Shown here piece by piece: positions 1-64,000 of a stretch of DNA of 64,000 nucleotides (within the stretch, counting starts at the first letter, position 1; each line of letters opens with the position of its first letter). The translations under genes were made by a program, and so were the position numbers. Below the pieces are notes generated by a model that was given only the letters and a program-made list of their open reading frames with translations, ran no database searches and was not told where the DNA came from. Origin of the DNA: Haladaptatus sp. QDMS2 (GTDB taxonomy: Archaea; Halobacteriota; Halobacteria; Halobacteriales; Halococcaceae); the NCBI RefSeq assembly GCF_029338295.1, contig NZ_CP119791.1, positions 1,736,001 through 1,800,000 of the forward strand, in the 5' to 3' direction.

Positions 1-14
1 GCAGGTTTTACCAG

Positions 15-335
15 TCAGTTCGTGCCGTCGGTCGGCGTTTCGGCGGCCGGTTCTGCATCCGATGCCGCCGATTCAGCGACCGTCTTCTCTTCCTCTTCGA
101 CGGCGGCCTCCGCGAGCAGTTCGTCCACGTCGAGGCCCTGTTTCTCCGCCAACGCGGCGAGAATGACCTGCTGGCGCTCGATAGTCGCTTCCATCGAATC
201 GACCTTCTCGCCGGTCGTCTCGACCTGCGCCCGGAGCGCCTGAATCTGCTCGCGCAATTCGTTCAGCCGTCGGTAGAGTTCCTCTGCTGTGTCCGCAACC
301 TTCTGGAGTTTCTTTGCAGTTCCGCCAAGTCCCAT
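15..335 (-). CDS. Small acidic coiled-coil protein, haloarchaeal (DUF5798-like)
   Basis: 106 residues. The N-terminus MGLGGTAKKLQKV is followed by a heptad-rich helix (about residues 10-65, many Glu/Gln/Leu) that should form a coiled coil. The last 35 residues are a disordered Glu/Ala/Thr tail. It has no signal peptide, membrane segment or catalytic motif. It resembles the haloarchaeal DUF5798 family as I remember it; function is unknown. The acidic tail is typical of salt-adapted cytosolic proteins. It is the first gene of the window and reads leftwards, so its downstream neighbours are not visible. Confidence 0.8.
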   Translation of the reverse strand: MGLGGTAKKLQKVADTAEELYRRLNELREQIQALRAQVETTGEKVDSMEATIERQQVILAALAEKQGLDVDELLAEAAVEEEEKTVAESAASDAEPAAETPTDGTN

Positions 336-384
336 GCCCGGGCGTTTGGGGCGAGGCTACGTGTGCGTTGCGGCTTTCGCTGGC

Positions 385-786
385 TTACTCGTCGGGGTAG
401 GACTCAAGCGGAAGCCGGTCGAGACCAACTGTGTCGTAGTCTTTTTCACTGGACAATACTGCTCCACCTCCGGTCGCAGCCATCCCGGCGTGAAGTGCAT
501 CGAACGGCGTCATGTGGTGCTCCTCAAGAAAGCTTGCAGCGGCGAGAACCGCTTCTTCGTGTTCCACAGGTCGAATCGGTACCAATTCGAGAAGGTTTGC
601 GATTGCACGTGGGGCATCAATCTCGTAGGCTGACTGTTCCCGGTCGTAGAAGAGCACCAGTACCTCTGCATAGGCTAAGATTGACGTGTGAATGTCTTCT
701 CGGTCATCGAGCGCTTGAAGAGCCGACGCTTGGAGCCAGTCTTCGTCCTTGATGAGTGCCGTCAGAAAATCCGTTTCGACGTACAC
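385..786 (-). CDS. vapC: PIN-domain RNase, VapC-type toxin
   Basis: 133 residues, the normal length for a single PIN domain. Acidic residues expected of the metal-binding nuclease site are present: Asp in METDF-like MYVETDFL near the N-terminus, Glu in AYAEVLV (about residue 40), Asp in PFDALHAG (about 95) and Asp in SSEKDYD (about 115). It lies 3 nt downstream of an AbrB-fold gene, the usual antitoxin-toxin order. By family knowledge VapC toxins cleave RNA, often tRNA, and are held inactive by VapB; the target here cannot be read from sequence. Base composition is lower in G+C than the neighbours, which fits a mobile module. Confidence 0.85.
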   Translation of the reverse strand: MYVETDFLTALIKDEDWLQASALQALDDREDIHTSILAYAEVLVLFYDREQSAYEIDAPRAIANLLELVPIRPVEHEEAVLAAASFLEEHHMTPFDALHAGMAATGGGAVLSSEKDYDTVGLDRLPLESYPDE

Positions 787-789
787 TGG

Positions 790-1056
790 TCAGTCCTTTC
801 GCCCTTTGGAACGCGTTTTTTCCTCTGCTTGTACCTCTTCGTCGATGCACTTTCGCGCAGTCTTTTTCAATTGACCCGCATCCTCGCCTTCGAAGGCGTC
901 ACCGACCGCCTCGCGGATCCCTTGAAGTGGGTCGTCATCGACAGGGAACAGCGCGACGTGGCTTGGGAGTTCGACAATGCGGTACTTGTCTCCGAATCGT
1001 TCGCGCACGGCTTTTGGGAGGTAGATGCGACCGCGCTCGTCGGTGGATTTCGACAT
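790..1056 (-). CDS. vapB: AbrB/SpoVT-fold antitoxin, VapB-type
   Basis: 88 residues. The N-terminal half (MSKSTDERGRIYLPKAVRERFGD) is a swapped-hairpin AbrB DNA-binding domain of the MazE/VapB kind. The C-terminal half is charged and probably disordered, as expected of the part that wraps the toxin. It ends 3 nt before the PIN gene, so the two are co-transcribed. Such antitoxins normally repress their own promoter. An A/T-rich stretch just upstream (about 1078-1095) is the likely promoter and operator area. Confidence 0.85.
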   Translation of the reverse strand: MSKSTDERGRIYLPKAVRERFGDKYRIVELPSHVALFPVDDDPLQGIREAVGDAFEGEDAGQLKKTARKCIDEEVQAEEKTRSKGRKD

Positions 1057-1228
1057 CCTTGTACAGAGTACTACGGGAAAATATTAAAAATTTCCCACGG
1101 GTTCGAAAATACTCCCGTACCAATCTGTTTTCGGTCAGGGACACTTCGAAGTGCGTATCAATTTGCCCAAATCGAACGCGTGTCGCTAGAACGGGGCGTT
1201 TAATTCGATTCCCCGACAACTCCCGGCA

Positions 1229-1678
1229 ATGGCAGAGGAACCGACCGTCAGTACCCCCGCCCCCGTGCTCGGTATCGTGGCAGATGTCGCCGTCCTCGTG
1301 GCGATAGTTGTCCCCTATCTCATCGTCCCGGAGAGCGCCTACTCCGGACTCACAGTGTACTACACGAGCGGCCTCGCCGGGGTGTTCGGCGCGGCCGGGT
1401 TCGCACTCGTCACGCTCATCGCGTTCGCTGCGGGCTACAAGAACCGCACCGAGCCGGTGACCGTCGCCGGGGCGACCATCGCGCTCGGCGTGTTCATGGT
1501 CGTGCTCACGTTGCTGTGGGCGCTCGCGGTTCCCGCGGACGTGATTGGAAGCATCGCCACGCTCGAGAGTTCGCTTGCAGCCACGTTGATGGAGAATCAT
1601 CGTTGGCTCATCCTCCTGTTCTCGCTCGGCGTCCCCGCGAGCGGGGTGTGGTATGCCCGCGCCCTCAAGTTGTTTTAA
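1229..1678 (+). CDS. Four-helix membrane protein, haloarchaeal (DUF7548-like)
   Basis: 149 residues with about four hydrophobic segments (roughly residues 12-32, 46-68, 78-102 and 124-145) joined by short loops. No transporter signature or catalytic motif is visible. It resembles a haloarchaeal family of unknown function that I recall as DUF7548. It stands alone, divergent from the toxin-antitoxin pair and upstream of the SRP RNA. Confidence 0.75.
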   Translation: MAEEPTVSTPAPVLGIVADVAVLVAIVVPYLIVPESAYSGLTVYYTSGLAGVFGAAGFALVTLIAFAAGYKNRTEPVTVAGATIALGVFMVVLTLLWALAVPADVIGSIATLESSLAATLMENHRWLILLFSLGVPASGVWYARALKLF

Positions 1679-1697
1679 CGCAGGGGAGTCGAAAGGC

Positions 1698-1705
1698 CCT
1701 TAAGC
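1698..1705 (+). promoter_or_regulatory. TATA-type promoter of the SRP RNA
   Basis: The sequence ccttaagc lies about 27 bp before the predicted 5' end of the SRP RNA, the normal archaeal TATA-to-start distance. No other gene begins nearby on this strand. Assigned by position and composition only. Confidence 0.45.
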
Positions 1706-1731
1706 CGCAACCGGATATCTGGTAACTGGAC

Positions 1732-2036
1732 TAGGTCGGGCAGTTAGGCCCTGCTCGTCACCCACGCTATGGTCTTTAGTGGGGACCGAACAGCGGGCGC
1801 GTCCGGTCAGACCGGCACGGGCCCCGGGAGCCAACGTAGAAGCCTCGTCCTTCGGGGACAGCGGTCCACCGGCGAACGTCTGCAGGGACGTCACGCCGTG
1901 GTTAATCGCGAGCAACCCGTCAGGCGCGGAAGCGAGCAGCGAACTCGCGGACACCTGTCGCTCGAAGGGGTGCGGGGTGGAGGCGGCAACCGGGATTCCC
2001 CGTGCCGGAACGCCGGGCAAGCCCGTCCGTCCGCAT
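1732..2036 (+). ncRNA. ffs: Signal recognition particle 7S RNA
   Basis: About 305 nt of GC-rich, highly structured, non-coding sequence. The universally conserved helix 8 core is at 1925-1940, with GGAAG and AGCAGC separated by two bases, followed by gaac and then cgaagggg opposite it. The first bases (ctaggtcgggc) can pair with the last (gcccgtccg, about 2021-2030), giving the closed 5'/3' helix 1 of archaeal SRP RNA. The RNA scaffolds SRP19 and SRP54 and targets ribosomes making membrane or secreted proteins. Ends are estimated to within about 5 nt. Confidence 0.92.
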
Positions 2037-2143
2037 TCATATCTCATTCACGTTTTTGAGCCGTGGCTGTGGTCCTGCTTTCCAATATCTGCACAGCGCA
2101 ACCGCTCATCACGCGATAAACCGAAAGAACTAGTCGGTTACAG

Positions 2144-2188
2144 AGATTCGAGGAGAAAGCCCACGACTTCAGTCGTTGGAGGAAGTCA
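2144..2188 (+). mobile_element. Scar resembling the right end of an IS200/IS605-type element
   Basis: The segment gattcgaggagaaagcccac..., with an imperfect 8-bp stem (cccacgac / gtcgttgg, 7 of 8 pairs) and the tail ggaggaagtca, matches the consensus I remember for the 3' end of haloarchaeal TnpB-bearing IS200/IS605 elements. No tnpB reading frame is attached, so it is a remnant. Its last bases (tca) supply the stop codon of the mscS gene on the other strand. Confidence 0.5.
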
Positions 2189-3058
2189 GTGTTCGACTGC
2201 GCCGAAGTCAGAGCCGTCCTGGAGCATGACCGTTCCAGAGAGGTCGCGCTGTGGGTACGGAATCTCGATTCCCTCGGCGTCGAACCGTTTCTTGACGTTC
2301 GTGACGTACTCCCCACGCGTCTTCACGAAGTCGGCGCGACTCGGATTGTCGATCCAGATGCGCGACTGGAGGCCGACGTAGGAGTCCGCGAGTTCCGTGA
2401 GCCGGACGGATGGCTCCGGGTTGGCCATGATACCCTCGTGTTTCTCTGCTTCCTCCATGATAATCTTCGTCGCGAGGTCAATGTCGTCGTCGTAGCCGAT
2501 GCCGAAGACGAACTTGAGGCGGAGTTTGCTCTTCGCGACGGGGTTCTTGATGACCCCGTCGGTCAGCGTTGAGTTCGGGACGGTGAGCAGTTCGTTGTCG
2601 AAGGTGCGCACTCGGCTGACCCGGAGGCTGATGTCTTCGACGATGCCCGAATAGCTGTCCCACTCGATCCAGTCGCCGATGCGGAACGGCTTGTCCGTGT
2701 AGATGAAGATGCCCGCGACGAAGTTCTTGATGACGTCCTGCATCGCGAACCCGATGGCGAGCGTCGCGGCCGCCGCGATGGTTGCGAGCGAGGTGAGCAG
2801 GTTTCCGAACCCAGCTGCCGCGAACGCCGCAAAGAGCGCGAGGAAGAAGATGAGAATTGCCACAACGCGGGCGAGTGGCTTTCTCGCGTGGTCGTCGAGA
2901 CCCCGGCGCTTTACCAGTCGCTCGAAAATCGGGGTGAGGATGACCTGCCCGATGAGGAAGACGACGAGGAACGCGCCGATGAAGAAAACGATTTGTGCCG
3001 CATACTGGCCGTAGGTGTTCCCAAGTAGTTCGTTAAAAATTGGAATCTCTGGTGCCAT
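2186..3058 (-). CDS. mscS: MscS-family mechanosensitive channel
   Basis: 290 residues. Three N-terminal membrane segments (about residues 18-42, 60-85, 88-110) end in the pore-lining TM3 with Ala/Gly-rich packing and the family motif IGFAMQDVIKNFVAGIFI. A cytosolic beta domain follows (DWIEW..., VPNSTLTDGVIKN) and then the alpha/beta cage. It releases solutes on hypo-osmotic shock, an obvious need in a halophile. Its start codon abuts the stop of yhbY, so the two are translated in series. The final residues (GAVEH) and stop coincide with an insertion-sequence scar, so the original C-terminus may have been longer. Confidence 0.92.
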   Translation of the reverse strand: MAPEIPIFNELLGNTYGQYAAQIVFFIGAFLVVFLIGQVILTPIFERLVKRRGLDDHARKPLARVVAILIFFLALFAAFAAAGFGNLLTSLATIAAAATLAIGFAMQDVIKNFVAGIFIYTDKPFRIGDWIEWDSYSGIVEDISLRVSRVRTFDNELLTVPNSTLTDGVIKNPVAKSKLRLKFVFGIGYDDDIDLATKIIMEEAEKHEGIMANPEPSVRLTELADSYVGLQSRIWIDNPSRADFVKTRGEYVTNVKKRFDAEGIEIPYPQRDLSGTVMLQDGSDFGAVEH

Positions 3059-3304
3059 CTAGTGGAACACCGCTGTGTTCCCGCGCGTGTCTACCACCTC
3101 AGCGCCTGCTTGTTCGGCGAGTGCCGCTGCCATCTCTTCGACGGTCGTCCCCGCTTGCGAAGAGCGGTGGAACTTCACCTTCACCAGTTTGCGGTCCTGG
3201 AGCTGGTCTTTCAGTTCTTCTAAGACGGCGTTCGGGCCGGCCTTGCCGACCCACACGGTTACGTCCACGTCGTGAGCTTCTTTCCGCAGTTCGTGATTGC
3301 TCAT
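3059..3304 (-). CDS. yhbY: YhbY/CRM-domain RNA-binding protein
   Basis: 81 residues, a stand-alone CRM domain. It has the family pattern of an N-terminal helix (ELRKEAHDVDVTVWVGKAG), the GKAG loop that matches the GxxG RNA-binding motif, and VKVKFHR. Bacterial YhbY binds pre-50S particles; archaeal homologues are thought to act in ribosome or RNase P RNA assembly. The gene lies between rnp4 and mscS on the same strand, and pairing with the RNase P subunit gene supports an RNA-processing role. Confidence 0.88.
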   Translation of the reverse strand: MSNHELRKEAHDVDVTVWVGKAGPNAVLEELKDQLQDRKLVKVKFHRSSQAGTTVEEMAAALAEQAGAEVVDTRGNTAVFH

Positions 3305-3402
3305 TAGCTTATGGGCTCTATTGACCGAAGCTATGTGAATATTGAGGTATGAAAGTCGCTTACCGGTACGCTACACCGGGACACACTCACCTAAGAAAGT
3401 TG

Positions 3403-3678
3403 TCAGTACGGGTAGCGTCCGATGTGGCCACAGTCACACGCGATGACGACGTGGCCGTCCCGTAATCTCACGCGCGCGTTGCGCCCGGGGACAAGATACG
3501 TATCACACGCGGGACAGGTGTAGCGTTTGAACTCCCGAGGGAGTCGGAGGCGATTTCGCTCTGCGATGCGACGAGCGAGGCGCACGTATTCGCGCGCTCG
3601 GTCCTCGTGACCTGCTTTGACGGCGTCTCTCGAAAGGTCGTGCAAGCGCGCAATCCGCTCTTCGGCAATCGATGTCAT
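3403..3678 (-). CDS. rnp4: RNase P protein component 4 (Rpp21)
   Basis: 91 residues from the ATG at 3678 (MTSIAEERIARLHDL). A longer frame to 3723 exists but its extra 15 residues are low-complexity. Two N-terminal helices with many Arg are followed by a zinc ribbon, CPAC and CDCGH, which holds the metal. With Rpp29 it forms the specificity-domain-binding half of archaeal RNase P, which removes tRNA 5' leaders. It is the likely first gene of the rnp4-yhbY-mscS group. Confidence 0.9.
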   Translation of the reverse strand: MTSIAEERIARLHDLSRDAVKAGHEDRAREYVRLARRIAERNRLRLPREFKRYTCPACDTYLVPGRNARVRLRDGHVVIACDCGHIGRYPY

Positions 3679-3773
3679 GTACGGAAACGAGGGGTGGGGT
3701 GGGGGGTTTCCGGGGCCGAACACAAAGGAAAGAAAAGCTCCTGTGTTGCCCCAAGCGAAGAAATTCCGTGTTA

Positions 3774-3783
3774 TGTATAAATA
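3774..3783 (+). promoter_or_regulatory. TATA box ahead of the first glycosyltransferase
   Basis: The sequence tgtataaata is a near-ideal archaeal TATA element. Transcription would start near 3800-3808, giving a leader of about 50 nt to the GTG at 3855. A second A/T-rich element, agttaatc (3823-3830), sits about 28 bp before that GTG and could give a leaderless transcript. Confidence 0.55.
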
Positions 3784-3854
3784 GATTCCGATTGAGAGAG
3801 GAATCGACAGTCACGACCGCAACAGTTAATCGACTTCCGTGGGTCGGTTTTGCT

Positions 3855-4907
3855 GTGCGCGCGCTCAACTATCTCGAACTGGAGTCCGCCCTCGCCCGAA
3901 GCGGCATCGGGACGGCGACCGACCAGCAACGCGCAGCCCTCGCAGAGACCGAGGTCGAGGTCATCACCAGCCCCTGGGTCGGTGGCGACCTCGCGCGCGG
4001 GGTGCGGAGCGCGCTCTACGGTGGGCCGCTGCTCGAATCGGTGGACCTCGTCCACTTGAACACCATCGGCCCCGTCTCGCTCGCGCTCGCGAGGCGCGCG
4101 AAGTCCCAGGGTGTACCGCTCATCCTCCACGCCCACACGACGGGCGAAGACTTCGCGGAGAGTTTCCGCGGCTCGACGCTCGCCGCCCCAGTGCTCGCGC
4201 GGTACCTCAAGTGGTATTACTCACAAGCTGACCTCGTGCTCTGCCCGAGTGAGTTCACGAGAGGAATCCTCGAATCGTACCCCGTGAACGCCCCAATTCG
4301 GCCGGTCACGAACGGGGTGGACATCGACGCGCTCTCGGGTCACGACCAGCTTCGTGAGGAATACCGCGACCGCTACGACCTGGAGGGGATGGTCGTCTTC
4401 GCCGTCGGCAGCGTCTTCGAGCGAAAGGGCCTGACCACCTTCTGTGAACTCGCCCAGGAGACCGACTACGACTTCGCCTGGTTCGGCACCTACGACACTG
4501 GCCCGCAGGCGAGCGAAACCGTCACGCGGTGGGTGACCGACCCACCTGAAAACGTCACTTTCACCGGGTGGGTGGACGACATTCGCGGCGCGTACGGCGC
4601 GGGCGACGTCTACCTGTTCCCGACCAAAAACGAGAATCAGGGCATCGCCGTCTTAGAAGCGATGGCCTGTGGGAAGGTCGTCGTCCTCAGTGACATTCCC
4701 GTGTTCAACGAGTTCTACACCGACGGCGAGGACTGCCTCATGTGCTCGACACAGGCGGAGTTCCGCGAGGCTCTTGACAGGTTGTCGAACAACCCCGAAC
4801 TCAGAGAAAAACTCGGTGAGAACGCCAGACAGACCGCTGCGGAGCACGGTCTGGACCGCGTCGGAGACGAGCTGCTTTCAATCTACCGTGATGTCACAAA
4901 CCATTAA
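3855..4907 (+). CDS. GT4-type glycosyltransferase
   Basis: 350 residues from GTG 3855 (V/M-RALNYLELESALARSGIG), which matches how relatives start. The frame is open back to 3672 but that stretch is Cys/Arg-rich and not protein-like. It has a GT-B fold: N-terminal Rossmann half with LILHAHTTGED, the linker PVTNGVD, and the C-terminal nucleotide-sugar site with the EX7E motif in ENQGIAVLEAMACGKVVV (about residues 265-282). It transfers a sugar from a nucleotide donor with retention of configuration; substrate unknown. A second GT4 gene follows after 24 bp, so the pair probably builds one glycolipid or glycan. Confidence 0.85.
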   Translation: MRALNYLELESALARSGIGTATDQQRAALAETEVEVITSPWVGGDLARGVRSALYGGPLLESVDLVHLNTIGPVSLALARRAKSQGVPLILHAHTTGEDFAESFRGSTLAAPVLARYLKWYYSQADLVLCPSEFTRGILESYPVNAPIRPVTNGVDIDALSGHDQLREEYRDRYDLEGMVVFAVGSVFERKGLTTFCELAQETDYDFAWFGTYDTGPQASETVTRWVTDPPENVTFTGWVDDIRGAYGAGDVYLFPTKNENQGIAVLEAMACGKVVVLSDIPVFNEFYTDGEDCLMCSTQAEFREALDRLSNNPELREKLGENARQTAAEHGLDRVGDELLSIYRDVTNH

Positions 4908-4931
4908 GTCTCGCCTGAACAAGGGTGTCGA

Positions 4932-6056
4932 ATGATGCCCCGGGTCGCCGCGTTCACCGACACCTACCTGCCGACGGTAAATGGTGTCACCTACACCGTA
5001 AAGACGTGGCGTGAGCGGTGGCAAGCACGGGGCGGTCGAATGGACATCGTCTTCCCGCGTGCGAGTGGCTACAGCCCCGAACAGGGCGAGTACGCGGTTC
5101 GGAGCCTCCCGTTTCCGTTTTACGACGGCTTCTACCTCGGTACGCCGTCGGTTCCGGCGGCCGTCGAAGACGTGGATATCGTCCACGCGCACACGCCGTT
5201 CGCACTCGGCCTCGGTGCGCTCAGACTGGCCCGCGACCTCGAGGCCCCGTTCATCACGTCCTATCACACGCCGACGAGCGAGTACGCAGAGTATCTCGCC
5301 CAGCGTGAGTTTCTCTCGAACGGTCTCGGCCGAATCGCCGAATCCTACGAACGCTGGTTCTTCGGGCAGGCGAACACCGTCCTCGTCCCGAGCAAGGACA
5401 CCAAACGTCACCTCACTGACGGAGTGGGCATCGAGACGCGCGTCGAAGTCGTGCCGAACGGCGTGGACATCGAAACCTTCCGTCCCACCGATGGCGAGGA
5501 GTTTCGCCGAAAACACGACATCGACGAGGACCGCCTGCTCGTCGGCTACACCGGTCGCCACGGCTTCGAGAAGTCGCTCGGTTCGATTCTCGACGCAGTT
5601 GCGGACCTCGACTACGACGTGACGGTGGTGTTCGGCGGCGACGGCCCCGCCCGCGAGACGCTCGAAGCGCGCGCCGCGGACATGGCCATGGACATTCGAT
5701 TCCTCGGCTTCCTCGACCGTGAGGACCTGCCCGCCTTCTACGCGGCCCTCGACGTGTTCGCCTTCCCGAGTCCGGTCGAGACGCAGGGCATCGTCGCACT
5801 CGAAGCCAACGCCGCAGGAACACCAGTGGTGGCGGTGAACGCCGGTGCACTCGCGGACACCGTCGTCGACGGCGAGAACGGCTACCACTTCGAACCGGGG
5901 GACATCGCGGGGTTCAGAGACGGCATCGAGCGCGCACTCGCGAACCGCGAGGCGCTGAGCAAAAATTGTGTTGCTCGCCGCGACGAGATTAGCGTCGAGG
6001 CGGCGGTCGACCAACTGCTAGATATCTACGAGCGCGAACTCGCTCAGTACTCGTAG
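4932..6056 (+). CDS. GT4-type glycosyltransferase, second of pair
   Basis: 374 residues. The N-terminus AAFTDTYLPTVNGVTYTVKTW and the segment ITSYHTPTSEYAEYL resemble glycosyltransferases acting on lipid acceptors (diacylglycerol glucosyltransferase or PimA type). VVPNGVDIETF is the domain linker, and the donor site carries EX7E in ETQGIVALEANAAGTPVV. By analogy it may glycosylate archaeol or another polyprenyl or lipid acceptor; the acceptor is inference. It overlaps the convergent hydroxyacyl-CoA dehydrogenase gene by 13 bp at its 3' end. Confidence 0.85.
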   Translation: MMPRVAAFTDTYLPTVNGVTYTVKTWRERWQARGGRMDIVFPRASGYSPEQGEYAVRSLPFPFYDGFYLGTPSVPAAVEDVDIVHAHTPFALGLGALRLARDLEAPFITSYHTPTSEYAEYLAQREFLSNGLGRIAESYERWFFGQANTVLVPSKDTKRHLTDGVGIETRVEVVPNGVDIETFRPTDGEEFRRKHDIDEDRLLVGYTGRHGFEKSLGSILDAVADLDYDVTVVFGGDGPARETLEARAADMAMDIRFLGFLDREDLPAFYAALDVFAFPSPVETQGIVALEANAAGTPVVAVNAGALADTVVDGENGYHFEPGDIAGFRDGIERALANREALSKNCVARRDEISVEAAVDQLLDIYERELAQYS

Positions 6057-6901
6057 AAGCCCTTCCCCGTCTTCTTGCCGAGGTCGCCGGCGTCGACTTT
6101 GCGCTTCAGGAGATACGCCGGCTTGTAGCGTTCGCCGAGTTCCTCGAACAGCGTCTCGGTCGCGTGCAGGCAGATGTCGAGGCCGATGTGGTCTGCGAGT
6201 TCGAGGGGGCCCATCGGGACGTTCGTCCCGAGTTTCATTCCCTTGTCGATGTCTTCTTTCGTGCCGACACCCTCGTCGTAAGCCCGAATACCCTCGTTGA
6301 GCCACGGCATGAGAATGCGGTTGGTGACGAAGCCGGGTTTGTCGTCGGATTCCCACGTTTCCTTGCCAAGTTTTTCGGAGAGGTCGTGGGCGAGTTGGCC
6401 AACGTCGGGGGCGGTCTTCTCACCGATGACGACCTCGACGCCCTTCATGATGGGGACGGGGTTCATGAAGTGGAGGCCGACGACCATCTCTGGGCGTTCG
6501 GTCGCGCTCGCGATGGTCGTAATCGAGAGCGTACTCGTGTTCGTCGCGAGGACGACGTCTTCGGGCATGAGGTCGTCTAAGTCGGCGAAGATGTCCTGTT
6601 TGACCTCCATGTTCTCGACGGCGGCCTCGACGATGAGGTCACACGCAGCGAGGTCGTCGAACTCGGTGGTGCCGGTGATGCGTTCGAGTGTGGCCGTCTT
6701 CTCGTCTTCGCTGAGTTTCTCCTTCGAGACGAAGCGACTGAGCGAGTCGTCGATGGCCCCCATGCCACGTTCGACGAACTCGTCTTTGATATCGCGCATC
6801 ACGACGTCGTACCCGGCCGCCGCGGCGACCTGTGCGATGCCGTTGCCCATCGTTCCCGCGCCAATCACGCCAATCGTGTCGATGTCGTCCATGCCGCGCA
6901 T
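6044..6901 (-). CDS. hbd: 3-hydroxyacyl-CoA dehydrogenase
   Basis: 285 residues. Rossmann NAD site GVIGAGTMGNGIAQVAAAAG at the N-terminus, the catalytic-His region GLHFMNPVPIMKGVEVV (about residue 145), the Asn of VTNRILMPW, and a complete C-terminal dimerisation domain (LELADHIGLDI...GKKTGKGFYEY). It oxidises 3-hydroxyacyl-CoA (or 3-hydroxybutyryl-CoA) to the 3-keto form with NAD in beta-oxidation or butanoyl-CoA metabolism. Length is that of a stand-alone enzyme without a hydratase domain. The start could also be the ATG three codons in (MDDIDTIGV). Confidence 0.93.
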   Translation of the reverse strand: MRGMDDIDTIGVIGAGTMGNGIAQVAAAAGYDVVMRDIKDEFVERGMGAIDDSLSRFVSKEKLSEDEKTATLERITGTTEFDDLAACDLIVEAAVENMEVKQDIFADLDDLMPEDVVLATNTSTLSITTIASATERPEMVVGLHFMNPVPIMKGVEVVIGEKTAPDVGQLAHDLSEKLGKETWESDDKPGFVTNRILMPWLNEGIRAYDEGVGTKEDIDKGMKLGTNVPMGPLELADHIGLDICLHATETLFEELGERYKPAYLLKRKVDAGDLGKKTGKGFYEY

Positions 6902-6992
6902 ACGAGAACGACTCTCGGGAGGGGGTGTAAACGTGCCGGAGTCACAGGGGGTGACTCGCCTGAGCCGGCAGCAATCTCCCCGAATGACATGG

Positions 6993-6999
6993 TTTATAA
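6993..6999 (+). promoter_or_regulatory. TATA box of the gene at 7024
   Basis: The sequence tttataa lies 25 bp before the ATG at 7024, the spacing expected for a leaderless haloarchaeal transcript. Confidence 0.5.
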
Positions 7000-7023
7000 C
7001 ACCGGGATGGACTACGATAACTC

Positions 7024-7338
7024 ATGGCAATGCGAGGGTCGCGCGACCAGTTTCCCGTCCATCGGCAGGTGCCGTTCGACACCGAAACCGCCCATCGATT
7101 GAGCTGTGAACTCGGCGAATATCTCACGACACAGCCGCCTGCAGAACCCCTCGCTACCGTTCGCGACGATGCGGGCCGCGCCGTGACGGTGTACGCCCTG
7201 ACCGAACACTCGTGTGTGGTCAGGTTCAGAACGTCCGTTGGGCATCTGCGATTTTTCGAGGTGCCGCGAGCGGACGTTTCGACCACCATCGACCAGCTTC
7301 GACAGCGTGGCTGGCAGCCAGTCGATTCCGGCGCGTAG
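7024..7338 (+). CDS. Conserved-looking protein of unknown function
   Basis: 104 residues (MAMRGSRDQFPVHRQVPF...). The predicted fold is alternating strands and helices with no membrane segment, signal or metal motif. A TATA box 25 bp upstream and haloarchaeal codon use (G/C at third positions) indicate a real gene. I do not recognise the family. It stands alone between hbd and the aldolase gene. Confidence 0.65.
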   Translation: MAMRGSRDQFPVHRQVPFDTETAHRLSCELGEYLTTQPPAEPLATVRDDAGRAVTVYALTEHSCVVRFRTSVGHLRFFEVPRADVSTTIDQLRQRGWQPVDSGA

Positions 7339-7412
7339 GGGTGTGGGTCGTGGACATACGGCACAATCCGACCCAATAGACTATTAAGCAAAGTCGCCAC
7401 AGTCTTAGGCGT

Positions 7413-8198
7413 ATGATTCCGGTTGACGACTCCCCAATTACCCGGGATGGAAAGTCACTCATTCTCGCGTACGACCACGGTCTCGAACACGGTCCGGTGG
7501 ACTTCACCGACGTTCCAGAGCGGATGGACCCAGAGACGGTGTTCGACATCGCGACCCACGACGCAGTAAGTGCCTTCGCCGTCCAGAAAGGTCTCGCAGA
7601 AGCCTACTACCCATCGTACGAGGACGACGTGAACCTTCTCGTCAAGATGAACGGGACGTCCAACCTCTGGATGGGCGAGCCAGACTCGCCGGTTAACTGC
7701 TCTGTGGACTACGCCGCAGAAATCGGCGCAGACGCCGTTGGCTTTACCGTCTACAGTGGTTCGAACCACGAAGTCGAGATGTTCGAAGAGTTCCGCGACG
7801 TTCAGGAGAAGGCCCGCGAGTACGACCTCCCGGTCGTCATGTGGTCCTACCCACGCGGTCAGGGGCTCAAAAACGACACCTCGCCGAACACCATCGCCTA
7901 CGCCGCCCGCATCGCCCACGAAATCGGCGCGGACATTGCGAAGGTCAAGTACCCCGGCAGTCAAGACGCCATGGAACTCGCCGTCACGGCCGCAGGCGCG
8001 ACGAAAGTCGTCATGAGCGGCGGGTCGAAGACCTCCGACGAGGAGTTCCTGAACACGGTCAACTCCGCGATGAACGCCGGCGCGACGGGGCTCGCCGTGG
8101 GCCGCAACGTCTGGCAGCGCGAAGAACCAGAACACATCTTAGACGCCCTTGGCGACCTCATCTACGAAGGCAAGTCGGTCGACGCCGCACTCGAATGA
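7413..8198 (+). CDS. fba: Class I fructose-bisphosphate aldolase, archaeal (DeoC/FbaB type)
   Basis: 261 residues. The phosphate-binding TIM-barrel features are clear: [11 protein letters not shown] at the first strand, the Schiff-base lysine in IAKVKYPGS (about residue 177), and the phosphate loops [11 protein letters not shown] and GLAVGRNVW. It condenses or splits fructose 1,6-bisphosphate. A related family makes 2-amino-3,7-dideoxyheptulosonate for aromatic synthesis and looks similar. The ATGA overlap with the FBPase gene strongly favours the sugar-phosphate role, in gluconeogenesis. Confidence 0.85.
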
Positions 8199-9046
8199 GC
8201 ACGCTCGACCGCATCATCGACACCGTCGCCGAGACGGCCCCCGACATCCGCGAGGGGCTGACCGGGCGGCGCACCTACGAAGAAGAGGAAAATCCGTCCG
8301 GGGAGGCCCAACTCGCGGCCGACCTCTACGCGGACGAACTCCTCAGTGAGCGGCTGCTCTCACTCGACGGTGTCGCGACCTACGCCTCGGAAGAACGCGA
8401 CGACATCGACGGGAACCCAGACGACGACGACGGCTTCCACCTCGCGTGTGACCCGCTCGACGGGTCCTCGAACCTGAAGTCCAACAACTCGATGGGGACG
8501 ATTCTCGGCGTCTACGACGCACCCATCCCCGCGAGCGGACGGGACCTCGTCGCGGCCGCCTACGTCCTCTTTGGGCCCATCACGACGATGGTCGTCGCCC
8601 GTGACGGCGCGGTGACCGAGTACGTCATCGAAGACGGTGGCAAGCGCGTCGTCAAAGACGACCTGACGCTACCCGACGACCCCGTCACCTACGGCTTTGG
8701 CGGGCGCGTCCCCGAGTGGACGCCCGCGTTCACCGAGTTCGCCCGAGAAATCGAGCAGGAACTCAAACTGCGCTACGGCGGCGCGATGATCGGCGACGTG
8801 AATCAGGTGCTCACCTACGGGGGCATCTTCGCCTACCCGAGCCTGCAGTCGCGTCCCGAGGGGAAACTTCGCCTCCAGTTCGAGGGGAACCCCATTGCCT
8901 ACATCGTCGAAGCTGCGGGTGGCCGCTCATCCGATGGCAGCCAGTCGCTGCTCGACGTGGAAGCGACCGAACTCCACCAGCGAGTGCCGGTTCACGTCGG
9001 CAATTCTCGCCTCATCGACCGGCTCGAAGCCGCACTCGCCGACTGA
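8195..9046 (+). CDS. fbp: Fructose-1,6-bisphosphatase, class 1
   Basis: 283 residues from the ATG at 8195, which overlaps the aldolase stop (ATGA). Metal and substrate motifs of the FBPase/inositol phosphatase fold are present: Glu of [16 protein letters not shown], the Lys/Tyr-rich region [17 protein letters not shown], and [21 protein letters not shown]. It dephosphorylates fructose 1,6-bisphosphate. Coupled translation with the aldolase gives a two-gene operon that drives triose phosphates to hexose phosphate. The same frame is open upstream to 7841, but that stretch is the shadow of the aldolase gene. Confidence 0.93.
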
Positions 9047-9112
9047 GGGGCGTATAACCCTCATCAATTTTCAAGGGAAACGGTTTCAATCCCCTACCGC
9101 CTCTGCTTTTTC

Positions 9113-10831
9113 ATGAAGGTCACCATCGCGAAGGGTGCGAGCGAGGAGGAGGCCGCCGCCATTGCGGAGGCACTCGCCCAGAACTTCCGAAACGAAGTCG
9201 AGGTGTACGTTCGCGGGGCAGAGGAACCCGCCGCCACGGCAGACGGCAGCGACCTGCCCAAACCGGAGTCGGAACCCGAAGCAGACGACTTCGGCCCGAC
9301 CGAGCGCGAGGGGGAACTGTGGGCGGAAATCGAGGAAATCGAACTCGGCGGCCCAGAGAAGTACAAACAACGCCTGCCAGACCAGGGGAAACTGTTCGTC
9401 CGCGACCGGATGGACCTCTGGTTCGACGACGGCTTGCTGTTCGAAGATGGCAAGTTCGCCCAGTTCGACGCGGACGACCAGTTGCCAGCAGACGGCCTCA
9501 TCACCGGCGCGGCGGAGTTCGAAGGACGGGAAGTCCACTTCATGGCCAACGACTTCACGGTGAAAGCCGGGTCGATGGCCCGCCACGGCGTCGAGAAGTT
9601 CCTGCGGATGCAACAGCGTGCGCTCAAAAGTGGCAAGCCAGTCCTCTACCTGATGGACTCCTCGGGCGGGCGCATCGACCAGCAGACCGGCTTCTTCGCC
9701 AACCGCGAGGGTATCGGCAAATACTACTACAACCACTCGATGCTCTCGGGTCGCGTCCCGCAGATTTGCGTGCTCTACGGCCCGTGCATCGCTGGGGCGG
9801 CGTACACGCCAGTGTTCGCCGACTTCACCATCATGGTCGAGAAAATGAGCGCGATGGCCATCGCCTCCCCACGGATGGTCCAGATGGTCACCGGCGAGGA
9901 CATCTCGATGCAGGACCTCGGCGGCCCAGAGGTTCACGCAAAGGACACGGGGAGCGCAGACCTCGTCGCCCGCGACGAGGAACACGCCCGCGAACTCGGC
10001 GCGAAACTCATCTCCTACCTGCCCGACAACGCAGACGAGAAACCGCCGCGCGCTGAGCCAAAGCCGCCGGCGAAGTCGCCAGAGGGCATCGACGGCATGA
10101 TTCCACGAGAGCCAAATCGCGGCTACGACATGGTCGAACTTATCGAGCGCCTCGTGGACGCCGATTCCTTCTTCGAGTTGCAAGCCGAGTACGGCAAAGA
10201 AATCGTCACTGGCTTCGCCCGACTCGACGGTCGGCCAGTCGGCATCATCGCGAACCAGCCAGCCCACCGCGCGGGAGCCATCTTCCCGAAGGCCGCAGAG
10301 AAGGCCGCAGAATTCGTCTGGAAGTGTGACGCCTTCGACGTGCCGCTGCTCTACCTCTGTGACACGCCGGGATTCATGGCCGGGTCGCAGGTCGAAAAGG
10401 AGGGCATCTTAGAACAGGGGAAGAAGATGATTTACGCGACGTCTTCTGCGACGGTGCCAAAGCAATCGGTCGTCATCCGGAAGGCGTACGGGGCGGGCAT
10501 TTACGCCATGTCAGGACCGGCTTACGACCCCGAAAGCGTCATCGGTCTGCCGACGGGTGAAATCGGCATCATGGGGCCGGAGGCTGCCATTAATGCCGTC
10601 TATCGCAACCACTTAGACGCCATCGACGACCCAGAGGAACGGGCAAAGCGCACCGAGGAACTCCGCGAGGAGTACCGCCACGACATCGACATCCACCGCA
10701 TGGCGAGCGAAGTCGTCGTAGACGAAATCGTCCCCCCGAGTACGCTTCGCCAGGAACTCATCAACCGGTTCAACTTCTACGAAAACGTCGAAAAGGACCT
10801 GCCGAGCAAGAAGCACGGCACCATCCTCTAA
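9113..10831 (+). CDS. pccB: Acyl-CoA (propionyl-CoA type) carboxylase carboxyltransferase subunit
   Basis: 572 residues. Two crotonase-fold halves: the N-half with VLYLMDSSGGRIDQQTGFF and YGPCIAGAAYTP, and the C-half with ANQPAHRAGAIFPKAAEKAA, LCDTPGFMAGSQVEKEG and the biotin-side GAGIYAMSGPAYDP. It moves carboxyl from biotin to acetyl- or propionyl-CoA. No biotin carboxylase gene is in the window. The first 35 residues (VTIAKGASEEEAAAIAEAL) precede a Pro/Glu linker and do not belong to the carboxyltransferase fold; they resemble the small epsilon/PccX-type subunits of actinobacterial and haloarchaeal carboxylases. The product joins propionyl-CoA use to central metabolism. Confidence 0.9.
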   Translation: MKVTIAKGASEEEAAAIAEALAQNFRNEVEVYVRGAEEPAATADGSDLPKPESEPEADDFGPTEREGELWAEIEEIELGGPEKYKQRLPDQGKLFVRDRMDLWFDDGLLFEDGKFAQFDADDQLPADGLITGAAEFEGREVHFMANDFTVKAGSMARHGVEKFLRMQQRALKSGKPVLYLMDSSGGRIDQQTGFFANREGIGKYYYNHSMLSGRVPQICVLYGPCIAGAAYTPVFADFTIMVEKMSAMAIASPRMVQMVTGEDISMQDLGGPEVHAKDTGSADLVARDEEHARELGAKLISYLPDNADEKPPRAEPKPPAKSPEGIDGMIPREPNRGYDMVELIERLVDADSFFELQAEYGKEIVTGFARLDGRPVGIIANQPAHRAGAIFPKAAEKAAEFVWKCDAFDVPLLYLCDTPGFMAGSQVEKEGILEQGKKMIYATSSATVPKQSVVIRKAYGAGIYAMSGPAYDPESVIGLPTGEIGIMGPEAAINAVYRNHLDAIDDPEERAKRTEELREEYRHDIDIHRMASEVVVDEIVPPSTLRQELINRFNFYENVEKDLPSKKHGTIL

Positions 10832-10983
10832 ACTGCAAACTGACTGTATAGTTTTCAGAACCCTCTGCCCTTCCTGAGCGTTATGTCGCTGCTACAGCGA
10901 ATCGTCGCGTGTAAGCGACACGTAACTATGTGAGCGGTTTGCTTACTTGTTGCTGCCGTTGCGGTGCTGCGGAACGCTCCATA

Positions 10984-11011
10984 CGGCCGGTGTGTGAGAA
11001 CGCACCGGCCG
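10984..11011 (+). repeat. Perfect inverted repeat upstream of the DUF5658-like gene
   Basis: CGGCCGGTG (10984-10992) and CACCGGCCG (11003-11011) are exact complements. Two further pairs, one of them a G-U wobble, leave a 6-nt loop. It ends 27 nt before the ATG at 11038. It could be the terminator of the carboxylase gene or a 5'-UTR hairpin. Confidence 0.6.
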
Positions 11012-11037
11012 CTCCCGCGGAGCAACGAGTAATCCCT

Positions 11038-11433
11038 ATGTCCCACGCTGATGAGCCACGTCGACTCCCGCCGACGCCAGTCATAGAATCGCCCCACGCG
11101 TCTGTCCAATCGGATGGATGGATTAGCCGCGTGCTTGGTCCCGTCCAGTACAAGATGTGGTTCGTCGTGCTCAGTGCGATGATCGCGGACGTACTCTTGA
11201 CGATGTACGGCCTTCAGCTCGGCCTGACAGAAGTGAACCCCGTGGCGGTGCGCGCTATGGAGCTGTTTGGATACGCAGGACTTGGGTTACTCAAGACGGT
11301 GGCAATCGGAATTGGACTGCTGTGCTGGTTCCTCACGCCGCCGCAATACGCGCCTGTGGTCCCGGTTGGACTCGCAGCACCGTCCATCGTGGCGGTGTGC
11401 ATCAATACGGCACTCGTTTTATACGTGATGTGA
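11038..11433 (+). CDS. Membrane protein, DUF5658-like
   Basis: 131 residues from the ATG at 11038 (MSHADEPRRLPP). The frame is open to 10930, but the extra 36 residues are Cys/Arg-rich and cover a hairpin. About 40 soluble residues are followed by three membrane segments, including FVVLSAMIADVLLTMYGLQ and LGLTEVNPVAVRAME, the signature I associate with the DUF5658 family. Function unknown. It ends 4 nt before the convergent maoC stop. Confidence 0.75.
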   Translation: MSHADEPRRLPPTPVIESPHASVQSDGWISRVLGPVQYKMWFVVLSAMIADVLLTMYGLQLGLTEVNPVAVRAMELFGYAGLGLLKTVAIGIGLLCWFLTPPQYAPVVPVGLAAPSIVAVCINTALVLYVM

Positions 11434-11437
11434 GTCG

Positions 11438-11890
11438 CTATTCGGATGGTTTCTTGAGCGACAGCGCGGTCCGGTCGAACTCACAGACCAGTTCGTCGTC
11501 CTGATTCAACACTTCGACGTGCATCGTCACGACGCCGCGTTCACCGTCCGAGGTCTCGCGTTTGTCCGTGACCGTGGTCTGCGCCCGAAGCGTGTCGCCG
11601 TGGAACACTGGTTTCGGGTGGCTGACGTTATCGTAGGAGAGGTTCGCCACGATGGTCCCGTCGGTGGTGTCGGGGATGGTGAGGCCGACGGCGAGGCTCA
11701 TCGTGTAGAGCCCATTTACGAGGCGACGGCCGAACTGCGTCTCTTTGGCGAACTCCTTATCCAGGTGGAGCGGTTGCTGGTTCATCGTCATGTCGCAGAA
11801 CGTCTGGTTGTCGCTCTCTGAGACGGTGCGATGTTTCTCGTGTTCGATTGTTTCCCCGACCTCGAACTCCTCGTAATATCTGCCAGTCAT
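11438..11890 (-). CDS. MaoC-family hot-dog hydratase/dehydratase
   Basis: 150 residues, a single hot-dog domain. The hydratase motif is present as the Asp/His region FCDMTMNQQPLHLDKEFA followed by GRRLVNGLYTMSLAVGL. Such proteins hydrate enoyl-CoA thioesters. Within 5.5 kb lie a CitE/HpcH-type lyase, glutamate dehydrogenase and an acyl-CoA carboxylase subunit. Haloarchaeal mesaconyl-CoA hydratase of the methylaspartate cycle also belongs to the MaoC group but is longer, so the exact substrate is open. Confidence 0.85.
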   Translation of the reverse strand: MTGRYYEEFEVGETIEHEKHRTVSESDNQTFCDMTMNQQPLHLDKEFAKETQFGRRLVNGLYTMSLAVGLTIPDTTDGTIVANLSYDNVSHPKPVFHGDTLRAQTTVTDKRETSDGERGVVTMHVEVLNQDDELVCEFDRTALSLKKPSE

Positions 11891-12032
11891 AGTCCCAGTT
11901 GCGTGCAGTGAGGTGAAAAATCCCGTCGATTTTCCAGAAGACTTTACCGATGGTAGATATATGTTGGCACGTCACATGACGGGGCCGTCGTGCGGTGGAG
12001 CGGCGCGGCGGTTCCGAACTTGACAGAACAGT

Positions 12033-12518
12033 TTGAATTCGAACCGTGTACGCACGATTCTCATTGCAGCGCTCGCCATGACGGCCACCTTCGCCGGGGT
12101 CGTCACCGCAGAACCATCGGCCGTCGTCGAGGCCGACCCCACCGCGTCGGGCGCGGACGCGAACCACAAGGTGTTCGTCGTCGTCGACGAGCAGACCCAG
12201 GGACGCTTTACGAATCTCACCGTCGATTACGGCGACAGCGGCGTCGACGTGAGCAGTATCGAGAAGACAGACATCACGCGGATGAGCATCGACCGGAGGA
12301 GTTCGATAGACGGGATTCGGACGAGCGAGCAACTTACCTACAGCGTCGAGGGCGTCTCACCAAGCGCCGAGGGCACGGCGGTTACCATCCAGATGACCGG
12401 GCAAAACCAGTTGAGCGCGGGCGACGAGGTAGTGCTCGTCCTCGGCGGCGTGACCAACCCCGAGAAGGGTTGCGCAACTGCTACAAAATTCGGTAGCATT
12501 AAGTATCGAACAGTATAA
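12033..12518 (+). pseudogene. Secreted protein gene truncated by an IS607-type insertion
   Basis: The readable product is 161 residues: a Sec-type signal peptide (MNSNRVRTILIAALAMTATFAG, cleavage near residue 26) and a beta-rich extracellular domain (VFVVVDEQTQGRFTNLTVDYGD; VEGVSPSAEGTAVTIQMTG; VVLVLGGVTNPEKG). After GGVTNPEKG at about 12468 the frame runs into the left end of the insertion element and reads only CATATKFGSIKYRTV before stopping. Domains of this kind normally continue with at least one more strand, so the C-terminus has been lost. If 12467/12468 is joined to the GG at 14938 the frame stays open for 30 codons (GTFNIPAPDE...), but that ending runs into the next gene and is unproven. 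Confidence 0.6.
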
Positions 12519-12529
12519 TATGGGCGTGT

Positions 12530-13156
12530 ATGCCTCGGTCGTACTCCGTTGGAGAGTTTGCAGACGAGTTAGGAGTACACCGTCAAACCGTCAAGAGCTG
12601 GTGTCGTGACGAGAAAATCGACTTCACACGCACACCCGGCGGTCACCGAAGAATCCCTCACCGAGAACTCCTGAGACTCTCAGGAGACACACAACCAACC
12701 GATAAAGTCGCCATCTACGGACGTGTTTCAGGCCACGCTCAGACCAAAGACGGCGACCTCGACCGCCAACTCGAATCCCTCACCGAATACGCACACGACC
12801 ACGGATGGAGCATCGAAAACAAATACTCCGACGTAGGAAGCGGCCTCAACGAGAACCGTCGTGGACTGAACAAACTCTTGGACGACGCTGAAAACGCCGA
12901 CTACGGGCGCGTTCTCGTGACCTATCAAGACAGGCTCACCCGGTTCGGATTCTCCTACCTCGAACGCCTCCTCGACCAGTACGGTGTCGAAATCACCGTC
13001 ATCAACGAAGAGACGGACAAGTCTGCACATGAAGAACTCGTTGACGACCTGCTCCAACTCGTCGCCAGTTTCGCAGGAAAACTCTACGGAATGCGTTCCT
13101 CGAAATGCAAACGAATCGTTGAAACCGTAGAATCTGAGGTGGCAACCGATGAGTAG
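12530..13156 (+). CDS. tnpA: IS607-family serine recombinase (transposase)
   Basis: 208 residues, full length. The N-terminal MerR-like helix-turn-helix is YSVGEFADELGVHRQTVKSW with TPGGHRRIP. The serine recombinase catalytic domain follows: IYGRVSGHAQ holds the nucleophilic Ser, then DRQLESLTEYA, VLVTYQDRLTRFG with the Arg residues, and FAGKLYGMRSSK. It mobilises the element through a covalent serine intermediate. A TATA-like agtataata lies about 20 bp before the start. The last 8 bp overlap tnpB. Nothing is broken, so the enzyme may be active. Confidence 0.93.
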   Translation: MPRSYSVGEFADELGVHRQTVKSWCRDEKIDFTRTPGGHRRIPHRELLRLSGDTQPTDKVAIYGRVSGHAQTKDGDLDRQLESLTEYAHDHGWSIENKYSDVGSGLNENRRGLNKLLDDAENADYGRVLVTYQDRLTRFGFSYLERLLDQYGVEITVINEETDKSAHEELVDDLLQLVASFAGKLYGMRSSKCKRIVETVESEVATDE

Positions 13157-14933
13157 CCACCTCTCACTCCCGATTCGACTCTCCTTCGAGGAGCGAGAGC
13201 GACATGCTCGGTTAGACACGCTCACGAATAGCGTTGCAAATGCGCTCATCGAGCGATACTGGACGCCTGAACACCTCACCGGGATTGACGACTACTCGTA
13301 TCAAGCATGGAAATACTTCGATGAGGCCGAAGTGTTCGCAGACGTTGACCTGTATCTCCCGAGCCGGTACAAGCGATGTGTGATGCAGAAAGTCGGAGAA
13401 ACACTCCGAAGTCACGCAGACAAACGCAAAGCGTTCCAATCCATCCACGCGGTTCTCCCCGACCACAAGATTCGACGCATCCACACCCGCCGAATCAAAG
13501 AACGACTCTGGAACTCAGAGAAATACATCAAATCTGGATACGTTGATTTGCTCATCGGCCAACTTAACTCGTATTACGACCGCCACGGGCGGTTTCCAGA
13601 GTCGTATTTTGAGATGCAAGAGTGTCCCTCGTACTCGAAAGGTGTGCTTCCGTACTCCGCTGACGATGGGCCGACATCAGGGCAGGCTGTCAAATACGCA
13701 TACGACGAAGATACACAAATACTCACAGTCAATCTCAAAACTCCTGATACAGTCGAACCTGAGACTCGTGGCGATTGGACGTGGACGGAACACGAACTTG
13801 GGGGATACGAAGCGTTCCACGAACTGCTCGAACACGGTAGCCTCTCCGCACCTTCGTTCCACCCCACCCAAACGAAAACCGGGGACGAATACTACGAATT
13901 AGTGTTCCCAATCGAGGTCGAACACCAATCGAAACCAGAGGACGTGGAAACCGTCTTGGCAATTGACGGAGGCCTCAGAAAAGACGCTACTGCCGTTGTC
14001 GTGAACACAGACGAAGAGCAAATATCCACTCCGTATTTCATACAGAACACGGAGCGCGAACGGATGCGAAACCTCGCTCGTGAACGAAACCACCTCAACT
14101 CCAAGTTAGCATATTTGCGTCGAGAAGGACGCGACCACACGAACTCGTTCAAACACGTGCAGGCAGAGTACGAGCGAGTGAACAACAAAATTCGGCATAA
14201 GCGTGAGCAGTTAGTTCACGACGTGGCGAACCAAGTCCTCGCCATCGCGCTCGTGTACGACGTTGATGGGATTGTTCACGAAGACTTACGCAGCCTGTCA
14301 CCGCCGCGTGGTGAGGGACAGTTGTCGTGGGAACTTAGTTCGTGGGCACGTCGTGAAATCATCTCGAAAATCGAGTACAGGGCGGACATCGCCGGATTGC
14401 ACGTAGAGAAGGTGCGTCCGGGCAACACGAGCCGGTCGTGCCCCCGGTGCGGCTCCACGGGTCACACTACGAAGTCGCCTGACCACGCATTCGAGGTGTG
14501 GTGGGGCGGTCACTTCCGGTGTGACAACGCCCGGTGTGGCTTTCAGGCCGACCGGGACTACGGTGGCGCGGTCAACGTAGCTCGCGTGTTCTTCAGCGAT
14601 TCAGCAACACTGGACCACGATTTCACGTCTTCCTATACGGGGGGTTCTGAAATCGTGCCAGTTAGCCGTTCTGCTGGTGAGCGAAGCTGCGCTTCGCGAT
14701 CCTCGGCAGCGTTCGATGCTGCCGGTGGCCCGCGTCTCGCGTTCGGTACTGCTCCTGTAGCGTATATCGGACAGTCGAAAGTGGTGACTGCTGGTGGTGG
14801 GTCGTGCTTGATAGCGCCCGCTGTCACCCCGACAGAGACGAAAAACAATAGTAGCAAACCTTCCGCGTCAAGCCCAGCGATGCTTGGAACGACCCGTTTT
14901 GCACGAGTCACTACCAATTGCTGCCGAAAATAG
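13149..14933 (+). CDS. tnpB: TnpB RNA-guided nuclease of the IS607-type element
   Basis: 594 residues. All RuvC-like parts are present: first Asp in ETVLAIDGGLRKDAT (about residue 275), Glu in DGIVHEDLRSLSP (about 380), zinc ribbon CPRCG...CDNARCG (about 435-460) and final Asp in FQADRDYGGAVNVAR (about 465). TnpB proteins are guide-RNA-directed DNA endonucleases that help the element persist. The last 110 residues (after VFFSDSATLDHDF) are low-complexity Ser/Ala/Gly/Thr, cover two DNA hairpins, and probably coincide with the guide RNA at the element's right end. The start overlaps the tnpA stop by 8 bp. Confidence 0.93.
   Translation: MSSHLSLPIRLSFEERERHARLDTLTNSVANALIERYWTPEHLTGIDDYSYQAWKYFDEAEVFADVDLYLPSRYKRCVMQKVGETLRSHADKRKAFQSIHAVLPDHKIRRIHTRRIKERLWNSEKYIKSGYVDLLIGQLNSYYDRHGRFPESYFEMQECPSYSKGVLPYSADDGPTSGQAVKYAYDEDTQILTVNLKTPDTVEPETRGDWTWTEHELGGYEAFHELLEHGSLSAPSFHPTQTKTGDEYYELVFPIEVEHQSKPEDVETVLAIDGGLRKDATAVVVNTDEEQISTPYFIQNTERERMRNLARERNHLNSKLAYLRREGRDHTNSFKHVQAEYERVNNKIRHKREQLVHDVANQVLAIALVYDVDGIVHEDLRSLSPPRGEGQLSWELSSWARREIISKIEYRADIAGLHVEKVRPGNTSRSCPRCGSTGHTTKSPDHAFEVWWGGHFRCDNARCGFQADRDYGGAVNVARVFFSDSATLDHDFTSSYTGGSEIVPVSRSAGERSCASRSSAAFDAAGGPRLAFGTAPVAYIGQSKVVTAGGGSCLIAPAVTPTETKNNSSKPSASSPAMLGTTRFARVTTNCCRK
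14681..14724 (+). ncRNA. Paired hairpins in the tnpB tail, candidate guide (omega/re) RNA segment
   Basis: Two adjacent perfect stems: GCGAAGC/GCTTCGC (14681-14687, 14691-14697, 3-nt loop) and CGGCAGC/GCTGCCG (14704-14710, 14718-14724, 7-nt loop). In characterised TnpB systems the guide RNA scaffold lies at the 3' end of tnpB and runs to the element end, with the guide taken from flanking DNA. Position fits that model; RNA evidence is lacking. Confidence 0.45.
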
Positions 14934-14972
14934 GCACGGTACGTTCAACATCCCCGCGCCCGACGAACCCGT

Positions 14973-15824
14973 ATGGCACGCAGAAGCGTTCTGTTCTCCC
15001 CGGGCGACCGCCCGGAAATGATGCGGAAAGCACCCGGTATCGGCGCTGACGTGGTCATCTTCGACTTGGAAGACGCGGTAGCACCGGAGCGCAAAGCCGA
15101 GGCACGCGACGCCGTCTCCGCCGTCCTTACCGACGACGAGTTCGACCCCGATTGCGAAGTCTGTGTTCGCGTGAACCCCATCGGCACCGTCACCGAGGAC
15201 GACCTCGACGGGATTCTGCAGGGGGACTCACGACTCGACGCTATCATGCTGCCGAAGGCGACGGGAGCTGGCGACGTGGACACGCTCGATGAGCTGCTAC
15301 AGGACCGTGGGTACGACCTCCCGGTGTTTTCGCTGGTCGAATCGGCCGCAGGCGTCCTGAACGCAGCCGACATCGCCGCCGCGAGCGCGACTTCGGCGCT
15401 CGTCTTCGGCGCAGAAGACCTGGCCGCAGACCTCGGCGCGACCCGGACCGAGGAGGGGACCGAAGTGCTCTACGCCCGTGAACACGCCGTCCTCGCGGCG
15501 AGCGCCGCGGGTGTCGATGCCATCGACACGGTCCACACGGCGATTCGCGACACGGAAGGACTCAGAGCGGAGACGGAGTTCGCCATCCAGCTCGGCTACG
15601 ACGGGAAGATGGCCATCCATCCCTCGCAGGTGACGGTCATCAACGAAGCGTTCACGCCCGAACCCGAGCGCGTCGAGTGGGCAAAAACCGTACTCACTGC
15701 GCGCGACGAGGCCGCCGTGGAGGGCCGAGGGGTGTTCCGTGTCAACGACGAGATGATAGACGCGCCACTCATCGCGCAGGCAGAGCGGATTGTCGAGCGA
15801 GCGCGGGCCGCAAATCTGCTCTAG
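14973..15824 (+). CDS. HpcH/HpaI-CitE-like lyase (malyl-CoA / methylmalyl-CoA lyase type)
   Basis: 283 residues, TIM barrel of the CitE superfamily. Visible motifs: RSVLFSPGDRPEMM (CoA/phosphate side), VIFDLEDAVAPERK with the metal ligands, VCVRVNPIGT with catalytic Arg, IMLPKATG, LVESAAGVLNA with the metal Glu, and FGAEDLAADLGAT with the metal Asp. The C-terminal GYDGKMAIHPSQV is typical. It splits or joins acyl-CoA and glyoxylate or related partners. The MaoC hydratase upstream and glutamate dehydrogenase downstream suggest a link to the methylaspartate cycle; this is inference. The IS607-type element ends about 35 bp before its start and may have displaced its promoter. Confidence 0.85.
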   Translation: MARRSVLFSPGDRPEMMRKAPGIGADVVIFDLEDAVAPERKAEARDAVSAVLTDDEFDPDCEVCVRVNPIGTVTEDDLDGILQGDSRLDAIMLPKATGAGDVDTLDELLQDRGYDLPVFSLVESAAGVLNAADIAAASATSALVFGAEDLAADLGATRTEEGTEVLYAREHAVLAASAAGVDAIDTVHTAIRDTEGLRAETEFAIQLGYDGKMAIHPSQVTVINEAFTPEPERVEWAKTVLTARDEAAVEGRGVFRVNDEMIDAPLIAQAERIVERARAANLL

Positions 15825-15887
15825 GGGAGGCTACTGTCGGCAGATTTGCCGGTACGCTTAACCGTCGCGTGTTCCATTCTAACAGGT

Positions 15888-17144
15888 ATGACAGAAGAGG
15901 CGAACCCATTCGAAAGTCTTCAGCGGCAAATCGACAACGCGTCTCAGTTTCTCGACGTTCGCAAAGACGTTCTCGAACGACTCAAACACCCCGAACGAGT
16001 TCTCGAAACGAACTTGAGTGTGAAGATGGACGACGGGAGCATCGGCGTTTTCAAAGCGTTCCGGTCGCAGTTCAACGGCGACCGTGGCCCCTACAAGGGT
16101 GGCATTCGGTACCACCCGGGCGTCACCCGCGACGAAGTAAAGGCCCTCTCCGGGTGGATGGTGTACAAGTGTGCGGTCGTGGACATCCCCTACGGCGGCG
16201 GCAAGGGCGGCATCGTCATCGACCCGAAAGCATACTCAGAAGGTGAACTAGAACGCATCACGCGGTCGTTCGCGAAGGAACTGCGCCCGCTCATCGGAGA
16301 GGACCGCGACATCCCCGCACCGGACGTGAACACGGGCCAGCGGGAGATGAACTGGATTAAGGACACCTACGAGACCTTAGAGAACACGACCGCGCCGGGC
16401 GTCGTGACGGGGAAAGCCCTCGAAAGCGGCGGCAGCGAGGGGCGCGTCGAGGCGACCGGCCGCTCGACCATGCTCACCGCCCGCGAGGCGTTCGACTACC
16501 TCGACATGGACATGAAAGGCGCGACGGTTGCGGTCCAGGGCTACGGGAACGCCGGGTCCATCGCCGCCTACCTCATCGAGGACCTCGGCGCAAACATCGT
16601 CGCCGTGAGCGACTCCTCGGGTGCGGTGTACAACCCCGACGGCCTAGACGCCCGCGCCGTCAAGGACTTCAAGAACGACACGGGGTCGGTCACCGGGTAC
16701 GACGAAGCCACCGAGGAGCTGTCGAACGAGGACCTCCTCACGCTCGACGTGGACCTGCTCGTCCCCGCGGCGCTCGAAAACGCCATCGACGGCGACCTCG
16801 CGAAAGACGTGAAGGCGGACGTCATCGTCGAGGCCGCGAACGGGCCGCTCACGCCGGAGGCAGACGACATTCTCACTGAAGCCGACGTCCACGTCTTCCC
16901 CGACATCCTCGCGAACGCGGGCGGCGTCACCGTCTCCTACTTCGAGTGGGTCCAGAACCGCCAGCGGTTCTACTGGGCAGAAGAGCGCGTGAACGACGAA
17001 CTGGAAACGGTCATCGTGAAGGCGTTCGACGACCTCGTGTCCGCCTACGAGAAACACGACCTGCCAAACTTCCGGACGGCGGCGTACGTCGTCGCCATCC
17101 GCCGGGTCGTGAAGGCGTTCGAAGAAGGCGGCACCTTCCCATAA
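15888..17144 (+). CDS. gdhA: Glutamate dehydrogenase (Glu/Leu/Phe/Val family)
   Basis: 418 residues from the ATG at 15888. N-terminal substrate domain with [25 protein letters not shown] (catalytic Lys region) and DIPAPDVNT. The NAD(P) Rossmann domain has [14 protein letters not shown] (about residue 217). The C-terminal [16 protein letters not shown] motif is complete. It interconverts glutamate and 2-oxoglutarate plus ammonia; cofactor choice cannot be read safely. An in-frame ATG at 15846 is rejected because its peptide is not conserved-looking and the spacing to the promoter is poor. Confidence 0.95.
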
Positions 17145-17209
17145 CCGCGCGGCATCCACGTTCTTGTCACCGCTAAGTCTATTATTCTAGACACTGAAAC
17201 TGTTCGAAC

Positions 17210-17791
17210 GTGCCGAGACAGAGGAGTCCCTTCAGGTTCATTTATCCCGAGCGAGGATTCGTCGTCGTCGCACTCCTGCTCTTGCTCGGATACGTCCTCG
17301 TTAATCACACGACGGGGCCGCTCTCTCGCACTCTGCACCCCACCTATCCATCGCTGTTTCCTGAACCGGTCCACACGCTCGCGCTGTTCGTGTTGGCGTT
17401 CACGTCGATAATGGCGCTCGTCGGTGAGGGATACCGCCAGTACAAGGCGAATCCACGCATCTTCATGAGCCGAGAGGAGGTCCGGGCGTTTCACTCCCAC
17501 GAACGATTCGACGAGCAACAGTACCGCAATACCCTCGCCATGCTCGTCGTCGTCGCGCTCGTCGTGGTACTCGGCTGGAGCAAGTTCATCGTCTCGTACG
17601 CGGGGACGGTGCGCGTCGTCGCTCAGTTCCATGTCACGGGGACGATTGGAGCGATAAATCCGCTGAACGTCGGCTGGGGCATCGTGTTTCTCGCGGGATT
17701 TTTCACCTTCGCAATCGGCCTCGACTGGCTGGTCGTCGCGCTGTGGCGAGACCTTCGGTTCAAACTGTTCAAGGATCGCGTTGAGGCCTGA
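17210..17791 (+). CDS. Four-helix membrane protein, tandem paralogue A
   Basis: 193 residues from GTG 17210 (FRFIYPERG...). Two N-terminal membrane segments (about 15-32 and 52-74), a charged cytosolic or external segment with YRQYKANPRIFMSREEVRAFH and RFDEQQYRNT, then two more membrane segments (about 108-128 and 150-175) and WRDLRFKLFKDR at the end. The next gene has the same architecture and shared words (RFxYPxRG, YRQYxANPR, RFDxxQY, RDLRxKL), so they are duplicates. I do not recognise the family; no catalytic motif is visible. Confidence 0.75.
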   Translation: MPRQRSPFRFIYPERGFVVVALLLLLGYVLVNHTTGPLSRTLHPTYPSLFPEPVHTLALFVLAFTSIMALVGEGYRQYKANPRIFMSREEVRAFHSHERFDEQQYRNTLAMLVVVALVVVLGWSKFIVSYAGTVRVVAQFHVTGTIGAINPLNVGWGIVFLAGFFTFAIGLDWLVVALWRDLRFKLFKDRVEA

Positions 17792-17876
17792 TAAGAAACA
17801 GAAAACTGGGGCATAAATGTTTTATCAGGAACAGGTTAGATACAGCTATTATCCTTCAGGCTGTAAGAATTTCATC

Positions 17877-18473
17877 GTGAAGCGGGGGAAGGGGACGTTC
17901 AGATTCGTGTATCCTAAACGCGGGACAGTCGCGCTGTTGCTCGCAATCGGGCTTGGCTACTTTCTCGTCGAGCACGCAGCGACGTCTCTCGCGGAGACGA
18001 TGGGACCCGCACATCCCGGACTCTTCCTCGAGCCGATGCGCACGCTCGCGCTTGGCTTCCTCGCGTGGATTGGAATTACTGCGATTTTCGTCGAACTGTA
18101 TCGGCAGTACGAAGCGAATCCACGGACGTTCAAGAGCGTCCACGAGATTCGAAATTTCCACGTCGCAAAGCGGTTCGACAGCGAACAGTACATGACGAAC
18201 AGTTCCATCGCGATTCTCGGGGCCGTGATGGTTCTCTACGGGTGGCCCGAGTTCATCAGCATCTTCGAAGAGACGGTCCATCAGTTCATCCTCATGTACG
18301 TCGTGGGTGGGCGCGGCGAGATTCCGCCGCTGCACTTCTTCTGGCAGGTCATCTACCTCGGTGGGTTCGCCGCGTTCGCGCTCAGCCTGGACCGCGTCAT
18401 CGTCGCCTTCCTGCGCGACCTACGAATCAAACTGCTCCAGCGACAGTTGATTCGCAAGTTGCGGGCTCAGTAG
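17877..18473 (+). CDS. Four-helix membrane protein, tandem paralogue B
   Basis: 198 residues from GTG 17877, chosen because V-KRGKGTFRFVYPKRG aligns with the start of paralogue A. An ATG at 17817 is in frame but would add 20 Tyr/Ser/Cys residues that overlap the promoter-like gttagatacagctattat. Membrane layout copies that of its neighbour. The 3' end overlaps the convergent secreted nuclease gene by 7 bp. The two paralogues may form a hetero-oligomer, which is only inference. Confidence 0.7.
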   Translation: MKRGKGTFRFVYPKRGTVALLLAIGLGYFLVEHAATSLAETMGPAHPGLFLEPMRTLALGFLAWIGITAIFVELYRQYEANPRTFKSVHEIRNFHVAKRFDSEQYMTNSSIAILGAVMVLYGWPEFISIFEETVHQFILMYVVGGRGEIPPLHFFWQVIYLGGFAAFALSLDRVIVAFLRDLRIKLLQRQLIRKLRAQ

Positions 18474-20875
18474 CTGTGCTGTTCTGCGAGACTGCCGGCG
18501 TCGTCGTAGACGAACACCGTATCACCTGAGTTGTTCCAGACGGCCTGCGTTTTGCCCCAGTAGAGGTCAGACGAGGTGTCCGTCCCGCTGCCGGTGTGGA
18601 GCGTGACGGTTGCGCCCGCGGCGAGCGAGAAGCCACTCGGGAAGGCGTAGGTCTTGCCCACCTCGTCTTCGACGGTCCAGCCGGTCAGGTCGAGCGACCC
18701 TGAGCCGACGTTCTCGAACACGACGTACTCGTCGTTCAGATTGTCGTTGTCGTTGCCTGCGGCATCTTCGTGCACCTGCGCGACGTCTATTTGCCCGCCA
18801 CTCGACCCGCCGCTGCCGTAGGCGGCGAACAGCGGGAAGGACGTGTCGAAGTTCGTCGTCTCGGGTACCTCGGCGTCGGAATCGACGTTGTTCGTGCCGT
18901 CGGTGACGAGGTCCTCGTTCAGGCGCAGGTCCGTGCCGAGGTCCCCGGCGAGTGCGTTGAGGTTCGCGCGTGCGTCGGCGGTCACTTTCCCGTCGCCCAT
19001 CAGAATGACCGCGCCGCCGTCCGCAACGAAGGTGTCGAGTGCGCTGACTTCCGCGGACGTGAACGACCGTTCCGGCGTCGTGACGACGAGCGCACGCGCC
19101 TCGGAGAGGTTCGCGTCCGTGATATCGTTGACTCCGGCGAGTCCGATGTCCTGTCCTTCGAGGAAGCGCATGTAGTAGGCCGTGTCCTCGGCAGAGAGGC
19201 CGAAGGTCGTCCCGAACTGGCCGTGGCCGCCGTCTACGAGCACGTCACCGGAGTTCGTCCCGAGGTAATCGATGAGATTCGTGAGGAAGACGAAGTTCTC
19301 GTAGTTCGAGGTGTCCACCGCGTACCCCTCGTCGAGTTCGTACCCTTCGTCGACGAACGGGCCGCCGACCACGGCCACGCTGTTCGTCTCGTCTACGGCG
19401 ACGAGCGGGATGTCGCCTGAGTAGTCGTGACCGCCATCGAGGTCTTGCGAAGCAGACGATTCTGCGAACACCGGGACGCGGGCCGGGTCCACTGCGCCCG
19501 AGGTGGTTCTGACGCTCGCCGTCGTCGGGAAGAAGAGGTCGTCTACGTCGCGGTTGCGAATCTCGGTGCTGTTGTTCGGGTCGCTCTGTCCCCAGACACC
19601 TGTCGCGCCGTCACGGGCGTTCGTTTCGGCGGTGATGAACGAGTCGTGGTTCGCGAATCCGGAGTCGTAGACACGGGCGTAGCCGTCTGCGACGGCCTGC
19701 TCGTTGTAGAGCGTGTCGCGCGTTCCGCTGCCGGCGTCGTAGGTGATGTAGCCGAGGACGCGCCCGAAGGCGTCGCGGACGGGTTCGTTTGCGTCGAAGT
19801 GCAGGTCCACCGTCTGGTTCGAGAGTTCGGCCGTCGCGTAGTCGGTGGCGTTCGCACCCCACGTTTCGAGGTACGAGGAGTCCTCGATTCCCTCCCACTC
19901 CTGGACGCGCTCGTACTGGCTGTTCGCGGACGTTTCGGGCGTGTCGATGCCGAGGATGCGGATGCTCTCGGTCGTGCCATCGTCGAACTGGACGTCCACG
20001 GTGTCACCGTCGGTGACCGCCGTCACGTCCACCGTGTACGTCGCCGTCGGGTCGAGGCCAAGTCCTGCACGGTCGTCGAAGTACGGGAAGGTGGCGTCGT
20101 TGAACTCGTCGGTGACGGGCTTGTAGTTCTCGCCCGCGTTCACGATGTCGTCCTGTAACTGGTCGTCGTTGAAGCGATAGGCGAGTTCGAGGTAGCCCGC
20201 GATGTCGTTCAGATTTTGGGTCTCGTCGAAGTTCGAGTAGTCGGATTCGTTGTGGAGGAACACCCAGCCACCGCCGGAGACGAAGGATCCGAGGTCCGAA
20301 AGTTCCTGCTGAGTGAACGCCGTGCCGGGTGCCGTGATGACGACGGCGTCCGCCGAGGCGAGGTCGGCAGAGAGGTTCTGCGTGGCCGTGACGGTGTACC
20401 CGTTGGACTCGGCGTAGTCCTCGAACTCGCTCGCGCTCGCGAGGTCGTAGTACTGGCCGTGTCCCTCGTCCCAGAGGACGGTCCCGCTGCCGCCGAGGGC
20501 GTCGTCCCAGACGTTCAGGACGAACTCCTCGTTGCCGTACTGCCAGTTGACGCTGTCGTTGACGAAGATGCCACCGAACCCGACGGTGTTCCAGTCGGTC
20601 GCGACGACGGGAATCTGGGAGTTCTCGCCGTAGGTGGTGGCGTCACCGTTTCCGTCTGCGTCCACGTTCTCGGTCGTGCCCTCCGCCCAGACGGAGACGA
20701 CCGACCCGTCTGCGAGTTCGTTGTACTGGTAGTCGAGCAGACTACAACTGGAGTCGAGGACGAGGTCTTCGATGGTCCCGGAGACGGCCACCGCGTCCCG
20801 ACTGAAGGAGGCGGTGCCCAGTGTGGTTGCCGCGGTTGCCGTTGCGAGTGTGCTTACGAATTGACGACGACGCAT
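18467..20875 (-). CDS. Large secreted nuclease: TAT signal, two GATase-like domains, thermonuclease, lamin-tail
   Basis: 802 residues from the ATG at 20875 (MRRRQFVSTLATATAATTLG, a twin-arginine signal). Order: GATase-like/DUF4350-like domain 1 (about 110-280, with WDEGHGQYYD and GGGWVFLHN); SNase/thermonuclease domain (about 285-430) with the catalytic set DGDTVDVQF, IRILGIDTPE and DAFGRVLGY; GATase-like domain 2 (about 470-680, with VDGGHGQFG and GGAVILMGDG); and a C-terminal lamin-tail domain (about 695-802, NDEYVVFENVG...LTGWTVEDE). The SNase Asp, Arg and Glu residues are present, so it should cut DNA or RNA outside the cell, giving nucleotides or reducing extracellular DNA. The tandem xDxGHGQ modules may bind a ligand. 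Confidence 0.88.
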   Translation of the reverse strand: MRRRQFVSTLATATAATTLGTASFSRDAVAVSGTIEDLVLDSSCSLLDYQYNELADGSVVSVWAEGTTENVDADGNGDATTYGENSQIPVVATDWNTVGFGGIFVNDSVNWQYGNEEFVLNVWDDALGGSGTVLWDEGHGQYYDLASASEFEDYAESNGYTVTATQNLSADLASADAVVITAPGTAFTQQELSDLGSFVSGGGWVFLHNESDYSNFDETQNLNDIAGYLELAYRFNDDQLQDDIVNAGENYKPVTDEFNDATFPYFDDRAGLGLDPTATYTVDVTAVTDGDTVDVQFDDGTTESIRILGIDTPETSANSQYERVQEWEGIEDSSYLETWGANATDYATAELSNQTVDLHFDANEPVRDAFGRVLGYITYDAGSGTRDTLYNEQAVADGYARVYDSGFANHDSFITAETNARDGATGVWGQSDPNNSTEIRNRDVDDLFFPTTASVRTTSGAVDPARVPVFAESSASQDLDGGHDYSGDIPLVAVDETNSVAVVGGPFVDEGYELDEGYAVDTSNYENFVFLTNLIDYLGTNSGDVLVDGGHGQFGTTFGLSAEDTAYYMRFLEGQDIGLAGVNDITDANLSEARALVVTTPERSFTSAEVSALDTFVADGGAVILMGDGKVTADARANLNALAGDLGTDLRLNEDLVTDGTNNVDSDAEVPETTNFDTSFPLFAAYGSGGSSGGQIDVAQVHEDAAGNDNDNLNDEYVVFENVGSGSLDLTGWTVEDEVGKTYAFPSGFSLAAGATVTLHTGSGTDTSSDLYWGKTQAVWNNSGDTVFVYDDAGSLAEQHSY

Positions 20876-20974
20876 GTACTGGCCACTTTTTTCCACCCCT
20901 ATAGTTTGTTATATTATCTTCGCGGTGGCGTACATTGACACGGGGAACTGCCAGCCGAAAGAAGGAGAGCCGCG

Positions 20975-22117
20975 TTACAGGCCGAGCTGGCGGCCGATGA
21001 CGAGGTGCTGGATTTCGGAGGTTCCCTCGCCGATTTCCATGAGTTTCGCGTCGCGGTACATCCGCTGTGGGGCGAAGTCAGTGGTGTAGCCATAGCCGCC
21101 GAGCACCTGCACGGCGTCCTCGGAGACTTCGCGGGCAATCTCGCTCGCGTCGAGTTTGGCGAGCGCGGAGGACTTCGTGACGTCCATGCCCTGGTCGTAC
21201 TGCCACGCCGACTTGTGGGTCAGTAGGCGAGCACGCTCGATTTTGCGGTCCATCGAAACGATTTTGTCGCGGATGGCGTCGAACTTCGAGATTGGCTGGC
21301 CGAACTGCTCGCGCTCTTTGGAGTACTGGTGGGCCGCCTCGTAGGCTCCCTGTGCGATACCCACGGAGAGGGCGGCGATGGAGATGCGCCCGCCGTTGAG
21401 CGTCTTCATCGTCTGCTTCCAGCCCTCGCCTTCCTCGCCGAGCAGGCGGTCTTCGGGGAGGCGCACGTCGTTGAACTGAATCTCGCAGGTCGGCGAGGCG
21501 TTTAGACCCATCTTGTCCCAGATGGTGGTAACCTCGAAGCCGTCGTCGTTGCGCGGGTCCACGATGAACGTCGAGATGCCGTCGTAGCCCTCGCCGGGGT
21601 CGGTGACCGCCTTTACGAGGACGGACCCGGCTTCGCTCGCGTTCGTGATGAACTGCTTCGTGCCGTTCAGGACCCACTCGTCACCATCTTTGACGGCCGT
21701 GGTGTCCATGTTCGAGGCGTCACTGCCGCTGCCCGGTTCGGTGAGCGCCCACGACCCGATGTACTCACCGGTCGCGAGCGGGCGCAGCCAGCGTTCTTTC
21801 TGTGCTTCGGTGCCGAACATCTCGATGGGTTTCGAGGCGAGTGAGATGTGGGCGGCGTAGGAGAGACCGACGGAGCCGGAGGCGCGGCCGATTTCCTCGG
21901 TCGTGAGGGCGTACATGAGCTGGTCGCCTCCGAGGCCGCCGTACTCCTCTGCGATGGGGACGCCCATCATGTCGAGGTCGGCGAGGGCGTCAAAGATTTC
22001 CGCAGGATACCGGTGTTCGTCCTCGATCTCCTGGGCGATAGGGACGATTTCCTCGTCGCAGAAGTCTCGAACGGTGTCGCGAATCATCCGGTGTTCGCTC
22101 GGTAGACTGAAATCCAT
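20975..22117 (-). CDS. Acyl-CoA dehydrogenase
   Basis: 380 residues from the ATG at 22117 (MDFSLPSEHRMIRDTVRDF). Complete flavin dehydrogenase: the FAD/substrate segments SWALTEPGSGSDAS and KQFITNA, then RISIAALSVGIAQGAYEAA, QVLGGYGYTTDF and the C-terminal IGEGTSEIQHLVIGRQL with the catalytic Glu. It removes two hydrogens from acyl-CoA to give the 2-enoyl form in beta-oxidation or branched-chain amino acid breakdown. Two further codons allow a start at 22135. Confidence 0.95.
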   Translation of the reverse strand: MDFSLPSEHRMIRDTVRDFCDEEIVPIAQEIEDEHRYPAEIFDALADLDMMGVPIAEEYGGLGGDQLMYALTTEEIGRASGSVGLSYAAHISLASKPIEMFGTEAQKERWLRPLATGEYIGSWALTEPGSGSDASNMDTTAVKDGDEWVLNGTKQFITNASEAGSVLVKAVTDPGEGYDGISTFIVDPRNDDGFEVTTIWDKMGLNASPTCEIQFNDVRLPEDRLLGEEGEGWKQTMKTLNGGRISIAALSVGIAQGAYEAAHQYSKEREQFGQPISKFDAIRDKIVSMDRKIERARLLTHKSAWQYDQGMDVTKSSALAKLDASEIAREVSEDAVQVLGGYGYTTDFAPQRMYRDAKLMEIGEGTSEIQHLVIGRQLGL

Positions 22118-22267
22118 ACCCAAAGATTCGGTCAACGGAAGATAAAAACACCGACAATCATTACAGATTGTGCGACAGCGCCACGTAGGACAGTCCGTGT
22201 CACCGCGAACGATTCGGATAAGCGTTCTGGCGAAGACCTATGCCGACGGAACCCCCGTATCTGGGCA

Positions 22268-23065
22268 ATGGCATTCAGGCGGTTCCTCCGCGGGCGCGTC
22301 GAATGGGACCGACTCGAGTCGGTCGCGAGAGCCATCGCAGACCGGTACGGGGAAGACGACGTGCACGTCGAATTTCTCGAAGCCGACAACTGGCTCTCTA
22401 CTCCCTGCGTCGTCAACGAGCGGTGGTTCGTGAAGATAATCACCGAACAGAACTCGCTCGTCCACGCGCTGCTCACGACGGGCCGTAACATCGGTGCGTT
22501 CACGAGCGGGACGGAGGGCTTTTTCGACCACTACGGCACCGCCTACGACATGGCCGAACACGAGTTCGAAGCGACGAAGAAACTGCGGGAAATCGGCATC
22601 GACGCCCCCGAACCGATTGAGGCCTTCGAGTTCGAAGACCTCGGCATCCTCGTCCTCGAATATCTCCCCGAGTTCCGGACGCTGAACGAACTCGACCGCC
22701 GTGAAGCACTTTCCTACGCTCCCGACCTGTTCGAGGCGCTCGCGACGATGCACGACAACCGCCTCGCCCACGGCGACCTGCGGGGGGAAAACGTCCTCAT
22801 CGCGAACAACACGCTCTACTTCATCGATGCGACGAACGTCAAAGAATCCGGCCTCGCGGACGCTCGGTCCTACGACCTCGCGTGCGGGCTCGCCGCGCTC
22901 GAACCCATCATCGGGGCCGGCCCCGCCGTCGATTCGGCCCTCGACAGCTACTCGATAGAAGAGGTGCTCGCCGCCCGTGAGTTCTTAGACTTTATCAACA
23001 TGCGCCCGGACCACGATTTCGACGCCAGCGCGGTGAAAGGCGAAATCGAAAAACAGGCCAGCTAA
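22268..23065 (+). CDS. RIO/ABC1-like atypical protein kinase
   Basis: 265 residues. The kinase core is compact: Lys in NERWFVKIITEQN, catalytic loop LAHGDLRGENVLI (about residue 170, Asp and Asn present) and a DFG-equivalent FIDATN. The hinge LGILVLEYLPEF precedes it. Architecture matches archaeal RIO-like or lipopolysaccharide-kinase-like proteins. Substrate unknown. The C-terminal 50 residues are helical. It sits divergently from the acyl-CoA dehydrogenase and 47 bp before an aldehyde dehydrogenase. Confidence 0.8.
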   Translation: MAFRRFLRGRVEWDRLESVARAIADRYGEDDVHVEFLEADNWLSTPCVVNERWFVKIITEQNSLVHALLTTGRNIGAFTSGTEGFFDHYGTAYDMAEHEFEATKKLREIGIDAPEPIEAFEFEDLGILVLEYLPEFRTLNELDRREALSYAPDLFEALATMHDNRLAHGDLRGENVLIANNTLYFIDATNVKESGLADARSYDLACGLAALEPIIGAGPAVDSALDSYSIEEVLAAREFLDFINMRPDHDFDASAVKGEIEKQAS

Positions 23066-23112
23066 CCCCAGAGGTGAGTATTTCAGCCTGCCAGTGCTAG
23101 TTTTCCAGTGGT

Positions 23113-24645
23113 ATGAGCCAGCAGGCAACAGAAACCTTCCGCCACTACATCGGCGGGAAGTGGACCGAGGGTGCAGGAGGGGAGACGTTCGAGAGTCTAA
23201 ACCCAGCGACGGGCGAGGTGCTCGGTGAGTTCGCGAAGGGGACGCCGGCGGACGTTGACGCGGCCGTCGACGCCGCCACAGCCGCCTTCGAGGAGTGGCG
23301 CAATCTTTCGCACATCGACCGCGCGGAGTATCTCTGGGACATCTACCATGAGATGCGAGAACGCACCGACGAACTCGCAGAAATCGTCACCAAGGAGTGC
23401 GGCAAAGAAATCTCGGAAGGCCGGGCCGACGTGGTCGAAGCCTACCACATGGTGGAGTGGGCCGCAGGCGACGCCCGCCACCCGAAAGGGGACGTGATTC
23501 CCTCGGAGATTCCGAGCAAGGACGCCTACATGCGCCGTAAGCCGAGAGGTGTCGTTGGCTGTATCACACCGTGGAACTTCCCCGTGGCCATCCCGTTCTG
23601 GCACATGGCCGTCGCGCTCGTCGAAGGGAATACGGTGGTCTGGAAACCGGCTGAACAGACGCCGTGGTGTGGGCAAATCATCGCAGAGATGTTCGAGGAC
23701 GCGGGCATCCCCGACGGTGTGTTCAACATGGTCCAGGGATTTGGCGACGCCGGGGCCGCCATCAGCGAACACGAGGACGTAAAGACGGTGTTGTTCACGG
23801 GATCCGCCGAAGTCGGCCAGAAGGTCGCCCAGATTGCGGCCGCCCAGCCCGGAAAGCTCGCGGCCTGTGAGATGGGCGGGAAAAACGGCATCGTCATCAC
23901 CGCGAACGCAGACCTCGACATCGCCGTTCACTCGGCCATCATGTCGTCGTTCAAGACGACCGGTCAGCGATGTGTCTCGTCGGAACGCCTCATCGTCCAC
24001 GAGGACATCTACGACGAGTTCAAAGAACGGTTCGTCGAACTCGCCGAGCAGATTTCGGTCGGTGACCCACTCGACGAGAACACCTTCATGGGGCCGGCCA
24101 TCGAGCCAGACCACGTCGAAAAGATTCGCCAGTACCGCGACCTCGCGATAAAAGAGGGCGCAACCGTGCTCGTAGACCGCACGGACCTCGACGCAAGCGA
24201 GATTCCAGCGGGCCACGAGGACGGCTACTGGGTCGGCCCGCTGGTCTACGAAATCGAGTACGGCCCGGACGTGCGCGTCATCCGCGAAGAAGTGTTCGGC
24301 CCGCACGTTGCGCTGCTCACGTACGCAGGTGACATCGAGGAAGCGGTGGCGATGCACAACGACACCGAGTACGGACTGGCGGGAGCCATCATCTCCGAGG
24401 ACTACCGCGAAATCAACTACTTCCGTGACCACGCGGAGGTGGGCCTGTCCTACGGGAACCTCCCGTGTATCGGCGCAGAGGTCCACCTCCCGTTCGGCGG
24501 CGTCAAGAAATCAGGGAATGGCTATCCTTCGGCCCGCGAAATCATCGAAGCCGTCACCGAACGGACAGCGTGGACGCTCAACAACTCGAAGGAGATTCGG
24601 ATGGCTCAGGGCCTCTCTGCTGATATCAAGACGCAAGACTCGTAG
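23113..24645 (+). CDS. NAD(P)-dependent aldehyde dehydrogenase
   Basis: 510 residues, full length. The N-terminal YIGGKWTEG, cofactor site ITPWNFPVAIPFWHMA and VVWKPAEQTP, FTGSAEVGQKVAQ, catalytic Glu in ACEMGGKNGIV, nucleophilic Cys in KTTGQRCVSSERLIV, and EEVFGPHVALL are all present. GQRCVSSERLIVHED resembles the ALDH7 or semialdehyde subgroup. It oxidises an aldehyde to the acid; the substrate is not clear. Its last residues (MAQGLSADIKTQDS) end cleanly at 24645. Confidence 0.93.
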   Translation: MSQQATETFRHYIGGKWTEGAGGETFESLNPATGEVLGEFAKGTPADVDAAVDAATAAFEEWRNLSHIDRAEYLWDIYHEMRERTDELAEIVTKECGKEISEGRADVVEAYHMVEWAAGDARHPKGDVIPSEIPSKDAYMRRKPRGVVGCITPWNFPVAIPFWHMAVALVEGNTVVWKPAEQTPWCGQIIAEMFEDAGIPDGVFNMVQGFGDAGAAISEHEDVKTVLFTGSAEVGQKVAQIAAAQPGKLAACEMGGKNGIVITANADLDIAVHSAIMSSFKTTGQRCVSSERLIVHEDIYDEFKERFVELAEQISVGDPLDENTFMGPAIEPDHVEKIRQYRDLAIKEGATVLVDRTDLDASEIPAGHEDGYWVGPLVYEIEYGPDVRVIREEVFGPHVALLTYAGDIEEAVAMHNDTEYGLAGAIISEDYREINYFRDHAEVGLSYGNLPCIGAEVHLPFGGVKKSGNGYPSAREIIEAVTERTAWTLNNSKEIRMAQGLSADIKTQDS

Positions 24646-24873
24646 GTGAAGTGTAAGAGCGGTTCGAGGCGAAGTGTGGGCCGTGTCGCGTGTGCGCCCC
24701 TGCACGCGACGCAGCCGGGTGACGCTGCGGCGAGCGTCGTGTGGACCGAGGCCATCGCAGTCCACGAGTGGCGGTGCGTTAGTTACCGGATTGACGAGAA
24801 AAGCGTCGTACCGGTACCTGTTGGAAGGCACTCACGACATTTAAATGCGGTGCATCGGGCAACCGGCGTCCGG

Positions 24874-25308
24874 TTACGCGGAGGTTTTCAGGTCTTCGAG
24901 CAGGGCGGCCTCTAAGTTCTTCAGCTCCTTCGAGAGATTGCGCTTGAAGAAGCGTTCGACGCCGGGGACCTTCCCCTCGACGACGAACCGGTTTTCCAAT
25001 TTCGTCCCGTTTTCGGTCTCCGTGAGTTCGTGTTCGCCCACGACGTGCATCACCGACGACCGACCGACGAACTTGATGTACTCGGGTTCCTCGCGTTTTA
25101 CGTCCTCAGTTCGGACTGGGACGGTCTTGTCGATGAACGGAATCGGGATGCTAATCTGCCACGTCGCTTTCGTCCCCTCGTCGTCGTCGATGGTGTACGA
25201 ATCGACGACGCTGATGTACTCTGCGCGTTTGGCCGGGTCTGCGATGAACTCCCAGACGCGCGCGGGCGTGGCGGGCAACTCGAACGTTTCTGCAACCCGG
25301 ACGGTCAT
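24874..25308 (-). CDS. SRPBCC (START-like, CoxG-type) protein
   Basis: 144 residues with the helix-grip pattern: VRVAETFELPATPARVWEFIADPAKRAEYI at the start, beta strands ending in HELTETENGTKLENRFVVE, and a long C-terminal helix NLSKELKNLEAALLEDL. The deep pocket binds hydrophobic ligands; no ligand can be assigned. A stretch of 228 bp between it and the aldehyde dehydrogenase gene shows only a TATA-like catttaaatg (about 24838) and no convincing gene. Confidence 0.85.
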   Translation of the reverse strand: MTVRVAETFELPATPARVWEFIADPAKRAEYISVVDSYTIDDDEGTKATWQISIPIPFIDKTVPVRTEDVKREEPEYIKFVGRSSVMHVVGEHELTETENGTKLENRFVVEGKVPGVERFFKRNLSKELKNLEAALLEDLKTSA

Positions 25309-25353
25309 ACGACTGTTCCTACTTGCTCGCCGCTTAAAAAAGGCGCTGACTGG

Positions 25354-25578
25354 TTAGCCAAGCGTCACGCGCCACGTCGTAGACCGGGCACGCCCCCACT
25401 TTTCGATCTCGATGTCTTCTGACTTCTCAGAAAGGCGTGGGAGACGGACTCCGACCTGCTTTGCGGTGAGCCCAATCTGGTCTGCGATGTGCTTCGCGCG
25501 GAAGTAGCGTTCCCCCTTGGCAACGCTCTCGCGAAGGTGTGCGAGAATTCGCAGGTCCTCATCTGTGAAGTCTGTCAT
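25354..25578 (-). CDS. Small winged-helix protein (DUF7123-like)
   Basis: 74 residues from the ATG at 25578 (a GTG one codon earlier is also possible). DEDLRILAHLRESV, YFRAKHIADQIGLTAKQVGVRLPRL and the strand pair WGRARSTTWRVTLG form a winged helix, so it probably binds DNA. It matches a haloarchaeal family I recall as DUF7123. No ligand domain is attached. Confidence 0.8.
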   Translation of the reverse strand: MTDFTDEDLRILAHLRESVAKGERYFRAKHIADQIGLTAKQVGVRLPRLSEKSEDIEIEKWGRARSTTWRVTLG

Positions 25579-25620
25579 CACCGGGTCAATAGGACGTACA
25601 GAGGTTTAACGGTTACCGAG

Positions 25621-25809
25621 TCAGTTCCCGTAGAAGTGTAATAATCCAATCAGAATGCTCCCAAACACCATGGCGGCGGCGAAGCCGTAGGCGGCGTTCA
25701 GTGTCTCTGGGAAGACGTACATCGCGAGTGCTCCGAACAGTGCGAGCGCGCCAAAGAGCATGGCCATGCCGACGCCCTTGTCCGTGGCTGCGGCGGAATC
25801 TGCGGTCAT
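25621..25809 (-). CDS. Two-helix small membrane protein (DUF7525-like)
   Basis: 62 residues: a short soluble start (MTADSAAATDKGVG), then two hydrophobic helices (about 14-34 and 40-60). No motif. Similar short proteins starting with a TDKGVG segment are common in haloarchaea. Function unknown. Confidence 0.75.
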   Translation of the reverse strand: MTADSAAATDKGVGMAMLFGALALFGALAMYVFPETLNAAYGFAAAMVFGSILIGLLHFYGN

Positions 25810-25905
25810 GAGAGGAGGTAGCAGCAGGAGGGTCTTAGTTCATTCTTTTCCGGCGGCGGGAGACGACAGAAGAATTTTACGCGACTGCGCACTCACCTCT
25901 GGATA

Positions 25906-27078
25906 ATGGCAGGGGCAAAGACACTCTTCTTTGGCAGCAAACTCAAGGTCGTCGTCGCCGTGGTCGGCCTGCTCAGCGCCAGCGTCGGCGGTGCGTGGGC
26001 GCTCGGTATCGTCGGCGTTCCGGGCGTCGTCGCCGTCGAAAACCGGTTTACCGGCGTGAGCGACACGGCGACACAGATTCAGACCGACCTCGTGGTGAAC
26101 AATCCGAACCCGATAAGCCTCCAACTCGGCGGTACGTCGGTCGAGTACGACGTGGCGATGAACGACGTCTCCATCGCCAGTGGGCAAAAAGAGGGGCTAA
26201 ACATCGACCGGGGCAACACCACCCTCCAGTTCGAAACGCAAATGGACAACGAGAAGATTCCCGCGTGGTGGGTCACGCACATCCAGAACAACGAGACGAC
26301 GAACGTGAACATCGACGCGACGGTTCACTCCTCGCTGCTCGGCCGCTCGTTCAACGTCCCCCAATCCCAGCAGGTGAACACGAACCTCATCGGGCAGTTC
26401 AACTCGGACGAGACCCGACGTATCGACGCGAATCAGGCGCTCATCTCCGACCCAGTCCTCTACATCAACCAGACGAGCGCCGAGTGGGGCACGGTGACCC
26501 AACAGAAGACGCCAATCGACCTGCGATTCAAGATGTACAACCCCAAACTCACGCCCTACACCATCACCGAACTCGGCTACACGGTGACGATGAACGGCAT
26601 CACGGTCGGTGAAGGGACGACGGACCGCTCCTACGTCATCCCCGGCGGGGCCACCGAGACGGTCCAGACGAAGGCGAACATCAACAACCAGCTCCTCGAC
26701 GACTGGTGGGCCTCGCACCTGCGAAACGACCAGGTGTCGGAACTGCGCATCGACTTCTACGCGAAGGTGCAACTCGGGCAGAGCGGCCCAACCGTCCGCC
26801 TCCCACTCGACCAGTTGACCCACAGCCAGACCGTCGAGACGGACATCTTCGGGACCAAAGACCAGACGGACATCGAAACGAACGCGAGTAGCGACACCTC
26901 TGCTGGAGACGATGCCCAGTCTACCACGACCGACGGAACGACGACGAGCGAATCAGAAGCGACGACCGCCACCGAGGAGACGACCACCAGCCAACCGACG
27001 ACCACCGAAGACGGTGGCATCCTCGACCTGCCCCTCGGAACGCGCGTGCTCTGGGCTGGCCCGGCGATAGCATTTTAA
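25906..27078 (+). CDS. Membrane-anchored LEA14/WHy double-domain protein
   Basis: 390 residues. An N-terminal membrane helix (KVVVAVVGLLSASVGGAWAL) anchors two consecutive LEA type 2 (WHy) beta domains, about 38-165 and 185-310, each with the NPNPISLQLGGTSVEY-like or YNPKLTPYTITELGY strand pair. A Ser/Thr/Glu-rich stretch of about 50 residues follows and could be O-glycosylated. The last residues (VLWAGPAIAF) are hydrophobic. LEA14 domains are linked to stress and desiccation in plants; the archaeal role is unknown. Confidence 0.85.
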   Translation: MAGAKTLFFGSKLKVVVAVVGLLSASVGGAWALGIVGVPGVVAVENRFTGVSDTATQIQTDLVVNNPNPISLQLGGTSVEYDVAMNDVSIASGQKEGLNIDRGNTTLQFETQMDNEKIPAWWVTHIQNNETTNVNIDATVHSSLLGRSFNVPQSQQVNTNLIGQFNSDETRRIDANQALISDPVLYINQTSAEWGTVTQQKTPIDLRFKMYNPKLTPYTITELGYTVTMNGITVGEGTTDRSYVIPGGATETVQTKANINNQLLDDWWASHLRNDQVSELRIDFYAKVQLGQSGPTVRLPLDQLTHSQTVETDIFGTKDQTDIETNASSDTSAGDDAQSTTTDGTTTSESEATTATEETTTSQPTTTEDGGILDLPLGTRVLWAGPAIAF

Positions 27079-27210
27079 TCCCCCACCGTCTACGTTGGAA
27101 TACAATGACACGGAGTACCCAGGCTCCTGGTCGCGTTCTTCTCCCGTGAGCAACGCGTAACGGCAGACGGCGAATCGATTATCCTGACGATAGACGGCGA
27201 CACCCACGAG

Positions 27211-27549
27211 TTGCCACGCTCGGTCGCCCGACAGTTGCACGACGAAATCGGCGAGGCGTTACACCACCGCGAAGAGTTCTTCCGCACCGTCGGCGAGTAT
27301 CGTGAGAACGGCACCTACCGCGTGAGTCGCCGCGGCGCGACCTCCGGCGGGAACGCCAAGGTGTTCCGCAGTTTCGAGGAACTGGAACGCCTGTACGAGC
27401 GGTTACCAGCGGCGTTCACCGCAAACGACATCGGTCGGACCGGCATCACCGGGTCGCGTCGGCACATGCTGGTGCGTCACTTCGCCGAACATCCGACCTT
27501 CGCGTGCAAAATCACGCGCCGAAATCCACTGACGGTGAAAAAAGGGTAG
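27211..27549 (+). CDS. Small conserved protein (DUF7528-like), 5' end probably frameshifted
   Basis: 112 residues from TTG 27211 as the first permitted start in this frame. Coding sequence clearly continues upstream without a stop to 27109 (VAFFSREQRVTADGESIILTIDGDTHE...), but that stretch has no ATG, GTG or TTG. An ATG at 27105 lies in the neighbouring frame and hits TGA after 14 codons (27147). A single-base shift between about 27110 and 27147 would join them. The core EFFRTVGEYRENGTYRVSRRG and SRRHMLVRHFAEHP look intact and resemble a haloarchaeal family I recall as DUF7528. Confidence 0.6.
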   Translation: MPRSVARQLHDEIGEALHHREEFFRTVGEYRENGTYRVSRRGATSGGNAKVFRSFEELERLYERLPAAFTANDIGRTGITGSRRHMLVRHFAEHPTFACKITRRNPLTVKKG

Positions 27550-28584
27550 CTATCGAATCGTCGTGTGCTCAGATTCCTCGTTGAGCGCGAGGTTCGTCGC
27601 GATTTCGGCGTTACGGACGGCGTACTGAGCCGTCTGCTGGAGGCTCACGAGCACTTCTCGGACCTGCAGGAGGTCCTTATTCGACATCTCCGGGAGGTCG
27701 TTCAGGATCTCGTGTTCCTTGTCGCCGATTTCTGCGAACATCTTCCTGACCTCGATGGTCATCTCGAAGTCGCGTTCGACCGCAGAACGGACGGCGAGCT
27801 CCGTGATTTCGTTCACCTGGTCCGTAAACTCGCGGATGCGGCGCATCGTCGCGGAGTCGACGTTCAGGGTGTGGCCGTCCGTCTCGATGACGGTCTTCGC
27901 GATGTCCTCTGCGTTGTCGGCCGTGAGTTCGAGGTTCTTCGCGATAGAGCGGTAGCCGATGAGCGGGAAGCCATCGGCGAGGCCCACGGCGCGGGCGAGG
28001 TTGGGGTTCTGGTAGGCGGTGAAGATGAGGCGAAGCAGCAGGACGAAGATTTTGTTCGCCTGTCGCTCGCGGTTCAGGGCGCGCTGGGCGAGGTCCGGGT
28101 TGCCGTGCGCGAGGGCCTTTACTGCCTCGTTTCGCATCGTAGAGCCGGTCGATTCGAGGCGTTCTAAGAGATTGTCGAGTGTGAAATCTTCAGGGTCAAC
28201 AGAACAGCGGATGGCGATGCGGTCTGGGGTCTCCTCGATGACGCCGAGGCCCATGAGCTGGGTCTCCGCGTTGTACACCGCGTTGATGTGGGCGCTGGTG
28301 AGGGTCTCACCCTCGTCAGCTTCCACGTGGATTACCCGGCGGCCGAGGACATACTGCGCGACGATTGCCCGCTCGACGGAATCTGCGTCGAGGTTCTTCG
28401 CGTGGATGATAGCCTCAGACTCCTCGGTCTGTGCCGACTCCGGCATGACCGTGAGTGTACCCTTTCCGCCCATCCGAATCGTCACCTCATCGCCCTTCTC
28501 GACTCCGTGTGCCTTTGCCCATTCCGCGGGCAACGTCATCGCCAGAGTCGAGGGTCCGAGTCGCTGTACCTTACGTGTCTCCAT
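27550..28584 (-). CDS. phoU: PhoU-family regulator with N-terminal AbrB domain
   Basis: 344 residues. Residues 1-50 are an AbrB/SpoVT fold (METRKVQRLGPSTLAMTLPA...GDEVTIRMGGKGTLTV). The rest has two PhoU-like helical repeats (about 125-230 and 235-335), including IAKNLELTADNAEDIAKTV and AEIGDKEHEILNDLP. In haloarchaea such fusions are regarded as phosphate-uptake regulators; the AbrB part probably binds DNA. No pst genes are adjacent. A TATA element about 25 bp upstream points to a leaderless transcript. The stop is directly adjacent to the end of the convergent small gene. Confidence 0.9.
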   Translation of the reverse strand: METRKVQRLGPSTLAMTLPAEWAKAHGVEKGDEVTIRMGGKGTLTVMPESAQTEESEAIIHAKNLDADSVERAIVAQYVLGRRVIHVEADEGETLTSAHINAVYNAETQLMGLGVIEETPDRIAIRCSVDPEDFTLDNLLERLESTGSTMRNEAVKALAHGNPDLAQRALNRERQANKIFVLLLRLIFTAYQNPNLARAVGLADGFPLIGYRSIAKNLELTADNAEDIAKTVIETDGHTLNVDSATMRRIREFTDQVNEITELAVRSAVERDFEMTIEVRKMFAEIGDKEHEILNDLPEMSNKDLLQVREVLVSLQQTAQYAVRNAEIATNLALNEESEHTTIR

Positions 28585-28609
28585 ACGGAATCTTCTCTAT
28601 TCGGACTAC

Positions 28610-28618
28610 CTTATATCT
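28610..28618 (-). promoter_or_regulatory. TATA box of the PhoU-family gene
   Basis: Read on the minus strand, agatataag lies about 26 bp before the ATG at 28584. Just upstream, catatggga (28622-28630) contains the palindrome CCATATGG, a possible operator. Confidence 0.45.
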
Positions 28619-28670
28619 CACCATATGGGAATAATCCACCTTGTTCTCCGTACTAGGGCCTAAGAGGGTG

Positions 28671-29735
28671 TTAAACGGCTTTCAGCATTCGGTGTTCGAA
28701 TCGACCGACGCGAACGCGATACCAGCCCTTTAATTCCTCGTCGAGCGCCGAATCGCCCGTGTCAACACGCAGCACACCAATGTCGTCGATCTTCGCTCGC
28801 GACCCGACGACGTCGACGTCGCACTGGCGAATGACGGCGGGAGACAACTGGTGGTTCCCCCGCCCAAAGATGAATCCCTGCCCACCGATGGGGGAGACGA
28901 CGATGCGATTTTGTGCTCCGAGGGCGTCGAGAATCTGCGCTTCGTTGCCGTCGGTGACGAGTACCTCCCCGTCTCGCCAGACGTCGACGCCCAGTGGCGA
29001 CCCGTCGAACCCGAGCGCGTCTTTGATTGCGCCCACGGTGCTGCCGGGACCGAGGACGTAGGTGACCGCCGGGTCGATGTCTGCGACGAACCCATCGACG
29101 AGCGTCTCGATGGTTCCAGAAGAGAGTTGTTTCGACGACTGGCGGTCGTCTGCAACCGGGACGTTCACCACACCTTTGAGTTCCGCGCGCACCTCGCCAT
29201 CGCGGTAAGCGGCCTCGTCTAAGTCCATCACTTCGCTCGATTCGACGCGGTCGAAGGTGGCTGCGATGTGCCCTGCCGCACTCGGCGAGACGGCGAACAC
29301 GGCGGAGTAGATTTTCACCCCGGTCGGAATGCCGAGCATCGGCGTCTCCGCGTCCAACTCGGCGAGCGTCTCGGCGACGTCCACAGCGGTGCCATCGCCG
29401 CCAGCGAACAGGACGAGGTCCACGTCAGCTTCGACGAACCGCCTGACGGCTTCCCGGGTGTCCGCGGCAGTGGTGTCAGCGGGTGCTTCGGAGACGAGTT
29501 CGGGAGTGAAGCCAGCGGCCCTCGCTGCGGCCTCACCCATCTCCCCGGAGACCGTGAGAATCGTCGCGTCGGGGGCGTGTTTGGCGAGGCTTTCGAGAGC
29601 GTCGCGAGCGCGAGCCGGCGAGCGTGGTTCCGCGCCGAGTTCGCGGGCCTGCTCGACCGCGCCGTCAGTCCCCTTGAGGCCGACGCGCCCGCCCATGCCG
29701 GCGATTGGATTCACCACCACTCCGATGCGTCGCAT
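28671..29735 (-). CDS. ATP-NAD kinase-like protein (COG3199 type)
   Basis: 354 residues. The N-terminus GVVVNPIAGMGGRVGLKGTDG and the phosphate-binding LVLFAGGDGTAVDVAETL (about residue 110) are those of the NAD kinase/diacylglycerol kinase superfamily. GIPTGVKIYSAVFAVSP follows, and the beta domain ends with VVSPIGGQGFIFGRGNHQLSP. It should phosphorylate NAD or a related molecule with ATP or polyphosphate; the COG3199 branch is little studied, so the substrate is uncertain. Confidence 0.87.
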   Translation of the reverse strand: MRRIGVVVNPIAGMGGRVGLKGTDGAVEQARELGAEPRSPARARDALESLAKHAPDATILTVSGEMGEAAARAAGFTPELVSEAPADTTAADTREAVRRFVEADVDLVLFAGGDGTAVDVAETLAELDAETPMLGIPTGVKIYSAVFAVSPSAAGHIAATFDRVESSEVMDLDEAAYRDGEVRAELKGVVNVPVADDRQSSKQLSSGTIETLVDGFVADIDPAVTYVLGPGSTVGAIKDALGFDGSPLGVDVWRDGEVLVTDGNEAQILDALGAQNRIVVSPIGGQGFIFGRGNHQLSPAVIRQCDVDVVGSRAKIDDIGVLRVDTGDSALDEELKGWYRVRVGRFEHRMLKAV

Positions 29736-29849
29736 GGTCGTTCATGCGCGAGTTCGACACAAAAGGGGTGCGGTGGCGGCGAGGGAGAACCAAAGCCCAA
29801 TTATTATGTCAATCTACCCGATTAGAGCCACCACACAGGAACGGAACAG

Positions 29850-30236
29850 ATGATGATAGACGAATTAGATGAGATAGTCGAGTACGCTACGTATCGATTC
29901 GGGGACAGCCTCCGCGTCGTCGGATACGTCACCGAAAATGAGCGTCATTCGACAGTTATGCGCGACGATGTCGCAGAGCAGTACGATGCAGCAGAGTTGG
30001 ACAGAATCAGGGACGAACTCGTGTTGAGCACCATCGACCACGACCATCAGGAAAACCTGTACGCAATGGGGACCCCCCAGGCGACCGTGCGGGTGTTCGA
30101 GGAGGCCGTCCTGGTCGCGTTCGACAATCCGGATGAGAACGCAGCAATCATCGTTTCGCTCGACATCGACGTCGACTGTTCGCTCGTCGAATTCGTCACG
30201 GAGTGTCGGGCGCGATTCGACGGCGGCGGTGGCTGA
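29850..30236 (+). CDS. Small acidic conserved protein (DUF7522-like)
   Basis: 128 residues, soluble. The pattern of an N-terminal helix (DELDEIVEYATYRFGDSLRVVGYV), MRDDVAEQYDAAELDRIRDEL, and strands with AVLVAFDNPDENAAIIVSLD matches a haloarchaeal family that I recall as DUF7522. No catalytic residues stand out. The ATG at 29850 is followed directly by a second ATG. Confidence 0.75.
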   Translation: MMIDELDEIVEYATYRFGDSLRVVGYVTENERHSTVMRDDVAEQYDAAELDRIRDELVLSTIDHDHQENLYAMGTPQATVRVFEEAVLVAFDNPDENAAIIVSLDIDVDCSLVEFVTECRARFDGGGG

Positions 30237-30250
30237 GCCAACGTATGAAC

Positions 30251-30257
30251 ATTTAAG
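30251..30257 (+). promoter_or_regulatory. TATA-like element of the 42-residue protein gene
   Basis: atttaag, 25 bp before the ATG at 30282, fits a leaderless haloarchaeal promoter. Confidence 0.5.
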
Positions 30258-30281
30258 CGAACCCGCTTGCAACGACTTTTC

Positions 30282-30410
30282 ATGTTTGTTCCACTCGTCG
30301 AAGCGGGAGAAACGGCCTTCACGGCCGCACAAATGAACCTCATCGGAGGCGCGATGGGCGTCCTCGGACTCGTCCTCGTCGGCGGCTGGTGGTACTACCT
30401 CTACCGCTAA
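30282..30410 (+). CDS. 42-residue single-pass membrane protein
   Basis: The product is 42 residues: MFVPLVEAGETAFTA, then one hydrophobic helix (MNLIGGAMGVLGLVLVGGWW) and the tail YYLYR. A good TATA box at the right distance supports it. Its stop overlaps the cinA stop on the other strand by 3 bp. I do not know a function. Confidence 0.65.
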   Translation: MFVPLVEAGETAFTAAQMNLIGGAMGVLGLVLVGGWWYYLYR

Positions 30411-31093
30411 GCTTCTGTCACGCGTTCTCGTAGCCACGCTTTCGCCGCAGCGACCGCGTCTTCGTCCTCGCTTTCGAGCTTGATGCGAACGTTCTCGCCT
30501 GGATAGCTGCCGACCTTGACGCCGAACTTCGCTTGAACCTCGTTCATCCGGTCGATGAGCGCGCTCTCGGGTTCGGCGGCGACGACCTGATCGGTGTAGC
30601 GTTTCGTTCCCGCGAACTCGTCCGCGACGAGGTCGAACATCGCCTTCATCTCCGCTGGGACACCGGGGAAGACGTACACCGACTCAACCACGCAGCCGGG
30701 GGCGACGCCGACTTCGTTGGGGAGCATTCGCGCTCCCGAGGGCAGGTGGGCGGTCCCCGTCGCGAGGTCGTCGCGCGAGTAGCCGCCGTGCGTCGTGAGC
30801 CATTCGAGAGCTTCGTCGTGTGGTTCGACGGACTTTCCGAACGCGGCGGCAATGCCGGCCATCGTCAGGTCGTCGTGGGTCGGTCCAAGTCCGCCCGTAA
30901 CGAGGACGGCGTCGTACTCGGCGTGGTATTCGTTGACCACGCGGGCGATGTCGGCAACCCGGTCGGGGACGGTGGTCACGCGTTCGACCGTGACACCGCG
31001 CGCGGCCAATTGCTGGGAGAGCCAGGTGGCGTTCGTGTTGACGGTGTCTCCAGCGAGTATCTCATCACCGACGGAGACCAGGGCGACGCGCAT
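30407..31093 (-). CDS. cinA: CinA/MoaB-fold protein (competence/damage-inducible CinA N-terminal type)
   Basis: 228 residues. The molybdopterin-binding-like fold is shown by VGDEILAGDTVNTNATWLSQQL, VLVTGGLGPTHDDLT (about residue 65) and VFPGVPAEMKAMFD. The C-terminal deamidase domain of full CinA is absent, as usual in archaea. The bacterial N-domain hydrolyses ADP-ribose or nicotinamide mononucleotide adducts in NAD salvage; here the role is inferred from fold only. Confidence 0.88.
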   Translation of the reverse strand: MRVALVSVGDEILAGDTVNTNATWLSQQLAARGVTVERVTTVPDRVADIARVVNEYHAEYDAVLVTGGLGPTHDDLTMAGIAAAFGKSVEPHDEALEWLTTHGGYSRDDLATGTAHLPSGARMLPNEVGVAPGCVVESVYVFPGVPAEMKAMFDLVADEFAGTKRYTDQVVAAEPESALIDRMNEVQAKFGVKVGSYPGENVRIKLESEDEDAVAAAKAWLRERVTEA

Positions 31094-31141
31094 ACCGCTC
31101 GGTAGGAGTGGGGGTCGTAAAAATCCACAGTTAGCAGCGAG

Positions 31142-31627
31142 TTACCTGACGTCGAAGTCCGTGAACATCCCGAGTCTGTAGTGGGCCGGGAGGTTGCAGA
31201 TGAGTGCGTAGTGTCCCGCTTCCATATCGACGGTCAGGGTCGCCGTGTCTCCAGTCTCCAGGTCCTCTACCTCGTCTACGAGTTCGATGCCCGGTGCACC
31301 GGCTTCGTCTACATCGCCGTTCTCGTCGGTCGGTAACTCAGCCGCGGGAATCTCCGTCCGTAGCACGACGAATTCGTGGACAGAGGGCCCATCGTTCGTG
31401 ATATTGAACTGGATGCGCCCGGCCTCCACGGAGTCGTCACTCAGGATGATGTCGAAGTCGTTGAGCGTGACGTCCACTTCTGTGTCAGCAGTTGCACCCG
31501 TCCCGCCAGTACAGCCGGCGAGCGCGACGACGGCGAGGCCCCCAGTCGCTTTCAGGAAGGTACGACGGTCGGCCGTCCCCAGTTCCCCACGCAGTACCCC
31601 AGTTGACGCAGCCTTCGTGCTGGCCAT
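31142..31627 (-). CDS. Secreted cupredoxin-like lipoprotein
   Basis: 161 residues from the ATG at 31627. The signal region has Arg-Arg (TADRRTFLKATGG) followed by ALAGC, so it is a twin-arginine lipoprotein anchored through Cys. The mature domain carries type 1 copper ligands: His in SVHEFVVLR, and the C-terminal Cys-His-Met set in YALICNLPAHYRLGM. It probably shuttles electrons at the outer face of the membrane, in the halocyanin or sulfocyanin manner. Partners are not adjacent. Confidence 0.85.
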   Translation of the reverse strand: MASTKAASTGVLRGELGTADRRTFLKATGGLAVVALAGCTGGTGATADTEVDVTLNDFDIILSDDSVEAGRIQFNITNDGPSVHEFVVLRTEIPAAELPTDENGDVDEAGAPGIELVDEVEDLETGDTATLTVDMEAGHYALICNLPAHYRLGMFTDFDVR

Positions 31628-31726
31628 AGGGTAGTGTACGCGGGCTGTGAGGATAGGCTCATCGTCGGGTCTCAGCACGTGAGACTACGCGAGATAGCGA
31701 ATTGCAGTTGAAGAAATCCTGCCCGG

Positions 31727-31993
31727 TCAGATAGCGAGGTCGCCTTTTGCCTTGACGACGTCCACTTCTGAGGCGTCGATTGCATCGACTTCGAGGTGCA
31801 TCGGGATGAACTCCCGGCGCTCGAAGGCTTCCTGTTCGTCTGCCGTGCCGATGGTACACCAGAGCTGGACGCGGTCCGGGCCGTGGTAGTCACCCTGTCG
31901 TGCGACGCCGAAACAGACCATCTCTTGACCGTCGTAGTTGATGATACCACCCTTGCGGATGCCGGGGTCCCCGTGGATGATGAGCCGCTTCAT
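31727..31993 (-). CDS. HAH_0734-family protein
   Basis: 88 residues, MKRLIIHGDPGIRKGGIINYDG..., with the conserved-looking GVARQGDYHGPDRVQLWCTIG. It is a haloarchaeal family named for its Haloarcula member; function unknown. Soluble, no metal site. Single gene on the minus strand between the cupredoxin gene and the divergent lipoprotein gene. Confidence 0.8.
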   Translation of the reverse strand: MKRLIIHGDPGIRKGGIINYDGQEMVCFGVARQGDYHGPDRVQLWCTIGTADEQEAFERREFIPMHLEVDAIDASEVDVVKAKGDLAI

Positions 31994-32125
31994 GGTCGTC
32001 GGTTTGGGCGACGGTGAAATTATACTGTCGGTTGCCGGTGGCCAGCCATACGCTCCAATTTGCCATCCGCCGTGAGAAATATAGTCTCGCCAACATTAAC
32101 TCCTGAGCGATTGTATATTCCGGAA

Positions 32126-32509
32126 ATGTACGGTCGTCGTCCGTTTCTTCTCGCCTGCGCTGTTGCGCTGTCCGGCTGTTCGCTCGTTACCGACCGGGAT
32201 GGACCGTCAGAGAGCACGCTCACGCTCGACGTTCGAAACGAACGCACCGGTCCGGTCGACGTGACCGTGACGGTCACGGACGAAGAGGGAACCGTCGTGG
32301 ACGAGGAAACCGACCGAATCGACGCCAGCGTGAGTCGAGCGTTCGAATTCGAGGTCACGGACCAGCGCGAGTACACAGTGACCGTTTTCGGGAGCGACTG
32401 GGGGACGGAACTCGCCTGGAACGCGGCGACCTGCGCGCTCCTCGATTCGACCGTCCGGCTCACCGACGAATCGGTCGAAAATAGTGGTGAATGCGTCCAG
32501 ACCCGGTAA
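32126..32509 (+). CDS. Small secreted lipoprotein
   Basis: 127 residues from the ATG at 32126: MYGRRPFLLACAVALSGCSL has Arg-Arg, a hydrophobic stretch and a lipobox ending at Cys18. The mature part is one beta-sandwich of about 105 residues (LDVRNERTGPVDVTVTVTDE..., RAFEFEVTDQREYTVTV). Two later Cys residues may form a disulfide. Function unknown. A longer frame to 32060 is rejected because it would bury the signal. Confidence 0.75.
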   Translation: MYGRRPFLLACAVALSGCSLVTDRDGPSESTLTLDVRNERTGPVDVTVTVTDEEGTVVDEETDRIDASVSRAFEFEVTDQREYTVTVFGSDWGTELAWNAATCALLDSTVRLTDESVENSGECVQTR

Positions 32510-32516
32510 CGGGTCG

Positions 32517-33410
32517 TTACTCGTAACTCGCGACGTTGTCCATGTGGTAGACGATTTCGTCGGAGACGTTGTCGAGATAGCCGGAGTGGTTGCTCCCAAC
32601 CTGTGAGGTGGCGTCGTAGTCCCAGTAGTTACCGGGCGCGGTGTTGCCCGATTCCTTGCCAGTTTCACCCAGCGCCTGGTCGAACTCGAAGGAGTTGTAG
32701 GCCCAACTGAGCGTGCTGTCGTCGTTGCTGTAGTAGTTGAACGTCGCTCGGGTCTCGTTTGCCACTGCGTAGTAGCCGTCGCCGTGTTCGAGCGTCGGGC
32801 GCTCGTTGTCGACGGCCGCGCCAATCAGATGGACCGAGTCGATTTCGTAGCCGTACTGGTCCCAGTCGGAACTCACGTCGAGCGTTTCGAGGGCGCTGAA
32901 GGTGACGTGCGCGCCGAGCGAGTGGGCGACGATGCGGATGGTGCCCCCACAGTAGTACTTGTAATCGAGGAGGAACTGGGCGAGTTTTGGGCCATTTTGC
33001 TGGGCGATGTCCTGTGATTCGTTCCAGCCGTAGTCGCCGCCCCCGCCCTTGTTGTTGTCCCAGCTATAGCCGATGGTGGTTCCCCAGTAGCCGTTAGCGT
33101 CGAGTTGGCTGTCTGCGTGTTCCATCTTGTCCTCGGCGGCTGCCTCCGCGTCGCTGTCCGAACCCTTTTTGTCCCAACCGTGGACGAAGACGGTCATGTC
33201 GGAGACACAGCTCGTGTCGATGCCGGGAACCGTGCCGTCGGTGTCGTAATCGGTCGCCGTGTGACCCGCCGTGAGGTTGGCGTCGTCGTCGAAGTGGCCG
33301 CGCGTCGAGACCACCGGAACGTACGTGGCCGCCGAGGCGGTGGTCGCGCCGAGTGCGGTGAGTCCTGTCGCTGCGATGCCGGTGCGTTTGAGGAAGTTGC
33401 GTCGTTTCAT
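32517..33410 (-). CDS. TAT-secreted alpha/beta-hydrolase (lipase/esterase-like)
   Basis: 297 residues. Twin-arginine signal MKRRNFLKRTGIAATGLTAL, cleavage near TASA (about 28). The hydrolase core has the nucleophile elbow IVAHSLGAHV (about residue 165, Ser between His and Leu-Gly) and oxyanion strand MTVFVHGWDKKGS. A late His in SQVGSNHSGYLD is the likely catalytic base, and Asp is probably in the SVHLIGAAVDN segment. Enriched in Asn, Asp, Tyr and Gly, as in extracellular halophilic enzymes. Substrate unknown: lipid or ester. Confidence 0.87.
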   Translation of the reverse strand: MKRRNFLKRTGIAATGLTALGATTASAATYVPVVSTRGHFDDDANLTAGHTATDYDTDGTVPGIDTSCVSDMTVFVHGWDKKGSDSDAEAAAEDKMEHADSQLDANGYWGTTIGYSWDNNKGGGGDYGWNESQDIAQQNGPKLAQFLLDYKYYCGGTIRIVAHSLGAHVTFSALETLDVSSDWDQYGYEIDSVHLIGAAVDNERPTLEHGDGYYAVANETRATFNYYSNDDSTLSWAYNSFEFDQALGETGKESGNTAPGNYWDYDATSQVGSNHSGYLDNVSDEIVYHMDNVASYE

Positions 33411-33635
33411 TCGTTGGTAGCGTGTAGTGGTTTGCGAACTGGCCGACTGCCCGTCGCGTGACGAACAGCTTTTGTTACAGATAAAATTATTATAAAATTA
33501 TCTAATAGAACTACCGGGGTGAATAATAAACACGTTCCACCCATGTATGCCAATAGCTGTGATGGGTTACGCCGTCGCGGACCCGCGGAAGGCGACGGGG
33601 CGACACGTGCGTGAGACACGGGAAAACCAAATGCG

Positions 33636-33642
33636 TTTTAAG
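33636..33642 (+). promoter_or_regulatory. TATA-like element of the rpl44e operon
   Basis: ttttaag lies about 38 bp before the rpl44e ATG, giving a short leader of about 10 nt. It is the only A/T-rich element between the divergent lipase gene and rpl44e that suits the plus strand. Confidence 0.45.
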
Positions 33643-33676
33643 GCGTGGCACGTTACGCCAGCATAAGGGATTAGCT

Positions 33677-33958
33677 ATGCAGATGCCACGACGCTTCAAT
33701 ACGTACTGTCCGCATTGCCAAACGCACCACGAACACGAAGTCGAGAAAGTTCGTCGCGGTCGCGAAACCGGGATGAAGTGGATCGACCGCCAGCGTGCCC
33801 GTGGCAAAGCCACGATCGGTAACGCAGGCAAGTTCTCCAAGGTGCCTGGTGGCGACAAGCCAACGAAGAAAGTGAACCTCAAGTACCGCTGCAGCGACTG
33901 CGGGAAGGCCCACCTCCGCGCCGGCTGGCGTGCTGGGAAGCTCGAGTTCCAGGAGTAA
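33677..33958 (+). CDS. rpl44e: Ribosomal protein L44e
   Basis: 93 residues from the ATG at 33677 ([14 protein letters not shown]). Zinc ribbon Cys pairs CPHC (about 11-14) and CSDC (about 72-75), with the basic stretch [23 protein letters not shown] between. It is a 50S subunit protein near the E site. First gene of the archaeal-conserved run rpl44e-rps27e-aif2a-nop10-pac2; the gap to rps27e is 4 nt. Confidence 0.97.
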
Positions 33959-33962
33959 TCTC

Positions 33963-34136
33963 ATGGCAGGAGCCTTCATCACCGTCAAATGCGCAGATTG
34001 CGAGAACGAACAGACCCTCTTCGAACGCGCGGCCACGGAAGTCGCCTGCGCCGTCTGCGGGCACACGCTCGCCCGTCCGACCGGCGGCAAGGCGACCATC
34101 GAGGGTGAGGTCACAGAGGTCGTCGAGTCACGATGA
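33963..34136 (+). CDS. rps27e: Ribosomal protein S27e
   Basis: 57 residues: [20 protein letters not shown]... with a zinc ribbon formed by CADC and CAVCG. A 30S subunit protein. Its stop overlaps the aif2a start (ATGA), so the two are translationally coupled. Length is normal for the archaeal protein. Confidence 0.97.
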
Positions 34137-34933
34137 AATACAGCGGCTGGCCCGAGCCGGGCGAACTCGTCGTCGGAAAGGTAGAAGACATCGAGAACTT
34201 CGGTGTGTTCATCGACCTCCAGGAGTACGACGAAAAGCGCGGACTCGTCCACATCAGCGAGGTGGCCAGCGGATGGATCAAGAACGTTCGTGACCACGTC
34301 CGTGAAGGACAGACCGTCGTCTGTAAGGTGCTCTCGGTCGACGAGAACTCCCAGCAGATCGACCTCTCTATCAAGGACGTAAACGACCACCAGCGCAAAG
34401 ACAAGATTCAGGACTGGAAAAACGAGCAGAAAGCAGACAAGTGGATGCTCATCGCCTTCGGTGAGGACATCGCAGACGAGGAGTACGCATCCATCGCCAA
34501 CGAACTGCTCGACGAGTACGGAAGCCTCTACGCTGGCTTCGAGGCCGCCGCAATCCACGGCGCGAGTGCCCTCGAGGACACCGACTTAGACGACGACGAA
34601 GTGAGCGCAATCGTCGAATCCGCTCGCGAGAACGTCTCTGTTCCGTACGTCAACGTCACGGGCTACATCGACCTGCGCTGTCCGGCCCCGGACGGCGTGG
34701 ACGTCCTCAAAGAGGCGCTGAAGGCGGCCGAGGAGGACGCGGACCTCCCCGACGACATCGAACTCGGCGTCACCTACGTCGGGTCGCCCGAATACCGCAT
34801 CAAGGTGAAAGCGCCCGACTACAAACTCGCAGAGGACGCCCTCGAAGCGAGCGCCGGGCGAGCAAAGGACTACATCGAGTCCCACGGCGGCACCGCGCTC
34901 TACCACCGCGAACGCCACGAAGACGACGAATGA
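34133..34933 (+). CDS. eif2a: Translation initiation factor aIF2 alpha subunit
   Basis: 266 residues. N-terminal S1/OB domain ([27 protein letters not shown], residues 1-85), a helical middle domain (about 88-172) and the C-terminal alpha/beta domain that binds aIF2-gamma ([19 protein letters not shown]..., about 178-266). With beta and gamma it delivers initiator tRNA to the small subunit. ATGA overlaps with both neighbours show tight coupling. Confidence 0.97.
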
Positions 34934-35112
34934 AATCAGACATCCGGGTGTGTTCGGCGAGTGCGACCGCACACGACCGCCCGGTGTACACGCTTTCTGC
35001 GACCTGCCCGATTTGCGGCGCCAAGGCCGTGAACTCAGCCCCGGCGAAGTTCAACCCCGAAGACCCCTACGGCGAGTACCGACGCGCTCTTAAACGCAGA
35101 GCACACGAATAG
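34930..35112 (+). CDS. nop10: H/ACA RNP protein Nop10
   Basis: 60 residues: MKSDIRVC...[33 protein letters not shown]. The zinc site retains CPICG and one earlier Cys. Nop10 binds Cbf5 in the H/ACA guide-RNA complex that makes pseudouridine in rRNA. Overlaps aif2a by 4 bp. Confidence 0.96.
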
Positions 35113-35118
35113 TGCCGT

Positions 35119-35868
35119 ATGGACGAGTTTGACATCGAGGTCCTCGCCGACCCCGAACTTTCTGACCCAATTCTGGTAGAGGGACTCCCCGGCGTGGGCC
35201 ACGTTGGGAAGTTGGCCGCCGAGTATCTCGTAGAACAACTTGACAGCGAGCTGGTACGCCGCGTCTACACCGAACACTTCCCCCCACAGGTGAATTTGGA
35301 AGATGGCATCGCGGAACTCACCTGTGCTGAGTTCCACGCCATCGAAGGCGAGGAACACGACCTGCTCGTGCTCACGGGCGACCATCAGGCACAGGACAAC
35401 GCGGGTCACTACCGCCTGACCAACGCCTTCCTGGACGTGGCAGAGTCGTTCGACGTCTCGAAAATCATCGCCCTCGGCGGCGTCCCGACTGGCGAACTCA
35501 TCGAAGAGTACGCCGTCCTCGGCGCAGCCACAAACGAAGACCTGGTCGCCGAACTCGAGGACCTCGGCGTGGAGTTCCGCGAGGACGAACCGGCCGGCGG
35601 CATCGTCGGCGTGAGCGGCCTCATGCTCGGCCTCGGTCGCCGGCGGGGCATCCCCGCCGCGTGCCTGATGGGCGAGACGAGCGGCTACCTCGTGGACCCA
35701 AAGAGTGCACAGGCGGTGCTCAAGGTGCTCGAAGCCGTGCTCTCGGTCGAACTCGACTACGAGGACTTAGAGGAACGCGCAGACGAGATGGAAGACGTGA
35801 TGGGCAAAATCAAAGAGATGGAACAGAGCGCGGCCCCGACCGACGAGGACCTGCGCTACATCGGCTGA
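35119..35868 (+). CDS. Proteasome assembly chaperone family protein (PAC2)
   Basis: 249 residues. DPILVEGLPGVGHVGKLAAEYL at the start, LVLTGDHQAQDNAGHYRLT, and IIALGGVPTGELIEEYAVLGAATN are typical of the archaeal PAC2 family next to nop10. The C-terminal 45 residues form a coiled-coil-like helix. Eukaryotic PAC2 helps assemble the 20S proteasome; the archaeal protein is presumed to act likewise. Ends 1 bp before the end of the convergent peptidase gene. Confidence 0.9.
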   Translation: MDEFDIEVLADPELSDPILVEGLPGVGHVGKLAAEYLVEQLDSELVRRVYTEHFPPQVNLEDGIAELTCAEFHAIEGEEHDLLVLTGDHQAQDNAGHYRLTNAFLDVAESFDVSKIIALGGVPTGELIEEYAVLGAATNEDLVAELEDLGVEFREDEPAGGIVGVSGLMLGLGRRRGIPAACLMGETSGYLVDPKSAQAVLKVLEAVLSVELDYEDLEERADEMEDVMGKIKEMEQSAAPTDEDLRYIG

Positions 35869-38800
35869 TTAGTTCGTATCGACACCGACGACGAGGTTCG
35901 TCTCGTCAGTGCCACTCACGTCAAAGAACCCTTCTCTGACGGTTGGATTCACCTCGACCGGCCCGAAATCGTAGGTGCCCGTCGAGTCCGGACACTCGAC
36001 GAAGTACGAATAGTTCGTCGTCGCGTTCGCAATCGCCTCCTTCGTGAAGTAGACGTAGTTGCCCTCGACGCGGTCTACGTCTTCGCTATATGCTTCGAGC
36101 ACCGTCCAGCCGTCGGGTACGTAGTCGCGGACGACAGACCGGTCCGTCGGCGTCACCGACAGTTCGAGGTGATTCGTTTGCCCGGCCGTGAACACGGAGC
36201 CGTCGTCGTGGCGCTGCCCGGAGACGGAGAACGCCTCCTGTGGCGCTTCTACCGGGTCCACCGAGAAGTCGCCACCGCCGAAGGTGACGCGCTCCAGTCC
36301 GTTCTGCATCGTCCGAACCTGCGTGAAGCCCATCGCGTTGGTCAGGACGAGGTAGCCGAGGAACGAGACGGAGTAGTCGAGCATTCCGAACGGGTGGAGA
36401 TTCGACTGGGAAGCGGGCGGGAGCAGGCTGCCGATGCAGTGGATACCCGTCCGGTCGTCTGCCGTCCACGTAAGCGAGCCGGCGGAGATGCGCCCGTCGG
36501 TGGTCCCCGCAATCGAGGGCACGGCGGCCCCGCCCGCAGCTTCTTCGAAGGCTTCCACGTCCACGAGCGTCATCGGCGCTTCGTTGCTCGTGGAGTAGCC
36601 AAGCGGCGTCATCTTCCAGAGCGCCTGTTGAATCGGTCGGGTGTCTTCGAGCAGCGGGTGTTCTGGGTCCTTCTCGCCGAGGTGGCCGATGTAGAAGTTT
36701 TCGGGTGAGACGCGTTCGCCCTGAACGTCTGCGGCAAGGGTGTTTTGCAGCTTGCCGAGCAGATTGAGGCCGGTGTCCGTGAGGACGAGGTTGCCGTCGT
36801 TTTCGACGAACGCGTCGAGTGCATCGACGTAGGCCGGTTGCTCACCGCCGAAGTTGTGGATGACGACGGCGTGGTCGTAGTTCGCGAGTGCGCCGTTTGC
36901 CACCTCGTCTATCGTGACGGGTTCCACCGAGCCACTGTCGAGGAACCCAGCGAGGTCCTCGAAGAATTCGAACGGCGTCACTTCGTAGTCGGTCTGCTCG
37001 TAGCCGAGTGCACGGACGGGGTCAGGGTTCGGGCCGGAGGACCCGAGCGTCCCGTAGCGGACTTCGGTGAACGCCGGTTCCGCCTTCAGATTCTCCATTC
37101 TGACGGTCCACGTACCCGCTTCCGGGCGCTTCACTTCCCAGGCTTCCTGGTCACAGCAGCGGCCACCGATGGCGTGGCCACCTTCGAGTGGGTTCTCGGA
37201 GCGGACGACCTCGCCGGATGGGGCCACGAGTTCGGTTTCGAGCAGCGCATCGTGGGCGTGGACGTGCGCAGAGAAACTCGAGAGTCCCGACGGTACGTCG
37301 AACGTGCTCGTCGCGACGCCGTCGCCGGCGACCTGCTGTTGGTCGGTCGAACTGCTCGTCGTCGTGGTCTGTGAACTCTCGCCCGGCCCGAGGAACGTCG
37401 CATTGATTTCGTACGTCGAGGCGGCGTTGGCCCACGTCTCCGCGATGAAGGTGTACTGGCCCGGCCCCGCGAGGTCTGCGGAAATCGTCTCCGGGTTGTC
37501 GGCCGTCGCCGCCGCCCCGATGCGGTTGCCGTCCGGGTCCTCCAAGTAGAATTCGAGGTCCTGTTGTTCGGGGGTCCACGAGAGTTCTGCCTGCACCTTG
37601 GTCGGACTCCCTTCGAGGTCGACGGTGTGGAAGGTCTCTTCTGCCGTCGTCTCCGCGCCCGTCGCGCCCGGCCCAATCGTGCCGGAGGCGCTGTAGGAGT
37701 CGAGTTCCTTGAGAGTAAAGGAGAGGTCGTCCGAGGAGCGCGTCAGCCCGTCGGTCGTGACGTAGGCCACTCGGTCGCCGCCCGTCTCGATGGACGTGTC
37801 GAATTCGTCTGTGCTGTTTGGCGTGTCGCTGTTCTCGTAGGCGTAGCGGGCGATTGTCTGGATGGCCGTCTGATAGCCAGTCACCTGCATCTCGACGATT
37901 TCGGGGTGGTAGACGTTCGTCCCGACCATGTGCGAGTAGGCCATCTCGAAGTCCATCGTCGTCATGCCGAGGCCGCCGAACTCCTCGGGGTGGGCCATCC
38001 AGTCGCCCATCGCGCCCGTCACGGTGTAGTCGATGGTGTCCCAGATGCCGGCGTAGTCGAACGCCTGCTCGGGGAGGACGCCGAAGCCCTGTGGCGAGAC
38101 GTTCGTATCGCCTGTGATGGTCTTCTGTAAGTCGGCCGCGGTAACCCACGTTTCGAGGGCGCTCTCCAGGTCGTCGTCGATGACGCGACACATCTGGTAG
38201 AGTTCGTGGAGTTGCCGGGAGTCGAACTGGTCCTGGCTGATGAGGCCCAACACGAACTCCTTGGCGTTCAACATCCCGTGCATGTCCGCGCCGTAGTCCA
38301 GATTCTCGTACCCGCGGAAGTGGTCCACGATGGTGAGCGCGTCGGTCACTTTGTCGAGCGACCGTTCTGCCGGGTCGTCCGGTTCGCCGGGATAGTGCGC
38401 CGGCGTAATCCACCCGACGGTCGGATACTGGCGGTTCGTGTCGTAGACGCCAGCGTTGCCGCGCTCGTACATCGGAACGACGGGGACGCCGTCGTCCGGC
38501 CCGACGAGTTGGTAGCCGCTTTCGTACTGGGGATGTCTCGCGACCCAGCCGTCGGGGTTGGTGTAACAGAAGATGAGCACGAGGTCATCGAGCAGTTGTT
38601 CGATTTCGGGGTCGCCACCGCGGAGTAACTTCTCGATGTACCGCGACCCGGCCTCCGCCCCGGCGCGTTCTAAGCCGTGAAGTGACAGGCTGTAGAACAC
38701 CTTCGTCTTCTCCTCGAAGGCGGTCTGGTCCTCGATGTCGTTCGTGATTTCGACGACGTAGACGTCCTTCGGGTCCACGCGCCCGCTAATCTCGTTGTAG

Positions 38801-39342
38801 TGGCCCGGACTCGTGCCGATGGAGTAGTAGCGCATCCGGTCTGCGTTCTCTTCCTGAAGGTGGCCGATGCCATCTATCATCTGCTCGTAATCGACGTAAT
38901 CGACCGAGCGCTTTGCCTCCGGGAAGACACCGAGTGGGTAGTAACCAAGTCGCCAGAACGGGTTCGACCCCGGCGAGTGGCTGAGCGTCTCCGCCGTCGG
39001 TAGGTCCGCAACCTCGGCCGATTCAGTCGCCGTGAACTGCCCGTAGGCGGCTGGTTGTGGCGTGCTCGTCGTTTCGAGAGCGGCGTCGAGGTCGAGCGAC
39101 GCGATGTCGTCGAGCCCCGACTCCTCTGAGAACGTGACGAGCGTCGGGACGGCGTAGTCCGTCGGCGTGTGATTGACGACGTATTCGTATTCCGCGCTCA
39201 TCGTGTCTGCGGACACGTCGGCCGTCGCGTTGCCCGGGAGGGCGAGCGCCCCCGCGGTCGCCACAGAGAGGCGGACGAAGGTTCGACGTGAGATACGACT
39301 GGCTGCGAAACGGTCTGTCGGTGGAGAATTCTCGTCTGTCAT
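35869..39342 (-). CDS. Secreted M14 zinc carboxypeptidase, multidomain
   Basis: 1157 residues from the ATG at 39342; the frame is open to 39600 but the twin-arginine signal (SRRTFVRLSVATAGALALPG) places the true start near it. Catalytic domain (about 120-510): zinc ligands HGLE (SLSLHGLERAGAE) and the later His of YGADMHGML, and substrate-binding NPDGWVARH. C-terminal to it are PPC-like beta domains (about 560-700 and 705-800), then a GATase-like segment (NYDHAVVIHNFGGEQPAYVDALDAF, about 830-900) and a long beta-rich tail. It should trim peptides outside the cell. Confidence 0.88.
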   Translation of the reverse strand: MTDENSPPTDRFAASRISRRTFVRLSVATAGALALPGNATADVSADTMSAEYEYVVNHTPTDYAVPTLVTFSEESGLDDIASLDLDAALETTSTPQPAAYGQFTATESAEVADLPTAETLSHSPGSNPFWRLGYYPLGVFPEAKRSVDYVDYEQMIDGIGHLQEENADRMRYYSIGTSPGHYNEISGRVDPKDVYVVEITNDIEDQTAFEEKTKVFYSLSLHGLERAGAEAGSRYIEKLLRGGDPEIEQLLDDLVLIFCYTNPDGWVARHPQYESGYQLVGPDDGVPVVPMYERGNAGVYDTNRQYPTVGWITPAHYPGEPDDPAERSLDKVTDALTIVDHFRGYENLDYGADMHGMLNAKEFVLGLISQDQFDSRQLHELYQMCRVIDDDLESALETWVTAADLQKTITGDTNVSPQGFGVLPEQAFDYAGIWDTIDYTVTGAMGDWMAHPEEFGGLGMTTMDFEMAYSHMVGTNVYHPEIVEMQVTGYQTAIQTIARYAYENSDTPNSTDEFDTSIETGGDRVAYVTTDGLTRSSDDLSFTLKELDSYSASGTIGPGATGAETTAEETFHTVDLEGSPTKVQAELSWTPEQQDLEFYLEDPDGNRIGAAATADNPETISADLAGPGQYTFIAETWANAASTYEINATFLGPGESSQTTTTSSSTDQQQVAGDGVATSTFDVPSGLSSFSAHVHAHDALLETELVAPSGEVVRSENPLEGGHAIGGRCCDQEAWEVKRPEAGTWTVRMENLKAEPAFTEVRYGTLGSSGPNPDPVRALGYEQTDYEVTPFEFFEDLAGFLDSGSVEPVTIDEVANGALANYDHAVVIHNFGGEQPAYVDALDAFVENDGNLVLTDTGLNLLGKLQNTLAADVQGERVSPENFYIGHLGEKDPEHPLLEDTRPIQQALWKMTPLGYSTSNEAPMTLVDVEAFEEAAGGAAVPSIAGTTDGRISAGSLTWTADDRTGIHCIGSLLPPASQSNLHPFGMLDYSVSFLGYLVLTNAMGFTQVRTMQNGLERVTFGGGDFSVDPVEAPQEAFSVSGQRHDDGSVFTAGQTNHLELSVTPTDRSVVRDYVPDGWTVLEAYSEDVDRVEGNYVYFTKEAIANATTNYSYFVECPDSTGTYDFGPVEVNPTVREGFFDVSGTDETNLVVGVDTN

Positions 39343-39473
39343 AGTGTCGGTGTGGGCAGCAAGGCCCACGCGTATTTTCACGAGATGTCTCTCAGGTACA
39401 AAGTCTTCTGACAAATGTGTCCAATTAACACGCCATCCACACGGTTCATACGCTTCGCGGTCCAACATCATCC

Positions 39474-40067
39474 GTGATTGGTGACCTGCTGGCTGCGCTT
39501 CCCGGCTGGCTCGTCCTCGGCGTTGCGCTCGGGATGGCATTTTCCCTCGCGATAGCCACGGTGTTCGTCGTCGGCGAACGTCTGTACCCGACGGCCCCAA
39601 TCGACCCGCGCCACGTCTGGAGCGGCGACGAGCGTCGGCGCAACGAGATTCGGGAGTTTCTCCATACTATCGGCGAACCGTTCGCCGAAAACCACCCCGT
39701 CGAAGGCCAGACGGTCGATTTCTACCTCCCGATGCGCGACGTGGCGATAACGTTCGACGCACGGGCCTACTACCGCATCGAAGGTTCGCCCACCTACGCC
39801 GTGCTCGTCGAACACGAGATGCCCGGCTTTCAACTGGCCGGCAGACTCCCCTTCGAAACGCCCGAAATCGAGATTACCGACGGCACGCCCGACGCGACGA
39901 GCATGGCCTTCGCCGTCCTCGGTGTCCCGAAAACAGCGAACAGCACGGAACTCAAGCGAGCGTACAGAGAGCGCATCAAGGAGGTCCACCCCGACCACGA
40001 CGGCGACTACGAGACGTTCAAGCGCGTCCGCGAAGCCTACACCACCGCGAAAAAACGAGCGGACTGA
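39474..40067 (+). CDS. Membrane-anchored J-domain protein
   Basis: 197 residues from GTG 39474. An N-terminal membrane helix (LPGWLVLGVALGMAFSLAIA, about 9-31), a middle alpha/beta region (about 50-135) and a C-terminal J-like domain (FAVLGVPKTANSTELKRAYRERIKEVHPDHDGD). The HPD tripeptide is intact, so it can stimulate DnaK/Hsp70 ATPase at the membrane. No DnaK gene is nearby. Confidence 0.82.
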   Translation: MIGDLLAALPGWLVLGVALGMAFSLAIATVFVVGERLYPTAPIDPRHVWSGDERRRNEIREFLHTIGEPFAENHPVEGQTVDFYLPMRDVAITFDARAYYRIEGSPTYAVLVEHEMPGFQLAGRLPFETPEIEITDGTPDATSMAFAVLGVPKTANSTELKRAYRERIKEVHPDHDGDYETFKRVREAYTTAKKRAD

Positions 40068-40082
40068 GTGCGTGCGAACTGA

Positions 40083-40859
40083 TTAGAGGTCAGCGACTTC
40101 GTAGGCGAGTCCCGCATCGCGAAGCGCGTCGGTCACGCGACCGGCGGTATCGACGGTGGCGACGACCACGACCGAGAGGCCGCGACTCGCCGCGTCGGCG
40201 GCGACTTCACCGGCCGCGAAGATGGTGTCCGGCGTCCGTTCGATGCGTCGGAGCGCCCCGACTGCCTCGACGCCCATCGCCGCGACGAGGTCCGCCGTCT
40301 CGCAGGCCGCCGCGAGCGTGTCTTCGTCAACCTCGTCGTCACCGGCCCGAACCGGCGACACCTGATAGACCGTCACGTCGCCCGGTTCGAGGTCGATGAC
40401 GCCCGAAAAGCCGGTGACGCCGACGACTCGACCGGACTCGGCCATGGTCGTCGCGACGCCGGTCGCTGGTCCCGCTGCGCCGGGCGTCGCGTGGAGGAGG
40501 CCATCGACGATAGAGAGGGTCACCGTCTCGCCAGCCTCCACGGAATCGGTCGCGATTGCAGCGTCCTCCTGGACGTTTCCGAGCACGTCCTCCGTGACGT
40601 GTTCTGCAAAGCGCCGAACGTCCGTGGCGGCCTGAAACAGCCAATCGACCCCCTCCTTGGTCACGCGGTAGCGCGAGCGCCCCTCCTTGCGCACGAGGCC
40701 CTCAGCGACGAGGTCACGGATGTACTCGCTCACGGCCTGACTCGTCACGCCGACGGCCTCCGCGATTTCGCCCTGGCTCACGGCTGGCTGTCGGTCGGCG
40801 ATTTCGACGAGGATGCGAAATCGGGTTGCGGCGCGCTTGTTTTCGAGGACGTCCGCCAT
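40083..40859 (-). CDS. Winged-helix transcriptional regulator (COG1497-like)
   Basis: 258 residues. An N-terminal winged helix-turn-helix (TRFRILVEIADRQPAVSQGEIAEAVGVTSQAVSEYI...) is followed by a strand-rich regulatory domain (about 95-258, with DGLLHATPGAAGPATGVATTMAESGRVVGVTGFSG). Families of this kind are haloarchaeal and other euryarchaeal regulators of unknown ligand. Target unknown. Confidence 0.82.
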   Translation of the reverse strand: MADVLENKRAATRFRILVEIADRQPAVSQGEIAEAVGVTSQAVSEYIRDLVAEGLVRKEGRSRYRVTKEGVDWLFQAATDVRRFAEHVTEDVLGNVQEDAAIATDSVEAGETVTLSIVDGLLHATPGAAGPATGVATTMAESGRVVGVTGFSGVIDLEPGDVTVYQVSPVRAGDDEVDEDTLAAACETADLVAAMGVEAVGALRRIERTPDTIFAAGEVAADAASRGLSVVVVATVDTAGRVTDALRDAGLAYEVADL

Positions 40860-40919
40860 ACCACGTTCTACGGACGGGGGGCTATAAATTGCGTCGCCTT
40901 ACCGGAGTGGCTAGAGCGG

Positions 40920-42176
40920 TCAGCGGTGGTCCGCCAGCACCACCTCCGCCGCGACCCGCCCGCTCTCGAGTGCGCCCTGAATCGACGACCACTGGGTCCA
41001 GTCGCCCGCGAGGTAGACGTTCTCGTCGCCGTCGCGCACGTCGGGCAGGCCAGATTTGAATCCGGGTGGCTGGCTAAACTGCGCGAACTCGATGCGGTCG
41101 GTGTGGATGTGTCGGAGGCTCCCGAAGGACTGTTCGGGGAACCACGACGCGAGGGCGTCGCGGCTTCGTTCGGTGAGTTCCGCGTCCGTCGCATCGGGCA
41201 GGCCGAGATAGGTGGCGCTCACGAGATGCTCGCCGCCGGGGGCGTAGTTCGGGCAGACCGCGGAGAGCGGCGCGACCTGATTTGGCCCCTCCTCGGTCGC
41301 GTTCAACACGAGCCGGCGGTCGGTGTCGAGGGGCGTCGAGAGCGAGTAGTACTGGGTGACACAGGACTGGGCCTGGCGTGGAATCGCGGACACGTCGGTC
41401 AGGTCGTAGGCGGATTTCGGGTCGGTGGCCACGACGACGGCGTCGGCTTCGAGCGTCTCGTCGTCGAGTTCGACGGTCGGTGCGTCCCCGCCGAAGACGC
41501 CGACTGCGTGCGTGTCGAGGGAAATGTTCGCACCCGACTGGCGGGCGTGGTCGGCCAGTTGCTCGGGAATAGCGCCCATCCCCTGTTTCGGCACGACAGT
41601 GTCGCCCGTCGCAAGCATCTGGAACGTGTAGTCGAACACCGCAGCGGAGGTGGCAAGCGACCGGTCGAGCGTGATGCCGCCGTAGAACGGCGCGGCGAAG
41701 TTGTCGATGAAACTCTGTGAGAACCCGCGTGCGCGGAGACCGTCTTCGATAGACCGGTCTTCTCCGTCGAAGAATGTCTCCGGGTCCCGTTTTCCGAGGG
41801 CACGACGGAGTTTCAGGATGCGGAATTTGTCGCGGAAGGTCACCTCGCGGTTGAATAGCGACTCGCTCAGGTCGCCGGGGTTGCGAAGCGGGTCTGCGAG
41901 GACCGACCGGTGGCCGGGGCGGGCGATGGTCGCCCCCGGTTCGAAGGCGTAGAGTTCGAGGGCGTCGAAGTCGAGTTCCCGCCGAGCGGCCGGATAGGCA
42001 GTGAACAGGACCTGAAAACCCCGGTCGAGCGTGAAACCGTCTTTCTCGATGGTTTGCACGCGACCACCGACGGTGTCCTCCTGTTCGACGACGTGGACCT
42101 CGATGCCGGCGTCAGCGAGGCGGCGGGCGGCGACGAGGCCGGAGAGCCCCGCCCCGATTATCACGACTCGTGTCAT
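40920..42176 (-). CDS. FAD-dependent oxidoreductase (amine oxidase/phytoene desaturase-like)
   Basis: 418 residues from the ATG at 42176. Rossmann FAD site VVIIGAGLSGLVAARRLADAG and the flavin-containing amine oxidase signature VVEQEDTVGGRVQT. The C-terminal FAD motif is YLAGDWTQWSSIQGALESG. The middle part (FAAPFYGGITLDRSLATSAA) resembles carotenoid- or protoporphyrinogen-oxidising relatives. Substrate not identifiable. The plus strand is open across much of it, but only this strand has recognisable protein motifs. Confidence 0.88.
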   Translation of the reverse strand: MTRVVIIGAGLSGLVAARRLADAGIEVHVVEQEDTVGGRVQTIEKDGFTLDRGFQVLFTAYPAARRELDFDALELYAFEPGATIARPGHRSVLADPLRNPGDLSESLFNREVTFRDKFRILKLRRALGKRDPETFFDGEDRSIEDGLRARGFSQSFIDNFAAPFYGGITLDRSLATSAAVFDYTFQMLATGDTVVPKQGMGAIPEQLADHARQSGANISLDTHAVGVFGGDAPTVELDDETLEADAVVVATDPKSAYDLTDVSAIPRQAQSCVTQYYSLSTPLDTDRRLVLNATEEGPNQVAPLSAVCPNYAPGGEHLVSATYLGLPDATDAELTERSRDALASWFPEQSFGSLRHIHTDRIEFAQFSQPPGFKSGLPDVRDGDENVYLAGDWTQWSSIQGALESGRVAAEVVLADHR

Positions 42177-42258
42177 AGTTTCGTATAGTCCGGCGAGACA
42201 CAAAACCGTATTGCGCCGAGACAGACAGCGATTTGTCGATTGCTCCGTAGATACAGGT

Positions 42259-43449
42259 ATGGAGACGACTGCTGCGTTCCGCGGTCTCACGTGTACGGAC
42301 TGTGGCGAGGCGTTCGACGCCGAGGCGGCCACCCACCGCTGTCCCGAGTGCGGCGGCATCCTCGACCCCACCTACGACTACGACGACATCGAGTTGACCC
42401 GTGAGGACCTCGAATCCCGGCCTTTCACCGGGATGTGGCGCTACGAAGAACTGCTCCCCTTCACCCGCGCGTCGAGCGTGACGATGGACGAGGGCGCGAC
42501 GGCGCTCGTCGAGGCTCCCGCCCTCGCAGAGCGCCTCGGCGTCGGCCGCGTCGTCATCAAAGACGAAGGGCGCAACCCCACGGGGACGTTCAAGGACCGC
42601 GGCCACGCCGTCGCCGTCACCGCCGCCGTCCAGCACGGCGCGACGGACATCGCGCTTCCCTCCGCCGGAAACGCCGGCCAATCCGCCGCAGCCTACGCCG
42701 CCCGCGCTGGCCTCGCCTCACACGTCTTTCTCCCCTCTCGCTCCGCGTTCGTGAACAAGGCGATGGTCAACGTCCACGGCGGCGACATGAAAGTCGTCGA
42801 GGGGCGCATCGGCGACGCCGCAGACCGCTACGCGAGCGCGATGGCAGACGAAGACTGGTACTCGACGGCCACCTTCCAGACGCCCTACCGCCACGAGGGC
42901 AAGAAAACCATGCTCTACGAGATCATCGAGCAACTCGACTGGGAGGTCCCCGACGCCATCCTCTACCCGACCGGCGGCGGCGTCGGCCTCGTCGGGATGC
43001 ACAAGGCCGCCCGCGAGTTCCGCGACCTCGGCCTCATCGACGACCTCCCGCCGATGTACGCCGCACAAGCCTCGGGGTGTGCGCCAATCGTCAAGGCGTT
43101 CGAGGAGGGCAAAGACCGCCACGACGTGTGGGAGGTCCCCGACACCATCTGCGGCGGCATCGAAATCCCCGACCCCGGCGCGAGTCCGCTCATCCTGGAG
43201 GCCATCCGCGAATCAGACGGCGGCGCGGTGGCGACCGACGACGACGAAATTCTCGACTCCGCCGTCGCCGTCGCCCAGCAAACGGGCGTCGAGATGGGCG
43301 CGACCTGCGGGGCGGCCGCGAGCGGCGCGTGGGAACTCGCAGAGCGCGGCGAGTTCGGCGAAGACGACACCATCGTCCTGCTCAACACCGGCGCGGGCAA
43401 CAAAGAGGACGACATCCTCCGCAGTCACCTGATGGGAATGGGCTTCTAA
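42259..43449 (+). CDS. thrC: Threonine synthase
   Basis: 396 residues from the ATG at 42259. N-terminal zinc ribbon CTDCGEAF...CPECGG, then the fold-type II PLP domain: GRNPTGTFKDRGHAVAV holds the PLP lysine (about residue 112), ALPSAGNAGQSAAAYAARAG the phosphate loop, and ILYPTGGGVGLVGM the second glycine-rich loop. It converts O-phosphohomoserine to threonine. The C-terminal TGAGNKEDDIL is complete. Confidence 0.93.
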   Translation: METTAAFRGLTCTDCGEAFDAEAATHRCPECGGILDPTYDYDDIELTREDLESRPFTGMWRYEELLPFTRASSVTMDEGATALVEAPALAERLGVGRVVIKDEGRNPTGTFKDRGHAVAVTAAVQHGATDIALPSAGNAGQSAAAYAARAGLASHVFLPSRSAFVNKAMVNVHGGDMKVVEGRIGDAADRYASAMADEDWYSTATFQTPYRHEGKKTMLYEIIEQLDWEVPDAILYPTGGGVGLVGMHKAAREFRDLGLIDDLPPMYAAQASGCAPIVKAFEEGKDRHDVWEVPDTICGGIEIPDPGASPLILEAIRESDGGAVATDDDEILDSAVAVAQQTGVEMGATCGAAASGAWELAERGEFGEDDTIVLLNTGAGNKEDDILRSHLMGMGF

Positions 43450-43640
43450 ACTACCACAGAATCGGCAACAATCCCGTTTTTGGACCGTATTTTCGTGTGA
43501 AACGGAGGCCTACCAACTGGCGTGAGACGTATGTTGCAACTCGTGGTAGACGCAGGTTTCAGCGGGACTCCGCACCTGCCGAACCTGAAACGTTGAAATT
43601 ACAATATCCAGACGTATTGAATCAACAGCGGGTGAAACAG

Positions 43641-44045
43641 ATGAACCGAACCCGACGATCGTTTATCAAAACCGGCGTCGCGCTCGCGGCGCTCGTGAGT
43701 GGGACGACGACTGCAGCTGCTGGGGGATGTGGGAGAGAGCCACCACAACCACCACGACAGGAACCGTGCAACAAGTTCGATGATACCGAGAGTGATTGGT
43801 ATCTCAACCGTGACAGGGTAAAGGGAGAAGATTGGGCTGATAATGCAGACACAGCCGGGAATTTTGGCCCGCAACCTGGTGAAGTGGCTAACGACGTGGT
43901 GTTCCCGACGAATGCCGACCTTCCACCCGGACACGATAAGGTTCCAGAACCGCACGACAAAGACGAAAGTCCGCCACTGGAGAACGGACAGAAAGTCGGA
44001 CACTGCAAATTCGACCCGCACCCGAACAGCTCAAACGACGAGTAA
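43641..44045 (+). CDS. TAT-type secreted protein of unknown function
   Basis: 134 residues from the ATG at 43641: MNRTRRSFIKTGVALAALVSG is a twin-arginine signal. The mature part is rich in Pro, Asp, Asn and Gly (WYLNRDRVKGEDWADNAD, PPGHDKVPEPHDKDESPP) with no recognised domain. Its DNA is lower in G+C than its neighbours, including the 190 bp before it (ttacaatat as TATA-like element), suggesting recent acquisition. Two Cys residues may form a disulfide. Confidence 0.65.
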   Translation: MNRTRRSFIKTGVALAALVSGTTTAAAGGCGREPPQPPRQEPCNKFDDTESDWYLNRDRVKGEDWADNADTAGNFGPQPGEVANDVVFPTNADLPPGHDKVPEPHDKDESPPLENGQKVGHCKFDPHPNSSNDE

Positions 44046-44111
44046 GCGGCTTTCGGAACCGACGCTGCAACAAAGTCACCTTTTTCGTGGCCAGTCCCCT
44101 ACGACCAGCCA

Positions 44112-44789
44112 ATGCTGGATATCCTCTCGACGCTCGTCGCGGGCGTCGTCTTCGGGCTCGCTATCGCGGCCCCGCCCGGTCCCATGAACGCGGTCATCGC
44201 AGAGGAGAGCGTGCTCCGAGGGTGGCTCGCTGGGGTTCGTGCCGGGCTCGGCGCGTTCACGGCCGACGTGGTGTTTTTCGTCCTCGCGCTCTACGGCGCA
44301 GTCGCGTTCGTCGAGACCTACCCGACTGTGCGCGGCGTCATGGTCGCCGCCGGTGGGTTGTTGATGCTGTACTTCGCCTATGGTGCGGCCCGGAGTGCGA
44401 CCCAGACGTTCACGGGTGACGGCCTCGACGACGACCAGAAGGGGTTCCAGAAGGCGTTCGTCCTCGCGCTCACGAACCCGTATCAAATCGTGTTCTGGCT
44501 GACCATCGGCGTTGGCCTGCTCCAGCCGGGAACCATCGACGTGTTCGCGCTCGTTCCCTATGTCGGCGACCAGCTCGCGGGGTCGCTCGTCGTCGAGACG
44601 GGAAGCACGATGCTCCTCGTCGGTTTCTTCGGCGGCATCCTCGCCTGGGTCGGTGGCTTTCCGGCGACGCTCGTCGCGGCTGAACACCGGACGGATGCGT
44701 TCGCTCCGGTCGTCGCGTATCTCAGCGCCGGGATTCTCGCGGTGTTCGGCGTGCTGTTCCTCACAGATGGCGCAACGACGCTGTTTTAG
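44112..44789 (+). CDS. LysE-family exporter
   Basis: 225 residues with about six membrane segments (roughly 2-24, 38-62, 66-88, 112-132, 150-172, 198-222). GLAIAAPPGPMNAVIAEES at the first helix and FVLALTNPYQIVFWLTIG match the LysE/RhtB family, which exports amino acids or related small molecules. No LysG-type regulator is adjacent. Its 3' end overlaps the convergent lipoprotein gene by 4 bp. Confidence 0.88.
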   Translation: MLDILSTLVAGVVFGLAIAAPPGPMNAVIAEESVLRGWLAGVRAGLGAFTADVVFFVLALYGAVAFVETYPTVRGVMVAAGGLLMLYFAYGAARSATQTFTGDGLDDDQKGFQKAFVLALTNPYQIVFWLTIGVGLLQPGTIDVFALVPYVGDQLAGSLVVETGSTMLLVGFFGGILAWVGGFPATLVAAEHRTDAFAPVVAYLSAGILAVFGVLFLTDGATTLF

Positions 44790-45412
44790 GGCTGGTCGGG
44801 GTCGCGGGTCACCACGCCGTCCCCCGTCGAGAAGGTGACTTCGCGGTCTTCCGCGACGGTGAGGTCCACCGTCGCTGCGGTGATTGGCGACTCGGCGGTC
44901 TCTTGTGCCGACTGGTCTTCCGTCTCGGGGGACCAGCGGACGATGGCCGCGCGAGGGGCGAGGTCGTCGGTCTGGGCGTCGGGGAAGGTCAGACACCCCT
45001 CGGCACGGACGGTGTCGCCGACGCGGGTCAGGGTCTGCATGTGGACCTGCTGGGCCGAAGACCCGTACGGTCCCTGGACCACGAGGAGGGTGTGTTCGTC
45101 GAACGACGTCTCCCTGGCGAACGAAGCGGCGTCCTCCGGCAGGTTGGAGTAGTCGAATCGCTCCGCCTCGTTTTCGGTCGAGACGAGCGTGGTGTAGTAC
45201 TGTTCGGTTCCGTCGTCGTACTCGTCGAATCCGCCTTCGATGAACCCCGCACGGGCGACGCTCACGCTGTCGAAGTCGATGGGTGATTCGCCCATGTCCC
45301 GACACAGGTGGAGTTCGTCGTTCGACTGGCCGATGGTGTCAGCGCAACCCGCCAGCCCGGCGAGTGAGGCACTCGCTGTGAGGGACAGAACCTGTCGGCG
45401 ACTCGGCGACAT
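44786..45412 (-). CDS. TAT lipoprotein, unknown function
   Basis: 208 residues from the ATG at 45412: SRRQVLSLTASASLAGLAGC is a twin-arginine lipoprotein signal with Cys anchor. The mature domain (about 175 residues) is beta-rich: VSVARAGFIEGGFDEY, TLLVVQGPYGSSAQQVHMQTLTRVG. I do not recognise the fold. A pair of Cys residues (LHLCRDM, EGCLTF) could be disulfide-linked. Confidence 0.7.
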   Translation of the reverse strand: MSPSRRQVLSLTASASLAGLAGCADTIGQSNDELHLCRDMGESPIDFDSVSVARAGFIEGGFDEYDDGTEQYYTTLVSTENEAERFDYSNLPEDAASFARETSFDEHTLLVVQGPYGSSAQQVHMQTLTRVGDTVRAEGCLTFPDAQTDDLAPRAAIVRWSPETEDQSAQETAESPITAATVDLTVAEDREVTFSTGDGVVTRDPDQP

Positions 45413-45469
45413 AGGCGAGGCTAGGGACCCGCTGGGCAAGAAAGTGGTGGCCCACGCGGCTGTGGCCCG

Positions 45470-46150
45470 CTATACGTCGGCGCTCATCTCGGCGATTTCA
45501 GCCTCTAGCCACTCCTGGAACCACTTTACGCGCTTCAGGCGCTGGAACGCGATCGAGCGAGCAGTTTCCGACTGCACTCGCTGGGCGGCGTCACGGCCGC
45601 GTTCGAGCACACGTCCAACCATCTCCGCCGAATCCATGTGCGTCCGGGCCTCGTAGCCCATGCGCAGGAGCATCAGCGTGGTGCCGTTCGCGCCGACCTT
45701 GTCGAGCAAGTCGGCCTCAATGAGACACTGCGTTTCGAGCGTCAGATTCGAGAGGTCACCCTGATACGAGTGGTCGGTAATCGAGTCACACACCTGCGTG
45801 ATGAATGACTCAGGGTAGTCGCCGTGGGATTCGAGGAACGCCTGCGCGACGCGGGCACCCTCCTCTGCGTGGACCTCCTGGTCTGCTTCCAGTTTCGCCA
45901 CGTCGTGAAACAGCGCGGCGACGCGGGTCACGTCCACGTTCGCCCCCTCGTTGCGAGCAATCTTCGTCGCGAGCCCGACCACGTTCAGGATGTGGTTGTA
46001 CCGGTACTCGGCGGAGTGCCACGGGTACCATCGCATTCGGCCACCCTCGTCTTCGTTGCGGACTGAGGCCTGGAGATAGTCGTAGACAAACTGCTTCATC
46101 TCCTCGAACGCCTCGTCCGTGATGGGTGACTCCTGAATCTCAACTCCCAC
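45470..46150 (-). CDS. HD-domain metal-dependent phosphohydrolase
   Basis: 226 residues from GTG 46150. Metal ligands: His in YRYNHILNVVGLA, adjacent His-Asp in VAALFHDVAK (about residue 82), and later Asp in LLDKVGANG. Such enzymes hydrolyse phosphate bonds of nucleotides or related compounds. Substrate not readable. The N-terminus is soluble with no signal. A start at the internal Met (MKQFVYDYL) is less likely. Confidence 0.85.
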   Translation of the reverse strand: MGVEIQESPITDEAFEEMKQFVYDYLQASVRNEDEGGRMRWYPWHSAEYRYNHILNVVGLATKIARNEGANVDVTRVAALFHDVAKLEADQEVHAEEGARVAQAFLESHGDYPESFITQVCDSITDHSYQGDLSNLTLETQCLIEADLLDKVGANGTTLMLLRMGYEARTHMDSAEMVGRVLERGRDAAQRVQSETARSIAFQRLKRVKWFQEWLEAEIAEMSADV

Positions 46151-46263
46151 AGAACCGCCCCCAGAGCGATGTAGTTGTGTTCATGTTACGTAGAAAAAGG
46201 TATGTTCTACTCTTTAGCGTTACGACAATCCGATTGATTAATCAGGAGCCTCCACTAGGTGGT

Positions 46264-46974
46264 ATGGATTCGATACCCCGGTATCTCACCGACACCGACG
46301 CGAGATCTTTCGAGTCGACCGTTACCCGGGTCGCAGACGACCGGGTCGTTCTCTCAGAGACGCTCTTCTATCCCGAAGGCGGTGGCCAACCGGCAGACCA
46401 CGGAACGCTACGGGCCGACGATGCGGAGTGGGCCGTCTCCGACGTCCAGAAGAAAGACACGATATACCACACGCTGGGAGCAGAGCCGCCCGCAGAGGGC
46501 ACCACCATCACCGGCGAACTCGACTGGGAGCGCAGATACGCTCACATGCGCTACCACACGGCCCAGCATCTCCTCTCTGCGCTCCTCATCGAGGAGTACG
46601 ACGCACCGACCACGGGGAACCAACTGTACACCGACTATGCACGCATGGACGTCGAACACGACCGCTTCACCGACACCGACCTCGCCGATATCGAAGCCCG
46701 GATGAACGACCTCGTCGACGAATCCCTGCCCGTGACCTGGTACGAGATGGACCGCGAGCAGGCAGAGGCCGAACTCGACCCGGTCAGAACACGGATTAAC
46801 CTCTTGCCGAAGTCCATCGAACGGCTCAGAATCGTCGAAATCGAGGGATACGACCGAACCGCCTGCGCCGGAACGCACGTCGCGAACACCGACGAGATTG
46901 GAACAGTCGAGATTCAGGGGCGCGAATCGCGGGGGAAGGGATTCGAGCGGGTCCGGTTCGTTCTCGACGAGTAG
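46264..46974 (+). CDS. alaX: Alanyl-tRNA editing protein AlaX
   Basis: 236 residues from the ATG at 46264. The trans-editing site is complete: MRYHTAQHLLSALL supplies HxxxH and YDRTACAGTHVANT supplies CxxxH, four zinc ligands. The N-terminal beta-barrel half (VVLSETLFYPEGGGQPADHG) matches AlaX-M. It hydrolyses Ser- or Gly-tRNA(Ala). An A/T-rich promoter (attgattaatc, about 46232) lies 30 bp upstream. The frame is open further upstream but loses similarity. Confidence 0.95.
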   Translation: MDSIPRYLTDTDARSFESTVTRVADDRVVLSETLFYPEGGGQPADHGTLRADDAEWAVSDVQKKDTIYHTLGAEPPAEGTTITGELDWERRYAHMRYHTAQHLLSALLIEEYDAPTTGNQLYTDYARMDVEHDRFTDTDLADIEARMNDLVDESLPVTWYEMDREQAEAELDPVRTRINLLPKSIERLRIVEIEGYDRTACAGTHVANTDEIGTVEIQGRESRGKGFERVRFVLDE

Positions 46975-47035
46975 GCTGTGCACACGGCGTGCGAACTCCC
47001 GCATGGCATTCGTGGTGACATCCCGGAGTTCACGC

Positions 47036-47353
47036 ATGAACGTCAGGCAGGTCATCCCGCCGGATGCCATCCCGAGCATCGACGACCCCACATTCACCGC
47101 CGCGTACGATGGCGACTCCGACGAGCGAATCGTCGTCTTCGTCACCCCCGAAGGGATGGCGACCTTCGAGAATCCGGGATTCTCGTTCAACCGCGCAGCC
47201 CAACCCGGCGTGTTTCGAGCAGATGGAACCCGGTGGGACGGCGTGACCGGCGAGAGCGACGATGGGCGGACGCTCACCCGGGTACCGACGCGGTGGCTGT
47301 TCGCGTTTAACTGGCAGGACGACCACGGTCCACGCTCGTTTTTCTCGAATTGA
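47036..47353 (+). CDS. Short DUF3179-like protein or fragment
   Basis: 105 residues from the ATG at 47036 (MNVRQVIPPDAIPSIDDPTF). The start and the end (GTRWDGVTGESDDGRTLTRVPTRWLFAFNWQDDHG) resemble the N-terminal and C-terminal parts of DUF3179 proteins, but those are usually 300 residues or longer and carry a Cys/His-rich middle that is absent here. Either a compact member or an internally deleted remnant. It follows alaX by 61 bp with no clear promoter, so it may be read from the alaX message. Confidence 0.6.
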   Translation: MNVRQVIPPDAIPSIDDPTFTAAYDGDSDERIVVFVTPEGMATFENPGFSFNRAAQPGVFRADGTRWDGVTGESDDGRTLTRVPTRWLFAFNWQDDHGPRSFFSN

Positions 47354-47425
47354 CTACTTTTTAACCTGAAAATTGGTCGTTCGAACAGCAATTTTGCCGA
47401 CTAATTCGCGTTAACGCGCAAAGAA

Positions 47426-47435
47426 TTATATAAAA
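47426..47435 (+). promoter_or_regulatory. Strong TATA box of the DUF7501-like gene
   Basis: ttatataaaa, 22-31 bp before the ATG at 47457. Near-perfect archaeal TATA element; transcript would be leaderless. A palindrome gcgttaacgc (47408-47417) lies just upstream and could be an operator. Confidence 0.6.
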
Positions 47436-47456
47436 GTCGCTCGATTCACCACTTGC

Positions 47457-47654
47457 ATGGCGTACTCAGCTGAACCTTCGACGACAACTCCCGTGTGGCG
47501 TGACCCGGAACACTGTCCGTTCTGTGGGGCAGAACTGGTCGACGGTGGACCGGCATTCATGGCACACATCGACGACAGTCAATCCTGTAATCAGGGGTTC
47601 AGTCTGTGGCGCCAGCAAGTCGCAGACGACATCGGCAGCGAGTGGGGCGGCTAA
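47457..47654 (+). CDS. Small zinc-ribbon protein (DUF7501-like)
   Basis: 65 residues. CPFCGAELVDGG plus HIDDSQSC gives a CxxC...H...C zinc site. The C-terminal helix LWRQQVADDIGSEW is amphipathic. It fits a haloarchaeal family I recall as DUF7501; such small zinc proteins are often regulators. A strong TATA box suggests high expression. Ends 3 bp before the convergent redoxin gene stop. Confidence 0.8.
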   Translation: MAYSAEPSTTTPVWRDPEHCPFCGAELVDGGPAFMAHIDDSQSCNQGFSLWRQQVADDIGSEWGG

Positions 47655-47657
47655 GCC

Positions 47658-48143
47658 TTACTCTGCGTACGGTCGTTCGTAGCCGTTGTTGATGACGTGG
47701 CGCACGTAGTTCGCGTAGGTCCGGTCTGCGGGATTCGTGGCAACCTGTTCGTACTGGACTACGCCTTCTTCGTCCACGATGAACGTCCCAGCGAGTGGAA
47801 TCTCTCCGTGTGCGGCATGATGTTCGGTGCCAGCATAGGCGGAAACCAGTTCCAGGTCGAGGTCCGAAAAGAGCTGTATTTTGAGGTCGAACCGATCGCG
47901 CATCTCCCGGAGCCGTGAAACCGGTTCGTTGCTCACGGCGATGATCGTCGTGTCGTGGTTTCGCCAGAGGTCGTATGCGTGATTGCTGAACGTCTGGAGC
48001 TGTTCTGCACAGTACGAACACCAGTGACCGCGGAAGGTCAGCACGACGACGGGACCGTCCTCGCGTGCCGCCGTGAGGGTGCGCGTGCTGCCGTCCGTGC
48101 CCTCGACAGAGAACTCCGGTGCGTCCGTGCCTTCGAGTGTCAT
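47658..48143 (-). CDS. Redoxin-domain (AhpC/TSA-like) protein
   Basis: 161 residues. The thioredoxin-fold active site is GHWCSYCAEQL with a CxxC pair (about residue 42-45) in place of the PxxxTxxC of classic peroxiredoxins. Strands VVVLTFRGH, TIIAVSNEP and GTFIVDEEGVVQYE complete the fold. It may reduce peroxides or act as a thiol-disulfide reductase; the CxxC arrangement favours the latter. Confidence 0.85.
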   Translation of the reverse strand: MTLEGTDAPEFSVEGTDGSTRTLTAAREDGPVVVLTFRGHWCSYCAEQLQTFSNHAYDLWRNHDTTIIAVSNEPVSRLREMRDRFDLKIQLFSDLDLELVSAYAGTEHHAAHGEIPLAGTFIVDEEGVVQYEQVATNPADRTYANYVRHVINNGYERPYAE

Positions 48144-48217
48144 ACCCGCTTTTACGGGAGCGATGGCTTGACGCTACGGGTTGTGGCAACAGGAAAATCG
48201 AGCGGTGTGTCGTCCGT

Positions 48218-48382
48218 TCAGGCCGACTTCATGACGCCCTCGACGTCGGCTGTCGAGTAGTCGAGGCCGTGGGTCTCTTTTGCGTGCATTTTGACCATCT
48301 CGATGAGTTCGTCCTTGTTCTCTGAACGAATCATGAAGTCACAGTCGTTTCCAGCATCGCGGCAAAGTACTTGGTGAGCCAT
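48218..48382 (-). CDS. DUF1059 family protein
   Basis: 54 residues from the ATG at 48382 (MAHQVLCRDAGNDCDFMIRSENKDELIEMVKMHAK). The two Cys of LCRDAGNDC and the later His residues suggest metal binding. DUF1059 is a widespread small family of unknown function. A longer start at 48400 adds six residues. Confidence 0.82.
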   Translation of the reverse strand: MAHQVLCRDAGNDCDFMIRSENKDELIEMVKMHAKETHGLDYSTADVEGVMKSA

Positions 48383-48463
48383 TGGCATCTCCGACCCCAC
48401 AGAGGCGAGCGTTTCACGTAGTTATAGTTCCCTTGCACCAGAGCAGTCAGGAAAAGCGGACGA

Positions 48464-48691
48464 TTAGGTGTCGTCGTCGTGGTGCTCGCGGTGGAGTTCG
48501 AGTGCCTCCTCCGGGGTGACGGTTTTCCACTCGCCGTCACCGAAACTGACCTGTACCATCCCGTCAGGGATGTCGGCCTCGACTTCGACGGCGTGTTCGG
48601 TGGCGATGTGTTCTGCGAGCCGGTCCTGTGCTGCTCGCGTCGTGGGCGCGACTGCGTGCCAGCCACAATCGTCGTTTGGACAGCGAAGCAT
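48464..48691 (-). CDS. Small C2H2-like zinc protein
   Basis: 75 residues: MLRCPNDDCGWHAVAP..., then LAEHIATEHAV. The spacing Cys-x4-Cys...His-x4-His is zinc-finger-like. The C-terminal part (MVQVSFGDGEWKTVTPEEALELHREHH) is a short beta hairpin plus helix. Probably a haloarchaeal conserved family; function unknown, possibly nucleic-acid or protein binding. Confidence 0.75.
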   Translation of the reverse strand: MLRCPNDDCGWHAVAPTTRAAQDRLAEHIATEHAVEVEADIPDGMVQVSFGDGEWKTVTPEEALELHREHHDDDT

Positions 48692-48886
48692 TCGTGGCTG
48701 AGCAATCGGGGCAGATAGCTTAATGCTTTCCTAACAGCTGCTACCACGCCACACAAACGAACGACGGTGGGATGTCTCTCGCCTGACCGGACGTTCCCGA
48801 TGCGAAGACGTCCACGAATTCGGGAAAACCGCCGAACGTGGCTCGTCTCGAGGCATACTTAATCGGCTATCTGACGTAGGTTCTGT

Positions 48887-50446
48887 ATGGCATCGAGCAA
48901 TCAACGATTCACGAATCCAGATCTCACGCCCGAGGAGTTCCGCGACCTCGGGTATCGGACGGTGGACATGATCGCGGAGTTTTACGAGGGTCTCGACCGG
49001 CATCCGGTGTTCCCCGCAAAGCACGAGCAAGATGTCGAAGCGCTGTTCGAGGAGCCACTGCCGATGGACGGGCAGGACCCGACAGCCATCGTCGAAGAGT
49101 GGCGGACCAAAATCCTGCCGAACGCGACCCACAACACCTCTCCGCGCTACTTCGGCTACGTGATGGGGTCGGGGACGATGATTGGCACCCTGGCCGAGGC
49201 GCTCGCCGCCGCGGTCAACATGAACACCGGCGGGTGGAAACCAGCCCCAGCCGCCACTGAGGTCGAACGGCGCACCATCTCGTGGCTGTCGGAACTCATC
49301 GGCTACGACCCAGATTGCGGTGGTTTGCTCACGAGCGGCGGAACGATGGCGAACTTCATCGCAGTTCTCACCGCGCTCAGAAACGTCGCCGAATACGATA
49401 CGACCGTAAAGGGTCTCCAGACGGCCGACCGACCGGGGCGCTACACGCTCTACATGGCCGACCACGAGGGTCACTCCTCGCTGTACCGGGTTGCGGATAT
49501 GCTCAACCTCGGACGCGAGGCAGTTAGATTGGTCCCGAGCAAGGATGATTTCACGATGGATACAGCCGCGCTCGAACGACTGCTCGACGAAGACATCGCG
49601 AACGGCGACGTTCCGTTCTGCGTCGTCGCGCAGGTCGGGTCGATTAACGTGAGTGCCATTGACCCGCTCGCGAAAATCGCCGATATCTGCGCGTCTCGCG
49701 GCCTCTGGTTCCACGCAGACGGAGCCTGTGGGGCCGTCGGCGCGATGCTGCCCGAACTCGAAGCGCGCTACGAGGGCCTTGACCGCGCGGATTCGATAAC
49801 GCTCGACCCGCACAAGTGGCTGTACGTCCCCTACGAGTGTGGAGCCGTTCTCGTCCGCGAGGGGGACCGCCTGCGCCGGTCGTTCGACATGGAAGCGCCC
49901 TATCTCCACGGGACGCTCCCCACCGAGTACGAGGGTCACGATTTCTACCAGCACGGCCCGCAGATGTCGAGAGGATTCCGGGCACTCAAACTCTGGATGA
50001 GCCTCAAACACTACGGCGTGGAGGGCTACCGCGAACTCCTTCGCCAGAACATCGCGTGTGCTCATCACCTCGACGCGGTCGTGCGAAGCGAACCCGACTT
50101 TCAGGCGGTTCAGGAGCCAAACCTCTACATTTACTCGTTCCGGTACGTCCCCGCGGACCTCCGGGCCGAGGAACTGCTGGACGACGAAAACACGGCCGTC
50201 ATCGACGAGTACCTCGATACGCTCAACCAGAAAATCGCGGACGCGATACAGGAGAGTGGGCTCGCGTTCTTCGGAACCACGTCGATTCACGACCGGACCG
50301 TGCTTCGGTTTTCGATTTGCTCTCACCGGTCAACGACCGCGGATATAGATGACGTGGTCGCGGCGATTCGCGCCGCTGGTGACGAACTCGACAACGCGGA
50401 TAGACCGACGCTCGCAGCGACGAATCCGGACCTCGCACGGCGATAA
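48887..50446 (+). CDS. PLP-dependent group II amino acid decarboxylase
   Basis: 519 residues. Fold-type I decarboxylase: NMNTGGWKPAPAATEVERRTI near the substrate site, LLTSGGTMANFIAVLTALR, WFHADGACGAVGAM with the PLP Asp, and SITLDPHKWLYVPYECGA with the PLP lysine (about residue 308). It resembles aromatic amino acid or glutamate/2,4-diaminobutyrate decarboxylases. Substrate not resolved. A long open frame on the opposite strand is its shadow. Confidence 0.9.
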   Translation: MASSNQRFTNPDLTPEEFRDLGYRTVDMIAEFYEGLDRHPVFPAKHEQDVEALFEEPLPMDGQDPTAIVEEWRTKILPNATHNTSPRYFGYVMGSGTMIGTLAEALAAAVNMNTGGWKPAPAATEVERRTISWLSELIGYDPDCGGLLTSGGTMANFIAVLTALRNVAEYDTTVKGLQTADRPGRYTLYMADHEGHSSLYRVADMLNLGREAVRLVPSKDDFTMDTAALERLLDEDIANGDVPFCVVAQVGSINVSAIDPLAKIADICASRGLWFHADGACGAVGAMLPELEARYEGLDRADSITLDPHKWLYVPYECGAVLVREGDRLRRSFDMEAPYLHGTLPTEYEGHDFYQHGPQMSRGFRALKLWMSLKHYGVEGYRELLRQNIACAHHLDAVVRSEPDFQAVQEPNLYIYSFRYVPADLRAEELLDDENTAVIDEYLDTLNQKIADAIQESGLAFFGTTSIHDRTVLRFSICSHRSTTADIDDVVAAIRAAGDELDNADRPTLAATNPDLARR

Positions 50447-50478
50447 AACGTGGGTGCGGGTGGTTCAGCAGGCGGTCG

Positions 50479-50823
50479 TTAGGAGTCGTTTTCGTCTTTG
50501 TCTTTGATGTCGACGTGCACTGGATCGTCGTCACGACGCTCCTCATCGCCCATCAGGCGATTTCGGAGGTCGTCCGTAAACGACTGGACACGGTCTTTGA
50601 GCGTCTCCATCTCGTCTTCGAACTCCTCTACGTTTCGTTCGACGTGATAGACCCGTGTGTGCGGAATCCGTCGAATCGTGTCGTTTCCCTCCTCGTCTTC
50701 CCCCGTCTTGATAATCCAGTGGTCCTGGAAGTAGGCGACGTGCTCGTTGTCGACAGTCTGTTCTGTCTTTCCGTCTGCACTTTCGTAGACGATAGTCGCC
50801 TGACCGAGGTCGTTTTCGACCAT
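50479..50823 (-). CDS. Small acidic protein of unknown function
   Basis: 114 residues. A beta-rich start (MVENDLGQATIVYESADGKTEQTVDNEHVAYFQDHWIIKTG) is followed by a charged helix (VEEFEDEMETLKDRVQSFTDDLRNRLM) and a disordered Asp-rich tail. Conserved-looking in style with haloarchaeal small proteins; I do not recognise a named family. Confidence 0.7.
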   Translation of the reverse strand: MVENDLGQATIVYESADGKTEQTVDNEHVAYFQDHWIIKTGEDEEGNDTIRRIPHTRVYHVERNVEEFEDEMETLKDRVQSFTDDLRNRLMGDEERRDDDPVHVDIKDKDENDS

Positions 50824-50908
50824 ATCTGGTCACGTCGCCGGACACAGAAAGGTGCTGGGGCCACCGCCCGGTTGAAGGGGCTGAGGTCGGCCAAAAGAGT
50901 TAATTACG

Positions 50909-52459
50909 TTAGTTTTCGTCGTTGCGGTACATCCGCAGCCCGCGACTGCCCTTGTTCCAGACGCCGTTTTTGATGTGGCTGCGTTTGATGGTCACGTCGG
51001 AACTCATCCGGTTGAGTTTGACCGCTTCGTGCCCGGAGAGTGATTGGGCGTCGATGCGTTCGAGCCACGCGCCGTTGCTGTTTACGACGATTGGGACGTG
51101 ATTGGCCGTCTGTGACCCACGGTAGACGAGTACGTCGTCGCCGTTGAGGACGAGGCCGCGACGGAAGTGGGAGCCCGGCTGGTTGATGTTCACGACGCGG
51201 AACTCGCAGTTGTTGCGGTTGCAGCGAATCGCATGACGCCACGACTCCCCGTCTGCATTGCCCGTGATATCCACGTATTCGAGGTGGACCTTTCCGGCGT
51301 CGTCGCCGTTGATTTGAATCGCATTCCCACCTTTGGCGATGTCGATGTTGGTGTCGACGATTTCGGTCGGGCCAGCCTTCGACTGGACGACGATACCGTG
51401 ACAGACGCGGTCGCCGATGGAGATGTCAAGCCCGCGCAGGTAGGCGCTCTCACAGTCGTTCATCACGGTGAGGGCGTGACCGTTCGGTTTTACGAGCCGA
51501 ATCTTCGTGTTCACGACCATCATGTTCGGCCCCTCGTCGAGGCGGATGCCACGCTGGTTCTGGTTCTGGGGGTTCTGCTTGTCAACGACAACTTCCGCGC
51601 CGGTGACAAGACAGTCGTGACCGCCGAGACGGATGCTCGCTGCCTCGCTGTTTGCGTAGCGCCCGCCGTTGACGATGACTCGCCCGTTGGTCACGGCGTA
51701 GAGGCCGTTGTCCGGCCAGTCGTCGAGTTCGCAGTCTTTGAACTCGATTTGGCCCTTGTGGTAGCGACTGCAGAGGATGCCCGTCGGCCCACGCCAGAGG
51801 TCGCCCGGCGTGTCCTCGTCCCACGCGCCGCCGTCGTTCGCCCGGAATCGCTTGACCATGCCCTTGCCGTTCGGCGACGTGATGGAGAACAGCGCCGGGC
51901 CGAACGTGCCCGAGTCGTGGCGGCCGACGATTTCGATGTCGTCTACGAACAGGCCGTCGTCCACCATCGCGTCGATGGCGCGAATGCCCGTGTGCTTGCC
52001 CCGGAGGTCGACTTTGAAGCCCTGAAAGTGGAGGTCGACGCCCGGGTTGTAGTAGATGCCGAGGCGGAACAGGCGATACTGTGGCCCGTCGAAGTCGTAG
52101 TAGTTCGCCGGGACGAACGTGGCGTCGTCGCCCACCATTCCGAAGTTCCGAAAGCCCGTAAACCGGAACTGCTCGTCCATGAAGTACCGGCCCGGCGGGA
52201 ACTTGAGCAGCGTGTCGTTGCCCGCGACACGGCGCAGAATCGGCGTGATGGATTCTCCGCCCGTCGGGTCCGCGCCCGCGTCCTCGACCATGTCGATGAC
52301 TCGACTGTAGCTGTCGTCTAAGTGGTCGTGCGCTTTCGCCGTACCAGAAGAAAGCAGCGTCGTCCCCGCCGCAGTCGCCCCGACTGCGCCCATGAACTGC
52401 CGCCGCCCGATGGTGGTGTGCTGTGCCTGCTGGTTTGCGTCGATGTCCTCGTTTTGCAT
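50909..52459 (-). CDS. TAT-secreted right-handed beta-helix protein (pectate-lyase-like fold)
   Basis: 516 residues from the ATG at 52459 (MQNEDIDANQQAQ), which precedes the twin-arginine signal IGRRQFMGAVGATAAGTTLL. Mature part is a parallel beta-helix of short repeats (VHLEYVDITGNAD, FKDCELDDWPDNGLYAV, EIVDTNIDIAKGGNAIQIN) that runs from about residue 75 to 500. Such proteins bind or cleave polysaccharide, or act as surface adhesins; no catalytic set is certain. It borders the AT-rich, tRNA-fragment-bearing region and could be cargo from an integrated element. Confidence 0.85.
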   Translation of the reverse strand: MQNEDIDANQQAQHTTIGRRQFMGAVGATAAGTTLLSSGTAKAHDHLDDSYSRVIDMVEDAGADPTGGESITPILRRVAGNDTLLKFPPGRYFMDEQFRFTGFRNFGMVGDDATFVPANYYDFDGPQYRLFRLGIYYNPGVDLHFQGFKVDLRGKHTGIRAIDAMVDDGLFVDDIEIVGRHDSGTFGPALFSITSPNGKGMVKRFRANDGGAWDEDTPGDLWRGPTGILCSRYHKGQIEFKDCELDDWPDNGLYAVTNGRVIVNGGRYANSEAASIRLGGHDCLVTGAEVVVDKQNPQNQNQRGIRLDEGPNMMVVNTKIRLVKPNGHALTVMNDCESAYLRGLDISIGDRVCHGIVVQSKAGPTEIVDTNIDIAKGGNAIQINGDDAGKVHLEYVDITGNADGESWRHAIRCNRNNCEFRVVNINQPGSHFRRGLVLNGDDVLVYRGSQTANHVPIVVNSNGAWLERIDAQSLSGHEAVKLNRMSSDVTIKRSHIKNGVWNKGSRGLRMYRNDEN

Positions 52460-52539
52460 GTGATTTGTGGGGTGCGATTCTCGGGCCCGGTCGGATGCCG
52501 TATGAGTGGAGTTGAGACTAAACCCGTAGCTATCGCGAA

Positions 52540-52910
52540 GCCGCATATTCGTATTTCGATGACAGTAATTCCCGTTTGAATTACTTTCTAATATTAACAT
52601 TCTAGTAAGGATATAAAATTGTTATGATTTCAGTAGTATACTGACATAGATTAATTCCTGTCTGAAAATCTGAGTAATAAATGCAGTCATTAAGGGGCGA
52701 TTAATTGAAACATAAAACCTGGAATTTCAGGTTTCTAGCGGCTAGAAACCCAAAATTCTCATTCCACAATTATTCCGATGCATTCCTTCCTACACGTTCT
52801 ATCATACTTTTCAGAAATCAGAGTGATGGACCGTTTCACACCGCTTAGACAGGTTCTAAACCCCGGAATTCGCGAGTTTCGTATCAATCTACTAGAGTAG
52901 TCTCTGAGCG
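52540..52910. other. AT-rich gene-free stretch
   Basis: Between the beta-helix gene and the tRNA-fragment array. It is far richer in A and T than the rest of the window (runs such as taatattaacattctagtaaggatataaaattg). I find no protein-like frame in it. It may be a decayed mobile element or the promoter and upstream region of the beta-helix gene. The 955 bp from 52460 to 53415 hold only this, nested hairpins and the tRNA 3'-fragment array. Confidence 0.6.
52716..52750. repeat. Two overlapping, mutually exclusive hairpins
   Basis: AACCTG/CAGGTT (52716-52721 and 52728-52733) overlaps GGTTTCTAG/CTAGAAACC (52730-52738 and 52742-52750, perfect, 3-nt loop). They share bases 52730-52733, so only one can form at a time, as in attenuators. 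Could also be remnants of a palindromic element end. Confidence 0.55.
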
Positions 52911-53029
52911 GGGTAAACCGGGTTCATTGCATCGGCGTTCACGTCACTCGGGATGAATGTTTTGGCAATATTTGCGAGGGCTGCGACGCCATATTTGGTC
53001 GTGCGCGCAGTCACCTCTGACCACGCGCG

Positions 53030-53415
53030 GTGCTCACCAGTTACGACAGGTCGGATTGAAGTCGAGGTGAGCCGTGGCAATAGTAGTCCCAACCGGATAT
53101 CGAACCACGCGAGCTGCTCGCGCCGCTCTCCCGTTTGAACCGGGGTTCAGTTACGATTTACGCGTTGGCTTCCCAGCGCGAAAATACGATAGTCCAAACC
53201 GGATATCGAACAACGGTCGCAGATAAGCTGCTCCCTTATTCGAATCCGGCGCTCTTTCAGCGTTACAGCCGAGGCTCAACGTGGAGCCTCGGCAGAATAT
53301 ATAGTCCCAACCGTATATCGAACTGAAGTCGCTCCCTTTGGTCGCTCCAAACTTCGAATCCGGTGGTCAGTCACGAATATAGCCGACGCTCGCAGTTGAG
53401 CGTCGGCAAAGTTAG
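53030..53415 (-). repeat. Array of tRNA-Gln 3'-end fragments and palindromes
   Basis: Downstream of tRNA-Gln, three copies of a 22-bp match to its 3' end (TTCGA-ATCCGG-TTGGGACTA, with one inserted base) occur at 53084-53105, 53190-53211 and 53302-53323; the real one begins at 53416. Spacing is 106, 112 and 114 bp. Beside each copy is a stem: GCCGACGCTC/GAGCGTCGGC (53382-53391, 53398-53407), GCCGAGGCTC/GAGCCTCGGC (53268-53277, 53284-53293), CGCGTTGG/CCAGCGCG (53161-53168, 53173-53180) and GCTCACC/GGTGAGC (53032-53038, 53066-53072). Inside units, CCGGATTCGAA and TTCGATATCCGG form a further imperfect inverted pair. The array has no open reading frame of note. Confidence 0.75.
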
Positions 53416-53488
53416 TAGTCCCAACCGGATTCGAACCGGTGTCAACGGCTCCAAAGGCCGCTATGATTGGCCACTACACCATGGGACT
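53416..53488 (-). tRNA. tRNA-Gln, anticodon UUG
   Basis: 73 nt, no encoded CCA. Acceptor stem AGTCCCA/TGGGACT, anticodon stem GCGGC/GCCGT around loop CTTTGGA with anticodon TTG, T-stem ACCGG/CCGGT around TTCGAAT, discriminator A. The cloverleaf is complete. It lies in a mosaic of its own fragments; this copy appears to be the functional one. Confidence 0.93.
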
Positions 53489-53690
53489 GCACTCACTTCG
53501 TTCGCTCGTCCCACGTACCTCGCAGTTCCTTCGGAACTGCTCACCACCGCGAGACTCGATTTGCTCGCCTCGCGTGATTCGCAATCCGGTACGGATTGTT
53601 CATCACCATGGGATTGCACTGCGTTTGTCCCATTAGCCTTCACGCGTGGCGTGAAGACACCATAGGACTGCTCGATGTGAGACTTCACTT
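53489..53690 (-). repeat. tRNA-Gln 5'-end fragments and palindromes upstream of the gene
   Basis: The 12-bp 5' end of the tRNA (AGTCCCATGGTG) recurs upstream as AATCCCATGGTG (53604-53615) and AGTCCTATGGTG (53658-53669). Between copies lie perfect stems: GCAGTTCC/GGAACTGC (53522-53529, 53533-53540), CGCGAG/CTCGCG (53548-53553, 53569-53574), CAATCCG/CGGATTG (53582-53588, 53592-53598) and CTTCACGC/GCGTGAAG (53638-53645, 53649-53656). A matching 3' acceptor word (atgggac or tgggacg) follows each copy, so each unit can close an acceptor-like stem around its hairpins. Confidence 0.7.
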
Positions 53691-53747
53691 CGTCCTATCT
53701 GTTCCCTATACTTGAACGCTTCGAGAATCCGCAGACTAAGACGCGAT

Positions 53748-54206
53748 TCAGTCGCGGTCCTGCATCATGACCGTGACCGGACCGTTGTCGAAATTGAGGA
53801 GCACCGACTGTGCGACGTCGCCGAACAGCGCCTTGCCGGAGGGCGAGCGACGCGTCCCGATGAGGAAGATGTGGTCTGCCTCGAAGTCCTCTGCGGCGGC
53901 GAGGATGCGCTTCGTGAGCTGGCCCACGACACTCACCGTCTCGTACTCAACGCCGAGATCCTTCAGCTCCTCAAGGCCGAGCTTCGTCGCGAGGCGGAGG
54001 GCCTCGTCCTCTGCCTCTTCGAGGGTGTAGGTGGTTTCCCCGGAAGAACCTTGACGGCGGGCCTCGTGGCGCTCGTCGTATTCTTCCTCGGGAAGAATCG
54101 AGAGGAGAACGAGTTTCGCGCCGCTGCCTTTGGCGAATTCACCCGCTTCGCGGACCAGTTCTCGGTTGCTGTCGAGGGGTTCGACCACGACCAATCCGGT
54201 TTGCAT
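53748..54206 (-). CDS. Universal stress protein, UspA-like
   Basis: 152 residues. The Rossmann-like fold starts LVVVEPLDSNRELVREAGEFA and the ATP-binding motif near the end is LIGTRRSPSGKALFGDVAQSVLLN, which fits the G-x2-G-x9-G-S/T class that can bind ATP. Function is general stress response. It sits between the tRNA-Gln mosaic and the DtxR gene on the same strand. Confidence 0.9.
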   Translation of the reverse strand: MQTGLVVVEPLDSNRELVREAGEFAKGSGAKLVLLSILPEEEYDERHEARRQGSSGETTYTLEEAEDEALRLATKLGLEELKDLGVEYETVSVVGQLTKRILAAAEDFEADHIFLIGTRRSPSGKALFGDVAQSVLLNFDNGPVTVMMQDRD

Positions 54207-54261
54207 GGCAGGGGCTACACGACGGGATGTGATAAAAGGTTACGACGGGACGCGATTACGA

Positions 54262-54720
54262 TTATTTCGCGGGGCTCGACTGGGAGGACGACTGGGAGAG
54301 CTCCAAGTCCTGGACGAGAAGCGAGCAAACGTCGTCCTCGGCGGAGAAGCAGTCAGGACAGCGTGAGTCGCGGTCGATAATCGTGTCGAGGCGGTCTGCC
54401 ACCGTCTCGTCGATGACGCTTTCCAGTGCCTTCGCCTCGGCATTAAACTCCTCTACGTCCAGCACCTCGATGAGGAAGCGTTCGATGATGCAGTAGGTCT
54501 GGAGCGAGTCCCGCGCACGCATGATTCCCTCGTCGGTGAGCGATGCGCCTTTGTACTTCTCGTGGATGAGCAAGTCCCGGGCTTCGAGCTTGCCGATCAT
54601 TTCGTTTACACTCGCGGGACTCACCTCGAGCATGTCCGCGAGTTTGCCCGTGGCGGCGGGACCGTCTTCCATCTGCTGGACGAGGTAGATTGCTTTCAGG
54701 TATTGGTCGGCGGTGTTCAT
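54262..54720 (-). CDS. DtxR-family metal-dependent regulator
   Basis: 152 residues. N-terminal winged helix (DQYLKAIYLVQQMEDGPAATGKLADMLEVSPASVNEMI) and C-terminal metal-binding/dimerisation domain (YCIIERFLIEVLDVEEFNAEA). The tail carries CPDC. No SH3-like third domain. Such proteins sense Fe2+ or Mn2+ and repress uptake genes. Its start overlaps the ferritin-like stop (4 bp), so it is co-transcribed with iron-storage and close to suf genes, favouring an iron role. Confidence 0.9.
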   Translation of the reverse strand: MNTADQYLKAIYLVQQMEDGPAATGKLADMLEVSPASVNEMIGKLEARDLLIHEKYKGASLTDEGIMRARDSLQTYCIIERFLIEVLDVEEFNAEAKALESVIDETVADRLDTIIDRDSRCPDCFSAEDDVCSLLVQDLELSQSSSQSSPAK

Positions 54721-55208
54721 TCGCGCGTCTCCATGAGTTTAGTCACTGCTTCGACACCCTCTGCTTCCTCTTCGCGGATGGACGCAAGGGTTTCGATGAG
54801 GCGGTCTCGGTCGATACTGAACGCGGTTTCACTCGCTTCGATGGCGTCGATGAGGTCGTCGTAGAACTTGTACGCCGTCTCCTCGTTACAGAGCTGGTCG
54901 TAGAGCAAACCGTCGAAATCCTCTGGCTTGGTGCGCCCGTAGCGTTCCGAGACGAGCATCTCGATTTCCTCGTAGCCGATGACCTCCGCATCGAGTTCGT
55001 CGATGAGCGCAGAGAGTCGCTCGCGGTGTTCTGCTGACTCCTCTGCGGCGTGTTCTAAGAGGTGGACGATTTCGTCGTCGAGTTCGTCCGCGCCGAGCGA
55101 TTCGTAGTGGTGGTGGGCTCTCGCTTCGACGACTTCCTCTAAGACGACCCCAATCTGGAGCAGCCGAGCGAGCTGGTGGTCCGACGAGACGCGCTGGCCA
55201 AGGCTCAT
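54717..55208 (-). CDS. Ferritin-like domain protein
   Basis: 163 residues from the ATG at 55208 (MSLGQRVSSDHQLARLLQIG). Four-helix bundle with carboxylate and His ligands spread as in rubrerythrin or bacterioferritin-like proteins: VVEARAHHHYESLG, LLEHAAEESAEHRERL, ETAYKFYDDLIDAIEA. Long helices and many Glu. Probably stores or oxidises iron, or is a two-iron oxidase. Coupled to the DtxR gene. Confidence 0.85.
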   Translation of the reverse strand: MSLGQRVSSDHQLARLLQIGVVLEEVVEARAHHHYESLGADELDDEIVHLLEHAAEESAEHRERLSALIDELDAEVIGYEEIEMLVSERYGRTKPEDFDGLLYDQLCNEETAYKFYDDLIDAIEASETAFSIDRDRLIETLASIREEEAEGVEAVTKLMETRE

Positions 55209-55310
55209 GGGGCGCACCTCGCATGACGACCAGATACCGTCGCCGTCGTGACCATTCGCATAAAGCTAGTTCGGAGAGACGGGAACTTAAGCCGTTCCCT
55301 ACTCACCGGG

Positions 55311-56522
55311 TTAGTTGTGCAGGCGCTCTTCGATGAGCGCTTCGAGGTCGGTGCGGAACTCGTCAACCTCGATTTCGTCGAGTACCGGGACGAAGAATCC
55401 TTCGACGAGCATGTTCTTCGCCACCTGCTCTGGAATCGACCGGGAGGTCATGTAGAGGAGGTCCTCTTTGTCGACCTGTCCGACCGACGCCGAGTGGCTG
55501 GCCTCGGTGTCGTGGTTGTTGATGATGAGCTTCGGACTCGCATCTGCCTCGCTCTCGTCTGAGAGCATCAGCGTGCTCTCGCGCTGGTAGGAATTGGTGT
55601 CCCACGCGTCGCGACCGACGTCCTGGACACCCTCGTAGACCGAGCGGGCGGCGTCGTCGAGAACGCCGCGCGTGACGAGGTCTGCGGTCGTGTGCTCTGC
55701 CATGTGCCAGACGCGGGAGGCGATGTCGATGTGCTGGTCGTTGTGACCGAAGAACGCACCGATGATTTTCGTCTCGGAAGTGTCTCCATTGAGGTTCGTC
55801 TCGACCGAGGACTTCGTCATGCGAGAGCCGATGTTGCCCTCGATGAAGTTGATGGTCGAGTAGGTGTCCGTGTCCCCGCGCTTGAGCTGGTAGTTGTACG
55901 TCTCCTCGTCCAGGTTCTGGAGGGAGCCGTACTGTACGTGGCTGTTCTCACCAGCGACGATTTCGACGATGCCGCTGTAGTAGCGCTCGCCCTCGACTGC
56001 CTCACCCGTGGACTGGCGTTCGAGGATGGTCACCGAGGAGTTCTCCTCCGTGACGACGAGCGTGTAGTTGAACAGCGACCGCGAGTTCATCGTGGTGCGA
56101 ATCTTCACGTCCTCTGCGTCGACGCCCTTCGGGACGTAGACGACGGTGCCCGTGGTGAACAGGGCCGTAGAGAGGGCGGTCAGGTAGTTCTCCTGGGTCG
56201 GAACGACGGAGCCGAAGTGCTCTTTGACGAGGTCTTCGTGCTCGTTCAGCGCTTCCGCGAAGGAGAGCACTTCGACGTTGTCGGGACCAACCTGGTCTTT
56301 TTCCTCCGCCGCGTTGAGCGGGTCGACGAACGACTCGAAATCCAGGTCTGCGAGGTTGGTCCAGTTGCGCCCCGGCGTCCGGATGACGTGGGGCATGTCT
56401 GCGTCCTCGAGGGCCGCGAGTGCGTCGAGACGGGTCTCGAGCATCCACTCGGGCTCGTCGAGTTGCTCGCTGATCTGGCGGACCTGTTCTTCGGTGAAGT
56501 TGGCGTGTACTTGCGCACTCAT
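55311..56522 (-). CDS. sufD: Fe-S assembly scaffold SufD
   Basis: 403 residues from the ATG at 56522. Helical N-terminus (NFTEEQVRQISEQLDEPEWMLETR), then the right-handed beta-helix core (YVPKGVDAEDVKIRTTMNSR, IIGAFFGHNDQHIDIASRVWH, ASHSASVGQVDKEDLLYM) and C-terminal helices. It lies 1 nt after the SufB stop, as expected for the SufBC2D complex that assembles Fe-S clusters. Frame open to 56627 is the shadow of sufB. Confidence 0.95.
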   Translation of the reverse strand: MSAQVHANFTEEQVRQISEQLDEPEWMLETRLDALAALEDADMPHVIRTPGRNWTNLADLDFESFVDPLNAAEEKDQVGPDNVEVLSFAEALNEHEDLVKEHFGSVVPTQENYLTALSTALFTTGTVVYVPKGVDAEDVKIRTTMNSRSLFNYTLVVTEENSSVTILERQSTGEAVEGERYYSGIVEIVAGENSHVQYGSLQNLDEETYNYQLKRGDTDTYSTINFIEGNIGSRMTKSSVETNLNGDTSETKIIGAFFGHNDQHIDIASRVWHMAEHTTADLVTRGVLDDAARSVYEGVQDVGRDAWDTNSYQRESTLMLSDESEADASPKLIINNHDTEASHSASVGQVDKEDLLYMTSRSIPEQVAKNMLVEGFFVPVLDEIEVDEFRTDLEALIEERLHN

Positions 56523-56523
56523 G

Positions 56524-57954
56524 TTATCCGAGGCTGCCCTCCATTTCGAGTTCGATGAGCCGGTTGAGTTCGACTGCGTACTCGATTGGCAGTTCTTCCG
56601 TGATGGGTTCGATGAACCCGGCGACAATCATCTGCTTGGCTTCGTCGTCGTCGAGCCCGCGACTCTGGAGGTAGAAGATGTCCTCGTCGCCGATCTTACC
56701 CACGGTTGCCTCGTGAGCGACGTCGACCTGGGACTCCTGAATCTCCATGTACGGCATCGTGTCCGAAGTGGACTCGTTGTCGAACATCAGTGCGTCACAT
56801 TCGACGCTCGTAGAGGAGCCAGTCGCCCCACGCGAGATGTGGACGAGGCCACGGTAGTTCGTTCGGCCGCCGTCCTTGCTGATGGACTTGGACTCGATGG
56901 TGGACTTCGTGTTCGGCGCGTTGTGGTAGACCTTCGCGCCGGTGTCGATGTTCTGGCCCTTGCCGGCGAATGCAATCGTGATGTGGTTGTCACGCGCACC
57001 TGGTCCCTTGAGGATAGTCGCTGGGTAGAGCATGGTTGCCTTCGAACCCATCGACCCGGAGACCCATTCCATGGTCCCGTTCTTCTCGACGATGGCGCGC
57101 TTCGTGTTGAGGTTGAACGTGTTCTTCGACCAGTTCTGGACGGTCGAGTACTGGACGTGTGCGCCCTCCTTGACGAAGACTTCGACGCCACCGGAGTGGA
57201 GGTTGTGGACACCGTACTTCGGTGCCGAACAGCCCTCGATGTAGTGGACTTCGGAGTTCTTCTCCGCGATGATGAGCGTGTGCTCGAACTGGCCCATCCC
57301 CTCGGAGTTCATGCGGAAGTACGCTTGGACTGGCATCTCGACCGTCACGTCCTCTGGGACGTAGACGAACGACCCGCCGGACCAGACTGCGCCGTGCAGC
57401 GCCGCGAACTTGTTGTCGCTCGGCGGCACGCATTTGGTCATGAAGTACTCTTTGACGATGTCTTCGTGCTCCTGGACCGCCTGGTCCATGTTGCAGAAGA
57501 TGACGCCCTTTTCCTCCCACTGTTCCTGCATGTTCTGGTAGACAATCTCGGATTCGTACTGCGCACCGACACCGGAGAGTGCCTTGCGCTCTGCTTCTGG
57601 AATCCCGAGTTTGTCGAACGTGTCTCGAATCTCTTCTGGCAGTTCGTCCCAGTTATCCACACCGCCGCGTGTCTCCACGTCTGGGCGGATGTATGGGACA
57701 ATCTCGTTGATGTCGAGCTCCGAGAGGTCCGGCTGACCCGGCCAGTCGGTGGGCATCGGCATCTTCTGGAACTGCTTCAGCGCGCGCAGACGGCGCTCGA
57801 GCATCCACTCGGGCTCGTCCTTGTCTTCGCTGATGAGACGGATTGTCTCTTCAGTGAGGCCTTTTTCCGTTTTGAACGCCGACTTCTGCTCCTTTTTGAA
57901 CTCGAAGCGGGCCTCGGTGTCGGTTTTCTTGAGGTGGTCTTCTTGTGAACTCAT
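56524..57954 (-). CDS. sufB: Fe-S assembly scaffold SufB
   Basis: 476 residues, full length. N-terminal helices (IRLISEDKDEPEWMLERRLRAL), then the beta-helix domain with YIEGCSAPKYGVHNLHSGG and the late Cys/His/Glu-rich portion ECDALMFDNESTSDTMPY. SufB carries the Cys that receives sulfur and holds the nascent cluster. Middle gene of the sufC-sufB-sufD operon, 32 nt after sufC. The opposite strand is open for 574 codons but that is a shadow. Confidence 0.96.
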   Translation of the reverse strand: MSSQEDHLKKTDTEARFEFKKEQKSAFKTEKGLTEETIRLISEDKDEPEWMLERRLRALKQFQKMPMPTDWPGQPDLSELDINEIVPYIRPDVETRGGVDNWDELPEEIRDTFDKLGIPEAERKALSGVGAQYESEIVYQNMQEQWEEKGVIFCNMDQAVQEHEDIVKEYFMTKCVPPSDNKFAALHGAVWSGGSFVYVPEDVTVEMPVQAYFRMNSEGMGQFEHTLIIAEKNSEVHYIEGCSAPKYGVHNLHSGGVEVFVKEGAHVQYSTVQNWSKNTFNLNTKRAIVEKNGTMEWVSGSMGSKATMLYPATILKGPGARDNHITIAFAGKGQNIDTGAKVYHNAPNTKSTIESKSISKDGGRTNYRGLVHISRGATGSSTSVECDALMFDNESTSDTMPYMEIQESQVDVAHEATVGKIGDEDIFYLQSRGLDDDEAKQMIVAGFIEPITEELPIEYAVELNRLIELEMEGSLG

Positions 57955-57986
57955 TGTTGTTAGTGGGTGTTTGTTCGCCAGTCCCT

Positions 57987-58898
57987 TTACGCTGTCTCGT
58001 AGACTTCTTCGCGAATCCAGTCGTACCCCTTGTCTTCGAGCTCCTCAGCGAGCGACGCGTCGCCGCTCTTTACGACCTTCCCGTCCATCATGATGTGGAC
58101 GTGGTCTGGTTCGACGTAGTCGAGGATGCGCTGGTAGTGGGTAATCTGAAGGATACCCGTGCCGACCTCGTCGCGAAGCGCGTTGATGCCCTTCGAGACG
58201 TCCTGCAGGCGGTCGATGTCGAGCCCGGAGTCGATTTCGTCGAGCACGGCGATGGATGGCTCGAGGATGGCTGCCTGCAGCACTTCGTTTTGCTTCTTCT
58301 CACCGCCGGAGAACCCGGCGTTCAGGTAGCGCATCGCGAACTTCTCGTCCATGTCGAGGAGTTCCATCTTTTCTTTGAGAATCTGCTGGAACTCGGCGAC
58401 ACCGACTTCGCCATCGTCTGCTGGGCCTTCCATCGGGGAGGTGGAGTAGCCCGCTTCTTCTTCTTCCTCGTCGTCGTCCTCGCCGAAGATGAGGTCCTCG
58501 CGCTCTTCGAGTTTCGCGTTGAGCGCGGTGCGGAGGAAGTTAACCATCGTGACGCCCTCGATCTCGGCGGGATACTGGAAGCCGAGGAAGATGCCGAGTG
58601 CGGCACGCTCTGGTGGTTCGAGGTCGAGGAGGTTCCAGGTGCGCTTTGCCTCTGGAATCGCCTCGTCCAAGTCCGCGAACTCGTCTTCTTCGAGGTGGAG
58701 GAGGATTTCTCCGGCGGTGACCGTGTAGGCCGGGTGACCGGCAATAATCTTCGCCATCGTCGACTTCCCGGAGCCGTTCGGTCCCATCAGGGCGTGAATC
58801 TCGCCGGACTGCACTTCGAGATTGACGCCGCGGAGAATCGTCTCGCCGCCCTCTTCTGCTACTTCTGCGTGTAGGTTTTTGATTTCTAGCCTAGCCAT
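57987..58898 (-). CDS. sufC: Fe-S assembly ATPase SufC
   Basis: 303 residues from the ATG at 58898 (MARLEIKNLHAEVAEEGG). ABC ATPase: Walker A LMGPNGSGKSTM, signature FSGGEKKQNEV, Walker B IAVLDEIDSGLD. An acidic insert (about residues 118-155, EDDDEEEEEAG) is typical of haloarchaeal SufC. It powers SufBD conformational change during cluster assembly. First gene of the operon; 279 bp of A/T-rich sequence separates it from the polymerase gene. Confidence 0.96.
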   Translation of the reverse strand: MARLEIKNLHAEVAEEGGETILRGVNLEVQSGEIHALMGPNGSGKSTMAKIIAGHPAYTVTAGEILLHLEEDEFADLDEAIPEAKRTWNLLDLEPPERAALGIFLGFQYPAEIEGVTMVNFLRTALNAKLEEREDLIFGEDDDEEEEEAGYSTSPMEGPADDGEVGVAEFQQILKEKMELLDMDEKFAMRYLNAGFSGGEKKQNEVLQAAILEPSIAVLDEIDSGLDIDRLQDVSKGINALRDEVGTGILQITHYQRILDYVEPDHVHIMMDGKVVKSGDASLAEELEDKGYDWIREEVYETA

Positions 58899-59177
58899 TC
58901 TGGAGACACCTAAGTCGTCTTGAGATGGGTACGTCGCGCCCATAATCCTTTCGCAATCCTGCGCAAGACTTTTCGATTTCAGAAAACAGAATTTTGTGTT
59001 TGAGAAAAGAAAACGTCCGTCAATGCAAAGTCCAATTCCTGAAAATAGAACGGTTTTCGGTCCAATACAGTCTCTGTGTCTTGGTTTTTGCTAGAGAGAC
59101 TCAAGCACAGATGAGTGAGCGTCGAAAACCGCCACAAAGCGTCCGAAATCCCTCCAGAAAAATTAACTATCTAACAG

Positions 59178-62100
59178 TCACATGAAGCTCCCGAGCCCAG
59201 TCTGCTCCTGTCCCGATTTGACTTCTTCCCAGGAGATGTCGAGGGCTTCGAGAATGCGCTCGATTGGTCCCTGTAATGTCTTTTCTAACATCTTGTCCCA
59301 GTCAACCTGGAACTCTTCTGGAACCTGGTCTGCGTACTCGAAGCAGATGACGTCCGGGTCGCGTTTGAACTCGCCGTAGAGCAGTTCGTCCGCCGTCATT
59401 CCGGCAGGGTCGATGCCGGTCTCCGTTTCGATACGTCGGAAGAACGCCGGGTGCACTTTCGCGAGATAGAGGCGCTTTGGCTTGCTCCCGCGCTGGAAGT
59501 TCGTCCCGAGCAGCAGGTTCGCGTATTTCGCCCCGCGTACGTGTGCGGTGTCGGTGTCGTAGTTGTCTAACTGCTTCCCGATACCGCCCGGAATCGCCAC
59601 GTCGTCCAACCCGACGTTCCCTGCTCTGAAGTCCTCAATGACGTCGTGGACGTAGGTTTTCACCTTCTCTAAGTCCTCTCCGTGGACGATCATTTCGATG
59701 ACCCGGAGCTGGACCTCCTTCGTGATGGGCGCGATGTCGGAGCGCTTGTACTCGAAGCCGGTGATGTCGATGTCGTCTACGTCTTTGCCTTCCTTCCAGA
59801 TGATGTGGCCCGCGTAGCGCTTCTTCTTCCCCGCCTGGAAGAACCGCCGGTAGAGTTTCTCGAACTCGATTTGGAAGCGGTGGTTCTCTGCGTTCAGTTT
59901 CTCGCGCGCGAACTCGTCGTAGGCTTCGTTGATGTGTTCCTCGATGTCGAACGACTGCTCGATGGCCGACTCCTTGTCTACGTCTGGTCCGAGTTCCAGC
60001 ATGATTGAGTCGGTATTGTGCAACACTAGTCCACCAACGGCATCGACGAAGGTCTCGTTCTTCTCGACGCTCAAGTCGTAGACGTAGCCATCGTGTTCGA
60101 CTTCAGTAAGAACTGGGTCGCGACCGCTGCGGTAGTAGTCGCACGTTCGAATCGTGTATGTCCCCTTCGAGTCTCGATATTTCATCGAGTGTTTCTGGTT
60201 TTGTTGGGTCAAAAGCATGGAGAGCCCTGCAGCAAGCTCTCTACTAGTGGTTTCGTAATCGAAATTCCGTTTCGCATAGTCGTCTGCGTATCGTGGGAAT
60301 TTTCGAGAGCCGTCACCTTCTACGAGGACTTCCAGGAAGACGTCTTGGAGCTGGTTTTCGAGGTGGAAGACGAATCCAGGGATACGCTTTCCACGAGACG
60401 TTTGTCCAGAAAACTCCCTAAAGAATACAGCAGAGAGTTCGTTCATCATCTGAAGCTTCAATGTCGTGTCGTTGTACGACACCGAAGCCGGTTCACCTCC
60501 TGTCTCGTACGAAACCGTCCGCTCCGCTTGTGAATCGCTTGCGATGATACTTGCGGTCGCTCCCTCGAAAAGACGGTGGTAGTCGTCTTTGAGTTGGGTA
60601 AGCCACTCTTGACGCGATTCCGAGATGCTCGCACCAAATTTCGAAGCAGTCGTCTCTTGTGTCGAGGAACTTCCCTCCGCTAAATAGGCAGCAAGAAGCC
60701 GAATCAGTGCGGCCCCGTCCGCACTTTGCAAGTCGATTCGGCGCTTCACTTTCACCGTTGACTGTAATCGACCGTGGTGTTCGTGACCGAACCAGACCCA
60801 TTCGTCGTCTGCGTGGATATGCTTTATCTTCGTTTTTCCGCGCTCAGAACCAACACTCATGCCGTCGGTGTATTCGCGTTCGTAACCGTTCAGCATCTCG
60901 TAGACGTCTATCGAGTCAACAGAGGCAACATCCGGAAACGATGGAATTCGAAGCGGCTCGCGAACGTCTGCAGGCGAGGCCTCGACGAATGTGCCATCGT
61001 TTTCGACCATGTAGGAGTGGTCGTGTGTTGTCGTAGACTCACCGAATTTGTGCTGCAGCCGAACCACTTTCTTGTCCGTCTTGTGGCGAATGACTTGCGT
61101 AATTGGCTGCCACTCTGCGTCCCCGGTCTCGCTCAGCGAGAGCGCGTTCCATCCGTCAAGCGAGCGGCGTGATTTCCCAACTGTCGAGTGGGCAACTGGA
61201 CCTCCATCTGCAGTGATAAGAATGTCGGCATCGTCGGCAGATGCCAATTCGAACAATTGCTCGATTGGTATTATCTGGACCGTTCCAGACGGGTCTTGCA
61301 CAACGATTGGTCGGTCACCAGTAACGCTATCGCCGTACACCACGTTGTAACCCAGGTCGTTCGCGGCCTGCTCGGTGAAGTTGATGACCTCACGGCCAGT
61401 CGCGGTCACCGCAGCGCCCATCTCCTTGTCGTACAGGCGGAATCGCTCCCAGCCCAGCACCCCGTATAGGGAGTTCATGATGACCTTCACGGCGGCCTGC
61501 TGGCGGTCGAAGCGGTCGTAGTCTGTCGAATCGGGGTCGTTCTGGTTGCGAAGTTCCTTCTTCTGTTCGCGTTCACTCAAGAGTTCGTCCACCATCTCTC
61601 GGATGATGCCGTCTGGCTGTTTTCGGAAGTGCGTCCCGTTCGGGGCTTTGAACGTCTCGCCCTCATAATCGGGGCCGACCTTGGAGTCGGGCGAGGCATT
61701 GATGGTGACCATGCACATCGGGTACAGCGACTTCAGGTCGAGCACCGTGACGTTCTCGCGGACGCCCGAGATGGGGTCGAACACCGCACCGCCTTCGTAG
61801 TCTTCGCTCTCAGCTCGGCCCTTCGAGGGCAGGGCGAAGTTGCCGTGGACCTTGTGCAGGACGTAGAGGTCCACCGCGTCGCCCGGCGTCGGCGCGTCTT
61901 CGAGTTTACACCCGACGAACGACGCCACCTCGCGCCAGAACGGGATGATTCCCTGCTTACGGTCGAGTTCGACGCACAACTCCACGTCGCGCAGGTTGTA
62001 CTCCAGCAGTTTCGACGGGTTCTCCTCCCAGAGGTCGCCAATAGACCCGGCATAGCGCTCCTTTCCGATGCCGAGTTCGACTTCACCCACCGCGTCGAGG

Positions 62101-63191
62101 CGGTAGGAGTCGAGTTCGGTGAACTGAGTCCGTTTGTAGCCATACAGCAGGTCGAACACGACGCGTCCTTTGATGTTCGGCCCCTGCCAGTCAGAGCGCC
62201 AGACCTCGTCTACGCGCGAGAGACGATTGTAGTCGAGGTCGTACGCTGAACCGCGTTCGAGTTCTTCGAGGCGGTCTAAGAGGTACGGCGCGTCGAAGTC
62301 CGCGAAGTTCCACCCGGTCAGCACGTCAGGGTCGGTTTCGACCAGATAGTCGAGGAACGCCGCGAGCATCTCGTCTTCTGCCTCGAACCGGCGAATCTCG
62401 AACTCGATATCCCCCTCTATCGGGTCGTAGGCAGAGAGGTCGTCCAGTCCCGTCGCACCGTCGGGAGCCTCGTAGAGCCACATGACGTACTCGTCGTCGA
62501 ACGAGTCGTGGCTGGTCAGGCAAATAATCGGCTCCTCGCCGTCTTCGGGGAAGCCGTTTCGGTCCTCGACTTCGATGTCGAACGTGTTCACGCGCAGGTT
62601 CGCATCGACGTCGACCGCCTCGATTTCCGTGTGCGGGACGTGGATGGCGCCGTCGTTGCCGCGGCGTTCTGGCACCCGAATTCCGCTTGTGATGTCCTTG
62701 TCGATGAGCAGGCGGTTCGGGAACAGGATGTCCGCCTCGAAGTGGTCGAAGCGGTCACGAATCTGCCCCACGTCGCGCGGCGTGCGCCCGAAGATTTTGG
62801 TCAGTTTCTCTCCCCGAATGCTCTCGTAGCCCTCTTCCCACCCCGTGATGACGTCCATGTCGAGTTTGTCGTCAGAGAGCGAGTCGGTCGGCGCGTAGAA
62901 GTACGGCCGAAAACCAGAGACGAGGACGTGTTCGAGTTCGTCGTCCGCCGTGCGTCCGAAGACATGGAGGACGGGGGCTTCTGCGTCGCCACTGCCGACG
63001 AGCGTGTAATCGACCTGCGAGACGGCCAGTTCGATGGTTCCGGTTGCGTCGGGGAATTTCTTGGCCGCCGAGTCGACGACGTCCGCGTGCGTCGCGCCGT
63101 CGCCGGCGACCGCTCGTGCCTCCGCTGCGAGCCGGTCTGTCTCCTCCGCTGGCTCCGTGGCATCGAACTGGTCGAGCCCCATCTGCGTCAT
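59178..63191 (-). CDS. polB: DNA polymerase family B with an active-site intein
   Basis: 1337 residues from the ATG at 63191 (MTQMGLDQFDATEPAEE), including a 438-residue intein; the mature enzyme is about 899. Exonuclease motifs: NTFDIEVEDR, WNFADFDAPYLLDRL, and YNLRDVELC. Polymerase motifs: LDLKSLYPMCMVTI (motif A), KVIMNSLYGVLGW (motif B), and YGD/TDS (motif C), which is split by the intein. It is the main or one of the main replicative/repair polymerases. Upstream ATG-like starts up to 63518 are rejected since they would encroach on the divergent gene and add Arg-rich non-homologous sequence. Confidence 0.96.
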   Translation of the reverse strand: MTQMGLDQFDATEPAEETDRLAAEARAVAGDGATHADVVDSAAKKFPDATGTIELAVSQVDYTLVGSGDAEAPVLHVFGRTADDELEHVLVSGFRPYFYAPTDSLSDDKLDMDVITGWEEGYESIRGEKLTKIFGRTPRDVGQIRDRFDHFEADILFPNRLLIDKDITSGIRVPERRGNDGAIHVPHTEIEAVDVDANLRVNTFDIEVEDRNGFPEDGEEPIICLTSHDSFDDEYVMWLYEAPDGATGLDDLSAYDPIEGDIEFEIRRFEAEDEMLAAFLDYLVETDPDVLTGWNFADFDAPYLLDRLEELERGSAYDLDYNRLSRVDEVWRSDWQGPNIKGRVVFDLLYGYKRTQFTELDSYRLDAVGEVELGIGKERYAGSIGDLWEENPSKLLEYNLRDVELCVELDRKQGIIPFWREVASFVGCKLEDAPTPGDAVDLYVLHKVHGNFALPSKGRAESEDYEGGAVFDPISGVRENVTVLDLKSLYPMCMVTINASPDSKVGPDYEGETFKAPNGTHFRKQPDGIIREMVDELLSEREQKKELRNQNDPDSTDYDRFDRQQAAVKVIMNSLYGVLGWERFRLYDKEMGAAVTATGREVINFTEQAANDLGYNVVYGDSVTGDRPIVVQDPSGTVQIIPIEQLFELASADDADILITADGGPVAHSTVGKSRRSLDGWNALSLSETGDAEWQPITQVIRHKTDKKVVRLQHKFGESTTTHDHSYMVENDGTFVEASPADVREPLRIPSFPDVASVDSIDVYEMLNGYEREYTDGMSVGSERGKTKIKHIHADDEWVWFGHEHHGRLQSTVKVKRRIDLQSADGAALIRLLAAYLAEGSSSTQETTASKFGASISESRQEWLTQLKDDYHRLFEGATASIIASDSQAERTVSYETGGEPASVSYNDTTLKLQMMNELSAVFFREFSGQTSRGKRIPGFVFHLENQLQDVFLEVLVEGDGSRKFPRYADDYAKRNFDYETTSRELAAGLSMLLTQQNQKHSMKYRDSKGTYTIRTCDYYRSGRDPVLTEVEHDGYVYDLSVEKNETFVDAVGGLVLHNTDSIMLELGPDVDKESAIEQSFDIEEHINEAYDEFAREKLNAENHRFQIEFEKLYRRFFQAGKKKRYAGHIIWKEGKDVDDIDITGFEYKRSDIAPITKEVQLRVIEMIVHGEDLEKVKTYVHDVIEDFRAGNVGLDDVAIPGGIGKQLDNYDTDTAHVRGAKYANLLLGTNFQRGSKPKRLYLAKVHPAFFRRIETETGIDPAGMTADELLYGEFKRDPDVICFEYADQVPEEFQVDWDKMLEKTLQGPIERILEALDISWEEVKSGQEQTGLGSFM
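60015..61328 (-). other. PolB intein with LAGLIDADG homing endonuclease
   Basis: 438 residues inserted between YGD and TDS of motif C. First residue Ser (SVTGDRPIVVQD) and last two His-Asn (DAVGGLVLHN) with the +1 Thr are standard splice residues. Block B is THDHSYMV. Two endonuclease blocks LIRLLAAYLAEGSSS and FLEVLVEGDGSRKF are present, so it probably can still home. The site is the pol-c type known from haloarchaea. Confidence 0.92.
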
Positions 63192-63307
63192 TGTAGGAAG
63201 AACTCGTCCAGCCGATAAAAACACCCGCGGTCCAGCGTCTACACTTGCAACATCCACAAAAGATTTAATGTGATAACACATATCATACTTCGAGGTGAAA
63301 TGGCCTA

Positions 63308-63493
63308 ATGTCAAACCACGCAAGTTCGCGTCGGCAGCCAGATAGCGCTGACAGACCAGAGCCAGCCGTCCCGGCAGGAGTCGAGACCACAGAGGTCTAC
63401 GAGACAGAGGACGGAATTGTGCTCTATGACGCGGAGAACCCGCTTGCGTGGGTACAGGCCACGCACGCTGTTCGACTGAGTGACGTGGCATAA
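63308..63493 (+). CDS. Small conserved protein (DUF7331-like)
   Basis: 61 residues: disordered start, then VYETEDGIVLYDAENPLAWVQATHAVRL. Resembles a haloarchaeal family I recall as DUF7331. Upstream A/T-rich gatttaatg (about 63262) suits a TATA box for this divergent transcript. Function unknown. Confidence 0.75.
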   Translation: MSNHASSRRQPDSADRPEPAVPAGVETTEVYETEDGIVLYDAENPLAWVQATHAVRLSDVA

Positions 63494-63557
63494 GGGGAGT
63501 ATCGTGACGTGGCGACACGTCGGAGAATACTTTTTTGCGGACGACGTAGGACGAAGC

Positions 63558-63872
63558 GTGTTCGACCTAGAGGAAGAGGACTCAGACGCGTGGCCGGACG
63601 AGCCAACGGAGTTCGACCCCGAGAAGGACATCGGCCCGAAGATTCCCCAGGTCCAGATGCCAAAGACGGACATGTCGGACGTCCCAGACGACGTGTTCCG
63701 TACTTTCTGGTCGCTCGTCCTCACGTTCAATATCGCGTTGTTCGCCCTGAGCCTCGGCGCGATGCTGATGTACTTCCGTGGCCAGTTCCAGACCGGCGGA
63801 GCCGTGTTCGCACTCGGGGTCGTCTCACTGGTCTACGGCGTCGCAAAGTACCGCGCCTTCCAGAACCGATAA
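63558..63872 (+). CDS. Two-helix membrane protein (DUF7322-like)
   Basis: 104 residues from GTG 63558 (FDLEEEDSDAWPDEPTEFDPE). Soluble acidic N-terminal part, then two membrane helices (about 50-70 and 75-97) ending YRAFQNR. Resembles the haloarchaeal DUF7322 family from memory. The earlier in-frame start at 63480 overlaps the previous gene's end and is less plausible. Confidence 0.72.
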   Translation: MFDLEEEDSDAWPDEPTEFDPEKDIGPKIPQVQMPKTDMSDVPDDVFRTFWSLVLTFNIALFALSLGAMLMYFRGQFQTGGAVFALGVVSLVYGVAKYRAFQNR

Positions 63873-63897
63873 CCGGCCTGCCTCCCTTCCTCTACCC

Positions 63898-64000
63898 ATG
63901 CGGACGGTCACCGACGACACCGGACGACACCTCCTGCTCATCGCCGAGTCGAGCGACGCAAGTCGCGTTCGAGACCCGGAGACCGGCGAGGAGTTCTACG
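63898..64000 (+). CDS. 5' part of a conserved gene (DUF7346-like), cut by window end
   Basis: 34 codons are visible from the ATG at 63898: MRTVTDDTGRHLLLIAESS... DPETGEEFY. This style of start fits a haloarchaeal family I recall as DUF7346. It lies 25 bp after the previous stop and is probably in the same operon. The rest is outside the window. Confidence 0.5.
   Translation, partial: MRTVTDDTGRHLLLIAESSDASRVRDPETGEEFY

Follow-up and report, generated by a model that had tools for sequence, protein, structure and literature searches.

Among the haloarchaeal tRNA genes surveyed, roughly one in two has a stacked array of palindromic DNA units, ~65–200 bp each, in which a direct and an inverted copy of the tRNA's own end enclose a hairpin; few of these arrays stand on the 5′ side of the gene. 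The number of units differs at orthologous loci of Haladaptatus sp. QDMS2 and two sister species. Units come and go as wholes, a pattern suggestive of very small mobile DNAs of a so far undescribed class with tRNA genes as their targets. The preferred reading, to which we give about an even chance, is that a folded single strand mediates the insertion of small non-autonomous palindromic DNA units beside tRNA genes, with a trans-acting recombinase as the probable enzyme. A more specific version is tentative and falls somewhat short of that: the units may represent haloarchaea-specific non-autonomous mobile DNA that lands at the ends of tRNA genes, forms polarised arrays on both sides, and carries a DNA "guide" arm complementary to the end of the tRNA in question.

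The tRNA-Gln Locus

The locus described here lies on the minus strand of the window, a 64,000-nucleotide stretch of contig C1, a haloarchaeal chromosome, from the Haladaptatus sp. QDMS2 assembly (G000, referred to as the own genome). An intact tRNA-Gln gene with anticodon TTG (53415–53488; RF00005, 62.2 bits) is accompanied by three trailer units and two leader units. An earlier note on this DNA had described five copies of tRNA ends around the gene; all of their coordinates were confirmed on the tRNA (minus) strand, and the 3′ copies are indeed one base longer than the gene, since the T-loop of all three (TTCGATATCC) contains one T more than that of the gene itself (TTCGAATCC). The note had overlooked that, in the trailer, each 3′-end copy is preceded by the tRNA end in inverted orientation.

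Trailer units of tRNA-Gln are 106–114 bp long and consist, in this order, of a first hairpin (H1), the tRNA 3′ end copied in inverted form (E′), a second hairpin (H2), and the 3′ end copied in direct form (E). Trailer unit 1 consists of H1 at 53382–53407 (GCCGACGCTC AACTGC GAGCGTCGGC), E′ at 53353–53367 (ACCACCGGATTCGAA), and a segment at 53302–53352 with H2 (53352–53323) and the copy E2 (53322–53302, TTCGATATACGGTTGGGACTA). The first part of trailer unit 2 (53239–53293) contains H1 (53293–53268) and E′ (53252–53239, GCGCCGGATTCGAA); its second part (53190–53238) contains E3 (53210–53190, TTCGATATCCGGTTTGGACTA) preceded by an H2 of the form AAGGGAGC-AGCTTATCT-GCGACC (53238–53211), which matches the class-wide motif treated below (G000:C1:1789216–1789246). 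Trailer unit 3 is orthologous to the sole trailer unit of sister species G002 and has H1 (53180–53161) and a diverged E′ (53147–53134) at 53134–53180, followed at 53084–53133 by H2 (53133–53105) and E4 (53104–53084, TTCGATATCCGGTTGGGACTA).

On the other side of the gene, the order is a direct copy of the gene's 5′ end (Y), one or more hairpins, and an inverted copy (Y′). Leader unit A, which stands alone in sister species G001 (L032), has its Y at 53658–53669 (AGTCCTATGGTG) and a hairpin (TCTTCACGCCACGCGTGAAGGC) with Y′ (TAATGGGAC) at 53627–53657. Leader unit B, with a one-hairpin relative in G002 (L031), has its Y at 53604–53615 (AATCCCATGGTG) and, at 53508–53598, three hairpins (53598–53582, 53573–53549 and 53540–53522, the third with GA/GA flanks on the tRNA strand) plus Y′ (GTGGGAC, 53514–53508). 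Between this unit and the tRNA, and adjoining the latter, is a mini-hairpin spacer of the GC-GA-AC-GAA-GT-GA-GC type (GAGCGAACGAAGTGAGTGC, 53489–53507) that is kept in family members L037–L039. A putative TATA-like promoter element (TTCAAGTAT, 53708–53716) lies outside the leader units and is conserved upstream of tRNA-Gln in the family; where leader units are absent (L042, L044–L046), it is found ~40 nt or less before the gene. The earlier note had counted eight stems across the region, mostly perfect; most arms are perfect, but ten hairpins were counted. Likewise, the acceptor-like 3′ word that it had seen after each leader copy is present, but is an inverted copy of the 5′ word.

Searches of both strands of the 64 kb with the tRNA-Gln 3′ 12-mer (≤1 mismatch) returned the gene, its three copies and one other site, and those with the 5′ 12-mer returned the gene, its two copies and one other site. 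Folded as single-stranded DNA, the trailer units have z-scores of −7.2, −4.8 and −2.5, and the leader stretches −3.4 and −2.0. At both gathering and permissive Rfam thresholds, the tRNA is the sole match in the region, and no family was recovered for the units. An archaeal SRP RNA gene at window positions 1724–2036 has no end copies nearby, unlike the tRNA ends.

Own-End Copies at Other tRNA Genes

The loci surveyed comprised the tRNA genes of the own genome, most of those of G002, and many of those of G001. An own-end copy was defined as the last 12 nt of a tRNA, with ≤1 mismatch, within 400 bp downstream. Such copies follow 41% of 44 tRNAs in the own genome and 52.5% of 40 in G002, compared with 0.1% when tRNA ends are swapped, and they are therefore not due to chance. 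Fewer tRNAs have copies of the 5′ end upstream (4.5% and 12.5%, vs about 1%). The scheme X-H1-X′-H2-X, where X is the tRNA end, applies to most trailer units. BLAST comparisons between different tRNA genes gave 478 matches for the first 600 bp downstream and 3 for the equally long stretch at 900–1500 bp.

Several other features of these loci were observed. Tandem tRNA-Asp pairs occur amid unit arrays in G002 (L100) and the own genome (L065), so whole-tRNA duplication occurs there too. ARAGORN predicts an intron of ~30 nt in tRNA-Asn of G002 (G002:C1:1806873–1806975); the G001 gene has the same, longer length (G001:C1:2034441–2034543), and the own-genome gene has no intron (G000:C1:2308491–2308563). 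The tRNA-His region (L152/L153; G000:C1:22500–46200) has its gene at 45968 and further 3′-end copies near 24595 and 24450, the first of these distal copies being preceded by an H2-like sequence (GGGAGCGGTAGCGATCGGGG). The intervening stretch of about 21 kb looks like an integrated island, and a putative TnpB-like ORF, judged by eye, lies just beyond the last copy. Identical stretches with matching spacing were seen near both ends of contig C1 (24447/2945782 in L003 and L004, and 11011/2932347); they probably reflect a circular contig whose overlapping ends were left untrimmed.

Distribution across the Class Halobacteria

A strict trailer motif, GATTTGAANNAGGGAGC-N3-30-GCGAC, which corresponds to the end of E′ plus H2, was found in 88 of 242 Halobacteria genomes and in 39 of 73 genera. 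The reversed-motif control gave 0 matches, and a slightly looser pattern gave 38/87. Carriers, by record name, include Haloferax, Halorubrum, Natrinema, Halobellus and Halorientalis. No motif was present among 242 genomes from outside the order in the phylum sample; at the motif level, and within this sample, the units are restricted to Halobacteria. Nearly all motif matches are linked to tRNA genes: 105 of the 116 examined have a tRNA of the same orientation 21–377 nt upstream, and 26 anticodons are represented. The 11 exceptions include two bacterial contigs, and several others end in tRNA-like 3′ sequences that are possibly intron-bearing tRNAs missed by ARAGORN.

The match between unit and resident tRNA also holds across the class. 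Following the H2 motif, the tRNA's own end is found in 77% of cases, vs 3.4% with swapped tRNAs. The E′ arm, scored at five tRNA-specific positions, averages 3.54 pairs with its own tRNA and 2.60 with swapped ones. A gapped E′ score of ≥18 was reached by 50 of 85 own comparisons vs 16% of swapped ones, a moderate separation that is explained by T-loop letters common to all tRNAs. When the T-loop of E was compared with that of the tRNA, 52 of 75 classified copies were identical, 17 had a single additional pyrimidine, always in the same place, and none had a deletion. A gap is needed in 53 of 68 E′:E alignments, a raw count that comes without a null for gaps. In the variable inner stems of H2, about half continue a tandem G.A pattern and half are Watson-Crick; the first G.A pair of the class-wide matches was imposed by the search pattern itself.

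Turnover of Whole Units and Sharing of Their Interiors

Whole-unit differences between species were found at 11 tRNA genes (Arg-CCT, Arg-GCG, Asn, Asp, Cys, Gln-TTG, Gly-CCC, Gly-GCC, Leu-CAA, Leu-TAA and Tyr). At each, the sequence right after the tRNA in one species is found right after an E copy in the other, with an offset of mostly 0, and the former species lacks the extra unit. The differing units are thus the ones nearest the tRNA, when arrays are read outward from the gene. For instance, G002 is without exactly trailer units 1 and 2 of tRNA-Gln, G001 is without exactly leader unit B, and unit 1 of tRNA-Tyr is private to G001. The arrays are also polarised. Among loci with at least two copies, 22 have a first copy that is closer in sequence to the tRNA than the last one, 8 show the reverse, and 8 are ties. 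Mean mismatches by copy rank (1.23, 1.29 and 1.62) form a weak age gradient; the within-locus comparison (22 vs 8) alone is informative. Polarity and private units favour, short of proof, reading the differences as insertions rather than deletions; deletion between direct repeats would give products identical to missing insertions.

Comparison of 87 units revealed that the closest relative is found at a different tRNA gene for 33, at the orthologous tRNA for 39, and in a tandem neighbour for 11. The 39 orthologous matches indicate that many units are vertically inherited. Unit interiors are common to different tRNA genes, while the arms match the resident tRNA. At tRNA-Gln, for example, the leader Y/Y′ pair is AGTCCCATGG/ATGGGAC in one genus (g1) and AGTCCCGTGG/ACGGGAC in another (g2), with other family members having no unit. 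The E copy of trailer unit 3 in the own genome is specific to that genome (GGTTGGGAC) and matches its present tRNA, and the G002 orthologue has GTGGGAC. Since this copy tracks the tRNA of the own genome, concerted change of copies takes place beside gain and loss. An orthologous unit whose E still matches the tRNA runs counter to simple insertion and is what gene conversion predicts; concerted evolution, by gene conversion among E copies, must therefore also act.

These results bear on what the earlier note had proposed. Its reading of the region as a new tRNA-derived repeat or small mobile unit is the one that survived, now with units that are genome-wide, class-wide, variable unit by unit, and related across tRNA genes in 33 of 87 cases. 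Units are present in relatives and throughout the genome, clearly the opposite of the absence from both by which the note would have reduced the pattern to chance and one old integration. Its view that repeated integration could account for the copies on the 3′ side, yet not for those on the 5′ side, has to be corrected: the 5′ units mirror a 3′ unit type and are present or absent with equal exactness, so one process could explain both.

DNA or RNA

Perfect hairpins with TC/TC flanks number 33 downstream of the tRNA genes and 0 upstream, and those with GA/GA flanks number 7 upstream and 6 downstream, the latter in twice the length. Both kinds are nearly absent from the remaining sequence examined. 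Leader and trailer hairpins are mirror images: at either end of the gene, an element of the same type faces away from it. The non-Watson-Crick pairs in E′:E stems comprise 11 G-T and 18 A-C, and the G-U-tolerant covariation of structured RNA was not found in them; mismatches in the perfect hairpins were too few to decide (6 vs 5). Given the mirror symmetry and the lack of a G-U bias among mismatches, the units probably act as DNA rather than RNA. A kink-turn reading of the tandem GA motif was dropped, as no three-base bulge adjoins the G.A pairs.

Insertion Model and Rival Explanations

For unit insertion, we infer both the single-strand route and the kind of enzyme. Insertion of a new unit would take place at the tRNA boundary; this would duplicate the tRNA end and leave the youngest unit adjacent to the gene. 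Pairing of E′ with E would form a stem identical in sequence to the end of the tRNA gene and capped by a variable hairpin, and the extra T-loop pyrimidine in E would leave one bulged base on this stem. The folded unit could then also be recognised by an enzyme whose target is the tRNA-gene end. The folded E′:E stem would equal the duplex sequence of that end, which would explain the need for both arms to match the resident tRNA. A leader unit is a trailer unit mirrored, at the 5′ end. Joining would be performed by a trans-acting recombinase, most plausibly a tyrosine recombinase.

Tyrosine recombinases in general (PF00589) are present in 8 of 8 unit-bearing genomes searched. Since almost every genome encodes such an enzyme, this finding carries little weight. 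The Y1 transposase (PF01797) is missing from 6 of 17 unit-bearing genomes (G001, G056, G139, G047, G165 and G023). Together, these distributions lean towards a tyrosine recombinase, as an unproven candidate. The units are devoid of genes, and the neighbourhood of the arrays yielded no dedicated enzyme. Phage_integrase-family genes occur ~550 bp from a unit motif at G139:C1:492908 and G165:C19:14804, and this proximity may be due to chance.

The strongest competitor, with perhaps half the standing of the insertion model, needs no mobile-element enzyme. Slippage, template switching at hairpins and E-E recombination would rearrange an ancient stock of units at tRNA genes, with repeat expansion and contraction plus gene conversion producing the arrays. 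This is consistent with the E of trailer unit 3 and its G002 orthologue, which follows the resident tRNA, with the leader Y and Y′ words, which change together with the tRNA between genera, and with the 11 of 87 units that best match a tandem neighbour. It fits less well with an H2 that is conserved at many tRNAs in 39 genera, and units at non-homologous tRNAs would need a copying route between loci; nor is tRNA-proximal polarity expected from random recombination between copies. Rather unlikely, in our estimation, is a guide-directed insertion of single strands as in IS200/IS605 elements or REPs, in which E′ would be the DNA guide, E the cleavage site and the tRNA end the target of a Y1/HUH transposase supplied in trans. 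The succession of target, guide, imperfect palindrome and cleavage site, together with a GA/GA mismatch in the stem, is as in IS608 and REPs (PMC8266576); this mechanism also explains the need for both arms to match the target tRNA, and palindrome-associated IS605-like elements exist in haloarchaea (PMC3119063). However, PF01797 is absent from the six genomes listed above, among them G001 with its private units, the complementary arms are 9–14 nt long here and not 4, and no TnpA was found beside the arrays.

The two remaining accounts retain much less probability than either of these. An RNA function is improbable: the units would be structured leader or trailer RNAs serving tRNA transcription, 3′ processing or a fold switch (tRNA end:E′ vs E′:second E), a possibility that the earlier note had raised and that the mirror symmetry and the 11 vs 18 mismatch counts disfavour. 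Their position between promoter and tRNA and directly 3′ of the tRNA, strong folding, and the tandem G.A pairs on the sense strand of H2 in many units (the class-wide first pair being set by the search pattern) would suit such a role. Against it stand the lack of both a G-U excess and an Rfam family, the many tRNAs that have no units, and the free variation in unit number between sister species; moreover, the leader hairpins mirror one type of trailer hairpin, so the two cannot be one and the same RNA. Most remote of all is the notion that each unit is an attR scar left at a tRNA 3′ end by a deleted provirus or plasmid. While tRNA genes are the usual integration sites in archaea (PMC8371274), and ~21 kb separates the own-genome tRNA-His from a 3′-end copy that has an H2-like end and one unit, gene-sized cargo was found in none of the examined tRNA-linked H2 motifs, all within 21–377 nt of the tRNA. 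Leader units and inverted E′ copies that match each tRNA also argue against scars, and phage and plasmid records queried with the Gln region gave tRNA-like matches only, with no similar units.

Comparison with Known Systems

No description of such arrays was found in the open-access literature, to which the search extended. Palindrome-associated elements and partial tRNAs at prophages have been described in Haloquadratum, and the portion of that text consulted does not mention an array architecture at tRNA ends (PMC3119063). What is new is the architecture and its location; the mechanism could be a variant of a known one. If the insertion model is correct, the tRNA genes of a whole archaeal class would be platforms where tiny palindromic DNA units accumulate and exchange through an undescribed recombination route. 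This would bear on why tRNA genes are integration hot spots, and would provide a polarised insertion record at about half of a genome's tRNA loci. Near haloarchaeal tRNAs, such units may then account for many annotations of a "partial tRNA" or an att site. Folded single-strand recombination in Archaea would also become testable in genetically tractable relatives, as the motif occurs in Haloferax species.

The units resemble several known systems in part. As with elements that integrate into tRNA genes through tyrosine recombinases and leave attL and attR sites, the tRNA 3′ end is directly duplicated and the newest copy would adjoin the gene. In contrast to those elements, the units are ~65–260 bp and gene-free, include inverted copies and 5′ units, and occupy about half of the tRNA genes. 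CRISPR arrays share polarised growth and duplication of the repeat with each insertion, but here the repeat is the tRNA's own end, the "spacers" are a family of related hairpins, and no association with cas genes was noticed. With IS200/IS605 ends, REPs and the PATEs of haloarchaea, the units have in common a small, palindromic, gene-free form, a stem mismatch, and the order guide-palindrome-cleavage site. By analogy of position and complementarity, E′ would correspond to the guide, as it lies 5′ of the palindrome and is complementary to E on the 3′ side. The units differ in being confined to tRNA ends, in their long target-specific arms, and in the missing Y1 transposase of 6 of 17 genomes.

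Integron attC sites and CALINs offer a further comparison. Recombination at attC uses a folded strand with extrahelical bases (PMC3053210), and archaeal integrons have been found in MAGs of nine phyla, in a text that contains neither "Halobact" nor "tRNA" (PMC9668308). Gene cassettes are lacking in the units, which are too short for genes, with 105 of 105 motifs 21–377 nt from the tRNA. Unlike attC arrays, they anchor at a tRNA end and not at attI, their arms are copies of that end, and both ends of the gene are used. As in attC and CALIN arrays, they form a series of imperfect palindromes with pairing arms (here tRNA-specific), a variable inner stem and terminal hairpin, and a possible extrahelical base, and whole units are gained or lost exactly, with insertion beside an anchor.
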